A DNA stretch of 64,000 nt from Bacteroidales bacterium (lineage in GTDB: Bacteria > Bacteroidota > Bacteroidia > Bacteroidales > Marinilabiliaceae): NCBI GenBank assembly GCA_024401395.1, contig JAKSLD010000004.1, positions 62,001 to 126,000 on the forward strand, read 5' to 3'. This document shows, one piece after another, positions 1 to 64,000 of this stretch. Numbering within the stretch: position 1 is the first letter of the stretch; each line of letters starts with the position of its first letter. The notes beneath the pieces are model-generated. The model was not told the origin of the DNA. It did not search any database and was given only the letters and a program-made list of their open reading frames with translations. The translations under genes and the position numbers were made by a program.

Positions 1-609
1 TGGATTCCATTCTATCTGGTTTTGGCGTGGATGATTTTCAAGCAGCAAGGTGGTCGAGGGTTGGTAACAATTATAGCTATCGGCTTGTTGGTTTTGGTTG
101 CTGATCAGGTGTCCAGTTCGATACTTAAGCCACTTATAGAGCGTCCACGTCCGTCGCACGATGAGATTATGCAGTGGATGGTGCATCTAGTCAATGACAG
201 AAGAGGCGGGATGTTTGGATTTGTGTCGTCGCACGCTGCCAATACATTTGCGGTAGCCACATTCCTGACACTCATAGTTCGTCATGCAGGTTTGTCCCTC
301 ACGTTATATATCTGGGCTATACTTAATTCCTATTCGAGAGTCTACAATGGTATGCATTTCGTTGGAGATATAGTATGTGGAGCGTTGATAGGCATCATAC
401 TAGCCAGTGTTGCATATCAGTTTTACCTCCGTTCGGTATACCATTTCTTTGTAATACCGCACCATAACAAGCGAACCTTGAAGAGTGGTTTAGGTCGAAT
501 GTTCGGCGAGTCGGCTCCGATGGTAGTAGCGGCGTCCATTTGGTTTACGATTCTCTTACTTATCATTATCGCAATTCTAATGCTCAAGTGGAATGGAGTT
601 GTTGATTGA
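1..609 (+). CDS. PAP2-family phosphatase, 5' truncated by window edge
   Basis: This is a membrane phosphatase of the PAP2 superfamily, which dephosphorylates lipid phosphates such as undecaprenyl pyrophosphate or phosphatidic acid derivatives at the inner membrane. The reading frame is open from the first base, so the start lies outside the window. All three family motifs are visible: KPLIERPRP (K-x6-RP type), a central SSH motif in GFVSSHAANTF, and SRVYNGMHFVGD (SR-x5-H-x3-D). Hydrophobic segments lie between the motifs and at the C-terminus. The last 17 bases overlap the start of rsmE, which suggests co-transcription. The substrate cannot be told from sequence. Confidence 0.88.
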   Translation, partial: WIPFYLVLAWMIFKQQGGRGLVTIIAIGLLVLVADQVSSSILKPLIERPRPSHDEIMQWMVHLVNDRRGGMFGFVSSHAANTFAVATFLTLIVRHAGLSLTLYIWAILNSYSRVYNGMHFVGDIVCGALIGIILASVAYQFYLRSVYHFFVIPHHNKRTLKSGLGRMFGESAPMVVAASIWFTILLLIIIAILMLKWNGVVD

Positions 610-1309
610 TCCAGAATTTCTTCCAGAAGAGGGAGCTCTTTCGCAAGAAGAGAGCAAGCATTGTGTCAGTGTCATGCGACATCGTGTTGGTGACGAAGTA
701 TATGTCTCCAACGGACAAGGTTCGATATGGACCTGTACTTTAGCAGAGGCGAATTCCAGAGGTTGTATGCTGAATGTTGTCTCAGAGGAAGTTGTTCCTG
801 CCAGACAATCCAGTCTAACGATGGCTGTAGCGCTTACAAAGAATATAGATCGGTTTGAGTGGTTTGTGGAGAAAGCTACTGAGATGCGAGTTGAGAAGAT
901 AATTCCATTGATTACAGATCATTCAGAGCGAGTTCAAATGCGCCTAGACCGCATACAGAGGGTAGTGGTAGCGGCAGCGAAGCAATCTTTAAAGGCTTGG
1001 CTTCCAGAGTTGACAGAGCCAGTTAAGGTATCGGACCTGTTGAAAGATAAGGCATACGAAGGAGCTCAACGATTCATTATGCATTGTGACCCTCCAGTAG
1101 GGTGTGAGACAAAGCCACATCTTCTAGATGCGTTAAACAGGCATCAAGATACGTTGCTACTAATCGGTCCTGAGGGTGATTTTTCTGCCAATGAGATACA
1201 AAAAGCGGTATCTCTCGGTTATAAAGAAGCTACTTTAGGCAACGAGCGTTTGAGAACAGAGACTGCGGCTGTTGTAGCTTGTCATATTGGAAATCTAATT
1301 AATAGGTAA
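593..1309 (+). CDS. rsmE: 16S rRNA (uracil-1498-N3)-methyltransferase RsmE
   Basis: RsmE is a SPOUT-fold methyltransferase that methylates N3 of U1498 in 16S rRNA. The 238-residue length is normal for the family. A PUA-like N-terminal part is followed by the SPOUT domain with the SAM-binding knot motifs LLIGPEGDFSANEI and LGNERLRTETAA near the C-terminus. The ATG at 593 overlaps the end of the PAP2 gene by 17 bases and leaves a start typical of the family (MELLIDPEF). The stop codon lies inside a 15-bp inverted repeat (1305-1343). Confidence 0.95.
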   Translation: MELLIDPEFLPEEGALSQEESKHCVSVMRHRVGDEVYVSNGQGSIWTCTLAEANSRGCMLNVVSEEVVPARQSSLTMAVALTKNIDRFEWFVEKATEMRVEKIIPLITDHSERVQMRLDRIQRVVVAAAKQSLKAWLPELTEPVKVSDLLKDKAYEGAQRFIMHCDPPVGCETKPHLLDALNRHQDTLLLIGPEGDFSANEIQKAVSLGYKEATLGNERLRTETAAVVACHIGNLINR

Positions 1310-1343
1310 TATGAATATTGTATATCGAAATATTCATATTACC
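1305..1343. repeat. 15-bp perfect inverted repeat over the rsmE stop codon
   Basis: The arms at 1305-1319 (GGTAATATGAATATT) and 1329-1343 are exact reverse complements with a 9-base loop. There is no T-run directly after the right arm. The right arm overlaps a TAnnTTTG promoter element, so it could act as an operator as well as, or instead of, a terminator. Confidence 0.7.
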
Positions 1344-1347
1344 TTTG
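1340..1347 (+). promoter_or_regulatory. Bacteroidota-type -7 element for the PD40-OmpA gene
   Basis: TACCTTTG matches the Bacteroidota -7 consensus TAnnTTTG and lies 29 bases before the ATG at 1376. No good -33 box is visible. It overlaps the right arm of the inverted repeat at 1305-1343. Confidence 0.5.
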
Positions 1348-1375
1348 TGCCAAATATAACTATTTTCTAAGATAT

Positions 1376-3421
1376 ATGATGCCACGTAGTATAAAGCTTC
1401 TGATATCAGTATTATCTATGGTTATGGTCTTTAGTGGATCTGCAAAAGCTGAGAGTAATCTTACAGCGTTGCAGACAGTAGGAACTTGGACCAATGTTGT
1501 CTCATTTACAATTAATCATAGTGGAAACCACATCATAATGCTAATGCGAGATAGTCAGAACCAGTTGACTATCAAAGAATCGTTTGCAAAAGGCTCGTCG
1601 TGGTCAGAGCCAGAAACAGTAAGTTCACTTAACATAATTAACTCGCCAGGAATCGAATGTGGAGGACTGTCTTTATCGTACGACGAAAAAACGCTCTATT
1701 TTCACGCTAATAAACCAGGCGGTCGAGGTGGTTTTGATATCTATTATGTGAAGTTGACAGGAGACGGATGGGGAGAGCCAGTTGAGATGTCGGATATCAA
1801 TTCAGAAGGAGATGACATGTATCCGACGGTTACGCCAGGAGCTGAAACCATCTATTTCATCAGGCATCAGAAACTTATTGATGCAAAGCAAGAGAGAAAA
1901 GAAGGCACCCGTATGTCCATCTACTATTCAGATAAAGATGCGAAGGGTCAGTATTCTCGTCCACAGATAACAAATATAGCACTCAACAGGGGATGGGTTG
2001 AAGACGTGTTTATTGGTTGTGACAATGAGACATTGCTATATTCGTCTAGAAAAGATCGTAAAGAGCCTGCCCGTCTAATCTATTCAAAAGTATTGCTAGC
2101 AAGTCAGTGGTATAATCCAGAAGAACTTATAAAGGTAGACGACAGTTATGACTATTATCAGCCACAAGAGGCGAATGGCAAGATATATTTTATCAAGTCA
2201 AACAATAAGAAGCGCGAAAGAATAGGCAGTATTATGTCGTGCAAGCCAGAGCGTCGTTTTGGGGTAGTCAATCAAGTAGAAGAGAAGGGAAAAGTATTGG
2301 CGAGTGCAGACAAGCGACCTATTGAGGCAACTATAAATGTCTATAACCCAACGACAATGCAAGTGTTGGCTCGTTATAAATCATACTCGAAGACAGGAGA
2401 TTATGACCTTGTGAATGACAAACGAGAAAAATACATTGTCGATGTAAGATCAGAAGGTTACTCGTATGCATCCTATATGGTTGATTACAAGGACAAAGAC
2501 AAAGCAGTCCTGCCACAGACCATAGAATTATTTGACACGATAGCCCTTTCAATAAATGTCTTTGATGCTGAGATATTCAGACCATTAGACAGTAAAGTGA
2601 TAGCAGTCAGATCATCAGACAAAGCAATATTCCGTTCGGTAGAAAAGGGAGCCGGTATATACGAGTTCCGTCTACCACTTGGAAGCAATTATAATATTAT
2701 TGCTACATCTAAGTATTTCGCTGAGAATAAGTTCCTTTTCCAGCTTGAAGGTGATATTGTATTCTCTCATTTTATCAGAGAGTTGCCATTAAATCCAGAG
2801 AAGCGAGAGATTTCGTTCCGTGTTGTTGATGCGGAAACAGACGAGCCAATACATGCAGCGATACATCTTATTAACCTGTCCAGGGAAGAGAAGATAAATA
2901 TTCCAGTAGAGAAGTCGCAGGTTCCTGCAACACCTATTCCGATGCGAGTAGGAGACAAGTATGATGTCATTGTTGATGGTGCCAAGGGATATGCGTTCTA
3001 CAGTTCCAGTATCAATATGACGACATTCAAAGAAAATGAGGTGAAAGTCAACCTTCTAGCTTTGAAGATCGGTCAGGCTATCAACTTAGCAAATATTCAG
3101 TTTGAGACAGCATCTGCAGAGTTGCTCCCTATAGCATATCCTGAGCTTGACAGACTAGTGAAGCTTATGAATGAGAATCCTTCATTGAGGTTCGAGTTGT
3201 CGGCCCATACAGACAATGTTGGAAATGCGGCTTACAATATGAGGCTAAGTGAGATGCGAGCTGTATCGGTAGTTAATTATTTGCTTGAGAATGGTATTCC
3301 CGAGTCAAGACTAGTACCTAAAGGTTATGGTCTGACGCAGCCAAAGGTTCCAAATGATTCGGATGAGAATAGGGCAATAAACAGACGAGTAGAGTTTACC
3401 CTTTTACCAGAACAAGAATAA
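1376..3421 (+). CDS. PD40 beta-propeller / OmpA-like peptidoglycan-binding envelope protein
   Basis: This is a secreted or periplasmic protein of 681 residues. It has an N-terminal signal peptide, PD40-type propeller repeats over roughly residues 75-290 (for example LSYDEKTLYFHANKPGGRGG and PTVTPGAETIYFI), a middle part with carboxypeptidase-regulatory-like beta-sandwich segments, and a C-terminal OmpA/MotB domain (NIQFETASAELLP, then LSAHTDNVGNAAYN and NRRVEF) that should bind peptidoglycan. There is no lipobox. The domain order resembles type IX secretion accessory protein PorE without its TPR part, but orthology cannot be claimed. The next gene starts nine bases after the stop and is probably co-transcribed. 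Confidence 0.82.
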   Translation: MMPRSIKLLISVLSMVMVFSGSAKAESNLTALQTVGTWTNVVSFTINHSGNHIIMLMRDSQNQLTIKESFAKGSSWSEPETVSSLNIINSPGIECGGLSLSYDEKTLYFHANKPGGRGGFDIYYVKLTGDGWGEPVEMSDINSEGDDMYPTVTPGAETIYFIRHQKLIDAKQERKEGTRMSIYYSDKDAKGQYSRPQITNIALNRGWVEDVFIGCDNETLLYSSRKDRKEPARLIYSKVLLASQWYNPEELIKVDDSYDYYQPQEANGKIYFIKSNNKKRERIGSIMSCKPERRFGVVNQVEEKGKVLASADKRPIEATINVYNPTTMQVLARYKSYSKTGDYDLVNDKREKYIVDVRSEGYSYASYMVDYKDKDKAVLPQTIELFDTIALSINVFDAEIFRPLDSKVIAVRSSDKAIFRSVEKGAGIYEFRLPLGSNYNIIATSKYFAENKFLFQLEGDIVFSHFIRELPLNPEKREISFRVVDAETDEPIHAAIHLINLSREEKINIPVEKSQVPATPIPMRVGDKYDVIVDGAKGYAFYSSSINMTTFKENEVKVNLLALKIGQAINLANIQFETASAELLPIAYPELDRLVKLMNENPSLRFELSAHTDNVGNAAYNMRLSEMRAVSVVNYLLENGIPESRLVPKGYGLTQPKVPNDSDENRAINRRVEFTLLPEQE

Positions 3422-3429
3422 AAATTGCT

Positions 3430-5526
3430 ATGTATATTATGGTAGAGAAAAGAATCATATACCTACTCATAACAGTCTTTGTTTGGGTAGTCGGCATATC
3501 AGATGCAAATGCGCAGAAAAAGTATGAAGAGATTTATATAAATCTTCCTAACTGGTCTGTGGATCAGTCATATTCAGAGCTTATGGATTATCAGCGAATG
3601 GATCCATATTTAGCGAATGTATATATTCAGCTTGGTATTATCAGTGAGCAGAAGCTCATAAATACAGACCCACTTAGAGAGATAGAGAACACCAAGTTCT
3701 GGGCTAAGAATGCAGAGTTGTTCTGGGGTAATTTTGACGTATATTATAAAGAAGACGATGCTAGGCATAGTGATTACTATGAGAATCTCAGGATACCACA
3801 AAAAGGGAAGAGGCTGACAGATGCTGAAGTCAAATCGTTTGTCAAAGAGCACAGAACCTTTTCTAAGAACTATGCAGATACAGCAATAATACTTTATGAA
3901 GCATTAGAGCGTTCAAAGACAGCGTATAACACATGTCTGTCCACCTATCGTCAGATTTGTGATGAGTATACCAGTTTGAATGAGGCCCTACTCTGTTATG
4001 ATAAGAACCTAGTAGATAAGCTTAAGACAATAGAAGATAATTTCAAAGAGTGTATATCGCAATTTGATTATTACAAGCAAGTATTAAAGCAACATCCACT
4101 ATTACATTATCGACAGATATACGATTTAAAGCCAATACCGACATTCCGTCTTGATGGTCTTACCAACAGTGACTTCCTACAAAACCGTTTTTTCATGTGG
4201 GACTTCAAGTCGTGGATAGACCAGTATAATGATAAGATCAACAAGGCAATTCTTCCACTTAGGAAAGAGATAGAAGATATAAACAGAACATACGTCAAAG
4301 GCTATGACGAATGGAAGAAAGGTAAGCCATTGGTAGTAAATGCCAATCCAGCATATGATGAGCTATTCCTATTCCGTTTAGGACATTACGACAACAATTC
4401 GTTGGTACGAGAGTTATTTGCGTATTTAGAGACCAGGCGAGAGCTTATGGCAATGGCACAAGATTCCATAGCGTTGCCATTAGATTCAGTTCCTGCGTCG
4501 CGTAATCGTCATTTGCGCCATATATACAGATCATCGCAGCAGTATCAGCATGTAGAAGAGGTATTAGCATCGTTGAATTCCTTTATAACAGACGGGCAGA
4601 ACGAGCAGCGTATGAAGCACTTTGCTGATTTCTTCAAGAAGAATTATGGCAGTTCAAAGATAGCATCATACCCACAAGAGCAAAAGACCGTTCTTGGAGA
4701 TGTGTTCTACAGTTTGCTTGATAACTATGCAAAATATCTAGAGAATGTGCATGATTTGGAAGCTGAGAAAGCCTATTCGCAGGCTTCTGGCAAGCTTCCA
4801 GCCATTCCAATGTGGGAGATTCCAGTAGAGCAAGAGACAACAAATATTATTGGTCAGTATATTACAAGATGCCTCGACCGTAATTCATTGGGTATACCTT
4901 CGTTTGTAGCAGGAGACAGAATATTGGCAGGTAAGCAACAGCCATACGTTGCGGCTATAGACGAGAATCGAGTTACGCTTTGGGTATCACAAATAAATAA
5001 AGCTACTGCGGTTCTGGCAGTCAGGGCATACGAGAAGGGGTGCGTAGTTCAAATTGAGAATAACAAAGAGAACTACCTAGTATATTTCAATGAGAAAGGA
5101 AAAGAGACCGAAAGAATAAAGACCCCTAGTTACAAGCTTCAGCATATTGTACACAATATGATTTCAGGGGCTACATCACTTTCATTTGACACAGACAGTT
5201 CGTCGGTAATGATTATGCAACTTGATTCATTGCAGAAAGAGGTTAATACCTTGAAGTTCAGTAATGTAGAAAAGATAGAGGCGATACAAGAGGTAGGAGA
5301 AGGTGTTTATTTTGTGGTAGGTTCGCGAAACAGCGTTTTGTCAGCCAATATATATAAAGTATCGGGAAGTGCAGAAGAGATGCCATTGAATAATGGTGCT
5401 GTAGCTACATACGTAGATATATTCCGTCCATCGGCAAGAGAAATCTGCATTATATATAGAGACGACAAAGGCAAGCTTCATTATGAAGTATTGTCAAATG
5501 AACTAAAAACACAATTATGTCTATGA
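3430..5526 (+). CDS. secreted protein of unknown function, 698 aa
   Basis: I do not recognise a named domain. The protein starts with a clear signal peptide (hydrophobic stretch ending in DANAQ) and has a long, charged, probably helical N-terminal half with many Tyr and Asp residues. From about residue 480 the pattern is more beta-rich, with short strands separated by Gly/Asn turns, which could be a degenerate propeller. It starts at 3430, nine bases after the PD40-OmpA gene, and is followed by a TonB-dependent receptor with its own promoter. Pairing with the PD40-OmpA protein suggests a shared envelope role; this is inference. Confidence 0.7.
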   Translation: MYIMVEKRIIYLLITVFVWVVGISDANAQKKYEEIYINLPNWSVDQSYSELMDYQRMDPYLANVYIQLGIISEQKLINTDPLREIENTKFWAKNAELFWGNFDVYYKEDDARHSDYYENLRIPQKGKRLTDAEVKSFVKEHRTFSKNYADTAIILYEALERSKTAYNTCLSTYRQICDEYTSLNEALLCYDKNLVDKLKTIEDNFKECISQFDYYKQVLKQHPLLHYRQIYDLKPIPTFRLDGLTNSDFLQNRFFMWDFKSWIDQYNDKINKAILPLRKEIEDINRTYVKGYDEWKKGKPLVVNANPAYDELFLFRLGHYDNNSLVRELFAYLETRRELMAMAQDSIALPLDSVPASRNRHLRHIYRSSQQYQHVEEVLASLNSFITDGQNEQRMKHFADFFKKNYGSSKIASYPQEQKTVLGDVFYSLLDNYAKYLENVHDLEAEKAYSQASGKLPAIPMWEIPVEQETTNIIGQYITRCLDRNSLGIPSFVAGDRILAGKQQPYVAAIDENRVTLWVSQINKATAVLAVRAYEKGCVVQIENNKENYLVYFNEKGKETERIKTPSYKLQHIVHNMISGATSLSFDTDSSSVMIMQLDSLQKEVNTLKFSNVEKIEAIQEVGEGVYFVVGSRNSVLSANIYKVSGSAEEMPLNNGAVATYVDIFRPSAREICIIYRDDKGKLHYEVLSNELKTQLCL

Positions 5527-5553
5527 CGTAATATAGTTGTAATAATCAGTTAC

Positions 5554-5561
5554 TAATTTTG
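5554..5561 (+). promoter_or_regulatory. -7 element upstream of the TonB receptor gene
   Basis: TAATTTTG fits TAnnTTTG and lies about 43 bases before the preferred ATG at 5604. A TTG lies upstream at about 5538. It suggests that the receptor-lipoprotein pair has its own promoter. Confidence 0.5.
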
Positions 5562-5603
5562 AAACGAATAAGAATAGAAAACCAAATATTATCAAACAGC
5601 ACG

Positions 5604-8315
5604 ATGATGAAAAAACTCACATCATTTTTTGCTCTACTCTTATTAGTATCGACGTGTATGTTCGCACAATGGAACGCAGTTGGTACTGTAGTAGACAAAA
5701 CTACAGGAGAGCCACTTCCTGGAGTTAATGTACTCCAAAAGGGCACATCTAACGGTACTATTACCGATTGGGATGGTAATTTTTCATTAAAGGTGAACGA
5801 TGCTCATGTAGCGATTCAGTTTGCGTTCATGGGTTACGTCACAGAAGAGGTTGAGGTTGACCAGAAGGGAGCCAAGACACAAGTAGGTCGAATCGAGCTT
5901 GCAGAAGATTCGAAGACACTTGAGGACGTAGTTGTAGTTCAATCAGTAGCTGTAGCACGTAAGACACCAGTTGCTCTTTCGTCACTTGATGCTACAATTA
6001 TTGAGGAGAAACTTGGTGCACAGGAGTTCCCAGAGGTACTCAAGTCGACACCAGGTATCCATGCATCAAAAGATGGTGGTGGATATGGAGACTCTAAGAT
6101 CAACATGCGTGGTTTCCAGTCGGCCAACGTAGCAGTAGTAGTAAACGGTGTTCCTATGAACGATATGGAATGGGGTGGCGTTTACTGGTCGAACTGGACA
6201 GGCTTGTCGGATGTTACACGTTCAATGCAGACACAGCGAGGACTTGGTGCTTCGAAGATATCTTCACCTTCAGTTGGTGGTACTATCAACATTGTTACAA
6301 AGTCTATTGACTCAAAGCAAGGAGGTACAATTTCCTATGCAGTAGGCAATGATGGTTACAACAAGGTAACAGCTTCAATCTCAACAGGTATGAACGATAA
6401 GGGTTGGGCATTCAACCTTCTTCTTGCACGTACATGGGGTGATGGTTATGTACAAGGTACAGAATTTGAGGGTTACAACTGGTTCGCTAATATTTCAAAG
6501 CGTATCAACGATAACCACCAATTGTCTTTGACAGCTTTCGGTGCACCACAATGGCACAATCAGCGTAGTTCGTATGACGGACTCACAGTAGTAGGTTGGC
6601 AGCAGGTGAAGGATTATATGAAAGGTGAGAGTCCTTACAAGTATAACCCAACATACGGTTTTGGCAAGAATGGCGAGCGCAAGACATCAGCTCGCAACGT
6701 ATACCACAAGCCACAGATTTCCCTCAACCACCAGTGGCAGATTGCAGATAACCAGAGCCTTTCTACAGCGATTTATACATCTATAGGTCGTGGTTACGGT
6801 TATAGCGGACAATATACCAATGGTACAGGTCACTCATGGTATGGAGCCAGCAATGGTACATTGACAACAGATTTCCGTAATCTTGACGGTACATTTGCAT
6901 ACGACAAGATTCAGGAGATGAATGCTGCAAGTGACCATGGTTCAGATATGGTAATGTCGATTTCGAAGAACTACCACACATGGCTTGGTCTTGTATCCAA
7001 CTACAACAACCAGATTAACGATAACCTCAATGTTTCGGGTGGTGTTGATTTCCGTTGGTACAAGGGTGTTCATACTAACGAATTGATAGACCTCTATGAT
7101 GGTGCATACTATATTGACCGTTACCGTGCGAATGTAAAGGCGACTAACAATTCTGCTGCATCAGATCCAAACTTCAAGAATGAGAAGCTCCATGTAGGAG
7201 ATGTAGTATATCGTGATTATGATGGCTACACAGTACAAGGCGGTATGTTCTTGCAGGCAGAGTACACACTTGACCAGTTGAATGTTTATGTATCAGGATC
7301 GGCTTCGAATACTACATACTGGCGTCATGATAGATTCTACTATGACGCAGACCATGCAGATTCGGAGAAGCTCAATTTCTGGGCAGGAACAATCAAGGGT
7401 GGTGCTAACTACAATCTTGACGAGTACAACAACGTATTTGTAAATGCTGGTTATATCAGCCGTGCTCCATTCTTCTCAGGCGGTGCATTCTTGAACAGTA
7501 CTGTCAGCAATGCTACAAACCCAAATGCTGTTAACGAGAAGATTGCTTCAGTAGAGGTTGGTTACGGATTCCAGAATAGATTCTTCAAGTCGACAATCAA
7601 TGCCTACTTTACAAAGTGGATGGATAAGACCATGACTAAAACTGGAGATTACACTCTAGAAGATGGTACACAAGACCGTTACATTGTAAACATGGAAGGT
7701 GTAGATGCTCGTCACATGGGTATTGAGGTAGAAGTTGTAGCGAAGCCAACATCATGGGCAGAGTTCACAGGTATGCTCTCTATTGGTGACTGGGTATGGG
7801 ACAGCAATACAACAGGATACTTCTATAACTCAGCAAATCAGCCATTGGCAGACATCAAGGGTCATGTAGCTTCAGGTATTCAGGCTAAAGACCATGCTAC
7901 AATGACATTATTGCTTGACAAGGTTAAGGTAGGTGGTTCAGCTCAGACGACAGCTGCTGTTGGTATGTCATTCCGTCCAATGGATGGTTTGAGAATAGGT
8001 GCAGACTGGACACTCCGTGCACGCAACTATGCAGACTGGACAATCAACAGCAATGATATTGTTCCATTCGGCGAGAAGAAGTATGACGAGGCGTGGAAGA
8101 TTCCATCAGCAAGCACAGTAGACTTGAATGCATCATATTCATTCAAGATGAGCGACAAGATGAAGGGTACACTCTCAGGAAACGTAGAGAACGTTCTTGA
8201 CCAGGAGTACATTGCTGATGCTTATGATGGTGCTGGTCACGATTGGAAGACAGCATACAGAGTATTCTACGGCTTTGGTCGTACATATTCAGTTCGTTTC
8301 AAAATCGCTTTCTAA
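5604..8315 (+). CDS. TonB-dependent outer-membrane receptor
   Basis: This is an outer-membrane beta-barrel that imports a ligand using TonB energy. The start is set at the ATG at 5604, which gives a normal signal peptide (MMKKLTSFFALLLLVSTCMF) and a 903-residue protein; a TTG at 5559 is in frame but gives a poor leader. After the signal come a carboxypeptidase-D regulatory-like domain (about 20-100: GTVVDKTTGEPLPGVNV), a plug domain (about 110-240: ALSSLDATIIEEKLGAQEF, MRGFQSANVAVVVNG) and a barrel ending in VRFKIAF with a terminal aromatic residue. No SusD homologue is adjacent. The partner is the lipoprotein gene 22 bases downstream. The ligand is unknown. Confidence 0.93.
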   Translation: MMKKLTSFFALLLLVSTCMFAQWNAVGTVVDKTTGEPLPGVNVLQKGTSNGTITDWDGNFSLKVNDAHVAIQFAFMGYVTEEVEVDQKGAKTQVGRIELAEDSKTLEDVVVVQSVAVARKTPVALSSLDATIIEEKLGAQEFPEVLKSTPGIHASKDGGGYGDSKINMRGFQSANVAVVVNGVPMNDMEWGGVYWSNWTGLSDVTRSMQTQRGLGASKISSPSVGGTINIVTKSIDSKQGGTISYAVGNDGYNKVTASISTGMNDKGWAFNLLLARTWGDGYVQGTEFEGYNWFANISKRINDNHQLSLTAFGAPQWHNQRSSYDGLTVVGWQQVKDYMKGESPYKYNPTYGFGKNGERKTSARNVYHKPQISLNHQWQIADNQSLSTAIYTSIGRGYGYSGQYTNGTGHSWYGASNGTLTTDFRNLDGTFAYDKIQEMNAASDHGSDMVMSISKNYHTWLGLVSNYNNQINDNLNVSGGVDFRWYKGVHTNELIDLYDGAYYIDRYRANVKATNNSAASDPNFKNEKLHVGDVVYRDYDGYTVQGGMFLQAEYTLDQLNVYVSGSASNTTYWRHDRFYYDADHADSEKLNFWAGTIKGGANYNLDEYNNVFVNAGYISRAPFFSGGAFLNSTVSNATNPNAVNEKIASVEVGYGFQNRFFKSTINAYFTKWMDKTMTKTGDYTLEDGTQDRYIVNMEGVDARHMGIEVEVVAKPTSWAEFTGMLSIGDWVWDSNTTGYFYNSANQPLADIKGHVASGIQAKDHATMTLLLDKVKVGGSAQTTAAVGMSFRPMDGLRIGADWTLRARNYADWTINSNDIVPFGEKKYDEAWKIPSASTVDLNASYSFKMSDKMKGTLSGNVENVLDQEYIADAYDGAGHDWKTAYRVFYGFGRTYSVRFKIAF

Positions 8316-8337
8316 CCCTATAAAAAGCTAAGACAAA

Positions 8338-10212
8338 ATGAATAAAAATATCATAAAGGCGCTTGCTGGAGTAGCAGTCATGCTTTCAGCTTGTGACTAC
8401 AACGAAGATAATTTCGAAGGCCTTGACGAGTTGGTTAACGAAGCGCATAAGAATATCGTTTCTGAGAATTATACTCTCACAGCTGACGACTATACGGCTA
8501 TAGCAAAGTATAGCAAAGACGAGCTAGGCAAACTTGCATCTTCGCAGGCATTTGACAATGCAGACCTTGCAAAGAAGTATATTCCTACCTTCCTTTCGTC
8601 TAAATACTACACTGTTGATATCAAATCAGCAGTTAACGTAACATTCAATGTATTGAAGGGTACTACTGACACATATACACAGCTCAACAAGACAGCATCA
8701 TACACTGTAAGTGCTGATGACTATGTTTCAGTATGGGGAAATGAGAAGGTTAAGTACCTTACACCAGCCACAACAGGCAATGTAGCAGGAGTTCTTTCTA
8801 AAGTATATCCTAATGCAGTTGCTGGTGAGTATGTAGCTGTTACATATAAGTATGATGCAAATGAGCCTGTTGTTGCAGGTGAGGCTGCTCCAGCTACGTA
8901 TGTTATAACAGACAAATTTGAGGGAGAAGGAAAGTATGTCATTGCAGCAAAGGTAGGCGATGGCTATATTCCTTATGGTCTTCTCAAAGACGAGTCGAAG
9001 ACATACGGTTATTTTGTAGGAGATGCTATTTCGGCAGCCAATGGTACTATCTCGTTGGCAGATGCAGAGAGCTACGTAATGACAGTTGCGAAGACAGCTA
9101 ATGGCTATTCGCTCCAGCGTCCTGACGGAAAGTTCATCTACATGGCTGGTAATTATGACAGTTTCAACCTTGGAGATTATCCAGAAGAGGGTGGTGACTG
9201 GACATTCACAGCGATCAGCGATGGAATGTTCAATGTTGTAAATGTGCTAAAGTCTAAGTGTGTCAAGTATGATACAGGCTATAATTCATACGGCTGCTAT
9301 GCATCTACAAAGTATGAAGGTAAGGATAACTATATTGATGTAAATATCTTCAAGCTTGTTGAGCCTGACAATGCAGGCAATCAGGATGTAATTGCTACAG
9401 CACCAGAGACAGTATTTGCTCTTTATAAGTTTGATGGCAAGAAGTGGGCAGTGACTACAGATGCTTCATTCCTTTCGGCTGCTGATTACAAGGCTATGGG
9501 TCAGAAGTACACCAACCTCAGTGAGACAGCTTCACCAGCAGTATATCTTCCAAACTATTTGAGCGCAGCATTCCCATACGCTCTTGAAGGTGATGAGAAG
9601 ACAGTAGCATACTATTACTACAATGGCAAGACAACATCTGTACGTGCAGATTTGTTTACATTCAGTGAGGGCAAGTGGAGTGCTTCTGCGAAGTCGGAAG
9701 TTACTACAATGCAGTATGTAAAGAACAGCAAGGGTTGGGCATACGATCCTAGTGTTGTTATCACACTTCCTAAGTCATCAGCATCAACAGCATTCTACCA
9801 GACAGCAACAGATTGGGTATGGGAGAATGTAGACCAAGCTATGGGTATTACAGTTGCTGGTCAGGGTTATATGACATCGTACAAGAACAATGAATACTAT
9901 ACAGGTTCGTCGGCATATCAGAACAATGTAGACTGGCGAGCTGGATCTGCTAGGGCACAGTATCCTGCAGGATACGACGGAATGTCGGATACAGAGATTG
10001 TAGAGCAGATGAAGAAGAACCTTATTGAGGTTTACGCTCATGTTCTTGCAAAATTGTACCCAGAGGCTAATGTAGTTGAGGGTATTGATGTGACATACAC
10101 AATCAACTTCATAGTATATACTGGTTCAAATGCAGACTACCAGATTATTTACAAGGTAGTAGGCAAGGGTCAGTTCGAATACGTAGAAGGTTCTTTGCAG
10201 GAGGTGAAATAA
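8338..10212 (+). CDS. lipoprotein with internal repeats, partner of the TonB receptor
   Basis: A signal sequence ends in the lipobox LSAC (Cys19), so the product is probably an outer-membrane lipoprotein. At least two related segments can be seen: an early one with TADDYTAIAKY followed by KYIPTFLSSKYY, and a later one with SAADYKAMGQKY followed by VYLPNYLSAAFPY. This repeat grammar (DY..., then a P-x-FLS or P-x-YLS turn) suggests tandem copies of one beta-rich domain. The gene lies 22 bases after the TonB receptor in the position SusD-like lipoproteins usually hold, but it has no SusD features. A role in ligand capture for that receptor is inferred from position only. Confidence 0.78.
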   Translation: MNKNIIKALAGVAVMLSACDYNEDNFEGLDELVNEAHKNIVSENYTLTADDYTAIAKYSKDELGKLASSQAFDNADLAKKYIPTFLSSKYYTVDIKSAVNVTFNVLKGTTDTYTQLNKTASYTVSADDYVSVWGNEKVKYLTPATTGNVAGVLSKVYPNAVAGEYVAVTYKYDANEPVVAGEAAPATYVITDKFEGEGKYVIAAKVGDGYIPYGLLKDESKTYGYFVGDAISAANGTISLADAESYVMTVAKTANGYSLQRPDGKFIYMAGNYDSFNLGDYPEEGGDWTFTAISDGMFNVVNVLKSKCVKYDTGYNSYGCYASTKYEGKDNYIDVNIFKLVEPDNAGNQDVIATAPETVFALYKFDGKKWAVTTDASFLSAADYKAMGQKYTNLSETASPAVYLPNYLSAAFPYALEGDEKTVAYYYYNGKTTSVRADLFTFSEGKWSASAKSEVTTMQYVKNSKGWAYDPSVVITLPKSSASTAFYQTATDWVWENVDQAMGITVAGQGYMTSYKNNEYYTGSSAYQNNVDWRAGSARAQYPAGYDGMSDTEIVEQMKKNLIEVYAHVLAKLYPEANVVEGIDVTYTINFIVYTGSNADYQIIYKVVGKGQFEYVEGSLQEVK

Positions 10213-10233
10213 TAAATTACTCCGAATAATATT

Positions 10234-10266
10234 AAGGTGAGTCGGGATCCGGCTCACCTTTTTTGT
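10234..10266 (+). terminator. rho-independent terminator after the receptor-lipoprotein pair
   Basis: AAGGTGAG and CTCACCTT form a strong stem around a short loop with an extra G/C pairing, followed by a T-run. It closes the 5.6-10.2 kb transcription unit. Confidence 0.85.
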
Positions 10267-10355
10267 TTTGTGTATTTTAATAATCATGAGATTGTCGCGG
10301 TATGGATATTGTTTTTAATATTAACTTTACGGCATTCTACATAACTTGTTAAATA

Positions 10356-12353
10356 ATGAAATTCAGTAAAGTAATATCGCTATCCGCTCTCCTGCTCCTT
10401 TCGGGCATGAGCGTGCAGGCTAAGGACTATGTCGTGACCTCTCCAGATGGTCATCTTAAAGCCGTAGTCAATGATGATGCCAAAGTATCATGGAGCATTA
10501 TGCGCGATGAGCAGGTTGTCCTAGCGCCTTCTGCTATCAGCATCCAGACCACAACCGGAAGTTGGGGCGAGAAGACCCGTGTGCAGAAAGCACGTCAGCG
10601 TAGTATCAGCGAGACCATTCCTACTGTAACTTACAAGCGTGCAGAAGTCAAGAACGAGTGCAATGAGCTTTCGCTCGACTGCAGCGGTGAATTTAATCTA
10701 ATTGTACGTGCCTATAATGATGGTTGTGCCTATCGCCTTGTCAGCAAGTCGAACAAGACCCTCCGCGTAATCAAAGAGTCGCCAGAATTCGCCTTCACAG
10801 CCGATTATCAAGCATTCGTACCCTATATCAATGACAATCGTGGAGGCGAGAGATATTGCTACAGCTTCGAGTCGTACTATGACGAGCAAAAGCTCTCAGC
10901 TATGTATAATGACTCCATAGCCATCACACCACTTGCTGTATGTTTGCCAGACGGCATGAAGGCTGTTGTCATGGAGACCAGCGTTGAGGATTATCCAGGT
11001 ATGTTTCTCTACCGCAACGAATCCTCTCCTGCCAATACACTTCAGACCGATTTTGCCCCACTTCCAATCGAGACAGTCATCGGAGGCTTTGACAGACTGA
11101 ACCTAGTGCCTGTCAAGCGTGCAGACTATATAGCCGACCTACAAAAGAAGCAGGCCTTACCTTGGCGCCTGGTGCTTGTCACAACTGCCGACACCCAGTT
11201 GCTCGATACAGATACACCATACTGCCTTGCACCTGCCTGTCGCCTCACAGATACCTCGTGGATCAAGCCAGGCAAGGTGGCATGGGACTGGTGGAACAAC
11301 TGGAATATCTCCGGAGTAGACTTCCGCGCAGGTATCAACACCCAGACATACAAGCATTATATAGACTTCGCACATAAGAATGGCCTTGAGTACATCATCG
11401 TCGACGAAGGTTGGAGTGATGAGGAAGACCTCCTGAAATATAGCAACGACGAACTTAGCATACCAGAGCTTGTAGCATACGGTAAAGAGCGCAACGTCGG
11501 TGTAATTCTCTGGACATCATGGCGCAACCTTATTAAGGATTTGGATCGCAACATGAGCCATTATGTAGCAGAAGGCGTCAAAGGATTTAAGATAGACTTC
11601 TTTGACCGAGACGATTACGAAGTAATTCACTCTACATACGAGATTGCTGCCGCTGCAGCCGAGCACCATCTGCTAGTTGACTATCACGGACTCAAGCCAT
11701 CAGGTATTCAGCGAGCTTATCCTAATGTTGTCAACTTTGAAGGCGTAAAGGGTCTGGAGAATTGCAAGTGGGAGCCACGCAATGCAAATGGTCCTGTACA
11801 CGACATGCCACGTTACGACGTATCTATCCCTTATCTGCGTATGCTCCCTGGTCCGCTAGATTACACGCCAGGAGCTATGCACAATGCTACCCGAGACCAC
11901 TTCTTCGGTAACAACAATCATCCGATGAGCATGGGTACCCGTGTGCACCAGATGGCCATGTATGTAATCTACGAGGCACCTCTTCAGATGTTGGCAGATA
12001 GTCCGACACACTACGAGCAAAATCAAGAGTGTACCAATTTCATAGCAGCCGTACCTACTATATTTGACGAGACTATTCCACTCTGTGGAGAATTGGGAGA
12101 ATACGTAGCCATTGCTCGTCGCAAGGGTAACACCTGGTATGTAGCAGCCATGAACAACTGGTCGCCTCGCACATTGACCATTGATCTCTCTAAGTTCCTG
12201 ACTTCTGAGATGAATATGGACAGCTACGCTGATGGTATAAATGCCGATCGTGAGGCTACGGATTACAAGCACCAGACCCGTAAGGTCAATCCTTCAGAAA
12301 CCATCACACTCAACCTGGCACCTGCCGGTGGCTGGTGTGCTATCTTCAAATAG
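10356..12353 (+). CDS. glycoside hydrolase family 97 (SusB-like) alpha-glycosidase
   Basis: This 665-residue protein has a signal peptide ending near VQAKD and the GH97 order: an N-terminal beta-sandwich domain, a TIM barrel, and a short C-terminal beta domain. The barrel shows GKVAWDWWNNWN, IIVDEGW, GFKIDFFDRDD and NFEGVKGLE. GH97 has inverting and retaining branches; the Asp in KIDFF sits where retaining members carry the nucleophile, so a retaining, alpha-galactosidase-like enzyme is more likely than a SusB-type alpha-glucosidase. That subfamily call is inference. The gene stands alone after a terminator. Its C-rich codon use differs from the preceding envelope genes. Confidence 0.9.
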   Translation: MKFSKVISLSALLLLSGMSVQAKDYVVTSPDGHLKAVVNDDAKVSWSIMRDEQVVLAPSAISIQTTTGSWGEKTRVQKARQRSISETIPTVTYKRAEVKNECNELSLDCSGEFNLIVRAYNDGCAYRLVSKSNKTLRVIKESPEFAFTADYQAFVPYINDNRGGERYCYSFESYYDEQKLSAMYNDSIAITPLAVCLPDGMKAVVMETSVEDYPGMFLYRNESSPANTLQTDFAPLPIETVIGGFDRLNLVPVKRADYIADLQKKQALPWRLVLVTTADTQLLDTDTPYCLAPACRLTDTSWIKPGKVAWDWWNNWNISGVDFRAGINTQTYKHYIDFAHKNGLEYIIVDEGWSDEEDLLKYSNDELSIPELVAYGKERNVGVILWTSWRNLIKDLDRNMSHYVAEGVKGFKIDFFDRDDYEVIHSTYEIAAAAAEHHLLVDYHGLKPSGIQRAYPNVVNFEGVKGLENCKWEPRNANGPVHDMPRYDVSIPYLRMLPGPLDYTPGAMHNATRDHFFGNNNHPMSMGTRVHQMAMYVIYEAPLQMLADSPTHYEQNQECTNFIAAVPTIFDETIPLCGELGEYVAIARRKGNTWYVAAMNNWSPRTLTIDLSKFLTSEMNMDSYADGINADREATDYKHQTRKVNPSETITLNLAPAGGWCAIFK

Positions 12354-12365
12354 CTTTTAATTCCT

Positions 12366-12389
12366 AATTCCTAATTAGTAATTCCTAAT
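12366..12389. repeat. dispersed 24-bp AT repeat, copy 1
   Basis: A 24-base string built from AATTCCTAAT units with a central TAGT lies just after the GH97 gene. It recurs exactly at 54901-54924. Further partial CCTAATT units continue to about 12420. Confidence 0.75.
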
Positions 12390-12488
12390 ACCTGATTCCT
12401 AGTTAATAAATACTAGGAATTGGGTGGGGGAGAAGAGAAAATGAAAGCGTGTCTAGTCGTGCTAGATGGGCTAGATGAGCGAAGGGAA

Positions 12489-12583
12489 AGAGTAATTGAG
12501 GATATCTCCTCCGGCGGAAGTTTACAGCCGCTCCTGCGTCGCTTTCGTAAACCACCGCCTTCGGGGATAACCTCAATTACTCT
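12489..12583. other. 95-nt long stem-loop, possible structured RNA or element end
   Basis: The outer arms AGAGTAATTGAGG (12489-12501) and CCTCAATTACTCT (12571-12583) pair perfectly. Inside them GGCGG pairs with CCGCC (12513-12517 with 12555-12559), and GTTTAC pairs with GTAAAC (12520-12525 with 12547-12552), with small internal loops between. The whole segment therefore folds into one near-continuous hairpin. It does not match an RNA family I recognise and lies in a stretch (12354-12655) with no credible gene. Confidence 0.6.
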
Positions 12584-12655
12584 GCGGGTGGAGAAAGTCG
12601 TTGTGGCAGAGGGAGGTCGAATTCACTTTGTGTGTACTTTGTGGTATAATGGAAG

Positions 12656-12905
12656 TATAAGGCTGCATGCAGTCTTTGTCAATGGAGGGTAGCTGCTGGT
12701 ACAATGGAAGTACCATATTATTACAAATTGATAAGAGAGCACGGGAAAGAGCTGATGGAGGTCTGGTTGCAGAGTCGACGAGAGAAGGGGCTTTGACAAT
12801 AGAGGGGTAGATATGCGAGTATTCAAGGAGAGGGGTATGTTTTTCTGGGTGAAGTTTGAGAGTGTGGATGAGTATATGGGGGGGGTGGAGAGGTTGGCGG
12901 GGTAG
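12656..12905 (+). pseudogene. decayed, internally deleted copy of the 25097-25576 gene with its leader
   Basis: Positions 12656-12714 match 24931-24989 with one mismatch (the leader), then the sequence jumps to material matching 25386-25576, the last third of the intact gene. About 400 bases, covering the rest of the leader and two thirds of the coding region, are missing, and the remaining reading frame is broken. The last 49 bases belong also to the 911-bp direct repeat that begins at 12857. Confidence 0.75.
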
Positions 12906-12944
12906 AAATGCAGAAGAATTACTATTTGATTTGAATTTTTTTCT

Positions 12945-12952
12945 TACATTTG
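12945..12952 (+). promoter_or_regulatory. -7 element of the tolC promoter, copy 1
   Basis: TACATTTG fits TAnnTTTG. The same element is at 20580-20587 in copy 2. A transcript from here would have a leader of about 180 bases before the tolC ATG. Confidence 0.55.
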
Positions 12953-13068
12953 CGGTCGGTTTTGGATTTCGTAATTAATAGTGCTCGAAATTCTTCTTCT
13001 GATTTTTCCCTGATCTGAGAGGTTTGTAGTGCATTGTGGCAAACGTGTGGTTTGTCCGAGCCTAGATG

Positions 13069-13120
13069 GTTCATTTATTCGTATTTCCGGGGGAAGGAAT
13101 AAATATGACGAATAATGAAC
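13069..13120 (+). promoter_or_regulatory. leader hairpin before tolC, copy 1
   Basis: GTTCATTTATTCGT (13069-13082) pairs with ACGAATAATGAAC (13108-13120) apart from one bulged T. The interior ATTTCC/GGAAGGAAT adds an alternative inner pairing. The hairpin ends 24 bases before the preferred ATG and also contains the alternative ATG at 13115, so it could be an operator or could block translation. It is repeated at 20704-20755. Confidence 0.5.
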
Positions 13121-13144
13121 TGTAATAATACGTCTATAATCTTA

Positions 13145-13767
13145 ATGAACAAACACAAGTTTCTTTGTGCTCTGGCTGTCACGATGATAGTCGGAGCAAG
13201 TTGCTGTTGTGTGCCTATGTATGCGCAGCCAAGAATGAGTCTTCAGTCGCTTTTTGCCATGGCTGACCAGCAGAGTCAGCACATCAAGGTCAGTGAAGAG
13301 GCATTGAAGGCAGCAGAAGAAGGGGTATCATCGGCGAAATCAGCATTGCTTCCAAGTGTAGAATTGAGTGTGCAAGGTTCCTACACCGGCAATGCATTCC
13401 TTATGTCGCGAGGTTTTTCGACCAGAGGTGCAACGGAATACATCGTTCCGGGTCTTGGGCCTCAAAATGTGCAGAATGGCAAGCAACCAACACCGCATTG
13501 GGGCAACAGTTTCACGGCCCAGGTGAGTCAGGTAATCTACGCTGGTGGCGCTATCCGCTCAGGAATAGAGATGTCAAAACTGGGTTGCCAGATGGCAGAA
13601 CTTGATGTGGAGAAGAATCGTCAGGAGGTGCGATTTCTGCTTACCGGCTATTACCTTGACCTTTACAAATTGCAAAACCAGTCGCAGGTAATAGCGAAGA
13701 ACATTGAACTAACGGAAAGGGTTATCGAACAGATGAAAGTTCGCAGAGAACAGGGAACTGTACTGAA
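13145..13767 (+). pseudogene. 5' fragment of the tolC-type gene (duplicate)
   Basis: This is identical in translation to residues 1-207 of the intact outer-membrane efflux protein at 20780-22165, including the signal peptide. It keeps the promoter and leader. At 13768 the sequence changes to the antisense strand of the truncated ion-channel gene, and the frame runs on through unrelated codons to a stop at 14017. The product would lack the second half of the TolC barrel/helical repeat and should not be functional. Confidence 0.88.
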
Positions 13768-14094
13768 AAAACGAAACACCCTCAATGTTCTCAACGTCAA
13801 AAGGAACGACACATCGGCACCTTCGACAGGCAAAAAAGACATCACAATAGAAGGCAAAGCTATAATGACCAATGTACCATCCAACCTATTCCATCCGTCG
13901 GACCAATACCCCTTGAAGCCAAGTTGTATATGCTTCAATACCATCTCTATGATGAAGAAAATATTAAAAAGCATATCAAGAATATCCAGCATACTATTAT
14001 TGACGCCACATTCCTGAATATAGATAGTCAACGAGTTAAGAATGACTATAAAAATAACTATCTTTTCGTTGGTGAATAATCTACTTGCATTCAT
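13768..14094 (-). pseudogene. voltage-sensor-type ion channel, 3' end cut off at the repeat junction
   Basis: The N-terminal part of an ion-transport (PF00520-type) channel is present: S1 (EKIVIFIVILNSLTIYI), S2 (DMLFNIFFIIEMVLK), S3 (RLDGTLVIIALPSIV) and the Arg-spaced S4 (LRTLRVFRFF). The S5, pore and S6 parts are absent because the gene ends at 13767/13768, where the tolC duplicate begins; the frame then reads antisense tolC. The start is set at the ATG at 14094, one base after the upstream stop, rather than 14112. It is the last gene of the minus-strand cluster. Confidence 0.8.
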
Positions 14095-14095
14095 G

Positions 14096-14446
14096 TCACT
14101 CAAAAATCTCAAAGAATTTTATAAGGCTATCTAACATATCACCGTAAAAGTCAGCTATAAAGCCAAAGAATTTGCCAATAACATGCCATAGTCTACAGAT
14201 ATAAGGCCATAGGAACACCAGAAATCTGATTACCCCATAAAGCATCACCAAAATACCGGCTATCAAGACAGGCGCAAGTAGCCATTGTCCAAAACTAGCC
14301 TTCCCTTTTCTGATGTCATTTATAGTATTTTGAGTAAGCACAAGATATCTACCTATGACCGTCAATATTCCTAAAAATATATTCCCGAAAAACTCAGCAA
14401 GTACAGTTCCTACAAACCCACCTAATAAATCAATAAGACATCCCAT
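14096..14446 (-). CDS. small membrane protein, 116 aa, unknown
   Basis: I do not recognise a family. The protein has a Gly-rich hydrophobic N-terminus (GGFVGTVLAEFFGNIFLGILTV), a second strong membrane segment (LLAPVLIAGILVMLYGVI) and an aromatic, amphipathic C-terminus. The ATG overlaps the stop of the amidohydrolase (TAATG), so it is translationally coupled in the minus-strand cluster. Together with the channel gene that follows, it may handle transport or immunity; this is inferred from position. Confidence 0.65.
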   Translation of the reverse strand: MGCLIDLLGGFVGTVLAEFFGNIFLGILTVIGRYLVLTQNTINDIRKGKASFGQWLLAPVLIAGILVMLYGVIRFLVFLWPYICRLWHVIGKFFGFIADFYGDMLDSLIKFFEIFE

Positions 14447-15183
14447 TATAAAAATAATTTTTCAAAATTAACGTGACTGACCTTATCCCATTGTTGTTCA
14501 CTCATAACAGATTGGGTATCCAATATGATTTTACGGTAGAGCGCAGACATATCTTGCCCAGGGTAGAAATAATCATGAAGTGGATAGTCAGTTCCAAACA
14601 ACACTCTGTCTTCAAAACCATTTATTATTAGTTCTGATATACATTCTGCAGGAGTGAATGCAGTGTCTGCATAACAATTCGGACACTCTTCTAGAACTTT
14701 CAATGCTTGGTCTATAGGTCTAGAGTGTGCTATGATACACGTCACATCCTGATTACGCTTAATAATGTCAAGATAAGACTCTGAATCACTTTCTGGACGT
14801 CCACCAGTATGAAAAAGCAACGGCAACCTCAATTCACGAGCTACATCAATTACATATTCTATTTCATCTTCTTCCCATTGCTCGAAATAGCCATGAATCT
14901 TAAGACATCGCCAATTAACACCGCATTCAACTGACTCTTTCAGAGTACTATTTGCAAGCATTCGACGCACAACCCACAATACAGGAACGAGTTTGTTCCC
15001 CGCCAATCCTGAAAGCTCTTTCATTTCTTCAATAGGGTTAGCTTTCTCTGACGGCATACATGTGCTCGTTGACGAAACTGCATATTTATCTACACATAGC
15101 GACTCGAAGAAATTCACTATGTCGTTTGGCGATGTATATAGTTCTCTGAACTGTCCGACATGTACATGTGCGTCACAAATCAT
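14446..15183 (-). CDS. amidohydrolase-family metal-dependent hydrolase
   Basis: This is a 245-residue TIM-barrel hydrolase of the amidohydrolase (PF04909-like) superfamily. It has the N-terminal metal motif DAHVHVG, a strand-5 type His in LLFHTGG, a His in IIAHSRP and the C-terminal Asp in LFGTDYPLHDYF, so the metal site looks complete. The ATG lies inside the end of the 55-aa Cys protein gene (11-base overlap), and its stop overlaps the next start. In this cluster it may hydrolyse the modified peptide or a leader, but the substrate is unknown. Confidence 0.8.
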   Translation of the reverse strand: MICDAHVHVGQFRELYTSPNDIVNFFESLCVDKYAVSSTSTCMPSEKANPIEEMKELSGLAGNKLVPVLWVVRRMLANSTLKESVECGVNWRCLKIHGYFEQWEEDEIEYVIDVARELRLPLLFHTGGRPESDSESYLDIIKRNQDVTCIIAHSRPIDQALKVLEECPNCYADTAFTPAECISELIINGFEDRVLFGTDYPLHDYFYPGQDMSALYRKIILDTQSVMSEQQWDKVSHVNFEKLFL

Positions 15184-15340
15184 CTTCTTTTTTTTGCTTC
15201 ACCCTCAGGTCAATTTGTTTTACCAATTTACAGAACTGAATGCTTATTGGACCGTCATGTGGCTCGACAACAAGCATCTTCTTGCACAAATCACGCACTT
15301 CACAAGTCTTACATTCCGTGTTTTCGATTTTCTCTAGCAT
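15173..15340 (-). CDS. 55-aa four-Cys mini-protein with a SPASM-like half motif
   Basis: A small frame runs from the ATG at 15340 to the TGA at 15173. It overlaps the radical SAM stop by 7 bases and the amidohydrolase start by 11 bases, which strongly suggests translational coupling. Cysteines are at residues 10, 13, 19 and 37. The segment ECKTCEVRDLC closely resembles ECLDCEARDFC in the C-terminal SPASM domain of the neighbouring radical SAM enzyme, so it may bind an Fe-S cluster or Zn. The rest is charged and Lys-rich. No named family was recognised. Confidence 0.72.
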   Translation of the reverse strand: MLEKIENTECKTCEVRDLCKKMLVVEPHDGPISIQFCKLVKQIDLRVKQKKEDDL

Positions 15341-16818
15341 GTCTCGTCATCCTTTTTGTTGAAGTCTACTCCAAACTTCTCTATCACAAGACGCTTTGTC
15401 AAGAATGCCACATCGCAAAAGTGTTTGTTAATCTTGTACATATCGCCACCACTTTCGTTATAGTTTCTAACAAGGCAACGAGCGCAGAAATCTCTAGCCT
15501 CACAATCGAGACATTCTGGGAAGTCTGCCTGCGTAATCTTGCGCAATTCCTTTAAGCGCTCGCTCTTTTCCCATATCTCAACTAGCGGTTGCTCATTGAC
15601 ATTGCCCAACACCATACTTTGCCATCCTGCACATGGATATACATCACCATTGGCTGTTATGCAACAGTTGTCGTAACCAACGCCGCAAAGAGGTTGCTTC
15701 TTATAGCGTTCAATGTCAAATTTTATTTCCTCGCTTATAGGCCTTTGTTTTAGTGTCTTGTCTCTATATTGCAAATCATAATCCATAATATCACGCAAGA
15801 GTTCTTCTGTTTCTTCGATAGATATGCGATTAGCAAGATTGTTTGTGTTAAAATCCGCCTGAGCCATCATGATGAAGTCTGTCTGTGCCTTTATCTTAAG
15901 GCTACGAGCATAATGGAGAACGTCTTTGTAGCCCTTCCGGTTAGCTTTCATAATTGGACATGAAATCTGTACCGGCACATCTGCTGCTACAAGTTTTTCT
16001 ATTGCTGCCTTTGACTTTATGAATGACCCCTTTACGGTAGTTATTAAATCATGTATTTGCGGTTCCATGCTATAAAGCGACACCTGTATAAGAGAAACAT
16101 TCAACTCACGCAACTGTTCTACTTGTTCATCTCTTAACGCTATGAGATTCGACAATATAGTGACCATCATATCCTTTTCGCGAGCATAGCGAACTAGTTC
16201 GATGAGGTCCTTGTGCAAAAATGCTTCTCCGCCAGAAAAGGTCACATGCAAGCCTCCCATATCTGCCAATTGGTCAATAAGATTCTTGACCTTTGATGTG
16301 GGCATATCAAAACCTGCATTCTTTTTCTCATTAGGGATGTAACAGTGAATGCACCGTTCATTGCAACGACTTGATAGTTCAAATTGTATATTTGATATCA
16401 GCGGACGTCCTTGCACTTCTTCGAGGAAGAAGTCCTGAGTATTCTCACTGATTGGTGTTTCAGTTTCTTGATAAAAGTCAGACGCCAAAGTCTTTGGATT
16501 GTCCATAGAATACGAGAACGTCATGTCATTTGCGTCCAACTCTTCTGGAGTATCACCTAGCATTATGAACTTGTCTCTTGCTAGACTCTGAGCAAATTCC
16601 ATAAAGTCCGCTTTAAGCGTTGCAAAGTCCACTCCTTTATATATGGTAAGCAAATGCTCTACAACATCATCTACACTCTTAGGTTCACGACTTATCTCAC
16701 GTAACAAATCAGCACCAAAACTATCGTAGGTCCTATCATGGCGCGTGAGCTGATTTTTTATATATCCGTAATTCTCAGTAGTACGGATAAAGCTATTTTT
16801 GCTTTGTTTAACAAACAT
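15334..16818 (-). CDS. PqqD-like / radical SAM / SPASM peptide-modifying enzyme
   Basis: The protein has 494 residues. Residues about 15-95 look like a PqqD-type peptide-recognition element (NQLTRHDRTYDSFG, SVDDVVEHLL). The radical SAM core has the CxxxCxxC cluster in RCNERCIHCYIP (Cys about 151, 155, 158) and the GGE motif FSGGEAFLHKD. The C-terminal SPASM domain has many Cys residues (CGVGYDNCC, DVYPCAGW, CLDCEARDFCARC, HFC). This architecture is typical of RiPP maturases that form thioether or C-C links. The start at 16818 lies four bases after the upstream TGA; a longer start at 16869 would overlap that gene. Confidence 0.9.
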   Translation of the reverse strand: MFVKQSKNSFIRTTENYGYIKNQLTRHDRTYDSFGADLLREISREPKSVDDVVEHLLTIYKGVDFATLKADFMEFAQSLARDKFIMLGDTPEELDANDMTFSYSMDNPKTLASDFYQETETPISENTQDFFLEEVQGRPLISNIQFELSSRCNERCIHCYIPNEKKNAGFDMPTSKVKNLIDQLADMGGLHVTFSGGEAFLHKDLIELVRYAREKDMMVTILSNLIALRDEQVEQLRELNVSLIQVSLYSMEPQIHDLITTVKGSFIKSKAAIEKLVAADVPVQISCPIMKANRKGYKDVLHYARSLKIKAQTDFIMMAQADFNTNNLANRISIEETEELLRDIMDYDLQYRDKTLKQRPISEEIKFDIERYKKQPLCGVGYDNCCITANGDVYPCAGWQSMVLGNVNEQPLVEIWEKSERLKELRKITQADFPECLDCEARDFCARCLVRNYNESGGDMYKINKHFCDVAFLTKRLVIEKFGVDFNKKDDETC

Positions 16819-16822
16819 CGAA

Positions 16823-17032
16823 TCAGTCTTTTTGAATGAATGTATAATATTCTTCAATAAATTCTGCATTAACTAGCCCCTTTTCTAATGTGATGTATTG
16901 ACGATGTTCAGAATTGACGCAATTTTCGTCATCACATTTCGTTTCGCCAATAATATTTAATGCCAATGGCCATTGATCTGTATCGTTGGGCATGTTCGCA
17001 GAATTTTTCAAATAAACTGTTTGTGGATACAT
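16823..17032 (-). CDS. 69-aa protein upstream of the radical SAM enzyme, unknown
   Basis: The ATG at 17032 opens a 69-residue frame ending four bases before the preferred radical SAM start, so the two are probably translated together. The protein is acidic, with one CDDENC pair of Cys residues and a C-terminal helix rich in Glu and Tyr. It is not recognised. It could be a second substrate, a small chaperone or an accessory recognition protein. Confidence 0.55.
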   Translation of the reverse strand: MYPQTVYLKNSANMPNDTDQWPLALNIIGETKCDDENCVNSEHRQYITLEKGLVNAEFIEEYYTFIQKD

Positions 17033-17073
17033 AATGTCTTGAACTTTTATGTTTATTATTTAGTTTGTATATG

Positions 17074-17108
17074 TAATAAAGAGGCCGACGCAATAAATGG
17101 TCAGCCTC
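17074..17108 (-). terminator. hairpin terminator/attenuator directly after the candidate precursor gene
   Basis: On the minus strand GAGGCTGAC pairs with GTCGGCCTC (nine pairs, one G-U) around a 10-base loop, followed by TTTATT. The hairpin starts six bases after the stop codon at 17114 and lies before the 69-aa and radical SAM genes. Partial termination here would give more peptide transcript than enzyme transcript. Confidence 0.75.
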
Positions 17109-17113
17109 ACTTT

Positions 17114-17308
17114 TCACGCTGTAATTTCACATTGTCGACAACCTTCTGGGGGTGCAATGCTTTGTCCGTTTTTAGTTGCACCACCTATAAGAGGTCTAGG
17201 TGTGTGCTGAGGACATCCAGCAGCATACGAACCAGTAGGAAGGTTCTTGGCAATCATCTTAGCTTTCTTATATTCTTTCATAGCTTTGTCGATTACGTAA
17301 TTTAACAT
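17114..17308 (-). CDS. candidate RiPP precursor peptide, 64 aa
   Basis: From the ATG at 17308 the product is a 64-residue peptide. Residues 1-22 form a Lys-rich helix suitable as a leader. From LPTGSYAAGCP onward the sequence becomes Gly/Pro/Thr-rich with three Cys (32, 57, 60) and ends in EGCRQCEITA, like a core region. An AAGGA Shine-Dalgarno-like box lies five bases before this ATG, which favours it over the in-frame TTG at 17374 (86 aa). It sits two genes above a radical SAM/SPASM enzyme and is followed at once by a terminator. I do not recognise the family, and the modification is unknown. Confidence 0.7.
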   Translation of the reverse strand: MLNYVIDKAMKEYKKAKMIAKNLPTGSYAAGCPQHTPRPLIGGATKNGQSIAPPEGCRQCEITA

Positions 17309-17378
17309 CTTTATCCTTTCAAGCGACTCGATTTCTTCTGCTCTTGAGGTTCTGGCAGCCAAGAGTTTCTGCAATGAT

Positions 17379-17594
17379 TTAACATTCTATTATACTTGTT
17401 ATTTCTTTTGCCATTGGCACATAACGATCCTTTATCCACTGGATAAATGCCAAACGTTTAGGATCTGAAACACCTAGCACTAAGGGATCAAAACAGCAAA
17501 ACATTTCTCTTAATTCTTCTCTCGTAAATGGAACGTTTATATATTCGTCCCAAACACCTCCGTCTATACGGTCGTAATAAACATGATATTTCAT
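17379..17594 (-). CDS. 71-aa protein of the radical SAM cluster, unknown
   Basis: This is a small mixed alpha/beta protein with no signal peptide and no recognised domain. Notable parts are an N-terminal strand (KYHVYYDRIDGG), a CC pair in REMFCCFDP and a C-terminal Cys as last residue. It ends 70 bases before the preferred precursor ATG and starts 25 bases after the stop of the coiled-coil gene, all on the same strand. It may be a cluster-specific accessory protein. Confidence 0.55.
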   Translation of the reverse strand: MKYHVYYDRIDGGVWDEYINVPFTREELREMFCCFDPLVLGVSDPKRLAFIQWIKDRYVPMAKEITSIIEC

Positions 17595-17618
17595 AATGAT
17601 ATTTTAATTTAAAATGTA

Positions 17619-18569
17619 CTATGCTGTAGCCCAAACAAAGAATATGATTATCAACACTAATATCAAGGCTAATGTGCCGAAGATGTACCCCAACCAGCCG
17701 TCTGCTACAAAGAACAGATACGCCAATAGTACTCCAGCAACTATCCAAAGTATCTTGTTGATTTTTTTATGCTTTGCCTCTTTGAGTATAGCTTCTTCTT
17801 TGCGTTTTTCAGCTGCCTTCTCTTCCTTGATACGCTGCTCTTCTTTTTGCGCCTTTTTTATAGCGGCTTTTTTCGCTTTTTCTTCTGCTAATCGTTCTTC
17901 TTCCTCCTTTTTTGCCTTGTAAATGTTTTGGATTTCTTCGTTGTCCTTGAATTTGTTGTTGGCAACATCTTCTAGTACTCGTGCATGATTTTTGTCCAAT
18001 ATTAAGAGCGTAGATGATGGATCGGATTCTTTTACATTTTTAATGTCGTCAGGGAGTTCTTGGTTTGACTCTTCGCATAGATGTTTTATTTTCGCAATGC
18101 TTTTGTATCTAAATTTGGAATGTTCTTTTATGTTCTTTTCGTTTATGGCTAGAGCGGAGAGAAATTCATCCGCATCTCCATTCGTTATTTTCTCGCTAAT
18201 TTCTAAGTTCTCATTCGCTATCCTTTTACATTCGCTAAGAAAAGCATCACATTCTTTGTCGTATTCGTCTAGATATTTTTCAAGCTTGTTACAGTATTCA
18301 GTATATGCCGCTTCTTCCTCTTCATGTTTGCGACGTTCTTTCTCTTCCGCCTCCATTTCCAGACGGTTTCTCTCATCTCGTTTCGCTTGGTATTCCGCAT
18401 TTCTTTCAGCCTGTACCTCTTCGTCAATCTGCTGAAAGAATTTACAATCCAATACCTCTTGCTCGACTTTGTGGCAGTGCGTGAATCCTCCGTCCAAAAA
18501 TGGACACCTTTTTTTATAAGGGCATTTGTCTGCCATTGCGTATTTTAATGCACTATCTAATATCCCCAT
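17619..18569 (-). CDS. Cys-cluster / coiled-coil / two-TM protein, first gene of the cluster
   Basis: This 316-residue protein has an unusual order. A short N-terminal Cys/His patch (Cys 16, 22, 32, 42 in KCPYKKRCPF, FTHCHK and LDC) could bind Zn or an Fe-S cluster. A very long Glu/Lys/Arg-rich coiled coil fills about residues 50-265. Two hydrophobic segments at the C-terminus (LWIVAGVLLAYLFFVADG and FGTLALILVLIIIFFVW) should anchor it in the membrane with the coiled coil in the cytoplasm. It could tether the pathway to the membrane. No family name can be given. Confidence 0.62.
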   Translation of the reverse strand: MGILDSALKYAMADKCPYKKRCPFLDGGFTHCHKVEQEVLDCKFFQQIDEEVQAERNAEYQAKRDERNRLEMEAEEKERRKHEEEEAAYTEYCNKLEKYLDEYDKECDAFLSECKRIANENLEISEKITNGDADEFLSALAINEKNIKEHSKFRYKSIAKIKHLCEESNQELPDDIKNVKESDPSSTLLILDKNHARVLEDVANNKFKDNEEIQNIYKAKKEEEERLAEEKAKKAAIKKAQKEEQRIKEEKAAEKRKEEAILKEAKHKKINKILWIVAGVLLAYLFFVADGWLGYIFGTLALILVLIIIFFVWATA

Positions 18570-18589
18570 GACTAAATTGTTTGATAATG

Positions 18590-18597
18590 CAAAAATA
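18590..18597 (-). promoter_or_regulatory. -7 element at the head of the minus-strand cluster
   Basis: On the minus strand TATTTTTG fits TAnnTTTG and lies 20 bases before the ATG at 18569. No other convincing promoter was seen inside the cluster down to 14.1 kb, which fits one transcript. Confidence 0.45.
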
Positions 18598-18741
18598 CAT
18601 GTAAATAAACTAAGAGTTGTTATTGTATAGTTATATACTCTTTTACTATAGTGTAATGAATTATTTGTCGATTAGCAAAATCACTAGAGTTTTCCCCTAG
18701 CAGTCTTTCCTACTTTATTGGCTAATTGAAGTACAAAACGG

Positions 18742-19695
18742 TCAAAATGGATTTTGGGACATGGGCAACGACATACAATCATTGCTGTATTCCAAAGACA
18801 ACGCATCACTATTTCCCTGCTCCGCGGCTTTCGTATACCACTCCACAGCCTTTGCGTAGTTTTGTTCTACACCTTTGCCATGTTCATAACAATGTCCTAA
18901 TTCATATTGAGCTATTGCCAGTCCCTGATTTGCGGCCTTGCTATACCACTCAAAGGCTTTGTTCTCGTCTTTCTCTACACCATATCCATGACCATAAGAA
19001 TATGCCAAATAGTATTGCGCGCTGGCATCATCCTGTTCGGCGGCCTTGACATACCACTCCACAGCCTTAGCATAATCTTGCTCTACGCCTTGCCCATGAC
19101 CATAACAATATCCTATATGCATTTGCGCACGTACCTGACCATGTTCTGCGGCCTTGCCATACCACTCCAAGGCCTTGACGTAGTCTTGCTCCACGCCATT
19201 CCCCTTGTAATAACAGTTTCCCAATGCATTTTGCGCCTCAGGCGAGTCCTCGTTGGCCGCCGCTTCCAAACATTGTATGGCATGTTTTGCATCAGCGACA
19301 CACCCATTCTTACCATCCAACAGATTGCTTCCCATCTCTGCCAACTTCAACAGCGACTCTTGTTCTCCCAGTTTATGCTTCTCTAAGCACGCATCAACAA
19401 GCCATGTGCATAGAATATCATTCATCAAACCCTTCGAAGCTGCAGATATATACAGGCCGATAGCCTTGTCAATATCTTTGTCTGTTCCATGACCGGTGTG
19501 ATAACAATTGCCCAAATTAGCTATTGAATAGTTGCAGTCTCGTTCTGCTGCTAAGGAAAACAATCGATAAGCTTTATCATAGTCCTGCTCGCATCCGTTT
19601 GTCCCTGTATAGAAAGACCATCCCCAATAGTTGAGGGTCAAAACCTCTTCATTTGATGCATTATCTATTAGCTTATTGTATTCTAGTTCAGTCAT
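18742..19695 (-). CDS. Sel1-like repeat protein
   Basis: The protein is made of tandem Sel1/TPR-like repeats of about 36 residues, with consensus like A-x-x-x-LG-x-CY-x-G-x-GVEQDYAKAVEWYxKAAEQG. At least five are clear from about residue 50 to the C-terminus. Such proteins act as scaffolds in protein complexes. There is no signal peptide when the ATG at 19695 is used; the in-frame GTG at 19716 adds seven residues. It lies upstream of the candidate RiPP genes on the same strand but 172 bases away. A functional link is unproven. Confidence 0.85.
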   Translation of the reverse strand: MTELEYNKLIDNASNEEVLTLNYWGWSFYTGTNGCEQDYDKAYRLFSLAAERDCNYSIANLGNCYHTGHGTDKDIDKAIGLYISAASKGLMNDILCTWLVDACLEKHKLGEQESLLKLAEMGSNLLDGKNGCVADAKHAIQCLEAAANEDSPEAQNALGNCYYKGNGVEQDYVKALEWYGKAAEHGQVRAQMHIGYCYGHGQGVEQDYAKAVEWYVKAAEQDDASAQYYLAYSYGHGYGVEKDENKAFEWYSKAANQGLAIAQYELGHCYEHGKGVEQNYAKAVEWYTKAAEQGNSDALSLEYSNDCMSLPMSQNPF

Positions 19696-19809
19696 GATTG
19701 TCTTGTATAAAAACACTAAAGATGTTAACCAATGTAAAATTACAGCATATAAACATATTTATACTGTAGGTAGAGTAATAGACATTCTTACTTGTACGTC
19801 AAGTGTTAT

Positions 19810-20040
19810 TTACAAATCTTCTTCCTTCATCTCCCTCTCCAGCTCTTCACCCAATTCTTTCAACAGATTCTTACCCAAGGCTTTAGATATCCGCACCAAC
19901 AATGACACACTCATGTCGTCACGGTCGTATATGTCATATATGTTCACACGATCGCACCCTATCTTGTCTGCAAGCCACTTCGGTTTGCGCTCGATTTTCT
20001 CCAATTCTTGCTTTATAGTTTCGCCGATATGCAGTTTCAT
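19810..20040 (-). CDS. XRE-family helix-turn-helix regulator
   Basis: From the ATG at 20040 this is a 76-residue DNA-binding protein with the usual XRE pattern: MKLHIGETIKQELE, then KPKWLADKIGCDRVNIYDIYDR (HTH), then LLVRISKALGKNL, and an acidic tail. Small stand-alone XRE proteins of this type are common in Bacteroidota and often sit in mobile or defence regions. It is divergent from nothing nearby. It is 115 bases upstream of the Sel1 gene and could regulate the minus-strand genes. Confidence 0.82.
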   Translation of the reverse strand: MKLHIGETIKQELEKIERKPKWLADKIGCDRVNIYDIYDRDDMSVSLLVRISKALGKNLLKELGEELEREMKEEDL

Positions 20041-20491
20041 AACCAAAAACAATTCATCCTTCGGCTCCTGTTGGACAGTAGATTTTTTATAAAACGAAAA
20101 AAGGCGTGGAACCATATTGTTACTCGTCCCACAGCCAGAGGTCTTCGCTACCTATCAGTCAAGAACGAGCAACGCAGACACCACACCGTGCTGTATACAT
20201 ACATAGCCACATGGTCCATGCTAAAGCACAAACCACCATGGCGCATATAATACACACCCATGGACGCCTATCGTTGCCTGGTCTTTTGACTGATAATGAA
20301 AGTTGCGAAGTTTCTGACTGTCAAAACCCAAGCGTCAATATACGCCTACAAAATATATTTCATCCCTTGCCACCCGATTACGGTGTGGTTCAGGACGCGA
20401 CAAATTTAATACTTTTTAATTATAACACAACACGCCAGACATCCTTCTCGTCAAAAACAAATACATCCCCCCACCATACATGCGTAGAGAC
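20041..20491. other. gene-free stretch at the right boundary of the repeat-bounded segment
   Basis: No convincing gene, RNA or clear hairpin was found. Frames here have no recognisable protein features. The sequence ends exactly where copy 2 of the 911-bp repeat begins. Confidence 0.6.
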
Positions 20492-20579
20492 TGAGAGTGT
20501 GGATGAGTATATGGGGGCTTTGGAGAGGTTGGCGGGGTAGAAATGCAGAAGAATTACTATTTGATTTGTTTTTTTTTCT

Positions 20580-20587
20580 TACATTTG
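20580..20587 (+). promoter_or_regulatory. -7 element of the efflux operon promoter
   Basis: TACATTTG fits TAnnTTTG, about 190 bases before the preferred tolC ATG. It would drive the tolC-hlyD-MFS operon. Confidence 0.55.
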
Positions 20588-20703
20588 CGGTCGGTTTTGG
20601 ATTTCGTAATTAATAGTGCTCGAAATTCTTCTTCTGATTTTTCCCTGATCTGAGAGGTTTGTAGTGCATTGTGGCAAACGTGTGGTTTGTCCGAGCCTAG
20701 ATG

Positions 20704-20755
20704 GTTCATTTATTCGTATTTCCGGGGGAAGGAATAAATATGACGAATAATGAAC
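20704..20755 (+). promoter_or_regulatory. leader hairpin before the intact tolC gene
   Basis: This has the same 13-bp stem with one bulge as at 13069-13120. It lies between promoter and start codon and is a likely site of drug- or regulator-responsive control. Confidence 0.5.
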
Positions 20756-20779
20756 TGTAATAATACGTCTATAATCTTA

Positions 20780-22165
20780 ATGAACAAACACAAGTTTCTT
20801 TGTGCTCTGGCTGTCACGATGATAGTCGGAGCAAGTTGCTGTTGTGTGCCTATGTATGCGCAGCCAAGAATGAGTCTTCAGTCGCTTTTTGCCATGGCTG
20901 ACCAGCAGAGTCAGCACATCAAGGTCAGTGAAGAGGCATTGAAGGCAGCAGAAGAAGGGGTATCATCGGCGAAATCAGCATTGCTTCCAAGTGTAGAATT
21001 GAGTGTGCAAGGTTCCTACACCGGCAATGCATTCCTTATGTCGCGAGGTTTTTCGACCAGAGGTGCAACGGAATACATCGTTCCGGGTCTTGGGCCTCAA
21101 AATGTGCAGAATGGCAAGCAACCAACACCGCATTGGGGCAACAGTTTCACGGCCCAGGTGAGTCAGGTAATCTACGCTGGTGGCGCTATCCGCTCAGGAA
21201 TAGAGATGTCAAAACTGGGTTGCCAGATGGCAGAACTTGATGTGGAGAAGAATCGTCAGGAGGTGCGATTTCTGCTTACCGGCTATTACCTTGACCTTTA
21301 CAAATTGCAAAACCAGTCGCAGGTAATAGCGAAGAACATTGAACTAACGGAAAGGGTTATCGAACAGATGAAAGTTCGCAGAGAACAGGGAACTGTACTG
21401 AATAATGACATAACCCGGTACGATATGCAACTGCAGAGCCTGCTTCTTGCCAAGACACAATTGGATGATTCGCAGAAGATAATACGTCATCAGATAGCCA
21501 CAATGATCCACTTACCAGAGGGGAAAGATTTTGAAGTGGACGCGAATGCTCTCGAAGAAGAAGGTATGGCACTCAAGGCACTCACTTCCGAGGAGTTGTG
21601 GCAACAGTCGGCATCCGAAAACAACATAGACATCCGTCAGGCTTCACTTGCTACGGAAATATCCGAACAAAAGATAAAGAACACACGTGCGTCATCACTT
21701 CCAACGGTGGCTATTGTTGCCGAAAACAACCTATTTGGTCCGTATACCTCTGACCTGATTCCGAAGAATGCCAATGTCAACGTGTGGTTTGTTGGAATAG
21801 GAGTAAAGTACAACCTGTCAAGTCTTTGGAAGAACAATCACGACATACGTAAGGCAAAGTACGAGAGTACTCAAGTGCGCGAAAATGTGCAGATAGTGCG
21901 AGAAGGCATAGAAAATGGGGTACAGGCTAACTACATCAATCTGTTGACCAGTTCGGTGGTGGTAAGTACACAAGAGAAGCAAGTGGAGCTTGCAGAGCAA
22001 AACTATACGGTAGTCAAGAGTCGTTACGACAATGATCTCACATTGCTTACAGATATGCTAGATGCTTCAAACATGAAACTCTCTGCCGACATGGCATTGG
22101 TAAATGCCCGTATCGATATGCTCTACAACTATTTCAAACTAAAATACATGACAAATACACTATAA
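20780..22165 (+). CDS. TolC-type outer-membrane efflux protein
   Basis: This is an outer-membrane channel of tripartite efflux pumps. From the ATG at 20780 it has 461 residues with a signal peptide (MNKHKFLCALAVTMIVGASCCC...YAQP). Two related helical/barrel halves typical of the OEP family (PF02321) can be seen, with long heptad-like segments (SQHIKVSEEALKAAEEG; LAEQNYTVVKSRYDNDL). A start at 20750 adds ten residues and would spoil the leader. Two bases separate it from the membrane-fusion gene. Its first 207 codons are duplicated upstream. Confidence 0.92.
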   Translation: MNKHKFLCALAVTMIVGASCCCVPMYAQPRMSLQSLFAMADQQSQHIKVSEEALKAAEEGVSSAKSALLPSVELSVQGSYTGNAFLMSRGFSTRGATEYIVPGLGPQNVQNGKQPTPHWGNSFTAQVSQVIYAGGAIRSGIEMSKLGCQMAELDVEKNRQEVRFLLTGYYLDLYKLQNQSQVIAKNIELTERVIEQMKVRREQGTVLNNDITRYDMQLQSLLLAKTQLDDSQKIIRHQIATMIHLPEGKDFEVDANALEEEGMALKALTSEELWQQSASENNIDIRQASLATEISEQKIKNTRASSLPTVAIVAENNLFGPYTSDLIPKNANVNVWFVGIGVKYNLSSLWKNNHDIRKAKYESTQVRENVQIVREGIENGVQANYINLLTSSVVVSTQEKQVELAEQNYTVVKSRYDNDLTLLTDMLDASNMKLSADMALVNARIDMLYNYFKLKYMTNTL

Positions 22166-22166
22166 T

Positions 22167-23195
22167 ATGGAAAAGAATAAGATTTCAACATACATTTACA
22201 ATACAGTCGTAATACTGTGTATAGCATGTGGTACAGTTTACGCCATAAGTCAGTTCGTACGATTCGGTAGTGGTGAAGTTACCGATAATGCTCGTGTTTG
22301 TCAGAACATTGTGCCACAGAACTGCCGTGTACAAGGTTTTATTCGCGAGGTACGATTCAGCGAATTTGAGGAGGTAAAGAAGGGCGATACACTTGTCATT
22401 ATTGAAGATGCCGAGTTTCGTCTTCGTCTGGCGCAGGCTGAGGCCGATCTTACACGAGCCGAACGCGGTTCTCAGGGTACAGCGAGCAGTATCAATACCA
22501 CAAAGAGCAGTATCAGCGTTACCGATGCCAGTATTGAGGCGGCTCGTATACAGATGGAGAATGCAGAAAGGGAAGATACCCGGTTTCTGAAACTTCTTCA
22601 GCAAGATGCCGTCACTCGGCAGCAATATGACAATGTTCACACAGCCTATCTAAGTGCCAAGGCGGGGTATGAGCAGGTGCTTCGTTCCCGAGATACACAA
22701 ACGGCAGTTGTTGCAGAACAAGGGCATCATCTCTCGGCTTCCGAGGCCGTCATAGAACTGGCGCGAGCACAGGTAGATATTGCCCGATTGAATCTGTCGT
22801 ATTGCTATATTATTGCCACCTGCGATGGTGTGGCGGGCCGAAAAGATATCAATGTAGGTCAGTTGGTTAACCCAGGGCAGACGATGGTGAGCATCGTTGA
22901 CAAGAACGAGAAATGGGTGGAGGCAAACTATCAGGAGTCGCAGATGCCGAACGTGAAGGTGGGTGACAAGGTTCGCTTTACCGCCGATGCCGTTCCGGGT
23001 GTGGAATACACAGGTGTGGTGGAGCGTATCTCCGATGCTACCGGAAGTGCGTTCTCGCTGATTCCTATCGACAATGCCACAGGCAATTTCGTAAAGGTGG
23101 AGCAGCGTGTGACGGTTCGTGTGAAGATTGACGCGTGCGATGAGTTGAAGAAGTTGCATGGCGGTTATAATGTGGTTTGTAAGGTTGAAGAGTAA
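22167..23195 (+). CDS. HlyD/EmrA-type membrane fusion protein
   Basis: This is the periplasmic adaptor of a tripartite exporter, 342 residues. It has an N-terminal membrane anchor (YNTVVILCIACGTVYAISQF), a first lipoyl-like half (VQGFIREVRFSEFEEVKKGDTLVII), a coiled-coil hairpin (RLRLAQAEADLTRAER... SEAVIELARAQVDIA), the second lipoyl half (CDGVAGRKDINVGQLVNPGQ) and a beta-barrel part. Its stop overlaps the ATG of the MFS gene (TAATG). The order TolC-EmrA-EmrB matches multidrug efflux operons of Bacteroidota. Confidence 0.92.
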   Translation: MEKNKISTYIYNTVVILCIACGTVYAISQFVRFGSGEVTDNARVCQNIVPQNCRVQGFIREVRFSEFEEVKKGDTLVIIEDAEFRLRLAQAEADLTRAERGSQGTASSINTTKSSISVTDASIEAARIQMENAEREDTRFLKLLQQDAVTRQQYDNVHTAYLSAKAGYEQVLRSRDTQTAVVAEQGHHLSASEAVIELARAQVDIARLNLSYCYIIATCDGVAGRKDINVGQLVNPGQTMVSIVDKNEKWVEANYQESQMPNVKVGDKVRFTADAVPGVEYTGVVERISDATGSAFSLIPIDNATGNFVKVEQRVTVRVKIDACDELKKLHGGYNVVCKVEE

Positions 23196-24820
23196 TGGGA
23201 CGACTGACAGAATTTCTGATGAAGGCACCACCGCCACCATCGGGCATGGGGTTCGCTATGCCGATGATGAAGGGATGGGTGCCTCGCAGGTTGCAACCGT
23301 GGATTTACGTTCTTACGGCTTTGTGCTTCCAGTTCTCGGGAGGCATGTATCTGGGTGCGCTGGATGAGATTCGTGGCACCACGAACTTCATGATCGAGGA
23401 CGTAATGTTTCTGCTCTATGCCACGCTGGCAGGTATGGCGGTGTGGTTCCCGATGCTGTTCAGGATGAAGTTCCGCTTCACCAATCAGCAGCTCCTCTGC
23501 ACCTCAGCCATCGTCATGGGTTTCTGCAACGTGATCACGATGCATAGTCACTCGATGACCGTATTGGTTGTGGCATGTTTCATTGCAGGAATAGCCAAGA
23601 TACAAGGCACATTCGAGTGTATGAGTAACATTCAGTTGTGGATTACGCCAAAGCGTGACTTTGCTGTATTCTTTCCAGTGCTCCATATAATCCTTCTTAC
23701 AGCAATAGAGGGCAGTGGATGGCTTGCGGCATGGCTGGGACATCATTTCACATGGGAGATGATGCACGTTTTTACTGTGGGCACAATGTCATTCGTGTTG
23801 CTGACGCAGATTGTCCTGTGTCGTCCGTTCTGTCCTATGCCCAACCGCTTTTCTTTGAAAGGAACCGATTGGCAGGGAGCGCTGCTCATCTGCGTGACGA
23901 TGCTCCTCATTTCGTACATCTTTGTCTATGGTGATTACTATCGGTGGTTTGCAAACCAGCATATAAGAATGGTGGGTGCGTTTAGCCTACTCTTTGCAGG
24001 GCTTACGCTCTATCGACTTATTCAAAACCGCTATCCATATGTTGAACTGCAACTGCTGAAGTGCAGGAACGTAGTGCCGATACTCATAGTCGTCACCTTG
24101 GCAGAACTTGCTTTCGGTGCCGAGCACACGCTTGAGGAGATACTTTACACCGAGATTGTAGGACTTGAAGAGTTGACCAAGGAGAGTCAGTACCTATGGG
24201 CTTTGCCAGGTATGTTTCTAGGCATTGCGCTCGACCTATACTGGCTGAAGGTTCAGAAGTGGAAAATCTGGAAACTGATAGGCATAGCTTTCCTATCAAT
24301 CAGCGCATATGCTATGCTCATGCACACCACAGTGAGTATGGCTGTGAACATCGAGCAGTATCGCCTGGCTATCCTGCTTCGCGGCTTCGGCTACGGCATC
24401 CTTGCACCGACGCTGATGTGGGCGCTGGACGAATCGGTACCAAGTCTTGAACAGTTCTTCATGGGCCTGTTCGTATTCAACATTGTTCACATGTATCTCG
24501 GCGGTGCCATGGGGTATGGTTTCTACACCACAATCTTCTCGCATTTCCTCAATGAGGACATGATGCACTACGGTCGTCAGTTGACACAAACCAACATCGA
24601 CCTTGCACATTTCAACTTTGGCGAATTTATGGGTGGTGACTATCTGCACTCCATGATGCTAGTGGCGATAAAGCAGGTGTATGGTTACGTTATTTGGTTC
24701 TCCCTCATTCTGGCATCCATCTTCTTGTTGTGCGACATTCCAGCCGTGAGAACAAATATCCGCAAAGTACCACGCTGGCCAGTGTTTGCGATAGAATATC
24801 TGTCAAGAAAGTACAAGTAA
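23195..24820 (+). CDS. MFS (DHA2/EmrB-type) multidrug transporter
   Basis: This inner-membrane proton-coupled drug exporter has 541 residues and many membrane segments, in keeping with the 14-TM DHA2 family. The sequence begins with a short proline-rich cytoplasmic part (KAPPPPSGMG). Unlike classical EmrB, the family motif at the N-terminus is weak, as in other Bacteroidota members. It is the last gene of the efflux operon and is followed by a terminator. The substrate is unknown. Confidence 0.88.
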   Translation: MGRLTEFLMKAPPPPSGMGFAMPMMKGWVPRRLQPWIYVLTALCFQFSGGMYLGALDEIRGTTNFMIEDVMFLLYATLAGMAVWFPMLFRMKFRFTNQQLLCTSAIVMGFCNVITMHSHSMTVLVVACFIAGIAKIQGTFECMSNIQLWITPKRDFAVFFPVLHIILLTAIEGSGWLAAWLGHHFTWEMMHVFTVGTMSFVLLTQIVLCRPFCPMPNRFSLKGTDWQGALLICVTMLLISYIFVYGDYYRWFANQHIRMVGAFSLLFAGLTLYRLIQNRYPYVELQLLKCRNVVPILIVVTLAELAFGAEHTLEEILYTEIVGLEELTKESQYLWALPGMFLGIALDLYWLKVQKWKIWKLIGIAFLSISAYAMLMHTTVSMAVNIEQYRLAILLRGFGYGILAPTLMWALDESVPSLEQFFMGLFVFNIVHMYLGGAMGYGFYTTIFSHFLNEDMMHYGRQLTQTNIDLAHFNFGEFMGGDYLHSMMLVAIKQVYGYVIWFSLILASIFLLCDIPAVRTNIRKVPRWPVFAIEYLSRKYK

Positions 24821-24833
24821 GAGCGTAATATCT

Positions 24834-24867
24834 AAATTCCCAATATCCTTACCGATGTTGGGAATTT
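24834..24867 (+). terminator. terminator of the efflux operon
   Basis: AAATTCCCAA and TTGGGAATTT form a perfect 10-bp stem with a 14-base loop directly after the MFS gene. Confidence 0.75.
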
Positions 24868-24930
24868 TAACGTAAGAAAGCTACCATCATAAGGGGAAAG
24901 ATAGAAGAGCAAGAAAAGGAAGGTGGGGAA

Positions 24931-24989
24931 TATAAGGCTGCGTGCAGTCTTTGTCAATGGAGGGTAGCTGCTGGTACAATGGAAGTACC
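24931..24989. repeat. leader repeat of the basic-protein gene family
   Basis: This 59-base segment is nearly identical (one mismatch seen) to 12656-12714. It lies upstream of the intact gene at 25097 and shows that the leader is duplicated together with the gene. Confidence 0.8.
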
Positions 24990-25010
24990 TTGTTCATCGT
25001 AATTTTTTTA
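24988..25010 (+). repeat. dispersed CTTGTTCATCG element, copy 1
   Basis: CCTTGTTCATCGTAATTTTTTT lies in the leader of the 25097 gene. The core recurs at 48231, 55062 and 55139. It ends in a T-run. Confidence 0.75.
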
Positions 25011-25096
25011 TTCGATAAGTGTAACCTTACATCGGTATGCTACGTAAAAAATGAAAAAACAAATACAAACACCTTACAATTAATACAGAACTCGAT

Positions 25097-25576
25097 ATGG
25101 GAAGAGTAACCATTCGTAAGAAATGCATTACGATTGCGCGCAAGGCGATGCGATCGGACAGTACTGCCAGAGTGGACGGCAAGAGTATCTTTATCAAGCG
25201 ATATCCGGGGCATAACTATAAGCTTATCATGGTTCACGTTACAAAGAAGCAACGTGCTGTGAGAGATATGTTTGCGGATGCCAATGTGCTTGCCAAAGAG
25301 GACATGAAGAGATGGAACAGAGTGAGACATTGGGAGAGGTACGCACGGCAGCATAAGAAGCTGGGGGCATACAGAGCGGCGGTATCATATTACTATAAGA
25401 TGATAAGAGAGCATGGGAAAGAGTTGAGGGAGATCAGGTTGCAGAGTCGAAGAGAGAAGGGCTTTGACAATAGAGGGGTAGATATGCGAGTTTTCAAGGA
25501 GAAGAATGTGTTTTTCTGGGTGAAGTTTGAGAGTGTGGATGAGTATATGGGGGCTTTGGAGAGGTTGGCGGGGTAG
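25097..25576 (+). CDS. small basic protein of unknown function, member of a local repeat family
   Basis: The 159-residue product is very basic and has no signal peptide or membrane segment. It has an N-terminal part rich in Lys/Arg and beta strands (VTIRKKCITIARKAMR, KSIFIKRYPG), a helical Arg/Lys/Tyr-rich middle (RWNRVRHWERYARQHKKLG) and a C-terminal FFWVKFESVDEYMGALERL. Nucleic-acid binding is plausible from charge alone. Relics of the gene lie at 12656-12905 and 20492-20540, so it is repeated on both sides of the efflux operon and may be part of a mobile or recombining unit. No family was recognised. Confidence 0.65.
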   Translation: MGRVTIRKKCITIARKAMRSDSTARVDGKSIFIKRYPGHNYKLIMVHVTKKQRAVRDMFADANVLAKEDMKRWNRVRHWERYARQHKKLGAYRAAVSYYYKMIREHGKELREIRLQSRREKGFDNRGVDMRVFKEKNVFFWVKFESVDEYMGALERLAG

Positions 25577-25699
25577 AAGAGAGAAGAAACCACATCCCTT
25601 CAAATAGGAATGTAATAGGGAAGTAATGTTACGTTAAGGCTCGGAGAAAAAGATTGGAGATATTGTCATTAGAAAATTGTCTATGTTATAGAATTTTAA

Positions 25700-25707
25700 T
25701 ATCTTTG
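25700..25707 (+). promoter_or_regulatory. -7 element of the restriction-modification operon
   Basis: TATCTTTG fits TAnnTTTG and has a TTG about 19 bases upstream (near 25678). It lies before the HTH remnant and hsdM. Confidence 0.55.
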
Positions 25708-25734
25708 TTTTAAATTATAATCAATTATGGCAAT

Positions 25735-25851
25735 ATGGCAAATCTGAAGTGGTGTAGCAATAGTATTCAACCTGACTTGCATACTTTAGACAGGATTGCC
25801 AAGCTCCTTGACGTTGACGTTAAGGAAATATTAAACTCGACTGAAAAATAA
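25735..25851 (+). pseudogene. C-terminal remnant of an XRE-type regulator
   Basis: A 38-codon frame begins ATG GCA AAT CTG and reads KWCSNSIQPDLHTLDRIAKL LDVDVKEIL (given here in two parts), which matches the recognition-helix end and C-terminus of small XRE repressors. The first half of the HTH is missing. It sits between the promoter and hsdM, where control proteins of restriction systems are often found. It could still be a translated short peptide, but DNA binding looks impossible. Confidence 0.6.
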
Positions 25852-25862
25852 AACTTATTCTT

Positions 25863-28196
25863 ATGGATATTTCACAATCTCAAATAGTATCTTTTATATG
25901 GGGCATTGCAGATGATTGTTTGCGCGATGTGTTCGTTCGTGGACAATACCGTGATGTAATTCTACCTATGGTGGTACTTCGTCGTTTTGATGCATTGCTT
26001 GAAACAACCAAAGATGCTGTTGAAGAAGAAATAAAGGCACAGCGTGATATTGGTCTTGATGAAGACTCGTTTGACGAAGGTGCTCTCTGTGATATTACCA
26101 AGTTGTCTTTCTACAATACCAGCAAGTGGACGCTGAACCGAATTAAATCGCAGGCTACAGACAACAACGACCTGCTTTATAATAACTTTGTAGAGTACCT
26201 CAATGGATATAGCGAGAATGTCAAAGACGTGCTTCGAAACTTTGACTACTACGCAAAGGCCAAGCGTCTTGCTGATAATGACCGTTTGCTCTCTGTAATA
26301 GAGAAGATAACCGATCCTCACATTAACCTTACAGACAGACCTGTCAATGATCCTGACGGATTGCCATTGCCTCCGCTCAGCAACATTGCCATGGGAACTA
26401 TCTTCGAGGAACTACTCCGTAAGTTCAACGAAGAGAATAATGAGGAGACGGGAGCACACTTCACCCCACGCGATGCTATTGCACTTCTTGCTCGCCTTGT
26501 TTTTGAACCTGTCAAGGACAATCTCCCAAAGACAATTTCACTCTATGACCCGGCAGAGGGCTCTGGTGGCATGCTTACTGAAGGACGTGACTACCTAATG
26601 TCATTGGGGGTATCCTCCTCTGCCATTCAGTTGTCTGGCACAGAAATCAATCCTGAGACCTACGCTATCTGCAAGGCAGATTTGATTATCAAGGGAGTAG
26701 ATCCATCTGGTATGCATCTAGGCAACACAATCACTGATGACAACTTCCGTGGCAAGACATTTGGCTATTGCATCACGAACCCTCCTTATGGCAAGTCGTG
26801 GAAGACAGACAAGGCACGTATATATCATGATGGAGCCTTGATTGACCATCGTTTTGAATTGCCTCTCACCAACTTCAAGGGTGATACAGAAGTCGTTGAT
26901 TCAACTCCACGTACAAGTGACGGTCAGTTGCTCTTCATCCTTGAAGAGGTCAACAAGATGAAGCCTGTTGAATATCAGCCACAGGGAAGCCGTGTGGCAA
27001 GTGTTCACAATGGATCATCACTATTTACAGGAGATGCTGGAAGTGGAGAAAGCAATATCCGTCGTTATCTCATTGAAAACGACTTGGTAGATGCCATCGT
27101 TCAGTTGCCTAATAATATTTTCTACAATACAGGTATCTCGACATACGTTTGGATTTTGACCAATAAGAAAGCCAATCATCGTCAAGGTAAGGTACAACTC
27201 ATAGATGCCAGCCAAGCGTTTGAGAAGCTTCGCAAGAACCAAGGCTCACGCAACTGCACCATTACACCGGAACATGCAGAGATGATTGTACAGAGCTACA
27301 TGACATTCTCTAACCAAGAGGCTACAGATGGATGTCCGATAGTCAGCAAAATATTCAATAACGACGACTTCCGCTACTTCTCTGTAACCATTGAGCGACC
27401 ACTTCGTCTTCGTGCTCAGTTCTCTGCTTTGAAAGTAGATGAACTACTCTATGACAATAAAGATCTTGAATTTACCAAGTATCTCTACCAGACTTATGGC
27501 AATGCTGTATTCACAGGTCTGACAGATAAGATAACAGAGATAAAGGAGTATCTTGCCGAAGAGGAAATCAAGAAGACCGACAAGCAATTGGAAGGTCTTA
27601 TTTCCGCAAAGAAATGGACGGAGCGCAAGGAACTTTTGGATGCTGCTCAGAAAATAATGCACATTGTAGGCACTGATGTCTATATGGACTATAATGTCTT
27701 TGCGGATAAGGTTGCTGCTGCAGCCAAGAACGAAAAAATGAAGCTCACAGCAGGTCAGCTCAAAACCATCTGTCGTGCCATGTCTGTTGCCGATCCAGAG
27801 GCAAAGCCTGTTATCAAAAAGGAACTGAAACTAGGGGCTAAGGAATACGCAGAACTCACTGATAGTTTCGGAATCAGCGAGAATCGACTTTCTGACTATG
27901 GCATAATAGCCGAGGGCAAAAAGTTCGTGCAGTATGAACCAGATAGCGACTTGCGCGACGGCGAGAAGATTCCTGTAACTGAAGACATTTATGAGTACTT
28001 CCAGCGTGAGGTCCGTCCATACGTTGCTGATGCGTGGATTGACCTGCCAAGCACCAAGATAGGTTGTGAGATTTCCTTCAATAAGTATTTCTATAAGCCT
28101 GCTCCATTGCGTTCACTCGCTGAGAACGAGGCAGATATTCTTGCCCTCGACGAGCAGAGCCAGGGATTTATTAAGTCACTCTTTGAATTGATGTAA
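25863..28196 (+). CDS. hsdM: type I restriction-modification system methyltransferase subunit HsdM
   Basis: HsdM transfers a methyl group to adenine N6 and forms the modification core with HsdS. The 777-residue protein has the helical HsdM N-terminal domain, then the methyltransferase domain with SAM motif I (DPAEGSGGM, about residue 229) and catalytic motif IV (NPPYGK, about residue 306). The C-terminal 250 residues extend beyond the shortest HsdM proteins. It heads the operon, followed 17 bases later by the DUF1016 gene. The methylation site cannot be told from sequence. Confidence 0.95.
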   Translation: MDISQSQIVSFIWGIADDCLRDVFVRGQYRDVILPMVVLRRFDALLETTKDAVEEEIKAQRDIGLDEDSFDEGALCDITKLSFYNTSKWTLNRIKSQATDNNDLLYNNFVEYLNGYSENVKDVLRNFDYYAKAKRLADNDRLLSVIEKITDPHINLTDRPVNDPDGLPLPPLSNIAMGTIFEELLRKFNEENNEETGAHFTPRDAIALLARLVFEPVKDNLPKTISLYDPAEGSGGMLTEGRDYLMSLGVSSSAIQLSGTEINPETYAICKADLIIKGVDPSGMHLGNTITDDNFRGKTFGYCITNPPYGKSWKTDKARIYHDGALIDHRFELPLTNFKGDTEVVDSTPRTSDGQLLFILEEVNKMKPVEYQPQGSRVASVHNGSSLFTGDAGSGESNIRRYLIENDLVDAIVQLPNNIFYNTGISTYVWILTNKKANHRQGKVQLIDASQAFEKLRKNQGSRNCTITPEHAEMIVQSYMTFSNQEATDGCPIVSKIFNNDDFRYFSVTIERPLRLRAQFSALKVDELLYDNKDLEFTKYLYQTYGNAVFTGLTDKITEIKEYLAEEEIKKTDKQLEGLISAKKWTERKELLDAAQKIMHIVGTDVYMDYNVFADKVAAAAKNEKMKLTAGQLKTICRAMSVADPEAKPVIKKELKLGAKEYAELTDSFGISENRLSDYGIIAEGKKFVQYEPDSDLRDGEKIPVTEDIYEYFQREVRPYVADAWIDLPSTKIGCEISFNKYFYKPAPLRSLAENEADILALDEQSQGFIKSLFELM

Positions 28197-28213
28197 AAGA
28201 ATAGAAAGCTATT

Positions 28214-29356
28214 ATGAGTCAACAAGAACAGATGATTCCTACAGAGATAGATACAAGAGCCGAACAGTTGTCGGACAAGATAGTACGCCTGATAGCACAA
28301 GCGCGCAGTCATGTTGCCACAACGGTAAATACGGCTCAAGTATATACATACTTTCAGATTGGTCGTTACATCGTTGAGGACGAACAAGGCGGCAAGGTAC
28401 GTGCGGAGTATGGCAAGGGAATATTGAAACGGGTGTCAGAACGACTCACCGAACGATTAGGTAAAGGTTGGTCGGTGGAGAATCTTCGACAAATGAGAAA
28501 GTTCTTTGTTACTTATTCTCAGTATTATTCCATTGAAAACAACAATGTTCACAAAAAACCAGACAGTGTCTTGGAAATTAAGAACGCAAAAATCCCAGAC
28601 AGTGTCTTGGATTTTAGGAATTCACACATGCCGGACTCTGTATTTGTGCTTTCTTGGTCTCACTATCAAGTATTGTGTAATGTTGAAGACTCCAACGCTC
28701 GCAGCTTTTATGAGATAGAGGCTCGCAAACAGAACTGGAGCACTCGCCAACTGCAACGTCAGATAGGTAGCGGACTCTATGAGCGGTTGGCACTGAGTCG
28801 CAACAAGGAAGATGTGATGCGACTGGCTACCGAAGGGCAAGTGGTGGAGAAACCGGCTGATATCATAAAAGACCCATTAGTGTTGGAGTTTATCGGATTG
28901 AAAGCCGATGCTGCATATAGCGAAAGTGACCTTGAGGGAGCGATAATAAGCAGATTGCAGGATTTCTTGCTCGAAATGGGCAAAGGCTTCCTTTTTGAGG
29001 CTCGACAAAAGCGTTTCACCTTTGAGGAACGGCACTTCTACGTTGACCTTGTGCTTTATAATCGTCTTCTACAATGCTATGTGCTTGTGGATTTGAAGAT
29101 GGACGACCTCACACATCAAGACCTCGGGCAGATGCAGATGTATGTCAACTACTACGACCGTTATGTAAAAGAAGATTTTGAGAAGCCAACCATAGGAATT
29201 CTTCTATGTGAACGCAAGAACGATGCTCTTGTGGAGCTTACACTTCCGCAAGATGCCAACATCTATGCTCAGCAGTACGCCCTTTGTCTTCCAGATAAGG
29301 CATTGCTTCAACAGAAACTACGTGAGTGGATTGACGAATTCCGTAAAGAAGAATAA
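28214..29356 (+). CDS. DUF1016 / YhcG-type PD-(D/E)XK nuclease-domain protein
   Basis: The 380-residue protein has the DUF1016 N-terminal helical domain (VNTAQVYTYFQIGRYIVE; GKGWSVENLRQMRKF) and a C-terminal nuclease-like domain (KGFLFEARQKRF, FYVDLVLYN, YVLVDLKMDDL) with an E-x-n-D-x-n-D-x-K type arrangement. Such genes are common passengers of type I systems. Unusual here is a triple repeat of a PDSV unit (KPDSVLEIKNA, KIPDSVLDFRNS, HMPDSVFVLS) at residues about 115-145, in the loop between the two domains. It lies between hsdM and hsdS with short spacers, so it is part of the same operon. Confidence 0.88.
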   Translation: MSQQEQMIPTEIDTRAEQLSDKIVRLIAQARSHVATTVNTAQVYTYFQIGRYIVEDEQGGKVRAEYGKGILKRVSERLTERLGKGWSVENLRQMRKFFVTYSQYYSIENNNVHKKPDSVLEIKNAKIPDSVLDFRNSHMPDSVFVLSWSHYQVLCNVEDSNARSFYEIEARKQNWSTRQLQRQIGSGLYERLALSRNKEDVMRLATEGQVVEKPADIIKDPLVLEFIGLKADAAYSESDLEGAIISRLQDFLLEMGKGFLFEARQKRFTFEERHFYVDLVLYNRLLQCYVLVDLKMDDLTHQDLGQMQMYVNYYDRYVKEDFEKPTIGILLCERKNDALVELTLPQDANIYAQQYALCLPDKALLQQKLREWIDEFRKEE

Positions 29357-29361
29357 AGGTT

Positions 29362-30645
29362 ATGCAAAGATACGATTCATACAAAGATAGCGGCATTCAA
29401 TGGCTGGGGGAAATTCCTAGCCATTGGGAAGTGGTTCGCACCAAAACTATTTCTCGTTTATATACAGGAAATAGTTTGAATGAGAGAGCAAAGGAGAAGT
29501 ACTCTACTCCTTGCGAAGATGCCTATCCGTACATATCTTCAAAGGACGTTTCTCTAGAAACAGAGGATGTTAGCTATGATAATGGGCTACGTGTACCTAA
29601 AACAGACTACGGATTTGAAATTGCACCAGCAAATTCTTTCTTGTTGTGCATCGAAGGTGGAAGTGCAGGAAGAAAACGTGCTTTTTTAGACAAGGAGGTG
29701 TGTTTTGTTAACAAACTGTGCTGTTTCAATTCAACAATTCATTCCAAATTTCACTATTATACTACTCAGGGCTTTTACTTCAATTCTAAATTCAAGAGTT
29801 GTATGCAAGGTTTAATTGGAGGAGTTTCAGTTTCTGCAATTAAAGATTTCTACGTTGCTTTGCCTCCATATAATGAACAGCAAGCCATTGCTTCCTACCT
29901 TGACAATGCTACAGCCAAGATTGACGAAGCCATAGCACAACAACATAAAATGATTGACCTCTTGAACGAGCGCAAGCAGATTATCATCAATAATGCTGTG
30001 ACTAAAGGGTTGAATCCTAATGTGAAGATGAAGGATAGTGGCGTGGATTGGATTGGGGAGATACCGGAACATTGGGAAATGAAAAGACTAAAATCAATTC
30101 TCAGTGTTAAGGACAAACGAAATGTTGACCCAGAAGCATTATTACTCTCCGTCTATACTGCTATTGGGGTGCGCCCAAGGCAGGAACTTGAAGAACGAGG
30201 GAACAGAGCTAGCACAGTCATAAATTATAAAATTGTCAGCAAAGGCGACTTGATAGTTAATAGATTACTTGCTTGGATGGGTGCCTATGGTTTGTCAAAT
30301 TATAATGGCGTAACAAGCCCAGATTATGATGTGTATTCATTCCATGCTGATGTAAACCGGGGGTATTACGAGACTCTCTTCCGAAATACTCAATTCAAAT
30401 CGGATTGCTACAAATATGGTCATGGGATAATGATGATGCGTTGGCGAACTTACTCTGATGAGTTCCTAAGTATCAATGTTCCTATACCGCCAAAACAAGA
30501 GCAAGATGCGATTTTTGATTACTTAAAACCTCAGATTGATAAAATCGAAGAAGGTGCATTACATTGTAATAATATGATTTTCCTCCTTCAAGAGCGTAAA
30601 CAAATCATCATCAACGAAGTGGTAACAGGAAAAGTAAAAGTTTAG
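29362..30645 (+). CDS. hsdS: type I restriction-modification specificity subunit HsdS
   Basis: HsdS recognises the bipartite DNA target. The 427-residue protein has two target-recognition domains, each opened by a matching segment (KDSGIQWLGEIPSHWE near residue 7; KDSGVDWIGEIPEHWE near residue 219) and each closed by a coiled-coil spacer (QQAIASYLDNATAKIDEAIA; QDAIFDYLKPQIDKIEE). It ends in ERKQIIINEVVTGKVKV; pieces of this 3' end recur at 35221 and 36250. No second, silent hsdS or recombinase lies nearby. Confidence 0.94.
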   Translation: MQRYDSYKDSGIQWLGEIPSHWEVVRTKTISRLYTGNSLNERAKEKYSTPCEDAYPYISSKDVSLETEDVSYDNGLRVPKTDYGFEIAPANSFLLCIEGGSAGRKRAFLDKEVCFVNKLCCFNSTIHSKFHYYTTQGFYFNSKFKSCMQGLIGGVSVSAIKDFYVALPPYNEQQAIASYLDNATAKIDEAIAQQHKMIDLLNERKQIIINNAVTKGLNPNVKMKDSGVDWIGEIPEHWEMKRLKSILSVKDKRNVDPEALLLSVYTAIGVRPRQELEERGNRASTVINYKIVSKGDLIVNRLLAWMGAYGLSNYNGVTSPDYDVYSFHADVNRGYYETLFRNTQFKSDCYKYGHGIMMMRWRTYSDEFLSINVPIPPKQEQDAIFDYLKPQIDKIEEGALHCNNMIFLLQERKQIIINEVVTGKVKV

Positions 30646-30650
30646 AGAAA

Positions 30651-32465
30651 ATGAAAATCAATTCAATACAGATAAAAAATATTAGAGGACTTGCAGACAA
30701 AACAATCATTCTTGATATGATTCCTAATAAGCCAAGTGTGTTGGTCGCTCCTAATGGCTCAGGGAAATCATCTTTTGCGTTAGCATTTGAGAGACTTAAC
30801 AAGAATAGAATTAAATTGGAGGATGGAGATTATTATCAAAATATAGAAAACAATAAGCCTGAAATAAGACTTAAAGTTGATGATGTTGAGTATCTTGCAA
30901 ATGAGAGGAGAAATGACATTGCTTCACAATTCGCATGTTTTGTAATCAATAGCAAAAATAAACCGAAAACAATTCAAAGAAATATTGAAGGACGCAACGT
31001 TCCTACTTCGAAAATGACAGTTGCGCCAATTGTTTTGGCTAAGATTGTACCCAATATGGATTTCACATATGACTTCAAGGAAGACAAACAATTGACGGGA
31101 TTCCAGCGAGGTGTTATTGTGAAAATAAATCATTTGTTGGGAAATAAGTCTTTCTTGTATGACTTAGACCTTGTAAATTTAAACCAAAAACATAAACTGC
31201 AAGCAATAGAAACGTTCATAAACAACGTTAGGTCATATATTGGCACGGGTTCAAAAGATCATATATATAAAAGTATTACAGATAATGATATTGCACCTTT
31301 GAACAGGGCAACGCCATGTGTGCAAAAGATAGTTGGCAAACTGCGGAATTTAGAATGTTATGCAAACATGCCTGAAGCGAGATTGTATCTTGATGCTATT
31401 CAACTTATTTTGGTATATAACAACGACAAAGATGCTTTTACCAATAGAATCAAAAGGTCTCGATATCTTGACTTAAAAGAAAGATATGTAACTCTTTTTG
31501 CATCTTTAAAAGACACTTGGAAAAATATTAGGCCAAAAGAGGTTGACGGCAATCTCATCATAGAAATAGATAATAGTGAGCAGCTTTCTAATGGAGAAAG
31601 AGATATCATTGTGTTCCTAGCTATGCTTGAAAAGGCAAAGATGAAACTAAATAAGGATAATAATATACTTATTATAGACGAGGTGTTTGATTATTTAGAT
31701 GATGCAAACTTTATATCTGCGCAGTATTATATATCAAAGTATATTGAAGAATTCAAAGAAGAAAATAAAAGAATTAGAAGATATAATACTGCTATCCCAG
31801 CAGAACAATCCCCCAAAGCTGAGAAAAATTTTTTCCCTGTTATTTTAACACATTTAGATCCTGTTACGTTTAAGCAATTTGGGTATAAAGATTTAAAAGT
31901 ATATTACTTCGATGATTACACATCTGCTCAAGTATCTGAAAATATGAAGAAATTAATTCGTTTGCGTGATACTTTAGAGAAGAATGACAAATCTAATAAC
32001 ACTACGACGGATTTGGTCTCGAGTCATTTACTGCACTATCACAATACTCCTGTTGATTTATCTGCTACCTTAACAGACCAATGCTTTACTCGATGGAGAA
32101 ATGTGCAGAATTTTAAGGAAGATTGTAAGACCGAGGCAGAAAAATACATCACAAATGTAACACCTTTTGATCCAATTGCAGTTTGTGTTTGGCTAAGGGA
32201 ATGCATTGAAAAGTATGTTTTTAACATGCTTAATACAAACCAACAACAATTTTTTTTGCAAGAACATGGAACTAAGAAAAAATTACAGTTTGCCGCAGAA
32301 AATGGTGTAGATTATCCAGAAGTATTCTCTTTGCTAGGTCTTATATACAATAACCCTTTGCATTTAGGAAGCGATGGAGAAACGAAATCAGATACGACTC
32401 TCGCTTCTAGACTAAAAAATAATACAATAAAAGCGATGATAAAAAGTGTAATGGAAACTAATTGA
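30651..32465 (+). CDS. ABC/SMC-like AAA ATPase in the restriction island
   Basis: This 604-residue ATPase has Walker A APNGSGKSS (about residue 34), an ABC-type signature LSNGERD (about 311), Walker B ILIIDEVFDYLDD (about 340) and a switch His in VILTHLDPV. The ATPase halves surround a helical insertion, as in OLD, RecF and SMC-like proteins, but no TOPRIM nuclease domain is seen. The C-terminal 180 residues are of unknown type. It follows hsdS by five bases, so it is in the operon. Similar ATPases occur in anti-phage systems; a defence role is inferred. Confidence 0.78.
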   Translation: MKINSIQIKNIRGLADKTIILDMIPNKPSVLVAPNGSGKSSFALAFERLNKNRIKLEDGDYYQNIENNKPEIRLKVDDVEYLANERRNDIASQFACFVINSKNKPKTIQRNIEGRNVPTSKMTVAPIVLAKIVPNMDFTYDFKEDKQLTGFQRGVIVKINHLLGNKSFLYDLDLVNLNQKHKLQAIETFINNVRSYIGTGSKDHIYKSITDNDIAPLNRATPCVQKIVGKLRNLECYANMPEARLYLDAIQLILVYNNDKDAFTNRIKRSRYLDLKERYVTLFASLKDTWKNIRPKEVDGNLIIEIDNSEQLSNGERDIIVFLAMLEKAKMKLNKDNNILIIDEVFDYLDDANFISAQYYISKYIEEFKEENKRIRRYNTAIPAEQSPKAEKNFFPVILTHLDPVTFKQFGYKDLKVYYFDDYTSAQVSENMKKLIRLRDTLEKNDKSNNTTTDLVSSHLLHYHNTPVDLSATLTDQCFTRWRNVQNFKEDCKTEAEKYITNVTPFDPIAVCVWLRECIEKYVFNMLNTNQQQFFLQEHGTKKKLQFAAENGVDYPEVFSLLGLIYNNPLHLGSDGETKSDTTLASRLKNNTIKAMIKSVMETN

Positions 32466-32581
32466 CCATATCTTGTTGATACGTAAATCGTATGACGGGC
32501 AACTAGTAAAAGACAATAGATATGCTCAATGTATTTGAAATAAATACTATAAAACTAGATAAAATTTAAACGGCAAATAAT

Positions 32582-34393
32582 ATGGCAACAAAGAATATAG
32601 ATCCTAATCTGCGTCTAATAGGCGACTATTGCAAACTGGAGAAGAACGATATGTTCCAGATTCCAGAGTACCAGCGTGCATATTCATGGCAGTTTTATCA
32701 GTGCGATAAATTGTGGCAAGATATAATGGATTATATGGACTCTGGCGCTGAAGATCCATATTTCTTCGGCACTGTCATAGTGGATTGTTCAACTCCGAAT
32801 AAGTTGAATCTCATCGATGGTCAGCAACGCACCACTACATTCTTGTTGTTGCTAAAGGCTCTCCAGCTACATCTGTCAGATGCCATAGACAACATGGATG
32901 TGACAGCTGACACAAAAGCATTGTACAAAGGCTTGACAAATAGTTATGACAAACTGTTCGAGATTATCTACAAGGCAGACGAAGAAAAACAGGAGGAGAT
33001 TAAAGCTGACTGGAAGAAGGCCAAAGGTATAATGATACTTGAAAACCGTTCGGTTAATGAGTTGGTAAATTTCAAGAGTGATTTTCAAAAAATAATGGAG
33101 GCTGAGACTAGTGACGAAGCAGAGCGCTCCGTTTATAAGATACCTCGCAAGAAGCTTGATAACAAATACACTAACTACTTTCGTAACTTTGATTACTTCT
33201 GCGGAAAGATATCTGAGCTGTCAGAGTCACAGTTGAATCAGTTCGCCAAAACAATTCTTACAAAGTGCCAGATTATCGAGATAAAGAGTTGGCAGATTGA
33301 GCAGGCCATAACCATGTTCAATTCCCTCAACTCAACAGGTATGCCTCTCTCTGATGCTGACATCATCTCTGCACAGCTGTATTCAAACTCGAAGGATGAG
33401 GACACATTCAAGCAAGATTGGGAATACATCAAGGACTTGTCCAATGAACTATGCGAGCGTAACGTGGTATCAATCGAAGGCATGCTACAGCAGTTCATGT
33501 ATATCAACCGTACACGTGAAAAGGAGTATAAGGTTGGAGAAGTAACAGTGCCAGGTGTCAGGAAATACTACACAGTAGAACATTCGAAGCTGCTGAAGAA
33601 GCCTGTTGAACTTTGCGCTGAGTTTACTAAGATACTCGCTATTTGGCATAAGATTAAAGACTATCCTGTTGTGAAGCTTCTACTGAAGTTCAATGAGAAC
33701 TTCAAGTTATTCTTTATCTCGTATCTGATGCGTTTCGATGTCAAAGACATTACCAAAGCCAAGGTTTTGCCTATGGCTGAGTGTCTACTACGTATTTTTG
33801 CTATGTTGGAGTTGAGCGGTAGGGGCTATTCATCAAAGGAGTTCAAGACATTCCTTTTCAACGAGAACTTGAAGTTAGTTGATCCATCCTATACCAACGC
33901 AAAGATAGAGGCCGATTTTGACAAACACATCAATGACAACTGGGACGAATCTGAAATTGTTGATTTAGCAATGCAGTATGACAAGAATATACTCGTATTC
34001 TTGCATGAATATCTATATGCAAAGGAAAACAATTTGAAGTTCGATTTTAACGATAAAGTCAATGTGGAACATATAATGCCAGCAAGTGGCCACAACCTTG
34101 ACGTTATACGCCAGGATGCAGGTATAGCTGACATTGACGAGTTTGACGAATACGCTAATATGCTTGGCAACAAGATATTATTGGAAGAAGATATCAACAA
34201 GTCAATCAGCAACGATTGGTTCAAGACCAAAAAGGGCAGCAAAGTATCCGATAAGAAAGGATATATCGGTAGCTCCTATGGTATGGCTCAAAAAATGGCT
34301 GCTTATCCTAAAAACGTCTGGAAAAAGGGCGATATTAAGAAGCAAACTGAGGAAGTAGCAAAGAGATTGGCAAAGTTTATTTTAGGGGTTTGA
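32582..34393 (+). CDS. DUF262/DUF1524 (GmrSD-like) protein
   Basis: The N-terminal DUF262 (ParB-like, NTP-binding) domain shows IPEYQRAYSW and LIDGQQRTTTFLLL. The C-terminal DUF1524 domain has the HNH-type motif NVEHIMPASGH near residue 495. GmrSD enzymes with these two domains are type IV restriction enzymes that cut glucosylated or otherwise modified phage DNA. The 603-residue length fits the fused form. A 116-base gap separates it from the ATPase gene, so it may have its own promoter. Confidence 0.9.
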   Translation: MATKNIDPNLRLIGDYCKLEKNDMFQIPEYQRAYSWQFYQCDKLWQDIMDYMDSGAEDPYFFGTVIVDCSTPNKLNLIDGQQRTTTFLLLLKALQLHLSDAIDNMDVTADTKALYKGLTNSYDKLFEIIYKADEEKQEEIKADWKKAKGIMILENRSVNELVNFKSDFQKIMEAETSDEAERSVYKIPRKKLDNKYTNYFRNFDYFCGKISELSESQLNQFAKTILTKCQIIEIKSWQIEQAITMFNSLNSTGMPLSDADIISAQLYSNSKDEDTFKQDWEYIKDLSNELCERNVVSIEGMLQQFMYINRTREKEYKVGEVTVPGVRKYYTVEHSKLLKKPVELCAEFTKILAIWHKIKDYPVVKLLLKFNENFKLFFISYLMRFDVKDITKAKVLPMAECLLRIFAMLELSGRGYSSKEFKTFLFNENLKLVDPSYTNAKIEADFDKHINDNWDESEIVDLAMQYDKNILVFLHEYLYAKENNLKFDFNDKVNVEHIMPASGHNLDVIRQDAGIADIDEFDEYANMLGNKILLEEDINKSISNDWFKTKKGSKVSDKKGYIGSSYGMAQKMAAYPKNVWKKGDIKKQTEEVAKRLAKFILGV

Positions 34394-34453
34394 TTTAGCG
34401 TCGAAACAATCAATTATCAAAAAAAAGTATAAGGTTATTTATAAAGTTATCGT

Positions 34454-35116
34454 ATGGAAGAAAATAGTTTATGTTTTGGAGTAAAGTCAAAATTTGGCAT
34501 TGTTCAAGTTGATAAAATTGCGTTTGATGATCTTGGGAAACCAGGATATGATTACCAGTTTGCATTCAAAACAATTTCAGAAGGAAATGGTAATGGATCT
34601 TTTGACCTTGTACTTATCAAGGATGGAGAAGAACTGGAAAGCATTGAAATGGATGGATGGAAATTACATGAGCTACATGTAGGTTACAACTGGGGGGAGA
34701 CATATTTTATGGCAGAAGCAACAGATTGTCTTGGAGAAACTCATCGTATCACATTTGCTGATGGTAAGGGCTCTATGTCGGATTGGCAACCTACTTACCA
34801 AAGCCTTCTTGGAATTGGTTTGCAAGAAATGAAAAGAGTGACTGGAACATACAGTACACACAGCATTTATAACCTCTGCGAGGACAAGATAATTGACCGC
34901 TATCTGTATCCGACTACATTATGGAACTATTATTATAACCTACAACGCATATCCGAATACTTTGAAAAAGCTGAAAAAATCAGGGCGCGTCTTCATGATA
35001 CCCCTGATGACAAAGATTGCAAGGCTTACGATACTGTTTTGAAACCAAAACTGATTGATATTATGGAGAAACTCTCCCAAGTAAAGATTAGTCCTGATCA
35101 GTTGAACTATAAATAG
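34454..35116 (+). CDS. hypothetical protein of the restriction island, 220 aa
   Basis: I do not recognise this protein. The N-terminal half looks beta-rich (FGVKSKFGIVQVDKIAF, GSFDLVLIKDGEELESI), and the C-terminal half is helical with many charged residues. There is no signal peptide. It starts 60 bases after the DUF262/DUF1524 gene and ends eight bases before the hybrid scar at 35125, so it may be a partner of the upstream GmrSD-like protein. Confidence 0.6.
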   Translation: MEENSLCFGVKSKFGIVQVDKIAFDDLGKPGYDYQFAFKTISEGNGNGSFDLVLIKDGEELESIEMDGWKLHELHVGYNWGETYFMAEATDCLGETHRITFADGKGSMSDWQPTYQSLLGIGLQEMKRVTGTYSTHSIYNLCEDKIIDRYLYPTTLWNYYYNLQRISEYFEKAEKIRARLHDTPDDKDCKAYDTVLKPKLIDIMEKLSQVKISPDQLNYK

Positions 35117-35124
35117 TAATCATT

Positions 35125-35262
35125 ATGATTATACCAGAAACAGACGAAAGGGCATTTGAGAAGCATATAGAGCATGCTTTGGTAGGAACTACCCGCGAAG
35201 AATACAAACGCAAGTTGGTTATAACAAATAAAGTAGTAACAGGTAAAGTAAAAGTTGTTTAA
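35125..35262 (+). pseudogene. hybrid scar: hsdR 5' end fused to hsdS 3' end
   Basis: This is an open frame of 45 codons. Its first part (PETDERAFEKHIEHALVGTT) matches the start of HsdR at 36291, and its last part (ITNKVVTGKVKV) matches the C-terminus of HsdS. The frame is a by-product of recombination and not a plausible protein. Its stop overlaps the rhuM start (TAATG). Confidence 0.82.
35221..35252. repeat. hsdS-tail direct repeat, left of rhuM
   Basis: These 32 bases, derived from the hsdS 3' end, recur exactly at 36250-36281, so the two copies flank rhuM. The related original lies at the end of hsdS (about 30612-30645). Confidence 0.85.
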
Positions 35263-36260
35263 TGAAGGAAATAGACTTTATTCTATATAACATGCCGGAA
35301 GAAGGCGGCAATGTGCAGGTGGTAGTCAAAGACGAGACCATTTGGTGCAGCCAGAAGGCGATGGCATTGCTATATGATTGTTCGACAGACAATATCGGAC
35401 TTCATTTGAAAAATATCTTTAATTCTGGTGAATTGGAGAAAGATTTAGTTACCGAGAAAATCTCGGCAACTGCTTCTGATGGTAAAAATTATCTAACTCA
35501 ATTCTATAATCTTGATGCTATAATTGCAGTAGGTTACAGAGTGAATTCGCTTCGCGCCACTCGTTTTCGTCAATGGGCTACCAAGGTTCTTAATGAGTAT
35601 ATCCGCAAAGGATTTGCCATGGATGATGAACGTCTGAAGCAAGGTAAAGCAGTTTTTGGAACTGACTATTTTAAAGAATTGCTTGAAAGAGTTCGTTCCA
35701 TCCGAGCAAGCGAACGTCGTATATGGCAACAGATAACAGACATTTATGCAGAATGTTCAATAGACTATGATGCAAAATCAGACGTGACAAGGGAGTTTTT
35801 CATGATGGTACAAAACCGCTTCCATTATGCTATCACAGGTCAAACTGCTCCTGAAATAATTTATACCCATGCCAATCATGAAAAGGAGAACATGGGTCTT
35901 AAAACATGGAAAAACTCTCCGGACGGAAGAATCCTCAAATCGGACACCAAGATTGCCAAAAACTATCTTGACGAAAAAGAAATTCGACTGCTTGAAAGAT
36001 TAGTCTCTGGTTACTTTGACTACATAGAAGATCTTATAGAGCGAGAAAACACCTTCAATATGCAACAATTTGCATCAAGCGTAAATGAATTTATCTCTTT
36101 CCGTAAATATCAGATTCTACCAGATAAAGGGAAAATCACCAAAGCCATGGCCGATGAGAAAGCAGCTGCTGAATATGATATATTCAATAAAACCCAAAAG
36201 ATAGACTCTGACTTTGACAAGGAGGTGAGAAAGATGTTGGGAGAAGGTGATAACAAATAA
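35262..36260 (+). CDS. RhuM-family protein
   Basis: This 332-residue protein belongs to the RhuM (virulence RhuM, PF13310-type) family: an N-terminal DNA-binding-like part (VVVKDETIWCSQKAMALLYD, TDNIGLHLKNIF, FYNLDAIIAVGYRVNS, TRFRQWAT) and a helical C-terminal part (DEKEIRLLERLVSGYFDYIED). The biochemical activity is not established; these genes are frequent in restriction and defence islands. Its end (EGDNK) already uses bases of the 36250 repeat, so the insertion boundary runs through the stop codon. Confidence 0.85.
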   Translation: MKEIDFILYNMPEEGGNVQVVVKDETIWCSQKAMALLYDCSTDNIGLHLKNIFNSGELEKDLVTEKISATASDGKNYLTQFYNLDAIIAVGYRVNSLRATRFRQWATKVLNEYIRKGFAMDDERLKQGKAVFGTDYFKELLERVRSIRASERRIWQQITDIYAECSIDYDAKSDVTREFFMMVQNRFHYAITGQTAPEIIYTHANHEKENMGLKTWKNSPDGRILKSDTKIAKNYLDEKEIRLLERLVSGYFDYIEDLIERENTFNMQQFASSVNEFISFRKYQILPDKGKITKAMADEKAAAEYDIFNKTQKIDSDFDKEVRKMLGEGDNK

Positions 36261-36281
36261 AGTAGTAACAGGTAAAGTAAA
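36250..36281. repeat. hsdS-tail direct repeat, right of rhuM
   Basis: This is the second copy of the 32-base string at 35221-35252. It lies ten bases before the hsdR ATG, in the place the hsdS end would hold in a simple hsdS-hsdR pair. Confidence 0.85.
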
Positions 36282-36290
36282 GGTTTAATT

Positions 36291-39200
36291 ATGTACAATA
36301 TAGCAGAAACCGACGAAAGAGCATTTGAGAAACACATCGAGCATGCTCTGGTAGGAACTACCCGCGAGGAACGAGGCACAGATGCTGACGTAGATAGTCA
36401 AACACCTGCAGCGAACCAATATTACTGGGGACAGTCCAAAGATATGGACAAGACATTGGCTCTTGATCTTCGTCGTTTGTGGTCATTCCTCAAGGCTACT
36501 CAGCAAAATGTTCTTGATGGTTATAGAGGTCGCAATTTGCAGGAGTCGCTACCAAAGCAGCTTAGCAAGGCGATTGAAACCCAAGGTGTGATAGATGTTA
36601 TTCGCAAGGGTCTTGATGTGGATAATATCCATCTGACCTTGTTCTATCCAAAGCCAACAGCTGCAGATAGCGAGGAAAGTCACCGACTCTACAACCTCAA
36701 TCAGTTCTCTGTTACTCGTCAACAGACCTTCTCAAATATGCGCCCTGGCTTGGAGCTCGATATGGTTATATTCCTCAATGGTATTCCTCTGTTTACCTTT
36801 GAGTTGAAGAACCCATGGACGCACCAGACAGCTCGCGTGAACGGTCAGAAGCAATATAAGAGTACAGAGCGAGATCCTAAAGAGACGATCCTTCGCTTTG
36901 GTCGCTGCCTGGCGCACTTCACACTCGACAAAGACGAGATTTACTTTACCACTCATCTGGAGCTGGATAAGACATACTTCATGCCATTCAACAAGGGCTT
37001 GGAAAATGGTGCAGGTGCAGGAAATCCTGTAAATCCAAAAGGCTTTAAGACATCATATCTGTGGGAGGAAGTGCTACAGAAAGATGTACTTTCTGACATT
37101 ATCATGAACTATGTACTCTTTGACTATGGTGAGACCAAGACACAGAAGAAAGTGCCACACATCATGAAGAATGCGCAGGTGCTTATCTTCCCTCGCTATC
37201 ATCAGTTGGATGTTGTAAATAAACTAACAGCAGATGTAAGCACCCTTGGTGTAGGAAAGACATACCTCATTCAGCATTCAGCGGGTTCAGGTAAATCAAA
37301 CTCAATCACTTGGTTGGCATATAAACTCATCAAACAGTGCCCTGCGACCATGGATGCACTACGTGCAAAGTCATTAGATACACCGCTTTACAACTCGGTA
37401 ATAGTTGTGACCGACCGTCGTTTGCTTGATAAGCAGATTACAGACAATATCAAAGCATTTGGACAGTCAGACAAGATTGTGGCACATGCTGATTCGTCAG
37501 CAGAGTTAAAGTCCGCCATCGAAAACAACAAACGCATAATCATCACCACTATTCAGAAGTTCCCATTCATCTGCGACACCATCCGCGATGTGAGTGACCA
37601 CAACTTTGCCATCCTGATTGACGAAGCACATTCAAGCCAATCCGGTGTAGCAGCAGACAAGATGAATGCCGCTGTACAAAAGGCTATCAGTGAAGACGGA
37701 GAAGTGACAACTGATACTATACTGATGGATATGATGCTGAGCCGCAAAATGTCATCGAACTGCTCTTACTTCGCATTCACAGCCACACCAAAGAAAGAGA
37801 CATTGGAGCGCTTCGGTGTACATAAAGAGGATGATTCGTTCCATCCTTTCCACCTGTATAGTATGAAGCAAGCCATAGAAGAAGGCTTTATACTTGACGT
37901 GCTTACCAACTATACTACATACAAGAGTTATTATGAGTTGATAAAATCAACAGAGAAAGATCCTTTATATGATAGTGAACGCGCTCAGAAGTTGCTGAAA
38001 AAGGCTGTTGAGCGTGAACCGAAGACTATCAAGGCAAAAGCTGAGCAGATGCTTGCTCACTTTGATGCCAACCTCTTCCGTAACCATAAGCTGATGGGCA
38101 AAGCCAAGGCAATGGTTGTTACCAAAGATATTGAGTGTGCTATCCGTTATTATGGAGCATTGCAAGAAATAAAGAAAGAGAAGAATCTTCCTTTTGGCAT
38201 AATGATTGCCTTCTCTGGTGAAAAGCAACTACCAGGTGATATGAGCACCGACTCTGGCAACACAACAGACGACAATGATTATTCCTACAGCATAGCGGCA
38301 GAACCCCTTAAGTCTTATGGGATGGCATACACCGAAGCAAGCCTCAATGGCTTCCCCGAGACAAAGACCCCAGAGGAGTTTGACAAGGATGAGAACCGCA
38401 TACTTGTAGTTGCAAACAAGTACCTGACAGGGTTTGACCAACCGAAACTGGCAGCGATGTATATCGACAAACCACTTGCAGGTGTGCTTGCAGTTCAGGC
38501 TTTGTCTCGTCTCAATCGTGCTAAGCCTTCACTGGGTAAGAGGAGCGAGGACTTGTTTATCCTTGACTTCTACAACAAAATTGATGATATCAAGGCATCG
38601 TTTGATCCATACTACACTTCGACTGCACTCTCTGAGCCAACAGATGTAAATGTGCTTCATGAGCTGCGTTCCACACTATTGTCAGTAGGAGTCTTCGACC
38701 AAGAAGAGATTGATGAGTTCTCAGACCTTTACTTCATGGGACAGCCTGCGGACAAATGGACTCCAATTGTCGACGTTGCAGCGGCAAGATTCAACAAAGA
38801 GATTGAATGGCCAGAGAATGGTCAGGCAGATTTCAAGATTAAGTGTAAGCAGTTCGTAAAGGTATATAGTCGCGTTGCGGCTATAATTGACTTCGAGGTC
38901 AAAGAGTGGGAAAAGATGTTCTGGTATCTGCGTTTCTTGATTCCAGGACTCCATGTCGATGTCCCTGGTCGCGATACATTGAAAGACCTTCTCGACAATG
39001 TTGATTTGAACACATACGGTCTGCGTCGTACTGCGCTAAACCAGACTGTAGAGCTTGATGATACAGAAACAGTTGTTGACCCAAACAAGGCGGCAATGGC
39101 AGGTGCTGGCGGAGATGAAGTAGAGTACGATCCATTAGAAATAATTGTCCAGACATTTAATGACTTGCATTTCAAGGGATGGGAAGCAACGCCAGATGAC

Positions 39201-40031
39201 CAGAAAGCAAAACTTGTAAGTATCGTAACCGCAATAGCAACAGACGATGATTACAAGAACCTTGTTGTCGGGAATCCTGACCCAGAGGCGGTTGAAACAA
39301 CACTCAATAGTATTATTGATAGAATCATACGTGTTAAGAGAACTGGAGATATGTCGCTTTATAAGCAGTATCAGCAGAATGAGGACTTTAAGTCACAAAT
39401 GCGTCATGTTCTGACTCGTATGCTCAATACTATTGACAGCACACCTGAATCAACAATAATGAAGGGTGTCGGTTTCACTCAGCAAGGACAAAGTTCTATT
39501 ATTGCAGGTGCAATTACTGCAACCACACATTCCATTACGAAAGGGATGGAGGGAGTGAGATGTGTTCACAAGAATCCAGCGTGGAAGAATGTAGCTTTAG
39601 CTGTTAAGCAACCTTGGGCATCACTTATCTGTACAGGTATCAAAGACATAGAGAATCGCACTTGGCAGACTGATTATCGTGGTCGATTGTACATTGTTGC
39701 AAGTAGTACGAATGTTACAAGTGTTTTTGATGATGGCTTAGTTTCTACAGATTGTATGCGCATTGTCAAAGAGAAACAAGAGGAAGGAATTCTCCCAGAT
39801 CTTCATGCTTTACCACAAAGTGCTGTCATTGGTTATGTTGACCTTGAAGAATGTACTGGAGATAACGTCGAATCGGTATGGAGTTGCGGTTCACTTCGTG
39901 AAGGCAATGTCAACTGGGTGCTTAAAAACGCTCATATCTTTGATCATCCCTTGTTCCCTTGCTTTAAAGCCAAGTTGAATCTCTTTGAAATACCAGAACT
40001 AGACGAAGACAATCTTCCGTCAACTAAGTAA
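36291..40031 (+). CDS. hsdR: type I restriction endonuclease subunit HsdR with C-terminal ASCH domain
   Basis: HsdR translocates and cuts DNA as part of the HsdR2M2S1 complex. The N-terminal nuclease domain has the PD-(D/E)XK core LELDMVIFLNG...FELKNP (about residues 153-173). The motor has Walker A SAGSGKSNS (about 331) and DEAH LIDEAHSS (about 443), then the helicase domain 2 and the helical HsdM/S-binding part. Unusually, the last about 145 residues form an ASCH domain with ALAVKQPWASL and the signature GIKDIENR (G-x-K-x-x-E-x-R), giving 1246 residues where related HsdR proteins are about 1000-1100. The ASCH part may sense modified bases or RNA (inference). Confidence 0.93.
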   Translation: MYNIAETDERAFEKHIEHALVGTTREERGTDADVDSQTPAANQYYWGQSKDMDKTLALDLRRLWSFLKATQQNVLDGYRGRNLQESLPKQLSKAIETQGVIDVIRKGLDVDNIHLTLFYPKPTAADSEESHRLYNLNQFSVTRQQTFSNMRPGLELDMVIFLNGIPLFTFELKNPWTHQTARVNGQKQYKSTERDPKETILRFGRCLAHFTLDKDEIYFTTHLELDKTYFMPFNKGLENGAGAGNPVNPKGFKTSYLWEEVLQKDVLSDIIMNYVLFDYGETKTQKKVPHIMKNAQVLIFPRYHQLDVVNKLTADVSTLGVGKTYLIQHSAGSGKSNSITWLAYKLIKQCPATMDALRAKSLDTPLYNSVIVVTDRRLLDKQITDNIKAFGQSDKIVAHADSSAELKSAIENNKRIIITTIQKFPFICDTIRDVSDHNFAILIDEAHSSQSGVAADKMNAAVQKAISEDGEVTTDTILMDMMLSRKMSSNCSYFAFTATPKKETLERFGVHKEDDSFHPFHLYSMKQAIEEGFILDVLTNYTTYKSYYELIKSTEKDPLYDSERAQKLLKKAVEREPKTIKAKAEQMLAHFDANLFRNHKLMGKAKAMVVTKDIECAIRYYGALQEIKKEKNLPFGIMIAFSGEKQLPGDMSTDSGNTTDDNDYSYSIAAEPLKSYGMAYTEASLNGFPETKTPEEFDKDENRILVVANKYLTGFDQPKLAAMYIDKPLAGVLAVQALSRLNRAKPSLGKRSEDLFILDFYNKIDDIKASFDPYYTSTALSEPTDVNVLHELRSTLLSVGVFDQEEIDEFSDLYFMGQPADKWTPIVDVAAARFNKEIEWPENGQADFKIKCKQFVKVYSRVAAIIDFEVKEWEKMFWYLRFLIPGLHVDVPGRDTLKDLLDNVDLNTYGLRRTALNQTVELDDTETVVDPNKAAMAGAGGDEVEYDPLEIIVQTFNDLHFKGWEATPDDQKAKLVSIVTAIATDDDYKNLVVGNPDPEAVETTLNSIIDRIIRVKRTGDMSLYKQYQQNEDFKSQMRHVLTRMLNTIDSTPESTIMKGVGFTQQGQSSIIAGAITATTHSITKGMEGVRCVHKNPAWKNVALAVKQPWASLICTGIKDIENRTWQTDYRGRLYIVASSTNVTSVFDDGLVSTDCMRIVKEKQEEGILPDLHALPQSAVIGYVDLEECTGDNVESVWSCGSLREGNVNWVLKNAHIFDHPLFPCFKAKLNLFEIPELDEDNLPSTK

Positions 40032-40116
40032 GAATAATGTGGAAATGCCTAACATTCATATTCATTTAGTGATAGTCCACTGTTGATGAGTTTATTAAAT
40101 CGGGTGTTTTATATTA

Positions 40117-41292
40117 TCAATAATTCATGCCGAATATCCATAGGGGGATGAAGTTATCGTGACCGGTCTCTATGTCATCGCGTACGATAATGCCGTTGGG
40201 GACATCTTCTATTTGTTTCTTTCCTTTTTTCTTGCCTCCGATTTCAAAGGTGTATTTGTCTATGCAGAAATCGGATACGCGAGATGAAATGAGTTCGTTG
40301 CGTACTCTCATCTGGTTATAGAAGAATGTTTCGCGAAGATTACCAAGGTCGGGAGTCCCATTGGCTAGGACTGTCATTAAGCTAGGATTGTCTATGTAGA
40401 CCTTTTCAACTTTGCCGAGGCCTCTCATTCCTCCTGTGTCATCACGTAATTGGCCTATCATACCAGCCATCTCAAGAAAAACGAGATAATCTGGAACATT
40501 ATTCTTGCTAACCGAAAGTTCCTTCGCGAGATTGTCGGCGTTTGGCTTATATGGGGCCAAGGAAGAGATGACAGAAAGCATCTGCTTAAGTTTGCGTGCA
40601 GTAGACGCCTTCATATCAGCGAATTGTGCGATGTCCGATTCTGTTGTCTGTGAGATTACCTGCTGCATTCTATACTCAAATCCCACCTCCAAGGCAAAAG
40701 GATAATATCCGCGCTTGAGGTAATCTCGGAAAAGGGGGAGCGGGTGTTCGACCTCAGGAATAAATACCTTGTGCGTCAATATTTCGTCGAGAGAAAAGGC
40801 GTTGCTATATATATTATGGAACAGATGCAAGTACTCTCGGAAAGAGAGACCCTGCATGTGATACATAAGAACCCTTCGACTGAGGTCGGCTTCGCCCTTG
40901 TGGATATCGAGAATGGATGACCCAGTAAAAGTTATTTTCAATTTTGGGTGGACATCATATATCTGCTTAAGTTCTCTAGACCAATCTTTGTATTTATGAA
41001 CTTCGTCGATAAAGAGGTGTTCACCATTCTCCTTTACAAATTCATCGGCCAATTCAACAAACGAATGAGAAGAAAAGTAGACATTATCGGCAGAGACATA
41101 AAGCATTTTAGCATTTGTATGGTTTTCAGCAATATGCTGTAATATCATAGTTGATTTGCCAACACCACGAGGTCCTACGATACCGAGCATACGGGCATCC
41201 CAATTGATATCCTTATATATATATCGTCTCATGCTTAGAGGTGTTTGTCTAAGCATTGCGTTCATGTATTCGTATAAAGCGTTGTTTACCAT
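40117..41292 (-). CDS. AAA_14/DUF4143 ATPase
   Basis: This ATPase has Walker A GPRGVGKST, Walker B LFIDEVHKY, sensor-like ITFTGSS and a winged-helix/DUF4143-type C-terminal half (KQMLSVISSLAPYKPNADNLAKELSVSKN). The family is very common in Bacteroidota; its role is not well known. The start is set at the ATG at 41292 because the in-frame ATG at 41313 gives a longer polar leader. It is convergent with hsdR, and two identical palindromes lie 38-87 bases upstream of its start. Confidence 0.88.
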   Translation of the reverse strand: MVNNALYEYMNAMLRQTPLSMRRYIYKDINWDARMLGIVGPRGVGKSTMILQHIAENHTNAKMLYVSADNVYFSSHSFVELADEFVKENGEHLFIDEVHKYKDWSRELKQIYDVHPKLKITFTGSSILDIHKGEADLSRRVLMYHMQGLSFREYLHLFHNIYSNAFSLDEILTHKVFIPEVEHPLPLFRDYLKRGYYPFALEVGFEYRMQQVISQTTESDIAQFADMKASTARKLKQMLSVISSLAPYKPNADNLAKELSVSKNNVPDYLVFLEMAGMIGQLRDDTGGMRGLGKVEKVYIDNPSLMTVLANGTPDLGNLRETFFYNQMRVRNELISSRVSDFCIDKYTFEIGGKKKGKKQIEDVPNGIIVRDDIETGHDNFIPLWIFGMNY

Positions 41293-41329
41293 GCTGTTAT
41301 GATATTTATGCATGCGAAGATAATAAAAA

Positions 41330-41379
41330 ATCCCTCATTGAGGGATGAATTTGGTTGATTTTATCCCTCATTGAGGGAT
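41330..41379. promoter_or_regulatory. twin 17-bp palindromes upstream of the AAA_14 gene
   Basis: ATCCCTCATTGAGGGAT occurs at 41330-41346 and again at 41363-41379. Each is a perfect dyad (8-1-8), and their centres are 33 bp apart, close to three helical turns, so two dimers could bind one DNA face. Operators for the AAA_14 gene are the simplest reading; alternatively they are RNA hairpins, since T-rich bases follow the second copy. Confidence 0.65.
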
Positions 41380-41558
41380 TTTTTGAGAAAGAATATCCTG
41401 CTTGAGTATTCGCTATATCATACTAGTAGTGTATTTATCATCCACAAAAGACAGGTACTTATACATAATCAAAAGACAAACGCGAAATAATATCCAACTA
41501 TTCCAATTATTATTGCTAATTTTGCGGAAATGCACAATTAATTAATTTAGAAAAGGTA

Positions 41559-42512
41559 ATGGGATTATTCGGCCTATTTAATAAGCAGAAGAAGGAAAGC
41601 CTTGATAAGGGTCTTGAGAAGACTAAGCAAGGTCTGTTCCAGCGTCTTGGTCGTCTCTTTACGGCAAAGCGTAAGGTGGATGATGATATATTAGACGAGT
41701 TGGAAGAGATTCTCATCACTTCCGATGTAGGCGTTGATACTACCCTCAAAATTATTGAGCGCATACAGAATCGAGTTAAGCAAGATTCTTATGCGGGTAC
41801 GGAAGAATTGAATTCTATACTCAGGGAAGAGATAGCAGCTCTTCTTGCTGAGAACCATAATACTGATGTATCTGATTTTGACCTTCCTAATACAGGAGAG
41901 CCATACGTGATAATGGTAGTCGGTGTTAATGGAGTAGGTAAGACTACGACTATTGGTAAGCTAGCATATCAGTTCAAGAAAGCCGGCAAGAAGGTAGTGC
42001 TAGGCGCTGCGGATACATTCCGTGCTGCGGCTATTGAGCAGCTTTCGGTATGGGCCGAGAGGGTAGGAGTTCCTATTGTAAAGCAGCAGATGGGCTCTGA
42101 CCCTGCATCCGTTGCATTTGACACCCTTTCGTCGGCAAAGGCGCAAGGAGCTGATGTAGTGATTATAGACACGGCAGGACGTCTTCATAATAAGATAAAC
42201 CTTATGAACGAGTTGTCGAAGATCAAGAATGTGATGCAGAAAGTCGTTCCTTCGGCTCCTAATGAGATTCTGCTTGTTCTTGATGGTTCTACAGGTCAGA
42301 ATGCATTTGAGCAGGCCCGACAGTTTACCAAGGCGACACAAGTTACGGCACTTGCCATTACGAAGCTAGACGGTACGGCAAAGGGTGGAGTAGTAATCGG
42401 AGTATCAGATCAGTTCAGTATACCAGTCAAGTATATAGGTATAGGCGAGGGAATTGAAGATATGCAACTCTTTGATAAAGAGCAGTTTGTTGATTCACTA
42501 TTCAGTAAATAA
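41559..42512 (+). CDS. ftsY: signal recognition particle receptor FtsY
   Basis: FtsY is the SRP receptor GTPase that delivers ribosome-nascent chains to the Sec translocon. The 317-residue protein has a short charged N-terminus (MGLFGLFNKQKKESLDKGLE), the NG domain with GVNGVGKTTTIGKLA (G1), DTFRAAA, DTAGR and TKLDGTAKGG. The long acidic A domain of E. coli FtsY is absent, as usual in Bacteroidota. It is followed 16 bases later by rimO. Confidence 0.96.
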   Translation: MGLFGLFNKQKKESLDKGLEKTKQGLFQRLGRLFTAKRKVDDDILDELEEILITSDVGVDTTLKIIERIQNRVKQDSYAGTEELNSILREEIAALLAENHNTDVSDFDLPNTGEPYVIMVVGVNGVGKTTTIGKLAYQFKKAGKKVVLGAADTFRAAAIEQLSVWAERVGVPIVKQQMGSDPASVAFDTLSSAKAQGADVVIIDTAGRLHNKINLMNELSKIKNVMQKVVPSAPNEILLVLDGSTGQNAFEQARQFTKATQVTALAITKLDGTAKGGVVIGVSDQFSIPVKYIGIGEGIEDMQLFDKEQFVDSLFSK

Positions 42513-42528
42513 TCCAGAGATTATATAA

Positions 42529-43833
42529 TTGGAAACAGTAGATATTATTTCTCTCGGTTGCTCAAAGAATCTTGTTGATTCAGAGGCTCTTATGGCCCAA
42601 CTCAAGGCTGCCGGGATGGATGTTCATCATGATCCAAAGCGACCAACAGGAAAGACGGTCGTAATAAACACTTGTGGCTTCATAGGAGATGCAAAAGAAG
42701 AATCCATAGATACAATTCTTCAGTTTGCGGAAGCCAAGAAGAGAGGCAAGATAAACCGCTTGCTTGTAATGGGGTGTCTTTCGGAGCGTTATGCGCCAGA
42801 ATTGAAAGAAGCCCTGCCAGAAGTTGATAAATTCTACGGTAAATTCAAGTGGCAAGACATTGTGACAGATTTAGGTCACGGTTTCCGTCGTGATCTTCTT
42901 ACAGAGAGAAGTCTCACAACGCCAAAGCATTACGCATACCTGAAGATTTCAGAAGGATGTAACCGATTCTGTTCCTATTGTGCTATTCCGCTTATTACAG
43001 GGCGCCACACATCCAGACCGATAGAAGAATTGGTTGAAGAGGCCGAGAAATTGCGAGATAAAGGCGTCAGAGAGCTACAGATAATAGCGCAAGACCTCTC
43101 TTCGTATGGATTAGACCTATATAAAGAGAGCAAATTGGCAGAATTGACACAGCGGTTATCAGAGATAGAAGGAATAGACTGGATACGACTACACTATGCT
43201 TATCCTGCAGATTTTCCGATGGATATTCTACCAGTCATAGCGAATAATCCCAAGGTATGCTGTTATCTGGACTTAGCATTGCAGCATATCAGCGACAGTA
43301 TGCTTACGCTTATGCGCAGGCATATTACAAAAGAAAAGACGCTAGAGCTGCTCAAGAATATACGTGCGCAAGTGCCTGGCATTCACATTAGAACAACCCT
43401 TATTACCGGTCATCCAGGAGAGACAGAAGATGATTTCCGCGAACTGGTAGAGTTTGTGAAAGAGGCTAAATTCGAGCGACTTGGAGTATTCCCATATTCG
43501 CATGAAGAAGACACCTATTCGTATAAGCATTACGAAGACAATATACCAGAAGATGTGAAGCAAGCCAGGGCGAATGAGATAATGGCTATACAGTCGGAGA
43601 TTTCGCACAATATTCAGGCTGCGAAGATAGGCAAGGAGATGCAAGTCATAGTAGACCGCAAAGAAGGCGACAATTTCATTGCGCGTACACAATATGACTC
43701 TCCAGAGGTAGATCCAGAAGTTCTGATACCAGCCACGGCAGAGAACAAAAAAGTGGTCAAGATAGGGCAGATAATACCTGTAGTCATCACTGACGCAGAA
43801 GATTATGACCTTTTTGCGGAGCCAAAGAAATAG
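42529..43833 (+). CDS. rimO: ribosomal protein uS12 methylthiotransferase RimO
   Basis: RimO adds a methylthio group to an Asp of ribosomal protein S12. The 434-residue protein has the UPF0004 domain with Cys (LGCSKNLVDSE, NTCGFIGDAKEES, MGCLSERY), the radical SAM motif CNRFCSYCAIP and a C-terminal TRAM domain. The start is a TTG at 42529: an in-frame TAA lies directly before it (42526-42528), and no ATG is available before the conserved N-terminus, so the TTG start is forced. Confidence 0.96.
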   Translation: METVDIISLGCSKNLVDSEALMAQLKAAGMDVHHDPKRPTGKTVVINTCGFIGDAKEESIDTILQFAEAKKRGKINRLLVMGCLSERYAPELKEALPEVDKFYGKFKWQDIVTDLGHGFRRDLLTERSLTTPKHYAYLKISEGCNRFCSYCAIPLITGRHTSRPIEELVEEAEKLRDKGVRELQIIAQDLSSYGLDLYKESKLAELTQRLSEIEGIDWIRLHYAYPADFPMDILPVIANNPKVCCYLDLALQHISDSMLTLMRRHITKEKTLELLKNIRAQVPGIHIRTTLITGHPGETEDDFRELVEFVKEAKFERLGVFPYSHEEDTYSYKHYEDNIPEDVKQARANEIMAIQSEISHNIQAAKIGKEMQVIVDRKEGDNFIARTQYDSPEVDPEVLIPATAENKKVVKIGQIIPVVITDAEDYDLFAEPKK

Positions 43834-43895
43834 AGGTGCTTTTTTAGACCCATTTCAAATATGCCTTTTAGGGGTACATCGTAAAGAAAATGTAA

Positions 43896-43903
43896 TATCT
43901 TTG
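43896..43903 (+). promoter_or_regulatory. -7 element upstream of the ferredoxin gene
   Basis: TATCTTTG fits TAnnTTTG, 46 bases before the ferredoxin ATG. Confidence 0.55.
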
Positions 43904-43949
43904 CAGTACCAATAAAGAACAAGAACAAAACTTAAAAAAGAACAATAAA

Positions 43950-44120
43950 ATGGCTTACAAGATTAGCGATGAGTGTCTTGCATGTGGTACATGTAAGGGC
44001 GAGTGCCCAGTAGAGGCTATCTCTGAGGGCGAGAAGTATTCTATCAACCCTGACGTTTGTATCGATTGCGGTACATGTGCAGGTGTTTGCCCAGTTGAGG
44101 CTATTGCTCCAGCTGAGTAA
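43950..44120 (+). CDS. 2[4Fe-4S] ferredoxin
   Basis: This is a 56-residue clostridial-type ferredoxin, an electron carrier in the cytoplasm. Two complete cluster motifs are visible: CLACGTCKGECPVEAI and CIDCGTCAGVCPVEAI (CxxCxxCxxxCP each). Codon use is of the highly expressed type (GAG, GTT/GTA, CCA). It has its own promoter element and a strong terminator, so it is a single-gene unit. Confidence 0.96.
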   Translation: MAYKISDECLACGTCKGECPVEAISEGEKYSINPDVCIDCGTCAGVCPVEAIAPAE

Positions 44121-44157
44121 TCGATAGGTACAGGTAATCCAGTACAAGATTAAAAAG

Positions 44158-44200
44158 GCCTGTTGCTCAATGAGCAGCAGGCTTTCTTTATTTTTTTTGG
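44158..44200 (+). terminator. terminator of the ferredoxin gene
   Basis: GCCTGTTGCTC pairs with GAGCAGCAGGC (one G-U) around a 3-base loop and is followed by a T-rich run. Confidence 0.9.
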
Positions 44201-44278
44201 GGGAGGGGATTTCATAAAAATATAACGCCCTCCAACATAAAGTCAGAAGGCGTCATATAATATTAACCTATTATACTA

Positions 44279-45805
44279 TTAGAAAGGCATTGCGTCGAGG
44301 ACGGAAGGTTTGATTTCCACATCCTCCTCCTTCTCCTCATCCCAGTAAGAATACTCAGTCTCGTCGTATACGTTACCCAGCTTACAGTTCTCGAAAGTAA
44401 CATTCTCTGTTGAGATCTGAGGCTCCTCATTACCACGATTACCCAACTTGATACCGTAGGCATTGCTATTAGAGACCTTAACATTCTTCATAGTACCCTT
44501 TGCATCGTTAGCGATATAGATAGCCTGACTGTTATCCTCATAACCACCCTCAGAGACTATGAGGTTATCGATATTGATAGATTCAGACCTATTGCAATCC
44601 AAGAAGAGACCATTCCAGTACATATCATCAGCCAAGCCCTTGAAAGTAACAGGAGCCTTTTCAGTACCCTTAACTATCAGTTTTGTTTCAAATTCGAAAT
44701 TAACAGACTCAGCCTCTTTAACTATGAATGTAACGCCCTCCTCGATAGTGCAAGTTGTACCACTATCTATAGCGCGAGCACCTCTGTAAAGGAAATATGG
44801 GATACCATGATTCTTGAGAGTATACTTATTGCCCTTTTCGAACCAATAAGCATTTATTCTTATCATCTCATAGTCATTATTCTTAAAAGAATTATCTGAG
44901 AAGGTATCGAGAGTACGGAATTCCTCTACAACGATTGGATATCCAGCATTATCCTCGAAGACATTATTCTCAGCTGCGAGTACAGTAGCGGCGTCATTAA
45001 CCCAGATAGCATCAGAATCAGAACCCTTGAATGTACAGTTTTTGATAGTCACCTTAGCCTCATCACAGATAGCCACCATTTCGTTGTTGCTACCACCGTT
45101 GATAAACTCCACGTATTCCCAGACATTCTCTTTGCGGCTTGAGTGAAGAGCGATACGGTCCCATGCGCCTGAGCCAGGATTAGTAGGCACACCTCTGAAG
45201 ATAATAGGATCCTCTTTTGTACCCTTCATTACCAAGCCACAATCGCCATCCACATCGATAGCTGAGCCAGAAGAAGCGAAAGCTATAGTCACGCCCTTCT
45301 CGATAGTAAGAGTAGCGTTACCACTAACCCAAAGAATACCATCAATGATGTAATCGATAGGGAGACCGAGATCCTTAAGAGTAGTATGCTTGTCGATAGT
45401 ACCACTAAGAGCCTGAGGGTCAGTTACGTTTACGTTTCCGCCTTTAACAGAGACAGCTACCGAATAAACTGTAGTTGAGCCATCCTCAGCAGTAACCTGG
45501 TACTTCACGACCTTAGAGAAGTCCTGAGCCTCGCCAGAAGCAGGAAATACAGTAGCCTTATCAGATACTACGATAGTAGGTGCGAGAGCTGTGACTACAG
45601 TGCCCTCAGGGAGTTCAGCTACGATAGTCTTTTTCTCCTGATCGATAGTTGCATCCACAGTAGGATTAGTGAACTTGAAAGAAGTTATCAGACTAGCGTT
45701 GCTCTTTTCAGAATTCTTTGACTCATCTTCGTCATCGCTGCTACAAGCAGAGAAGCAGAAGACCATTGCAAAAAATGCGAATGCTATTTTTAGTGTCTTT
45801 GCCAT
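44279..45805 (-). CDS. lipoprotein with DUF5018-like domain and parallel beta-helix
   Basis: From the ATG at 45805 a signal peptide leads to the lipobox FSAC (Cys20 or nearby) followed by an acidic SSDDEDE stretch, which in Bacteroidota favours surface display. Residues about 35-125 form a beta-sandwich like the DUF5018 domain (ITSFKFTNPTVDATIDQ, VVKYQVTAEDGSTTVYSVAV). The rest has repeating short strands typical of a right-handed parallel beta-helix (VTIKNCTFKGSDSDAIWVN; AENNVFEDNAGYPIVV). It may bind or cleave polysaccharide, but catalytic residues cannot be identified. It is divergent from the two-component genes. Confidence 0.8.
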   Translation of the reverse strand: MAKTLKIAFAFFAMVFCFSACSSDDEDESKNSEKSNASLITSFKFTNPTVDATIDQEKKTIVAELPEGTVVTALAPTIVVSDKATVFPASGEAQDFSKVVKYQVTAEDGSTTVYSVAVSVKGGNVNVTDPQALSGTIDKHTTLKDLGLPIDYIIDGILWVSGNATLTIEKGVTIAFASSGSAIDVDGDCGLVMKGTKEDPIIFRGVPTNPGSGAWDRIALHSSRKENVWEYVEFINGGSNNEMVAICDEAKVTIKNCTFKGSDSDAIWVNDAATVLAAENNVFEDNAGYPIVVEEFRTLDTFSDNSFKNNDYEMIRINAYWFEKGNKYTLKNHGIPYFLYRGARAIDSGTTCTIEEGVTFIVKEAESVNFEFETKLIVKGTEKAPVTFKGLADDMYWNGLFLDCNRSESINIDNLIVSEGGYEDNSQAIYIANDAKGTMKNVKVSNSNAYGIKLGNRGNEEPQISTENVTFENCKLGNVYDETEYSYWDEEKEEDVEIKPSVLDAMPF

Positions 45806-45957
45806 GTTGTATGTGTTTTTAGTTATTAATTTTTGATGTTGCAAAGTTGGTGAACGTCGAAAAAAGAGGCAATCCCACAATTGGGGGGGGTATAGGTTAT
45901 ATTTAGAAAATGAGTTATTACATTTGCTCCAGAAGAATACAGAAATAACACATATAT

Positions 45958-45965
45958 TATATTTG
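45958..45965 (+). promoter_or_regulatory. -7 element upstream of the two-component genes
   Basis: TATATTTG fits TAnnTTTG, 20 bases before the kinase ATG. Confidence 0.5.
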
Positions 45966-45984
45966 CAACGAATTAATATTCAGT

Positions 45985-47538
45985 ATGATTAAACAATTTT
46001 ACATAGTATTGTCGGTACTGCTGGGGCTATCCTGTCAGAGTGCTTATGGAGAGTATGCAGACCATAGAAACCGGCATGAGGATTCACTTGAGGTTGTATT
46101 ACATTCCCAACAGCTAGAGCCAAAAACAAAAGCAAAAGTCTTGTCTGATCTCATGTGGGGGTTTTTACAGACAGACGGGGAAAAATCGAAGAAATATGGT
46201 TGGCAATTAATAGAGCATGCGCAGAAGTACGATTTTGCGCTAGCTGAAAGTGACGCCTATAGGATATTGGGGCAGCACGAATATGCCAGTGGGCAGCACG
46301 ACAAAGCAGACAGCCTATTTCAGTGTGCGCAAGAAGCCATAGAAAAGATGAAGGCATTGGGCACCTACACTGAATCGGACGTTGACAACATGCAATCGAC
46401 ACTCTGGGGAGCCATAGCCAACAATGAAAATGTTCAAGGGAAGTCGGCAGAAGCCATTGATCATTACGAAAAAATGCTTAATCTGCTGATTAAGCACAAC
46501 TGGAAAGAAAATCAAGCATTACTCTTTTACAATATAGGAGAGTTGTACTTAGAATTAAAAGACCTTGAAAATGCGACAAAAAGCTATCAAAAAGCTGAAG
46601 AAATAGCAGAAGCGACAGGAGATTCGCTTATTTTGGCTATAACCAAGAAAGGAACTGTGTCGCTGTTGATTGCGCAAGGAGAATATGGGAAAGCCTTGGA
46701 GGAGTCGCGTCAATCATTAGAATATTTTCAGAGGCACCGAGAAGAGAGGGAGAGTGAGAATGAGGTACTTACCACGCAAGTAGAGGCACTAGAAAAGATT
46801 AACAGTCAGTCACGCACCATAAACATTATAGGATACATACTTGTGGTGGCATTGGTATGCGTTGTAGTCATGGCTTTCATTCTGATGAAGCAGCAAAAGA
46901 AGAGAGCTGAGAGCGAGAAAAAATTAGCTGAGATTAAGGCCACTATAGCAGGAGAGACAGAAGAGAGGACCAGGCTTGCCAAAGATTTGCACGACGGCAT
47001 AGGCAGTATGCTCACGGCGGTAAGGATAAATCTTGAGTCGTTTCAGCAGCACCTCACTGACACTATGCCTGCGGACAGTCTAACACAGACATACGCAGTA
47101 CTAGACAAAGCCAGGACAGAATTGAGGCGAGTTGCGCATCACCTTATGCCAGATGCCCTTCAGAAAAGCGGGCTTGACGCTGCGCTAAGCGACTTCTGCA
47201 AGTGCACGCCTAGGGTCAACTATTTCTCCACAGGCTACAACCCGATGGACAGCGAGATGGAAAAAATGCTATATTTGGTAACGCATGAGCTAGTAAACAA
47301 TGCGCTCAAGCATGCCAATGCGGACAACATAGAAGTGCAACTACTTCAGGATGAGCAACAAATATCCATCACTGTCAGTGACGACGGCATAGGTATGAGT
47401 AAAGAAACGGCGAACAATGGCATGGGGCTCAACAACATTAAAGAGCGCATAGCCGTCTACAGTGGGCGCATGTCGGTAGACAGTGTACAAAATGAAGGAA
47501 CAGAGGTTTTAATTACATTACCATATAAAGAAGTATGA
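45985..47538 (+). CDS. TPR-containing sensor histidine kinase (HisKA_3)
   Basis: The protein has a signal peptide or anchor, a periplasmic TPR region (about residues 40-255), a transmembrane helix (IIGYILVVALVCVVVMAFIL), a HisKA_3 domain with the phospho-accepting His in KDLHDGIGS, and a HATPase domain (THELVNNALKHA; DDGIGM; GMGLNNIKERI). This is the NarX/DegS-like kinase class that pairs with LuxR-type regulators. The ATGA overlap with the next gene fixes the pair. TPR sensors of this kind are common in Bacteroidota; the signal is unknown. Confidence 0.9.
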   Translation: MIKQFYIVLSVLLGLSCQSAYGEYADHRNRHEDSLEVVLHSQQLEPKTKAKVLSDLMWGFLQTDGEKSKKYGWQLIEHAQKYDFALAESDAYRILGQHEYASGQHDKADSLFQCAQEAIEKMKALGTYTESDVDNMQSTLWGAIANNENVQGKSAEAIDHYEKMLNLLIKHNWKENQALLFYNIGELYLELKDLENATKSYQKAEEIAEATGDSLILAITKKGTVSLLIAQGEYGKALEESRQSLEYFQRHREERESENEVLTTQVEALEKINSQSRTINIIGYILVVALVCVVVMAFILMKQQKKRAESEKKLAEIKATIAGETEERTRLAKDLHDGIGSMLTAVRINLESFQQHLTDTMPADSLTQTYAVLDKARTELRRVAHHLMPDALQKSGLDAALSDFCKCTPRVNYFSTGYNPMDSEMEKMLYLVTHELVNNALKHANADNIEVQLLQDEQQISITVSDDGIGMSKETANNGMGLNNIKERIAVYSGRMSVDSVQNEGTEVLITLPYKEV

Positions 47539-48155
47539 CAGACAAGATAACCAAGATACTACTAACAGATGACCACAACCTGCTTGTAGACGGGCTAAAG
47601 AGGAGTCTGAATGAGGCTGACGGGCTAAAAGTAACAGGCACAGCCAACTCCATGAAGGAATGCATGTCATTTTTGTCTGAGCATTCGGTAGACCTATTAC
47701 TGCTAGACGTTCAGTTGCCAGACGGGAACAGTATAGACTTCATTCCCAAGATATTACAGACCAACAAAGATATTAAGATCATTGTACTATCCTCATTTGC
47801 GGAGCCATCAGTCATACGAAGAGCCATTGATGCGGGGGTATCTGGCTATCTACTTAAGAACAGCACTTCTGCTGAGATTACAAAAGGAGTTTTGGCGGTT
47901 GCCGATGGTGAACAATACATTTCGCCCGAAGCGGAAGCTCTATTAAAAGAGGCGCCAAAACATATACCTGCGCTGACCAGGAGAGAAAGAGAAGTCCTGC
48001 ATCTAGTAGTAGAAGGACTGTCGACCAAAGAGATAGCGGCCAGATTAGATCTGAGTTTTGATACAGTCCACGATTACCTTCGAAATCTCAGGATAAAGCT
48101 AGATGCCAAGAGTATGGCCGATTTAGTCTGCAGAGCAAAAGACCAGTGTTTGTAA
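47535..48155 (+). CDS. LuxR/NarL-type response regulator
   Basis: The 206-residue regulator has a receiver domain with the acidic pocket (LLTDDHN), phospho-acceptor Asp in LLLLDVQLPDG, and Lys in YLLKNS. A C-terminal LuxR-type HTH follows (LTRREREVLHLVVEGLSTKE). It overlaps the kinase gene by four bases (ATGA) and is its likely partner. Targets are unknown; the divergent beta-helix lipoprotein gene is a possible one. Confidence 0.93.
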   Translation: MTDKITKILLTDDHNLLVDGLKRSLNEADGLKVTGTANSMKECMSFLSEHSVDLLLLDVQLPDGNSIDFIPKILQTNKDIKIIVLSSFAEPSVIRRAIDAGVSGYLLKNSTSAEITKGVLAVADGEQYISPEAEALLKEAPKHIPALTRREREVLHLVVEGLSTKEIAARLDLSFDTVHDYLRNLRIKLDAKSMADLVCRAKDQCL

Positions 48156-48230
48156 AAAGAGAGAGTATCAAAAAACATAGATAATCTCATTCTGAGTATA
48201 TTGAGGGTATATGCAGCGTATATAGAGCGA

Positions 48231-48252
48231 CCTTGTTCATCGTAATTTTTTT
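48231..48252 (+). repeat. dispersed CTTGTTCATCG element, copy 2
   Basis: CCTTGTTCATCGTAATTTTTTT lies between the response regulator gene and the convergent aminopeptidase gene. It is the same 22 bases as at 24988. Confidence 0.75.
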
Positions 48253-48263
48253 AAATGAAGAGA

Positions 48264-48304
48264 GCAAAATAAAAGAGGCTGCGTCATTGATTTGACACAG
48301 CCTC
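48264..48304 (-). terminator. terminator of the aminopeptidase P gene
   Basis: GAGGCTG-x-GTCA pairs with TGAC-x-CAGCCTC (48275-48304, one mismatch), and on the minus strand the stem is followed by TTTTATTTT. Confidence 0.8.
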
Positions 48305-48310
48305 ACATTC

Positions 48311-50095
48311 TTATATAGCATCTGTAGCACCTTGCAGCCACTGCCGAACCTCCTCGCTTACAAGAGGACTTAATGTTTCGTAGACCAGCTTGTGGTATGC
48401 GTTCAACCATTCTTTTTCTTCATTAGTCAGCATATCCACCAAGATAGGGCGCTTGTCAATCGGGCACATTGTAATAGGGTAGAAACCAAGGAATTTTCCG
48501 AAATCCGATTCGCCGACTACTTTGCAGACAACCACATTCTCGGTTCGGATACCCCACTTACCCTCGCGGTAGATACCAGGTTCGTCGGTAGTTACATATC
48601 CAGCTTTCATTTCGCTACCATTATCCTTCTTACCGATACGTTGAGGCCCCTCGTGTACGTTGAGGTAGAAACCCACGCCATGACCGGTGCCGTGGCCATA
48701 GTCGATATGATGCTGCCACATAGCCATACGAGCGAGAGAATCCAGTTGAGAAGCGTGAGTTCCCTCAGGGAATACAGCCCTAGCGAGAGCGATATGCCCC
48801 TTCAAGACAAGAGTATAGTCGATGCACGCCTGTTTGTCGGCGATTTGGCCCATAGCTACGGTACGAGTTATATCAGTTGTACCATCGGCGTATTGACCAC
48901 CAGTGTCCAAGAGAAGGAAGCCGTCGGATATTCTAGCATTAGTCTCTATTGTCGGTTCATAATGGCACATAGCGCTATTAGGTCCGAAAGCAGAAATAGC
49001 TCCGAAAGATTCGCAAACGAATCCAGGCTGCTGTTGGCGGAACTCCAGTAGTTTCTCTGCGACAGACAGCTCGGTCAGGTTCTCCGTCATAAATGCGCCA
49101 TTAAGCCAGTGGAGGAAGTTGACCATAGCCACACCATCCTTAATGTGAGCGTTTGTGATGTGCTTGATTTCAGTTTCAGTCTTGACAGCCTTAATATCCT
49201 CGACAATATTTGGCGCTTCAACTTTTATGACATCATCGCCAAGGGCTTTGATGACACGAGCGTTGATTTTGTTAGGGTCGAACAATACACGAGACCCGGC
49301 TGGGATATTGCTGACATTCTTTTCGAAGTGATCATATAGAGAAACCTTGATGCCCTCCTCATCCAGTCGCTTACTTATTACGTTAGTCAGCTTATGAGGA
49401 TCGACATAGAGATGCTCCTCCTCTGGGGTAATGATGACGTGAGAGTAGAACACCGGATTATACTCCACGTCAGTACCACGGAGGTTCATGAGCCAAGCGA
49501 TATCGTCGAGAGTACTCAGCAAATAGTGAGAAGCATTCATCTGGAGCATTCTTTCGCGCACCAAAGAGACCTTTTCCTGTCTTGTGAGCTGATTCAACGA
49601 GTAGTCCATTTCTATGATCTCGTCTAAAGGCAATTCCGTACGCGGCACGTACAGCTCGTTTATTATGTTAACCTTGTAGACCATTTTTATTCCGAAGTCG
49701 TTGAGCTTGTTTTCGATTTTCAGATATTCGGAATAAGGGACGGTGAAACCATCGATACCACACACGCTATCGGAAGGCAAGGTATAAGTCAGCCAGTCGA
49801 TATAAGAAGGCACCCCAGGGAGACCATCCTTGAAAACGTCAAGACAAACGTCGCGAGTCTGAGCCTCCGCCTGGATATAGTATCGAGAGTCGACCCACAG
49901 GCCGACGTGCTGGTTAGTTATGACCAACACACCAGCAGAGCCGTTGAATCCAGAAAGATACTCGCGGAATTTCCAGTGGTCGGCAGGATACTCGCTACAG
50001 TGAGGATCCTCGGTTCGAACAATCAACGCATCCAGTCCGAGCTTTTGCATAGCGGTACGGACCTTCAGTAGTCTGTCATTTTGGATAGTATTCAT
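48311..50095 (-). CDS. M24 Xaa-Pro aminopeptidase (aminopeptidase P)
   Basis: This cytosolic metallopeptidase removes an N-terminal residue next to proline. The 594-residue form from the ATG at 50095 is the long three-domain aminopeptidase P type: two creatinase-like N-terminal domains and the pita-bread M24 domain. Metal ligands are visible in LLLDTGGQYADGTTDITRT (two Asp), YGHGTGHGVGF (His), TDEPGIY (Glu) and GIRTENVV (Glu). A TTG at 50116 is in frame but overlaps the menA end. It is probably co-transcribed with menA. Confidence 0.93.
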   Translation of the reverse strand: MNTIQNDRLLKVRTAMQKLGLDALIVRTEDPHCSEYPADHWKFREYLSGFNGSAGVLVITNQHVGLWVDSRYYIQAEAQTRDVCLDVFKDGLPGVPSYIDWLTYTLPSDSVCGIDGFTVPYSEYLKIENKLNDFGIKMVYKVNIINELYVPRTELPLDEIIEMDYSLNQLTRQEKVSLVRERMLQMNASHYLLSTLDDIAWLMNLRGTDVEYNPVFYSHVIITPEEEHLYVDPHKLTNVISKRLDEEGIKVSLYDHFEKNVSNIPAGSRVLFDPNKINARVIKALGDDVIKVEAPNIVEDIKAVKTETEIKHITNAHIKDGVAMVNFLHWLNGAFMTENLTELSVAEKLLEFRQQQPGFVCESFGAISAFGPNSAMCHYEPTIETNARISDGFLLLDTGGQYADGTTDITRTVAMGQIADKQACIDYTLVLKGHIALARAVFPEGTHASQLDSLARMAMWQHHIDYGHGTGHGVGFYLNVHEGPQRIGKKDNGSEMKAGYVTTDEPGIYREGKWGIRTENVVVCKVVGESDFGKFLGFYPITMCPIDKRPILVDMLTNEEKEWLNAYHKLVYETLSPLVSEEVRQWLQGATDAI

Positions 50096-50112
50096 AATAG
50101 CTTCTGTATAAT

Positions 50113-51000
50113 TCAAATTAAAGTTCCGATAACGAACAGCATAACAGTCAGGAAAGTGCCCATTGCAATCAGAGGCAACTGTTTATCCAGAGCCCTGCCA
50201 GTATGCGTGTATACAAACAAAGCATTCTTAACGAACAAAGGTATAGTCAACAAAGAGATAAACTGAGTTGGTATACCATATAATACGATATACGCTACGA
50301 GAGCGACAAAAGATACGATGAGGAGACACAGATGGTAGATGCGAGCATTATCAATCCCCATTTTAACCACCAATGTATGTTTACCAGAGAGTCTATCCCC
50401 CTCATAATCGCGCATATTATTCATATTAAGAACCCCGACAGACAAGAGACCTATGCTTGTAGCCGGGAGAAGAGCAGGAAGCCACAGAGCGCCTTCGTAC
50501 AAAGATTCAGAGCCTGCAACACCCACAAGACCGAAGAATAAGAAAACAGACAAATCCCCCAAGCCCATATAGCCATAAGGTTTTTTACCCATAGTATACG
50601 TGATAGCAGCTGCGATACAAAGGAGACCGATTAAGAACAAAGTAAGTATACCATTAAGACCTAATCTAGGATAAGAAAAGTATAGAAGAGAGATACCGAA
50701 AAACAAAGAGAGAAGAGCCCATATCAAGATAGCTATTCTCATTTCAGAAGGAGAGATAGCGCCACTCTGTATAGCACGTTGAGGACCCACTCTCTGGGCA
50801 TTGTCAACCCCCTTGACAGAGTCGCCATAGTCATTACAGAGGTTAGACAATATTTGTAGCGCTAGGGTAGTCAAGAGTGCAAAAATGCAAATTTCCCATG
50901 CGAATATTTGACGTTGATAGGCAAGTATAGTACCCATCGCAATCAAAGAGAGCGATAAAGGTAAAGTACGAAGCCTAAAAGCAGAAATCCATCGATTCAT
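50113..51000 (-). CDS. menA: 1,4-dihydroxy-2-naphthoate polyprenyltransferase MenA
   Basis: MenA attaches the polyprenyl chain to 1,4-dihydroxy-2-naphthoate in menaquinone synthesis. This is a UbiA-type membrane protein of 295 residues with about eight or nine hydrophobic segments. The first Asp-rich motif is NLCNDYGDSVKGVDN and the second is NNMRDYEGDRLSGKHT. The N-terminal WISAFRLRTLPLSLS is typical of MenA. It precedes the aminopeptidase gene on the same strand by 17 bases. Confidence 0.94.
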   Translation of the reverse strand: MNRWISAFRLRTLPLSLSLIAMGTILAYQRQIFAWEICIFALLTTLALQILSNLCNDYGDSVKGVDNAQRVGPQRAIQSGAISPSEMRIAILIWALLSLFFGISLLYFSYPRLGLNGILTLFLIGLLCIAAAITYTMGKKPYGYMGLGDLSVFLFFGLVGVAGSESLYEGALWLPALLPATSIGLLSVGVLNMNNMRDYEGDRLSGKHTLVVKMGIDNARIYHLCLLIVSFVALVAYIVLYGIPTQFISLLTIPLFVKNALFVYTHTGRALDKQLPLIAMGTFLTVMLFVIGTLI

Positions 51001-51125
51001 GTTTACTAGTATATTTTACAAACAAAACATCCAAAAAGTTACAAAGACAACACACTTTACAAAAGCGGTAAAAAGTTACCAATCAAGACAGGCAAGTTTA
51101 CACAAACGCCAAACAAAGATATAAA

Positions 51126-52652
51126 CTATATAGTAAAGACCTTTATTATTTTCTTCTTGTCAGCGCTATACAAAACAGACACTATAATAAGTTGATTTTT
51201 GTATAAAGAGGTATCAATAACAGCAACAGAAGAACAGTCGGCTTTCAGAGACTGAAGCAATCTACCGTCGACAGCGTAGACATCCACCTTCTTGATACTG
51301 TCAGCCTCTATCCTGATGCTACCAGGAAGACGAGAAAGAGAGACATCGTCATTATCTATCGTATTACTGCCACCACCATTAAGGCGGTCGCTCTCCTTAT
51401 TATAGAGATCACGGCCAGTCATGACTTTGATACCCTTATTATCAGGATCAAGGATTTCGTGGAGAGAAGCATAGTTCAAATACTTAGCGTCCCAAGCCAA
51501 AGCGAGAGACCAGAAATAGTCGTCCCCCAAGTAGCTACACGAGCCATACCCGCCAGACAAGGCACCGATAATCTTCCTGTCGGGGTTCCACAAGGCAGAG
51601 CCAGAAGAACCAGCCTCAGTGGTACCAGATAGCCATTTACTCACTTTATAATGGATATTGCGAGCGAAAGGAATATCGCCATCAGGAGCTCGGCACCCTG
51701 TAGCGTTATAATCGCCAATATTGACATTTGTGGCTACAGAAACCTTTTTTACGTCACCTCCAGGGTGGTGGACACATATAAACTCATCATAAGGATTGAT
51801 ATCTCCTGTTATGTCCCATCCCGACCAGTATGGGTTTCTAGCCTCAGAAGGGACTTTTTTAAGAGAGAAAAGAGCCAAATCGTACTTTGGGTAATAGCAT
51901 AGGAGCGAATCCAATCTGATAGTCTCCATATTCTCGGCACTCTCAGTTGGTCTGACGTGGCTATCGCAATCATTGATTTCCCATCCGAAAATGACATTTA
52001 CAGGCTTTTTATCCCGAACATACTTTATTAGAGGGTGGGCTGAAGTCAAGACATAAGGAGCCATATCCTCGTTAGCGTTGTTTATCAGAGTTCCAGTACC
52101 CACTTCGTTACCAGTCAGCATACGGCAGACACTATGTTTAATAGTATCAGTCTTAGCATTACAAGAAGCGTTTATTTCGCAAGAAGCAGCCTGAATGTAT
52201 GCCACCTTATTTTCAGGAACAGATAACCAAGGTAGAGGCAAGAAGCCAGTGTATACCTCCTCTATGATGATATACTCCTGATTACCGAAATAGATAAGCT
52301 CCATAGAATTGCCAGAGAGGACATCAGTCAAGAGACTAGCTTTAGACACATCCTCGCTGGTGTAGGTATAATGGGCATAAGAACACTGGACGATGATACT
52401 ATCCAGCAGGCTAGCATCTATTCCACTCATCCAAGCGTGCATAGAGAGGGCGCCATCGGAAGTAAATTCTAGAGGTACGCTATTGAACAATTTTCTATGT
52501 AGGCGATGTTCATCGGCAAAGACGAGAGAACCATGATGGTCGGTTTGGTCGACAGATTGCCTGATAGTGGCAGGCAACACGACAGTTTGCGCCAGAGCGC
52601 AAAGAGAAGTCAGGGTTAGAAAAAGAGTATTTAGAAGCCTGATAATTGTCAT
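51126..52652 (-). CDS. secreted trypsin-like serine protease with T9SS sorting domain
   Basis: From the ATG at 52652 a signal peptide (MTIIRLLNTLFLTLTSLCALAQ) leads into an about 200-residue N-terminal part and then a chymotrypsin-fold protease. The triad can be read as His in VLTSAHPL, Asp in KYDLALFSL and Ser in GSSGSALWNP. The C-terminal about 65 residues (IRIEADSIKKVDVYAVDGRL, LKADCSSVAVIDTSLYKNQL and final KVFTI) match a type A T9SS C-terminal domain, so the enzyme should be exported by the type IX system. Lysyl endopeptidase-like enzymes have this arrangement; specificity is not known. Confidence 0.87.
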   Translation of the reverse strand: MTIIRLLNTLFLTLTSLCALAQTVVLPATIRQSVDQTDHHGSLVFADEHRLHRKLFNSVPLEFTSDGALSMHAWMSGIDASLLDSIIVQCSYAHYTYTSEDVSKASLLTDVLSGNSMELIYFGNQEYIIIEEVYTGFLPLPWLSVPENKVAYIQAASCEINASCNAKTDTIKHSVCRMLTGNEVGTGTLINNANEDMAPYVLTSAHPLIKYVRDKKPVNVIFGWEINDCDSHVRPTESAENMETIRLDSLLCYYPKYDLALFSLKKVPSEARNPYWSGWDITGDINPYDEFICVHHPGGDVKKVSVATNVNIGDYNATGCRAPDGDIPFARNIHYKVSKWLSGTTEAGSSGSALWNPDRKIIGALSGGYGSCSYLGDDYFWSLALAWDAKYLNYASLHEILDPDNKGIKVMTGRDLYNKESDRLNGGGSNTIDNDDVSLSRLPGSIRIEADSIKKVDVYAVDGRLLQSLKADCSSVAVIDTSLYKNQLIIVSVLYSADKKKIIKVFTI

Positions 52653-52679
52653 TTTTTCACTATTTGTCATCTAGTAGAA

Positions 52680-52687
52680 CAAAGATA
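52680..52687 (-). promoter_or_regulatory. -7 element of the protease gene
   Basis: On the minus strand TATCTTTG fits TAnnTTTG, about 28 bases before the ATG at 52652. Confidence 0.5.
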
Positions 52688-52802
52688 GTGAAGATAATTA
52701 CATATAATGTCAAAATAAATGACAAATTCCTTGCATATTAACAAAAAAAATAGGAAAATTGCAGTCGGAAAGAAGCAATTCTATTTTAACCAAATACAAG
52801 AA

Positions 52803-53327
52803 ATGAAAAAAGTAATTCTTAATGTTGCTGCGGCTCTTTCACTTATGTTCGCAGTTTCATGTGCTTGTGATTGCAACAAGTGCAATAAGTCAGATGATGC
52901 TACAGCAGTAGCAAAAGAGGGTGAGTGCTGTGCCAAGGATTCAGAGAAGGCATGCGATGGTGCTAAGGAGTGCTGCAAGGCAGCTGCTGACAGCGCTAAG
53001 TCATGTGAGAATGCTGCACAGTCAGAGGAGGAGCGTCTCAAGGCTCTCGAGGCAAATATGACAGAGGAGCAGCTCGATTCACTTGATGAGGCTGAGGCAG
53101 TAGCATTCAAGCCAGTTGCAACTATGCCATCAGTACAGCTTACTCCAGATCAGCAGAAGAAGCTCAAGGAGATGATTGACGGTGCTAGAGCAAAGGCAGA
53201 GGCTATCAAGAAGCTCCCACGTGCTGAGCGTCGTGCGGCTCGTAAGGCTCTTCAGCAGGAGTGTGAAGATTTCTTGATGGGTCTTCTCGATGAGGATCAG
53301 CTTCAGGCTATTTCAAAGAAGGATTAA
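52803..53327 (+). CDS. Cys-rich small lipoprotein, unknown
   Basis: From the ATG at 52803 the product has a signal peptide with lipobox AVSC, then a patch with 11 Cys residues in roughly 55 positions (CACDCNKCNK, GECCAKDSEKACDGAKECC, KSCE). A charged helical C-terminal half follows (LTPDQQKKLKEMIDGARAKA, RAERRAARKALQQECEDFL), which resembles Spy/CpxP-type helices. The Cys patch could bind metal ions; this is a guess from composition. Codon use is of the highly expressed type. A strong terminator follows, so it is a single-gene unit. Confidence 0.72.
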   Translation: MKKVILNVAAALSLMFAVSCACDCNKCNKSDDATAVAKEGECCAKDSEKACDGAKECCKAAADSAKSCENAAQSEEERLKALEANMTEEQLDSLDEAEAVAFKPVATMPSVQLTPDQQKKLKEMIDGARAKAEAIKKLPRAERRAARKALQQECEDFLMGLLDEDQLQAISKKD

Positions 53328-53349
53328 TATTTAATCTACCAATAGTTAA

Positions 53350-53379
53350 GCGGTGCAAGAAATTGTACCGCTTTTTTTT
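53350..53379 (+). terminator. terminator of the Cys-rich lipoprotein gene
   Basis: GCGGTGCAA pairs with TTGTACCGC (one G-U), followed by eight T. Confidence 0.9.
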
Positions 53380-54193
53380 GTGTCTATATACGTCAAAATA
53401 GGACCACCATATTTCAATGCTGTATTTCAGAACTACAGAAATCAGTCGTCAAGTATGAATTACCCTCAATTTTGTGCTAGTCGTGAAAATCCGATATTTC
53501 TGGACAAGGGTATAAGTCAGACAAAAATATCGCAATCTCGCGCGTTTCATACTGTTAACCAAACAATCCCGATTAAGTTCCGGCAAGCGAGATAATGGCA
53601 AACAAGATAAAGAGTAGGGGAGAGACATGAAAAGTTCAGTAGTTCCCCATTATACACACCAAAAATAATGTTTACACAGTCAGATAACAACCAAAAACAC
53701 CAACACTACAACAAATAGTAAACAAGTTTACACGAACACACATATAATAAACACGCGAAACAATCTATATACATAGTCAATTTGCAACATATAAAGTACA
53801 CATATTCAGCGTTTTAATATATCGCAACTAAACCGATACAATAGAATAATATGAATAAAAATACAAAAGCATACAAATACAACAAGATACGAAACCACAA
53901 AAGACACAAAATCAGACAGTTAACTAAATGTACCTGCAAAAGACAAGCATAATACCAAGTGTAACTAACTGACAATCAGTAATACACGAAAATACATACG
54001 AAAAGGGGTGAAATATTTATTAACATACGTTGATAAGCTATTACACATCTATAACACAGCACATTACGCGGTTAGGGGGTGGAAAGTATTGACACCAGAT
54101 GTTGAAAACCAAGGAGACCATACCTACACATACAGTCACCCATATCCCCCAAAAAGACCCCACACAAAAAAGGTCCGGTATACTAATAAAAAC
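53380..54193. other. gene-poor A-rich stretch
   Basis: More than 800 bases with no credible gene. The plus strand is strikingly rich in A and C and poor in T and G from about 53640 to 54000. GTTTAC/GTAAAC hexamers occur at 53670, 53718 and 53726. No tRNA or clear hairpin was found. Confidence 0.6.
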
Positions 54194-54733
54194 TTACTCA
54201 GGTCGATAATCCCTGAACGTACCATCATCAAAAAACAAGACGATACGAGTTATTTTCTTATCAACGACTTTGGTATCAGTATTTTGAGAGCTGTTATCTT
54301 CACAACCAAGTTTAGAATCGAAAAACTCCCTTTCAGGTTGATTTACTGGAATATAATCCGAAATATCAGTATTAGCAGAAAGATTCGCATCTGGAACAGC
54401 TGATTGATACTGTTTTTTAGAGCCATTATGCTGCTGATTCCCCTCAGAAGAGGCATTACCATTTGATCCATCATTCAAAGCAGCAGGCTGGCTAAATAGA
54501 GAAGACTCATCCATAGGCAATGGAGCAGTTCCGTAGCCCTTTATCAGCCAATTAATATCCAGAGTAGGGAACGCCCTTTTAAAAGCCTCGATAGTCTCCT
54601 GTTTGAAGCCACCGCCGCGACCGCTATCAGACATAATATGCGAGATCGTCATCTTAGAGACTCCGATTCTCTGAGCCAATTCAGTCTGGTTAATGCCATA
54701 CGTCTGCATTAAGATTCTTAAACGTTCCTTCAT
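54194..54733 (-). CDS. XRE-family regulator with C-terminal KKITRIVLFF-type tail
   Basis: The 179-residue protein has an N-terminal helix-turn-helix (MKERLRILMQTYGINQTELA, QRIGVSKMTISHIMSD), a Ser/Asn/Gln-rich disordered linker of about 70 residues, and a short conserved C-terminal strand pair (KKITRIVLFFDDGTFRDYRPE in family form). The gene is preceded by an array of GT(A/T)(A/T)AC sites that surrounds its promoter element, which suggests autoregulation. Confidence 0.85.
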   Translation of the reverse strand: MKERLRILMQTYGINQTELAQRIGVSKMTISHIMSDSGRGGGFKQETIEAFKRAFPTLDINWLIKGYGTAPLPMDESSLFSQPAALNDGSNGNASSEGNQQHNGSKKQYQSAVPDANLSANTDISDYIPVNQPEREFFDSKLGCEDNSSQNTDTKVVDKKITRIVLFFDDGTFRDYRPE

Positions 54734-54741
54734 ATTTCAAA

Positions 54742-54892
54742 GTTTACAAATGATAATGCCACAAAGATAAATACAATAAACAAGGTAAACAAATAATCCA
54801 TAAACAATTTTCAATACGTATAGTAAACATAGTATACATACCAATACAAGTTTACAAAGACATTGTTTATCGTATACGTATACATAGTTTAC
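54742..54892. promoter_or_regulatory. array of eight GTWWAC sites upstream of the XRE gene
   Basis: Exact GT(A/T)(A/T)AC sites start at 54742, 54785, 54823, 54832, 54850, 54872, 54878 and 54887; several are self-palindromic (GTATAC). They lie on both sides of the promoter element at 54762-54769. Multiple operator half-sites for the adjacent regulator are the simplest reading. Confidence 0.5.
54762..54769 (-). promoter_or_regulatory. -7 element of the XRE gene
   Basis: On the minus strand TATCTTTG fits TAnnTTTG, 29 bases before the ATG at 54733. Confidence 0.5.
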
Positions 54893-54900
54893 TACAATAT

Positions 54901-54924
54901 AATTCCTAATTAGTAATTCCTAAT
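54901..54924. repeat. dispersed 24-bp AT repeat, copy 2
   Basis: This is identical to 12366-12389 and again followed by CCTAG-containing units. The two copies are 42 kb apart in unrelated intergenic contexts. Confidence 0.75.
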
Positions 54925-55040
54925 TCCTAGTTCCAAATTAGGCTCCCTCGTGGTAATACGGTAAACAACTAGCTTAAGGGGAATTCTCAAATACTCATAC
55001 GGGGTAGGTGTGGAGGTGCTTTGAGGACCTTTTGTAGACT

Positions 55041-55160
55041 CTTTGTAGTATAAGAGAAGACCCTTGTTCATCGCAATTTTTCAATATAGTAGGTCATAGA
55101 TAGTCCTATGCAGAGACCTTTGTAGTATAAGAGAAGATCCTTGTTCATCGCAATTTTTTT
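55041..55160 (+). repeat. dispersed CTTGTTCATCG element, copies 3 and 4, in tandem
   Basis: Two units with a period of about 77 bases both read CTTTGTAGTATAAGAGAAG, then two variable bases, then CCTTGTTCATCGCAATTTTT (core at 55062 and 55139). The T-run ends each unit. The stretch 54925-55236 holds these and no gene. Confidence 0.8.
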
Positions 55161-55236
55161 ATAAAATAGGCGACATAAAGCCATAGACATAGAGACGGAT
55201 TATGTTAAAAGGCAGAATACGTGACGATATTATTCT

Positions 55237-55244
55237 TAAATTTG
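55237..55244 (+). promoter_or_regulatory. -7 element of the pyrK-pyrD operon
   Basis: TAAATTTG fits TAnnTTTG, 46 bases before the pyrK ATG. Confidence 0.5.
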
Positions 55245-55290
55245 CGAGATAAAGAAATACAAACCCAGAAATAACAGAACAATATAAGAT

Positions 55291-56076
55291 ATGCATAAAC
55301 ATCATTCTACCGACTTTACAGTCGTAGACATTCATTCGCTCAATCAGAGCTGCTACCAGATGGTGCTTAAGCATCCAGATACACTACCCAAGGTATCGCC
55401 AGGGCAGTTTGTACAGGTGCAACTACCAGACAGTGCTACGAGCTATCTACGTCGTCCTATCTCGATACACGATGCAGATTTTGAGGCCAACACATTGACC
55501 CTACTGATCCGCAAGGCAGGCAAAGGAACAGAGCTGCTATCCCACGTTAAAGAAGGAGAGAAGATCAACCTGCTCTATCCATTAGGCAACGGGTTCACGC
55601 TAGACCAGGCAAAGATAGGCAATGCGCCGCTGCTCATAGGAGGAGGAGTAGGCATAGCGCCACTATACATGGCAGCCAAGGCATTGAAAGAAGCAGGAGC
55701 CAATCCGACAGTACTTCTAGGAGCCAGGAACGAATCAGACCTTCTAAAGAAAGAAGCATTTGCTGCCATTACAGAGACACAATGCACTACAGAAGACGGC
55801 ACATACGGAACAAAAGGCTTTGTGACAGACCATGCAAACATGAAAGAAAATATACATCAGTATACATCCATCATCGTATGCGGTCCGATGCCAATGATGA
55901 GAGCCATTGCGCGAGTAGCAGAGGCAGAGAATATCCCATGTCAAGTATCGCTAGAAAATAAGATGGCGTGCGGCATAGGAGCATGTTTATGTTGTGTAAC
56001 AGAGACTACAGACGGCCACAATACATGCGTATGTACCCAAGGTCCTGTATTCGATTCAAAAAACGTAAAATGGTAA
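55291..56076 (+). CDS. pyrK: dihydroorotate dehydrogenase electron-transfer subunit PyrK
   Basis: PyrK passes electrons from the type 1B dihydroorotate dehydrogenase to NAD. The 261-residue protein has an FAD-binding domain (LRRPISIHD), an NAD-binding domain ([29 protein letters not shown]) and a C-terminal [2Fe-2S] site ([12 protein letters not shown] with a later Cys in TCVCTQGP). Its stop overlaps the pyrD ATG (ATGGTAA). The enzyme acts in pyrimidine synthesis. Confidence 0.95.
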
Positions 56077-56987
56077 ATCTATCAGTAAACCTAGGCAATA
56101 ACCTAGAACTAAACAATCCAGTAATGACCGCATCCGGCACCTTCGGATACGGACTAGAATACGATGACTTTACAGATGTAGACCGACTCGGAGGCATAAT
56201 AGTCAAAGGCACGACACTAAACCTCAGAGAAGGCAATGCATATCCAAGACTTGCGGAGACACGACAAGGCATGATCAATGCGGTAGGCCTACAAAACAAA
56301 GGAGTAGACCACTTCTGCAAAACCATATACCCACAACTCCTCAAGTATACCAAGACAAAAGTCATAGTAAACGTATCAGGCAGCAGCATAGAAGACTACG
56401 TAGCCTGTGCAGAGCGAGTAGCTGCACTAGATCATATACCAGCCATTGAGCTAAACATCTCATGTCCAAATGTAAAGCAAGGAGGAATGTCATTCGGCAC
56501 CAATCCAGACATGGCAGGAAAAGTAGTAGAAGCAGTACGTAAAGTTTACCCTAAACACCTCATTGTAAAACTTACACCAAACGTCACCAGCGTAGTAGAC
56601 ATCGCCAAAGCAGCCGAAAACGCAGGAGCAGACAGCGTATCGCTAGTAAACACCTTCCTATCCATGGCCATAGACATAAAGACACGCAAGCCAGTACTAT
56701 CCACGATTACAGGAGGTATGTCGGGAGCTGCGATCAAGCCAATAGCCCTGAGAATGGTATGGCAAGTAGCGAACGCAGTCAAGATACCAGTAATCGGACT
56801 TGGAGGCATCAGCAGTGCAGAAGACGCGATAGAATTCATCATAGCAGGAGCCACGGCCATAGAGATAGGCACAGCCAACTTCATCAACCCAAATATAGGC
56901 AATGAAGTAGTAGACGGCATAGCAGCATACCTCCAGGCGAACAATATGAAAGACATAAGCGAACTCAGAGGAAGTCTGATACTCTAG
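56070..56987 (+). CDS. pyrD: dihydroorotate dehydrogenase catalytic subunit PyrD (type 1B)
   Basis: PyrD oxidises dihydroorotate to orotate using FMN. From the ATG at 56070 the protein has 305 residues, normal for type 1B. It has the TIM-barrel FMN enzyme pattern: [47 protein letters not shown] with the catalytic Cys, VKLTPNV and [11 protein letters not shown]. In-frame codons upstream to 55968 overlap pyrK and are not used. It is coupled to pyrK by a seven-base overlap. Codon use is A-rich. Confidence 0.96.
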
Positions 56988-57002
56988 CGATAAAAACACA
57001 AG

Positions 57003-57035
57003 ACAATAGCCCTAGCGACAATCTAGGGCTATTGT
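57003..57035 (+). terminator. hairpin after pyrD
   Basis: ACAATAGCCCTAG and CTAGGGCTATTGT form a perfect 13-bp stem with a 7-base loop. The T-run is poor, so termination may be incomplete or the hairpin may stabilise RNA. Confidence 0.7.
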
Positions 57036-57069
57036 TATATGTAAACATAAGCAAGAAAAACAAACAAAA

Positions 57070-58242
57070 ATGAACAAAAGAAACATACTCATACTAATAC
57101 TAATGCTAGTAAACACGTTTACAGCAACCCCTCAAAAACAACCAATAAACCTTAGTAAACAAGCGAAATTCAGTTTACTGACATGCGGCCCCGGAGACGA
57201 ACTGTATACAACATTCGGACACACAGCCATACGCCTACAAGACGACTCAGTAAACATAGACATAACATTCAACTACGGCACCTTCGACTTCAACACACCA
57301 AACTTCTACCTAAAATTCATGAACGGAGAGCTAGACTATCTACTATCCGTACAAGAAACAGAACGCTTCATGAGGATCTATGCGTGGGAAGAGAGAGAAG
57401 TCAGGGAAGCCCAATTCATACTTACCGAAGCAGAAAAGCAAGAACTCTGGTACCTATTATACACCAATATGCAGCCAGAGAACAGAGCATACAGATACGA
57501 CTTTTTCTTTGACAACTGCGCTACGCGCGTCAGAGACCTACTATTCAAAGTAAAGAAAAAGTCCCTTCCATACGAAAGTACAGGCATCAGATACAGGCAG
57601 CTCATACATGAGAAAAACACAAGCGACAGTTGGTCGGCCCAAGGAATAGACCTATTATTAGGAGCCAATACAGACTCCATAGCCTCGAAGAGCGGCAGAG
57701 CCTTTCTGCCAGACTATCTAGAAGCCATATTTATAGAAAACGGCATGGTAGAACAACCAGTCACACTAATAAAACAAGCACCAGCACAACCACAAAACGC
57801 AGTAAACATACCAAATCTACTGTTTACACTACTACTAATAACCACAATAGCCATAACATACAAAGAAAGTAAACAAAAAACACTGTATACATGGTACGAC
57901 GCAACACTACTAATACCATACATACTACTATCCTTACTATTCATGTACATGTGGTTCGTATCCAGTCACCTTATCTGCAAGTGGAATTGGAACGTATTAT
58001 GGGCGTCCCCCCTACTGATAATGCTATATATAGACATATTCCGCAAGAAAGCCGTGAATCGTATGATGGTCGAGCTTGTTTGCGTAGACGCCCTTCTCGT
58101 CGCGTTTATTATGTTAAGTGCATTAAGGATAGAATACTTCTCCAACATAGCGTATTTATCGGCAGCGGCGTTAGCAGTGCGAGTTAACTATAGATTATAT
58201 TATACTTATAACAATTGGCGCAGCACATTTAGCAAAAAATAA
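57070..58242 (+). CDS. DUF4105 membrane protein, possible lipoprotein N-acyltransferase (Lnb)
   Basis: The 390-residue protein has a signal peptide, a DUF4105 domain with the conserved FGHTAIRL and FDNCATR segments (candidate catalytic His and Cys), and four or so C-terminal membrane segments (LLFTLLLITTIAITY; LLIPYILLSLLFMYMWFV; and two more). From memory, a DUF4105 protein has been reported as the Bacteroides lipoprotein N-acyltransferase; I hold the domain call as firm and the function as likely. The gene is very A-rich and contains several GTAAAC/GTTTAC hexamers. Confidence 0.82.
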   Translation: MNKRNILILILMLVNTFTATPQKQPINLSKQAKFSLLTCGPGDELYTTFGHTAIRLQDDSVNIDITFNYGTFDFNTPNFYLKFMNGELDYLLSVQETERFMRIYAWEEREVREAQFILTEAEKQELWYLLYTNMQPENRAYRYDFFFDNCATRVRDLLFKVKKKSLPYESTGIRYRQLIHEKNTSDSWSAQGIDLLLGANTDSIASKSGRAFLPDYLEAIFIENGMVEQPVTLIKQAPAQPQNAVNIPNLLFTLLLITTIAITYKESKQKTLYTWYDATLLIPYILLSLLFMYMWFVSSHLICKWNWNVLWASPLLIMLYIDIFRKKAVNRMMVELVCVDALLVAFIMLSALRIEYFSNIAYLSAAALAVRVNYRLYYTYNNWRSTFSKK

Positions 58243-58311
58243 CAATAGTGACTTTGTATATAATATATGAGTGATGTAATTTTGCATCATCAATATAAGA
58301 TCTTTAATCTG

Positions 58312-58749
58312 ATGAGAGTACTAATAATCAACGGTCCTAACCTAAACCTACTGGGAGTCAGAGAGCCAGGCATATATGGTTCGCGCGGCTTTGAGGACTA
58401 TTTGGCAGAGTTGAGCAAGAGATATGCGGGAGATGTAACACTAGAGTACTATCAGAGCAATCATGAAGGCGGCATTATAGACAAGTTGCATGAGAACGGC
58501 TTTGGTCAGGTTGACGGAATTGTATTGAATGCGGGAGCATATACACATACATCAGTAGCCATTGCCGATGCCATTTCAGCCATTAATACCCCTGTAATAG
58601 AGGTACATATATCTAATGTACACAAGAGAGAAGAGTTCAGGAGACATTCCTACATATCTCCGTCGTGTGTTGGCGTTATAGCTGGATTTGGTTTAGATTC
58701 GTACAGACTAGGCATAGAGGCTATAAAAGAGATATCCAAGAAGAAATAA
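58312..58749 (+). CDS. aroQ: type II 3-dehydroquinate dehydratase AroQ
   Basis: AroQ dehydrates 3-dehydroquinate in the shikimate pathway. From the ATG at 58312 it has 145 residues and the family motifs: INGPNLNLLGVREPGIYG (with catalytic Tyr), YQSNHEGGIIDKL, LNAGAYTHTSVAIADA and EVHISNVHKREEFRRHS. The in-frame ATG at 58267 adds 15 residues not typical of the family. The gene precedes pyk on the same strand. Confidence 0.95.
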   Translation: MRVLIINGPNLNLLGVREPGIYGSRGFEDYLAELSKRYAGDVTLEYYQSNHEGGIIDKLHENGFGQVDGIVLNAGAYTHTSVAIADAISAINTPVIEVHISNVHKREEFRRHSYISPSCVGVIAGFGLDSYRLGIEAIKEISKKK

Positions 58750-58792
58750 TAGACAATATATATAGACAATAAAAGACTTTAAAGCATATAAG

Positions 58793-60226
58793 ATGACAAA
58801 GAAGTTAACCAAAATCGTTGCTACGATTGCAGATAACAAGTGTGACGTTGAGTTCATCAAGTCACTTTATGAGGCAGGTATGAACGTTGTTCGTATGAAC
58901 ACAGCACACCAGATGCCAGAGACATCAGAAGAGATCGTTAACAACGTTCGTAAGGTGTCAAATAAGATTGCTATCCTCGTTGATACAAAGGGTCCAGAGG
59001 TACGTACAGTTGCTGGTGACGGTCCTATCGAGTTTGTAGCAGGCAATTCGATCATTGTTAAGGGTGATCCAAATGGAAAGTCTACAAACGAGTGTCTTTG
59101 CGTTTCGTACGAAGGTTTTGTAAATGACCTTGAGGCAGGCAAGCGTATTCTTATTGACGATGGTGATGTATCCCTCATGGTAGATGAGAAGAATGCAGAT
59201 CACCTTGTATGTACTATTGAGAATACAGGTTCAATCAACGGCCGCAAGTCAGTTAACGTTCCTGGTGTATCTATCAAGCTCCCATCATTGACAGAGAAGG
59301 ACCGCAAGTTCGTAGAGTGGGCTATCAAGGTAAAGCTTGATTTCATTGCGCACTCATTTGTACGTTCTGCAAAGGATGTTAAGGAGATTCAGGATATCCT
59401 TGATGCGCACAACTCACCAATCAAGATTATCTCAAAGATTGAGAATCAGGAAGGTGTTGACAATATCGACGAGATTATCGAGGCATCATACGGTATCATG
59501 GTAGCTCGTGGTGATATGGGTATTGAGATTCCTTACCAGAAGGTTCCATTTATCCAGCGTGCTCTTATCCGTAAGTGTATTGAGGCAAAGAAGCCAGTTA
59601 TCGTGGCTACACAGATGCTTCACACAATGATCAAGAACCCACGTCCTACACGTGCTGAGATTTCGGATATTGCAAATGCTATCTACAGCCGTACAGACGC
59701 TATCATGCTTTCGGGTGAGACAGCATACGGTAACTATCCAGTAGAGGCAGTTACAGTAATGAACAATATTGCTCGTGAGTCAGAGTCATTCAAGGATACA
59801 CGTAACGATATTCCAGTTCCATCGTCAAAGAACGAGATCACAACATATTTGGCAGAGACAGCAGTAGGTGCTTCACGCAACCTTCCAATCCGAGCTATCT
59901 TGACAGACTCATTCACAGGTAAGGCTGCTCGTTACATTGCAGCATTCCGTTCAGCAGTTCCTGTATACGCATTTGCATACGAAGAGCGTGTTGCTCGTGA
60001 GCTTTCACTCTCATTCGGCGTATTTGCAGAGTACATTGGCGAGGGTCACAACAAGAGCCAGATGTTGAAGCAGACAATTGAGCGTCTTTTGGCAAACAAC
60101 GAGTTGTCTAGCACAGATCTTGTAGCATACATCGGTGGTTCATACGGTATCGGTGGTGGCACAACATTCGTTGAGATTCTCACAGTTGAGAACTTGTTGA
60201 AGAAGATCGACAGCTACATGAACTAA
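58793..60226 (+). CDS. pyk: pyruvate kinase
   Basis: Pyruvate kinase makes pyruvate and ATP from phosphoenolpyruvate. The 477-residue protein has VRMNTAH, ILVDTKGPEVRT, KIENQEGVDNIDEI, MVARGDMGIEIP and the signature VIVATQMLHTM, with the active barrel complete and a C-terminal domain (GGSYGIGGGTT). The N-terminal TKIVATIADNKCD differs from the usual TIGPAS, as in other Bacteroidota pyruvate kinases. Codon use is strongly biased, in keeping with high expression. A terminator follows. Confidence 0.96.
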   Translation: MTKKLTKIVATIADNKCDVEFIKSLYEAGMNVVRMNTAHQMPETSEEIVNNVRKVSNKIAILVDTKGPEVRTVAGDGPIEFVAGNSIIVKGDPNGKSTNECLCVSYEGFVNDLEAGKRILIDDGDVSLMVDEKNADHLVCTIENTGSINGRKSVNVPGVSIKLPSLTEKDRKFVEWAIKVKLDFIAHSFVRSAKDVKEIQDILDAHNSPIKIISKIENQEGVDNIDEIIEASYGIMVARGDMGIEIPYQKVPFIQRALIRKCIEAKKPVIVATQMLHTMIKNPRPTRAEISDIANAIYSRTDAIMLSGETAYGNYPVEAVTVMNNIARESESFKDTRNDIPVPSSKNEITTYLAETAVGASRNLPIRAILTDSFTGKAARYIAAFRSAVPVYAFAYEERVARELSLSFGVFAEYIGEGHNKSQMLKQTIERLLANNELSSTDLVAYIGGSYGIGGGTTFVEILTVENLLKKIDSYMN

Positions 60227-60248
60227 TCGTGTAGTAGATATATAAAAG

Positions 60249-60286
60249 ACCGTCTTGGGCATACGTTGTTCAAGGCGGTTTTTTTA
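60249..60286 (+). terminator. terminator of pyk
   Basis: ACCGTCTTG pairs with CAAGGCGGT (one G-U) followed by eight T. Confidence 0.9.
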
Positions 60287-60340
60287 ATTATTGGCATGCA
60301 AAAAAATAGATATATACGGTTAAGTTGATTAAGTATCCAG

Positions 60341-60348
60341 TATATTTG
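60341..60348 (+). promoter_or_regulatory. -7 element very close to the YeiH-family ATG
   Basis: TATATTTG fits TAnnTTTG but ends only four bases before the ATG at 60353. If used, the transcript would start at or near the start codon (leaderless). Confidence 0.4.
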
Positions 60349-60352
60349 TAGT

Positions 60353-61420
60353 ATGAAGAACAAGATTATATATATAGTCATTGCGGCAGGATTATTTGTT
60401 GCACTGATGACCGGTTTTGTGCTAGAGATGATGGGGATGAAGCCCATAGATTTAGGAGAAGGCTATGCATTCTTTATGAAGCAAGCCTCGCCGATATCGC
60501 TGGCATTAGGATTGATATTTGCATTGACATTTGGGAAGACATATCCTGACTTTACGAAAACGATGTCGAAGAAGATGCTACAGTGGAGTGTAGTCGGGCT
60601 AGGATTCGGCATGACCTTAGCCAGTGCGATAGCTTCCGGCAAAGAAGGAATGCTATTTACCATTGTGTCAGTATTCGGGACATTACTGATAGGCTGGCTT
60701 ATAGGATACAAGATGCTGAAGGTAGACTGGCAGACGAGCTACCTGATATCATCAGGCACGGCGATATGCGGAGGTTCCGCCATTGCGGCTACGGGATCAG
60801 TAATCAAAGCCAAGAGCGAGAGCATGAGTGTTGCGTTAGGAGTAGTATTTGTTCTCAATGCCATTGCGCTATTCATATTTCCTGTCATAGGAGATTCGAT
60901 AGGGATGAATATGAAAGAATTCGGTATGTGGGCTGCCATAGCCATACACGACACATCATCCGTAGTAGGAGCGGGAGCCGCGTTTGACGCGTCTCATGCA
61001 GACATGATGGCATCAGAAGGAGTATCCGCACTAGAGACAGCTACAGCCATAAAACTTACGAGAGCACTGTGGATAGTAGTTCTGGCAGTGATGACGCCAT
61101 TCTTTTTCAAGAAGAGGTTATCGGGAGAGGGTAGTGGCAGAAAGCCATGGTACAAGACAGTGCCTATGTTTATAGTATGGTTTGTGGTGGCGATTCTGGT
61201 AAATACGTTTGTATTGCAAGGATTTGAGGCTGGTCAGGCAGTAAGCAAGTATGTCAGTCTGCTAGCCAAATATTGCATTACGCTATCGCTCTTCTTTATA
61301 GGCTGCGGGTTGACAAAAGAGACGTTAAAGGCAGTCGGCATCAAGCCCTTGATTCAGGGTGTAGTGCTTTGGATAGTAATAAGCACAGTCAGTCTTGGGT
61401 ATATACTTTGGGTTGCCTAG
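60353..61420 (+). CDS. YeiH-family putative sulfate exporter
   Basis: This 355-residue inner-membrane protein of the PF03601 (YeiH) family has about ten hydrophobic segments and the family segments GTAICGGSAIAATGSVI and IAIHDTSSVVGAGAAF. Family members are called putative sulfate exporters, but the substrate is not firmly known. It stands alone between two terminators. Confidence 0.9.
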   Translation: MKNKIIYIVIAAGLFVALMTGFVLEMMGMKPIDLGEGYAFFMKQASPISLALGLIFALTFGKTYPDFTKTMSKKMLQWSVVGLGFGMTLASAIASGKEGMLFTIVSVFGTLLIGWLIGYKMLKVDWQTSYLISSGTAICGGSAIAATGSVIKAKSESMSVALGVVFVLNAIALFIFPVIGDSIGMNMKEFGMWAAIAIHDTSSVVGAGAAFDASHADMMASEGVSALETATAIKLTRALWIVVLAVMTPFFFKKRLSGEGSGRKPWYKTVPMFIVWFVVAILVNTFVLQGFEAGQAVSKYVSLLAKYCITLSLFFIGCGLTKETLKAVGIKPLIQGVVLWIVISTVSLGYILWVA

Positions 61421-61435
61421 GCAAGGAATAAAATA

Positions 61436-61466
61436 AGAGGTCTCACATACGTAAGACCTCTTTTTT
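61436..61466 (+). terminator. terminator of the YeiH-family gene
   Basis: AGAGGTCT and AGACCTCT form an 8-bp stem with a 10-base loop followed by six T. It lies directly next to the 3' end of the convergent tRNA gene. Confidence 0.88.
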
Positions 61467-61471
61467 ATTGG

Positions 61472-61555
61472 TGCCCGAAGCGGGACTTGAACCCGCACGG
61501 CTGCAATAGCCAAGGGATTTTAAGTCCCTCGTGTCTACCATTCCACCATCCGGGC
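61472..61555 (-). tRNA. tRNA-Leu(UAA)
   Basis: On the minus strand the sequence starts GCCCGGATGG and folds into a tRNA with a long variable arm (class II). The acceptor stem is GCCCGGA with TTCGGGC, the discriminator is A, and the T loop is GGTTCAAGTCCC. The anticodon loop is CTTAAAA with anticodon TAA, so it reads UUA codons. CCA is not encoded. Length 84 bases. Confidence 0.95.
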
Positions 61556-61686
61556 ATCCGGATTGGTTTGCAATCGTGCCGCAAAGGTAGTGAACATATC
61601 TTAAATTGCAAGCGAAGCGGCAGAAAATTTGTTTTTATGTTGGTTTTATTGTTTCTTTGCATTGCCTAAGAGCACTGATAAGACAG

Positions 61687-62628
61687 ATGATAGAGAAGCT
61701 TATATACCTTGATGGAGTTGATATTGTTGAATTTTGCGGAGTACAAAACGTGAAGTTCAACCTGCTCTGTTCGCGTTTTCCGAAGCTGCATATTACGTGC
61801 AGAGGAGAGTGGCTCAAGGTATTAGGCGATGCAGAAGAGGTGGCAGAGCTAGAAGAAGTTGTCACAGCGATTATCAAATACTATCAAGAATTCAATGTCA
61901 TTACAGAGGCTGCCATTACTTCGATATGTGACGGAGAGGCCAATATGCTGCTTCCAAAAGACGGGGCAGTGATAGTACATGGCATTGACGGTCAGCCTAT
62001 CAAGGCACGTTCGCGCAACCAGCAGATGATGGTAGATGCGGCGCAGAGCAACGACATGTTATTTGCGGTTGGTCCTGCGGGTTCAGGAAAGACATATCTG
62101 GCGATAGCGTTGGCTGTTCAGGCGTTAAAATCGAAGCAAGTCAAGCGTATTATACTCAGTCGTCCAGCTGTAGAGGCGGGAGAGAAGCTCGGATTTCTTC
62201 CTGGCGACATGAAAGAGAAGATAGATCCCTATTTGCAGCCATTGTACGATGCGTTGCAAGACATGATCCCAAGTGCCAAGCTGAAAGAATACTTAGAGAC
62301 AGGAGTCATCCAGATTGCCCCATTAGCATTTATGCGAGGCAGGACGTTGACCAATGCCTTTGTGATATTAGACGAGGCGCAGAATACGACGGTACCGCAG
62401 ATAAAGATGTTTCTGACCCGAATGGGAAGGAATGCCAAGTTTGTGATAACCGGAGACATTACGCAGATAGACCTACCCAAGAGTGTCACCAGTGGACTGA
62501 TATACTCATTGAGAGTTCTGGACAATATTCCTGGGTTAGCGATAATCAGGTTTGCGGCCAATGATATAGTAAGACACAAGTTGGTACAGCGCATAGTAGA
62601 TGCGTTTGACAGGGAAGGGGAGAGTTGA
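61687..62628 (+). CDS. PhoH-family ATPase
   Basis: The 313-residue protein from the ATG at 61687 has a short N-terminal KH-like part and the PhoH P-loop domain with Walker A VGPAGSGKTYLA, the segment LSRPAVEAGEKLGFLPGD, Walker B VILDEAQNTT and ITGDITQIDLP. PhoH-like (YbeZ-type) proteins act in RNA metabolism together with the endonuclease YbeY; no ybeY lies next to it here. Codons upstream to 61606 overlap the tRNA promoter side and are not used. Confidence 0.92.
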   Translation: MIEKLIYLDGVDIVEFCGVQNVKFNLLCSRFPKLHITCRGEWLKVLGDAEEVAELEEVVTAIIKYYQEFNVITEAAITSICDGEANMLLPKDGAVIVHGIDGQPIKARSRNQQMMVDAAQSNDMLFAVGPAGSGKTYLAIALAVQALKSKQVKRIILSRPAVEAGEKLGFLPGDMKEKIDPYLQPLYDALQDMIPSAKLKEYLETGVIQIAPLAFMRGRTLTNAFVILDEAQNTTVPQIKMFLTRMGRNAKFVITGDITQIDLPKSVTSGLIYSLRVLDNIPGLAIIRFAANDIVRHKLVQRIVDAFDREGES

Positions 62629-62778
62629 TTTATTATAAGAGAAAATTATTATTTGAGAATAGCGTGAGATATAAGGCTGGTATAAGGGAGTGTTAAGAGA
62701 GCGTTAAGAGAAGAACAAGAGAACTGAAGAAAGAAAATATTTAGAAAAAAATAAAACAAAAGAATAACACATATAGCG

Positions 62779-63729
62779 ATGAGCAAAGCTTTAACAAGAA
62801 CTGACTTTAACTTTAAGGGTCAGAAGAGTGTTTACCATGGAAAGGTACGCGACGTATATAACATCGACGACAAGTACATGGCAATGGTTGTATCGGACCG
62901 TATTTCGGCATTTGACGTTGTATTGCCAAAAGGTATTCCATTCAAGGGTCAGGTGTTGAATCAGATTGCGGCAAAGTTCTTGGATGCTACATCTGACATT
63001 GTACCAAACTGGAAGGTGGCTACACCAGATCCAATGGTAACAATCGGACACAAGTGTGAGGCATTCCGTGTTGAGATGGTTATCCGTGGCTACTTGACAG
63101 GCAGTGCTTGGAGAGAGTACAAGGCAGGTGCTCGTGAGCTCTGTGGCGTTAAGCTTGCTGAGGGTATGAAGGAGAATCAGAAGTTTGAGACTCCAATCAT
63201 CACTCCTACGACAAAGGCTGATGAGGGACACGACCAGAATATCTCTAAGGCAGAGATTATTGCTCAGGGCATTGTATCTAAGGAAGATTACGAGCAGCTT
63301 GAGAAATATACACAGGCATTGTTTGCTCGCGGTCAGGAGATGGCTGCCAAGATGGGCTTGATACTTGTGGATACAAAGTACGAGTTCGGCAAGAAAGACG
63401 GTAAGATTTATCTTATTGACGAGATTCATACACCAGACTCATCGCGTTACTTCTACGCTGAGGGTTATCAGGAGCGTTTTGAGAAGGGGGAGGCACAGAA
63501 GCAGCTTTCTAAGGAGTTTGTACGTCAGTGGTTGATGGACAATGGATTCCAGGGCAAGGATGGTCAGAAGGTACCAGAGATGACACCAGAGATCATTGCT
63601 TCTATTACAGAGCGTTATATTGAGCTTTATGAGAATATCGTAGGCGAGAAGTTCGTAAAGGACGAGTCGGAGGATATTGAGGCTCGTATTGAGAAGAATG
63701 TAAGCGCTTGCTTGGAGAAGTTGATTTAA
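62779..63729 (+). CDS. purC: phosphoribosylaminoimidazole-succinocarboxamide synthase PurC
   Basis: PurC joins aspartate to CAIR in purine synthesis. The 316-residue protein is the longer form found in Bacteroidota and yeast, with [75 protein letters not shown] and SRYF. Codon use is of the highly expressed type. A 150-base untranslated stretch, rich in A and G, lies before the ATG; a hairpin terminator follows. Confidence 0.96.
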
Positions 63730-63753
63730 TAGTTTGAAAGGCTAGATATGAAG

Positions 63754-63788
63754 ACGACTGGTCCTGGAGGGGGCTGGTCGTTTTTTTT
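63754..63788 (+). terminator. terminator of purC
   Basis: ACGACTGGTCC pairs with GGGGCTGGTCGT through 11 pairs including several G-U, followed by eight T. Confidence 0.8.
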
Positions 63789-63866
63789 GTCAGTCTGTGC
63801 TTTATATCTATTGTAATGATAACTTTTTACTAATGTTTGCGTAAATTAGAGAAAAAAGATACTGAT

Positions 63867-63959
63867 ATGATAGTACTATTTATAATTGGGGTTTTGTTCT
63901 ACGTAGGCATCAGCTACGCAGGCTACAAGCATGATGGAGGCAATTGGCTCTTCCCTTAA
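63867..63959 (+). CDS. possible 30-aa membrane mini-protein
   Basis: A short frame from the ATG at 63867 encodes one hydrophobic segment (IVLFIIGVLFYVGISYAGY) and a short polar tail ending in NWLFP. Single-span mini-proteins of this kind exist, but length alone does not support it strongly. There is no clear ribosome-binding site or promoter. Confidence 0.3.
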   Translation: MIVLFIIGVLFYVGISYAGYKHDGGNWLFP

Positions 63960-64000
63960 TTGTCCATTATTGTGTTATTATTAAGTCTATAGTTCAACAT

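Follow-up and report, generated by a model that had tools for sequence, protein, structure and literature searches.

The 64,000-nucleotide stretch of Bacteroidales DNA analyzed here (the window) contains a gene cluster that looks rare among bacteria and for which a short, chemically modified peptide is the expected product. Our preferred reading, to which we assign a probability of about 0.6, is that of a RiPP system in which the processing part is constant and the core can be exchanged. The constant unit comprises three genes that encode a precursor peptide, a radical SAM (rSAM) enzyme with PqqD-like and SPASM domains, and an amidohydrolase. The core of the precursor and the small gene or genes that follow it appear to form a cassette that recombination exchanges; for the window, this cassette would be a core of 31 residues and a gene for a protein of 69 aa.

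The gene run and its constant unit

An earlier note on this DNA had described a run of genes on one strand at 14094..18569 and had proposed that it is a RiPP locus with unfamiliar partner proteins. The run is real; its genes are present and all are on the minus strand, as are the features described below. The RiPP call was borne out by the tie between the precursor and a PqqD-rSAM-SPASM maturase, and the set-up is indeed unfamiliar, no curated family model having been found among the NCBIfam models shown. Pfam upheld the PqqD, Radical_SAM, SPASM and amidohydrolase calls, but the supposed channel is a chimeric and probably truncated ORF. Nor is the whole set of partners one conserved system: only the precursor, the rSAM enzyme and the amidohydrolase are conserved, and most of the small proteins adjoining the enzyme were not conserved in 24 related loci. 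The locus is, on this reading of its genes, more unusual than its first description.

The maturase (15334..16818) is best read from position 16818 as a protein of 494 aa (MFVKQSKN...) rather than of 511 aa, because 20 relatives lack the first 17 residues of the longer reading. Pfam assigns to it Radical_SAM (E 3.4e-24) and SPASM (E 1.3e-13) domains and an N-terminal PqqD-like domain (PF05402, E 1.3e-5, 25.8 bits versus a cut-off of 23.4). The cysteines of the CxxxCxxC motif (C169, C173, C176) and those of the SPASM region (C395, C413, C453, C456, C462, C465, C485) are invariant in 21 rSAM sequences, and a fold search with the predicted model returned the RiPP maturases SkfB and SuiB as its top matches. 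Among the best 25 of 83 NCBIfam families, and in a second comparison that covered families at E<=1e-25, no curated model reached its cut-off. Assignment to the AlbA, SkfB, StsB or PapB family was rejected at 93, 81, 99 and 63 bits versus NCBIfam cut-offs of 850, 300, 625 and 340, as was assignment to the heme enzymes AhbD and NirJ, with scores far below the curated cut-offs. One scan of viral contigs gave no relative of the enzyme. Two related loci, L103 and L030, have an interrupted or split rSAM reading frame. The SPASM RiPP maturases (SkfB, SuiB; the sactipeptide, ranthipeptide and streptide kind) have the same leader-binding-type, radical SAM and SPASM domains and, like the window locus, a Cys-bearing precursor gene next door; unlike them, the present system has a constant amidohydrolase and a core apparently exchanged with neighboring genes.

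All three genes occur together in 19 of the 24 loci found through the rSAM, window included, and in 23 of the 29 regions around precursor matches (3 of these 29 are from genomes already obtained earlier); the unit spans several phyla. One locus that appeared under two labels (L002 = L025) was counted once here and in the cargo-slot and breakpoint counts below. The amidohydrolase is absent from the stretch examined in L030 and L124. The precursor is absent from the contig in L027, L033 and L038; it was found on another contig in the genomes of L027 and L038, and none was found in the genome of L033. Searches with the precursor only (E<=1e-4) led to 25 new genomes, 23 of which have the rSAM within the surrounding region; in one of the remaining two it is on another contig, and in the other none was found at E<=1e-60.

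The amidohydrolase-superfamily enzyme (14446..15183, 245 aa) matches PF04909 at E 5.9e-12. H6, H8, K95, H125, H153 and D199 are invariant in 18 sequences, and they include the superfamily pattern of an HxH, later His residues and an Asp (H6, H8, H125, H153, D199), which we take to have the same metal-site roles here. These residues and the ACMSD-like fold of the predicted model (pLDDT 95.9) connect the protein to the ACMSD/PF04909 superfamily, from which it differs by being short and fixed to a RiPP maturase. The only paper that a search on radical SAM, amidohydrolase, RiPP and SPASM found concerns bottromycin, in which the amidohydrolase PurAH is reported to remove a follower peptide (PMC10885120).

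The accessory proteins of the window are far less constant. At E<=0.05 the 24 related loci (23 distinct) contain no homologue of a 55-aa Cys protein (15173..15340), of the 69-aa protein (16823..17032) or of an accessory membrane protein of 116 aa (14096..14446). By eye, the CKTCEVRDLC of the 55-aa protein resembles the SPASM tail CLDCEARDFC. In the same loci, an accessory protein of 71 aa (17379..17594) has one homologue, upstream of the precursor of L017 (E 3.8e-5); a second match, on the minus strand of L022 (E 0.047), is at chance level. A 316-aa protein with a Cys motif, a coiled coil and C-terminal TM segments (17619..18569) has homologues in L017 (E 1.3e-8) and L016 (E 2e-5), in both cases upstream of the precursor, and the L016 homologue links it to a protein in L019. 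The channel-like ORF (13663..14112) is probably a truncated neighbor and not part of the system, because its C-terminal part runs antisense into a 911-bp repeat that holds a tolC-like gene and has its edge at 13767. When an empty site of the putative repeat-bracketed island (within 12.8-21.4 kb) was sought in 14 further genomes of the genus, alignment of the tolC DNA was confined to an element of 49-54 bp in two of them.

A constant leader and a variable core

The earlier note had rightly seen a small Cys-bearing precursor, but its length is probably not 64 aa: the peptide (17114..17281) is best read as one of 55 aa, starting at the internal ATG at 17281 (MKEYKKAK...), because that is where its relatives begin. 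Members of the family have 33-55 aa and the pattern MKxYxKPxLIAKNxPxGSYAAGCP...CxxC[ED]R. Homologous peptides lie beside the enzyme in relatives, and a profile of the family matches the window's own genome at E 5.8e-18 and 19 of the 20 genomes of the rSAM-found loci at E 5e-21 to 4e-14, with a single match in most genomes and two or three matches in three of them. By these scores, and by the recovery of the same enzyme in precursor-only searches, the precursor is far beyond chance. Among known precursor families, the best NCBIfam match of 22 precursors was only E 0.073. Five weak Bacteroidales matches (E 0.003-0.009), of 7 reported, were treated as chance. No paper that combines the motif YAAGCP or SYAAGC with 'radical SAM' was among the literature matches listed, a search that may miss papers with the motif only; in the portions of PMC10352776, PMC8326336, PMC4289311 and PMC8939145 that were available, AGCP and amidohydrolase are absent.

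The constant N-terminal part of the window precursor, MKEYKKAKMIAKNLPTGSYAAGCP (17210..17281), ends in SYAAGCP and is identical to five relatives at 19-23 of its 24 residues. The 31-aa core that follows (17117..17209, ending in CRQCEITA) retains the C-terminal Cys pair, and its loop shares only 1-4 of 12-23 aligned residues with the same five relatives, the rSAMs of which are 70-81% identical. In the family at large, 14-31 residues of varying sequence follow the GCP (50 GCP-bearing precursors), and the Cys pair is kept in 52 of 54. A short precursor gene is fixed to a maturase gene, and a conserved leader is joined to a separate variable core, as expected of a RiPP. A Tyr-Asn-Ser motif shared by the cores of two loci with 8xMP proteins (L034, L126) was dropped because, on reading the sequences, similar residues occur in other cores of that clade.

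The boundary between the two parts is sharp at the DNA level. Between the window and L016-L019, similarity stops at the last base of the constant part of the precursor. Among 63 pairs of loci that carry cargo and whose rSAMs have an identity of 80% or more, it stops -11 to +7 nt from the end of the GCP codon in 59, and resumes near the rSAM start; these pairs are not independent, 51 being Fibrobacterota pairs from 11 loci. L106 and L113, for example, are 95.2% identical over the 5,073 bp that lead up to -1, have cassettes without a match, and are 88.0% identical over the next 3,816 bp that align; L107 and L112 have the same break pattern. L105 and L115 share 95.2% over the 478 bp before this point (up to -1), and beyond the unmatched cassette the rSAM region is 77.6% identical and the next 1,992 bp 94.7%, the pattern of a segment replaced between conserved flanks. 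The proteins behave alike: L016 and L017 share 483 of 494 rSAM residues, 22 of 24 in the leader part and 3 of 15 in the loop, and for L034 and L035 these values are 451/487, 22/23 and 1/10. Between otherwise similar loci the predicted enzyme is, in short, near-constant and the core variable. Like a bacteriocin-immunity exchange locus, the cargo-bearing loci have a variable mature part and neighboring gene(s) that are exchanged between constant regions.

Cargo genes and alternative explanations

The 69-aa gene of the window, which stops 4 nt short of the rSAM start and would encode the cognate partner, sits, as the comparison of loci shows, in a slot between precursor and rSAM that is filled by different genes at different loci. 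An ORF of at least 45 aa fills this slot in 30 loci besides the window. No such ORF is present in 15 of the 46 loci with precursor and rSAM, so a slot partner is not obligatory. Where dN and dS could be compared, the cargo genes are mostly under purifying selection (L110/L116, dN 0.155, dS 0.98 and dN 0.25, dS 1.55; L034/L035, dN 0.154, dS 0.67); for L112/L113 a dN/dS of ~0.55 points only weakly to constraint, and dS is saturated for L034/L126. In support of the preferred reading, the distance from the last cargo stop to the rSAM start is also short, at <=10 nt in 12 of 25 measurable loci and <=60 nt in 21. L112 and L113, which share the core (17/18) and both cargo genes, are the only pair in which an intact core and its cargo were inherited together. 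A homologous first cargo gene accompanies differing cores in L034/L035 and, weakly, in L021/L022, so that a one-to-one pairing of core and cargo is not established in its strict form. Too few cassettes are shared, in comparisons read in one direction, to establish strict covariation of the two.

One alternative is that the cargo proteins are core-specific adaptors, chaperones for the maturase, and not immunity proteins or targets. Their position directly upstream of the rSAM would suit this (<=60 nt from its start in the 21 loci above), and unrelated small proteins directly upstream of the SPASM enzyme of Bacteroidota graspetides have been proposed as PqqD-like auxiliaries (PMC8939145). The present enzyme, however, already has a PqqD-like domain, some of the cargo proteins are large or lie in the membrane (8xMP, FRG and SH3 domains), and cargo is absent from the 15 of 46 loci noted above; we think this explanation rather unlikely.

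A second alternative, slightly less probable still, holds that the peptide remains intracellular and serves as ligand, sensor or antitoxin-like partner of cargo effectors in a conflict or phage-defence system. Among 41 of the 47 cargo ORFs (those left out are two each of L113 and L116 and the doubtful L037) there are one FRG and two 8xMP membrane-family proteins and one match to the PADLOC candidate family PDC-S15 (E 6.4e-45), and the domain seen most often in neighboring ORFs is that of protein kinases, at 6 of 100 (from 110 listed, 14 loci). No exporter family is among the commonest 25 of the 126 Pfam families of these neighbors, which is unusual for a secreted peptide and would fit an intracellular one. 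On the other side, most cargo proteins are small and match nothing, one strong candidate-family match among 41 is thin, and the kinases have no fixed position.

It is also conceivable that the break reflects divergence only, with an unconstrained core and downstream DNA and with cargo arriving as chance insertions at a hot spot. In the compact loci L026 and L028 the DNA aligns through the core yet the loop differs, so loops also drift by point change, and the DNA around the loci varies as well. Nonetheless, with the flanks of L106/L113 95% identical over 5 kb, neutral drift would leave alignable DNA; cassettes differ in gene content, number and length, Cys positions persist, and dN is well below dS in several cargo genes. 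We give this explanation little credence. A system that makes a redox cofactor from a peptide, as for PQQ or mycofactocin, which would also have a PqqD-rSAM-SPASM enzyme, a hydrolase and no visible exporter, is very improbable, because the PqqE and mycofactocin maturase models, both rejected as assignments, score 113 and 98 bits, far below their curated cut-offs of 381 and 265, and a hypervariable core would be unexpected in a cofactor precursor.

Proposed mechanism and significance

Under the preferred reading of a constant processing part with an exchangeable core, the PqqD-like domain would bind the leader, the rSAM would crosslink the frame of invariant residues (SYAAGCP and CxxCE), with Cys as the likeliest site of linkage, and the amidohydrolase would trim or further modify the product. 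The cassette could then be swapped by homologous recombination, with exchanges in the leader block and in the rSAM region. The cassette gene would most likely, though less surely, be a partner matched to its core, an immunity protein or a binding partner, and matched partners would let lineages differ in peptide specificity with enzymes common to all. In its fullest form, which we advance tentatively and at somewhat less than even odds, the system would be the RiPP analogue of tip exchange in toxins: a constant chassis of leader and enzymes, present in several phyla, in which recombination at a fixed codon of the precursor gene swaps the crosslinked hypervariable loop along with its matched partner, giving lineage-specific recognition or immunity.

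Comparable arrangements exist elsewhere. The pneumococcal blp bacteriocin-immunity region has a leader followed by a variable mature peptide and variable genes between conserved regions, recombination has been proposed as its driver, and its double-glycine peptides are exported by an ABC transporter (PMC4860687). In the present system, by contrast, the boundary runs through the reading frame of a single rSAM-linked precursor, at the leader/core junction, and the commonest neighbor families include no exporter. Blp peptides are not known to be modified. Prochlorosins and other hypervariable-core lanthipeptides likewise have a constant leader, a promiscuous enzyme and a variable core (PMC10783134). 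Their chemistry differs from that predicted for the window system. We know of no exchange of a core together with downstream genes in these peptides. Rhs and CDI toxins exchange a variable C-terminal part along with the gene that follows, at a boundary that stays fixed, much as proposed here for the core and its cargo; those are large secreted proteins, whereas the peptide here is short and predicted to be modified, and its cargo is at most a candidate for immunity.

These results define a precursor-maturase family for which no curated model was found and in which a hypervariable loop is carried on a constant frame. The natural variation of the loop suggests that the enzyme tolerates many cores. 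The sharp exchange boundary predicts which small gene goes with which core, and through this pairing the function of peptides may become accessible even where sequence gives no hint of their targets.

The three-gene unit and its distribution

The source genome (3.3 Mb, 47 contigs) carries the genes listed by the earlier note on the minus strand of the window, at 14.1-18.6 kb. Pfam places PqqD, Radical_SAM and SPASM domains in a single protein (hereafter the rSAM) and an amidohydrolase in another, as had been claimed. The small precursor peptide is also present, although not at the 64 aa first assigned to it: judged from relatives, its start codon is the internal ATG at 17281, which gives 55 aa, and the rSAM starts at 16818 (494 aa). 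The supposed channel proved to be a chimeric ORF that reads into a repeat. Nor did the idea that the small partner proteins are conserved beside the enzyme hold generally, since those of 55, 69 and 116 aa have no match in related loci at E<=0.05; at this threshold, among the loci found through the rSAM, the 71-aa protein matches in L017 (3.8e-5) and the 316-aa protein in L017 (1.3e-8) and L016 (2e-5).

A scan for the rSAM, with one genome per species, gave 23 loci in Bacteroidales and other Bacteroidota MAGs, Fibrimonas/Fibrimonadales, Opitutales, Akkermansia, Victivallaceae/Lentisphaeria, a Competibacteraceae MAG and another Pseudomonadota MAG. In nearly all of these the rSAM adjoins a short peptide, MKxYxKAxxVAKNxPxGSYAAGCP...CxxC[ED]R, and likewise the amidohydrolase. 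All three genes are present in 19 of 24 loci, the window counted; the amidohydrolase is absent from the examined stretch of L030 and L032, and the precursor from the contig in L027, L033 and L038. Gene order varies, the precursor following the rSAM in L023 and the amidohydrolase preceding the precursor in L104.

Whole genomes were searched reciprocally with the precursor alignment alone. Convincing matches occurred in 2 of 393 genomes of the window's order (five others, at E 0.003-0.009, were taken as chance), in 8 of 197 from the class of L034's genome, 8 of 250 from the family of L017's, 18 of 167 from the phylum of L030's and 3 of 286 from the class of L027's. The last four of these searches gave 25 genomes that the rSAM scan had not yielded. 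In 23 of them the fetched region contains the rSAM; of the other two, one encodes it on a different contig and the second has none at E<=1e-60. Region L108 (genome G997, without this rSAM family at E<=1e-60) has an intact precursor followed by a 93-aa ORF. All three genes occur in 23 of the 29 fetched regions; L118, L122 and L124 lack the amidohydrolase and L102, L108 and L119 the rSAM, some lying at contig ends. Among 54 distinct precursors, GCP is found in 50 and the two cysteines near the C-terminus in 52. No NCBIfam match to 22 precursors was better than E 0.073, the rSAMs fall far below every curated NCBIfam cut-off among the matches listed (the window's best reached 147 of 500 bits), and no description of this family was found in the open-licence literature searched.

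In the rSAMs the CxxxCxxC and SPASM cysteines are invariant, and the predicted structure (mean pLDDT 84) is nearest to SkfB and SuiB, then to the sactipeptide-biosynthesis entry 5why and anSME. The amidohydrolase was modelled at pLDDT 95.9, with a fold similar to those of ACMSD and other amidohydrolases, and all 18 sequences compared have H6, H8, K95, H125, H153 and D199; fold and residues together make it very likely that this is an active metal enzyme. In bottromycin biosynthesis the amidohydrolase PurAH is described as trimming the RiPP precursor (PMC10885120), and a trimming role may be supposed here.

Several neighbouring features were also observed. A second, divergent rSAM gene adjoins the main one in L034, L035, L037, L117, L120-L123, L125, L126, L101, L105, L110 and L116. 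A 132-aa protein of YSGRYTNSSDILYTFDGKH repeats follows the amidohydrolase in L033 (2297-2695) and L036 (10699-11097). Protein-kinase-like genes (6 of 100 neighbouring ORFs) lie within several kb in L016 and L019, where the domain was confirmed, and, by similarity, in L020, L021, L022, L034 and L037. An array of near-identical short repeats at L028:3253-4375, with the in-frame reading VLIPFFREIFQT, looks like a CRISPR array. Downstream of another, distant rSAM family, two genomes of the same order encode a conserved 34-aa peptide, MKKNLKI.K.STT.TM.NCP..SE..CG..YR (L003:2774-2878, L004:3061-3165), a further candidate RiPP.

The break at the GCP codon

Fourteen pairs of loci were compared. Their rSAMs are 70-98% identical and the N-terminal segments of their precursors, through GCP, 79-96%; the loop behind GCP is not conserved. 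L016 and L017 have in common 483 of 494 rSAM residues, 22 of 24 in the leader and 3 of 15 in the loop; for L034 and L035 the values are 451/487, 22/23 and 1/10. L106 and L113 come from the same phylum as the Fibrimonadales locus L030, hence Fibrobacterota. Their DNA is 95.2% identical over 5,073 bp, through the final base of the GCP codon; the two then have nothing in common over 1.2 and 0.7 kb, after which 3,816 bp match at 88.0%. L107 and L112 show a similar pattern. Between L105 and L115 a segment is replaced within conserved flanks: the left side is 95.2% identical, the cassette (core plus the genes in the slot between precursor and rSAM) has no match, and the rSAM region and downstream DNA are 77.6% and 94.7% identical.

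The 31 cargo-bearing loci provide 63 pairs whose rSAMs are at least 80% identical. Of these non-independent pairs, 51 are formed among 11 Fibrobacterota loci and the other 12 are from Bacteroidales and Lentisphaeria. In 59 of the 63 the left block ends -11 to +7 nt from the GCP codon; nine of these end at -11, each of them a pair with the broken L116, for which the anchor position is approximate. Four pairs differ: L112/L113 and L110/L116 have the whole cassette in common, and in L105/L110 and L106/L112 the left block ends at +74 and +102. Against L016, L017, L018 and L019 the window's similarity stops at -1 every time. The right block starts near an rSAM gene start (the first of two in Lentisphaeria); L103 has an interrupted rSAM frame, and there the start lies upstream of the main open frame by no more than about 165 nt. 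In L116 (3594-3719) the precursor is broken around the Gly-Cys codons and the first cargo ORF has 47 aa against 72 in L110; its second cargo gene and enzymes look full-length.

Of the 46 loci that have both precursor and rSAM, 31 carry an ORF of at least 45 aa in the slot after the precursor, those of L037 being doubtful; in the window it is the 69-aa gene, whose stop lies 4 nt ahead of the rSAM. In 25 loci the distance between the last cargo stop and the rSAM start could be measured; it is at most 10 nt in 12 of them and at most 60 nt in 21. Among the 47 slot ORFs, at least 10 matches between different loci reach E<=0.01, and they involve at least eight pairs of loci. Pfam matches to 41 of these proteins were few (two 8xMP, one FRG, one SH3, one NusA N-terminal and weak ones), and one protein strongly matches the PADLOC candidate family PDC-S15. 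Where cargo genes could be compared, dN/dS values of 0.155/0.98, 0.25/1.55 and 0.154/0.67 make them look like real genes; L112/L113 gave 0.03/0.055, and dS was saturated for L034/L126.

The island around the window copy

The precursor was found in 1 of 71 genomes of the window's family, the window itself, and this patchy spread points to a horizontal gain of the locus in its lineage. Two copies of a 911-bp direct repeat (12857-13767 and 20492-21402, 99.45% identity) flank the island and include the 5' portion of a tolC-like gene, so named from reading the protein; the channel ORF extends into the left copy, which is truncated. This arrangement suggests that the island came by recombination beside tolC; an assembly fault is a less likely source of the repeat. 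The stretch at 18742-20115, which separates the RiPP genes from the right copy, encodes a Sel1-repeat protein and a small HTH-like protein, the latter with a homologue in L023. A 268-bp element (12651-12918, 24927-24989, 25382-25588) has 22 full or partial matches in its own genome, itself counted, and two further genomes of the genus have, at 100% identity, a 49-54 bp start of the neighbouring repeat.

A proposed exchangeable core and neighbour gene

The best reading of these data is a constant chassis (precursor N-terminus, rSAM and amidohydrolase) with an exchangeable core and neighbour gene, the cassette being presumably swapped through recombination in the flanking constant DNA. The cargo may be an immunity protein or binding partner, or an adaptor for the enzyme, a role proposed in one account for small proteins at the same position in Bacteroidota graspetide loci (PMC8939145), or an effector; no exporter was seen among the commonest 25 of 126 families for 100 neighbouring ORFs. 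The 15 of 46 loci without cargo, and two pairs that have the first cargo gene in common and differ in their cores, speak against a strict pairing of core and cargo. For the pneumococcal blp region, exchange of entire bacteriocin groups has been proposed (PMC4860687), and the logic of that exchange, as described there, is similar to the cassette swap proposed for this RiPP family.
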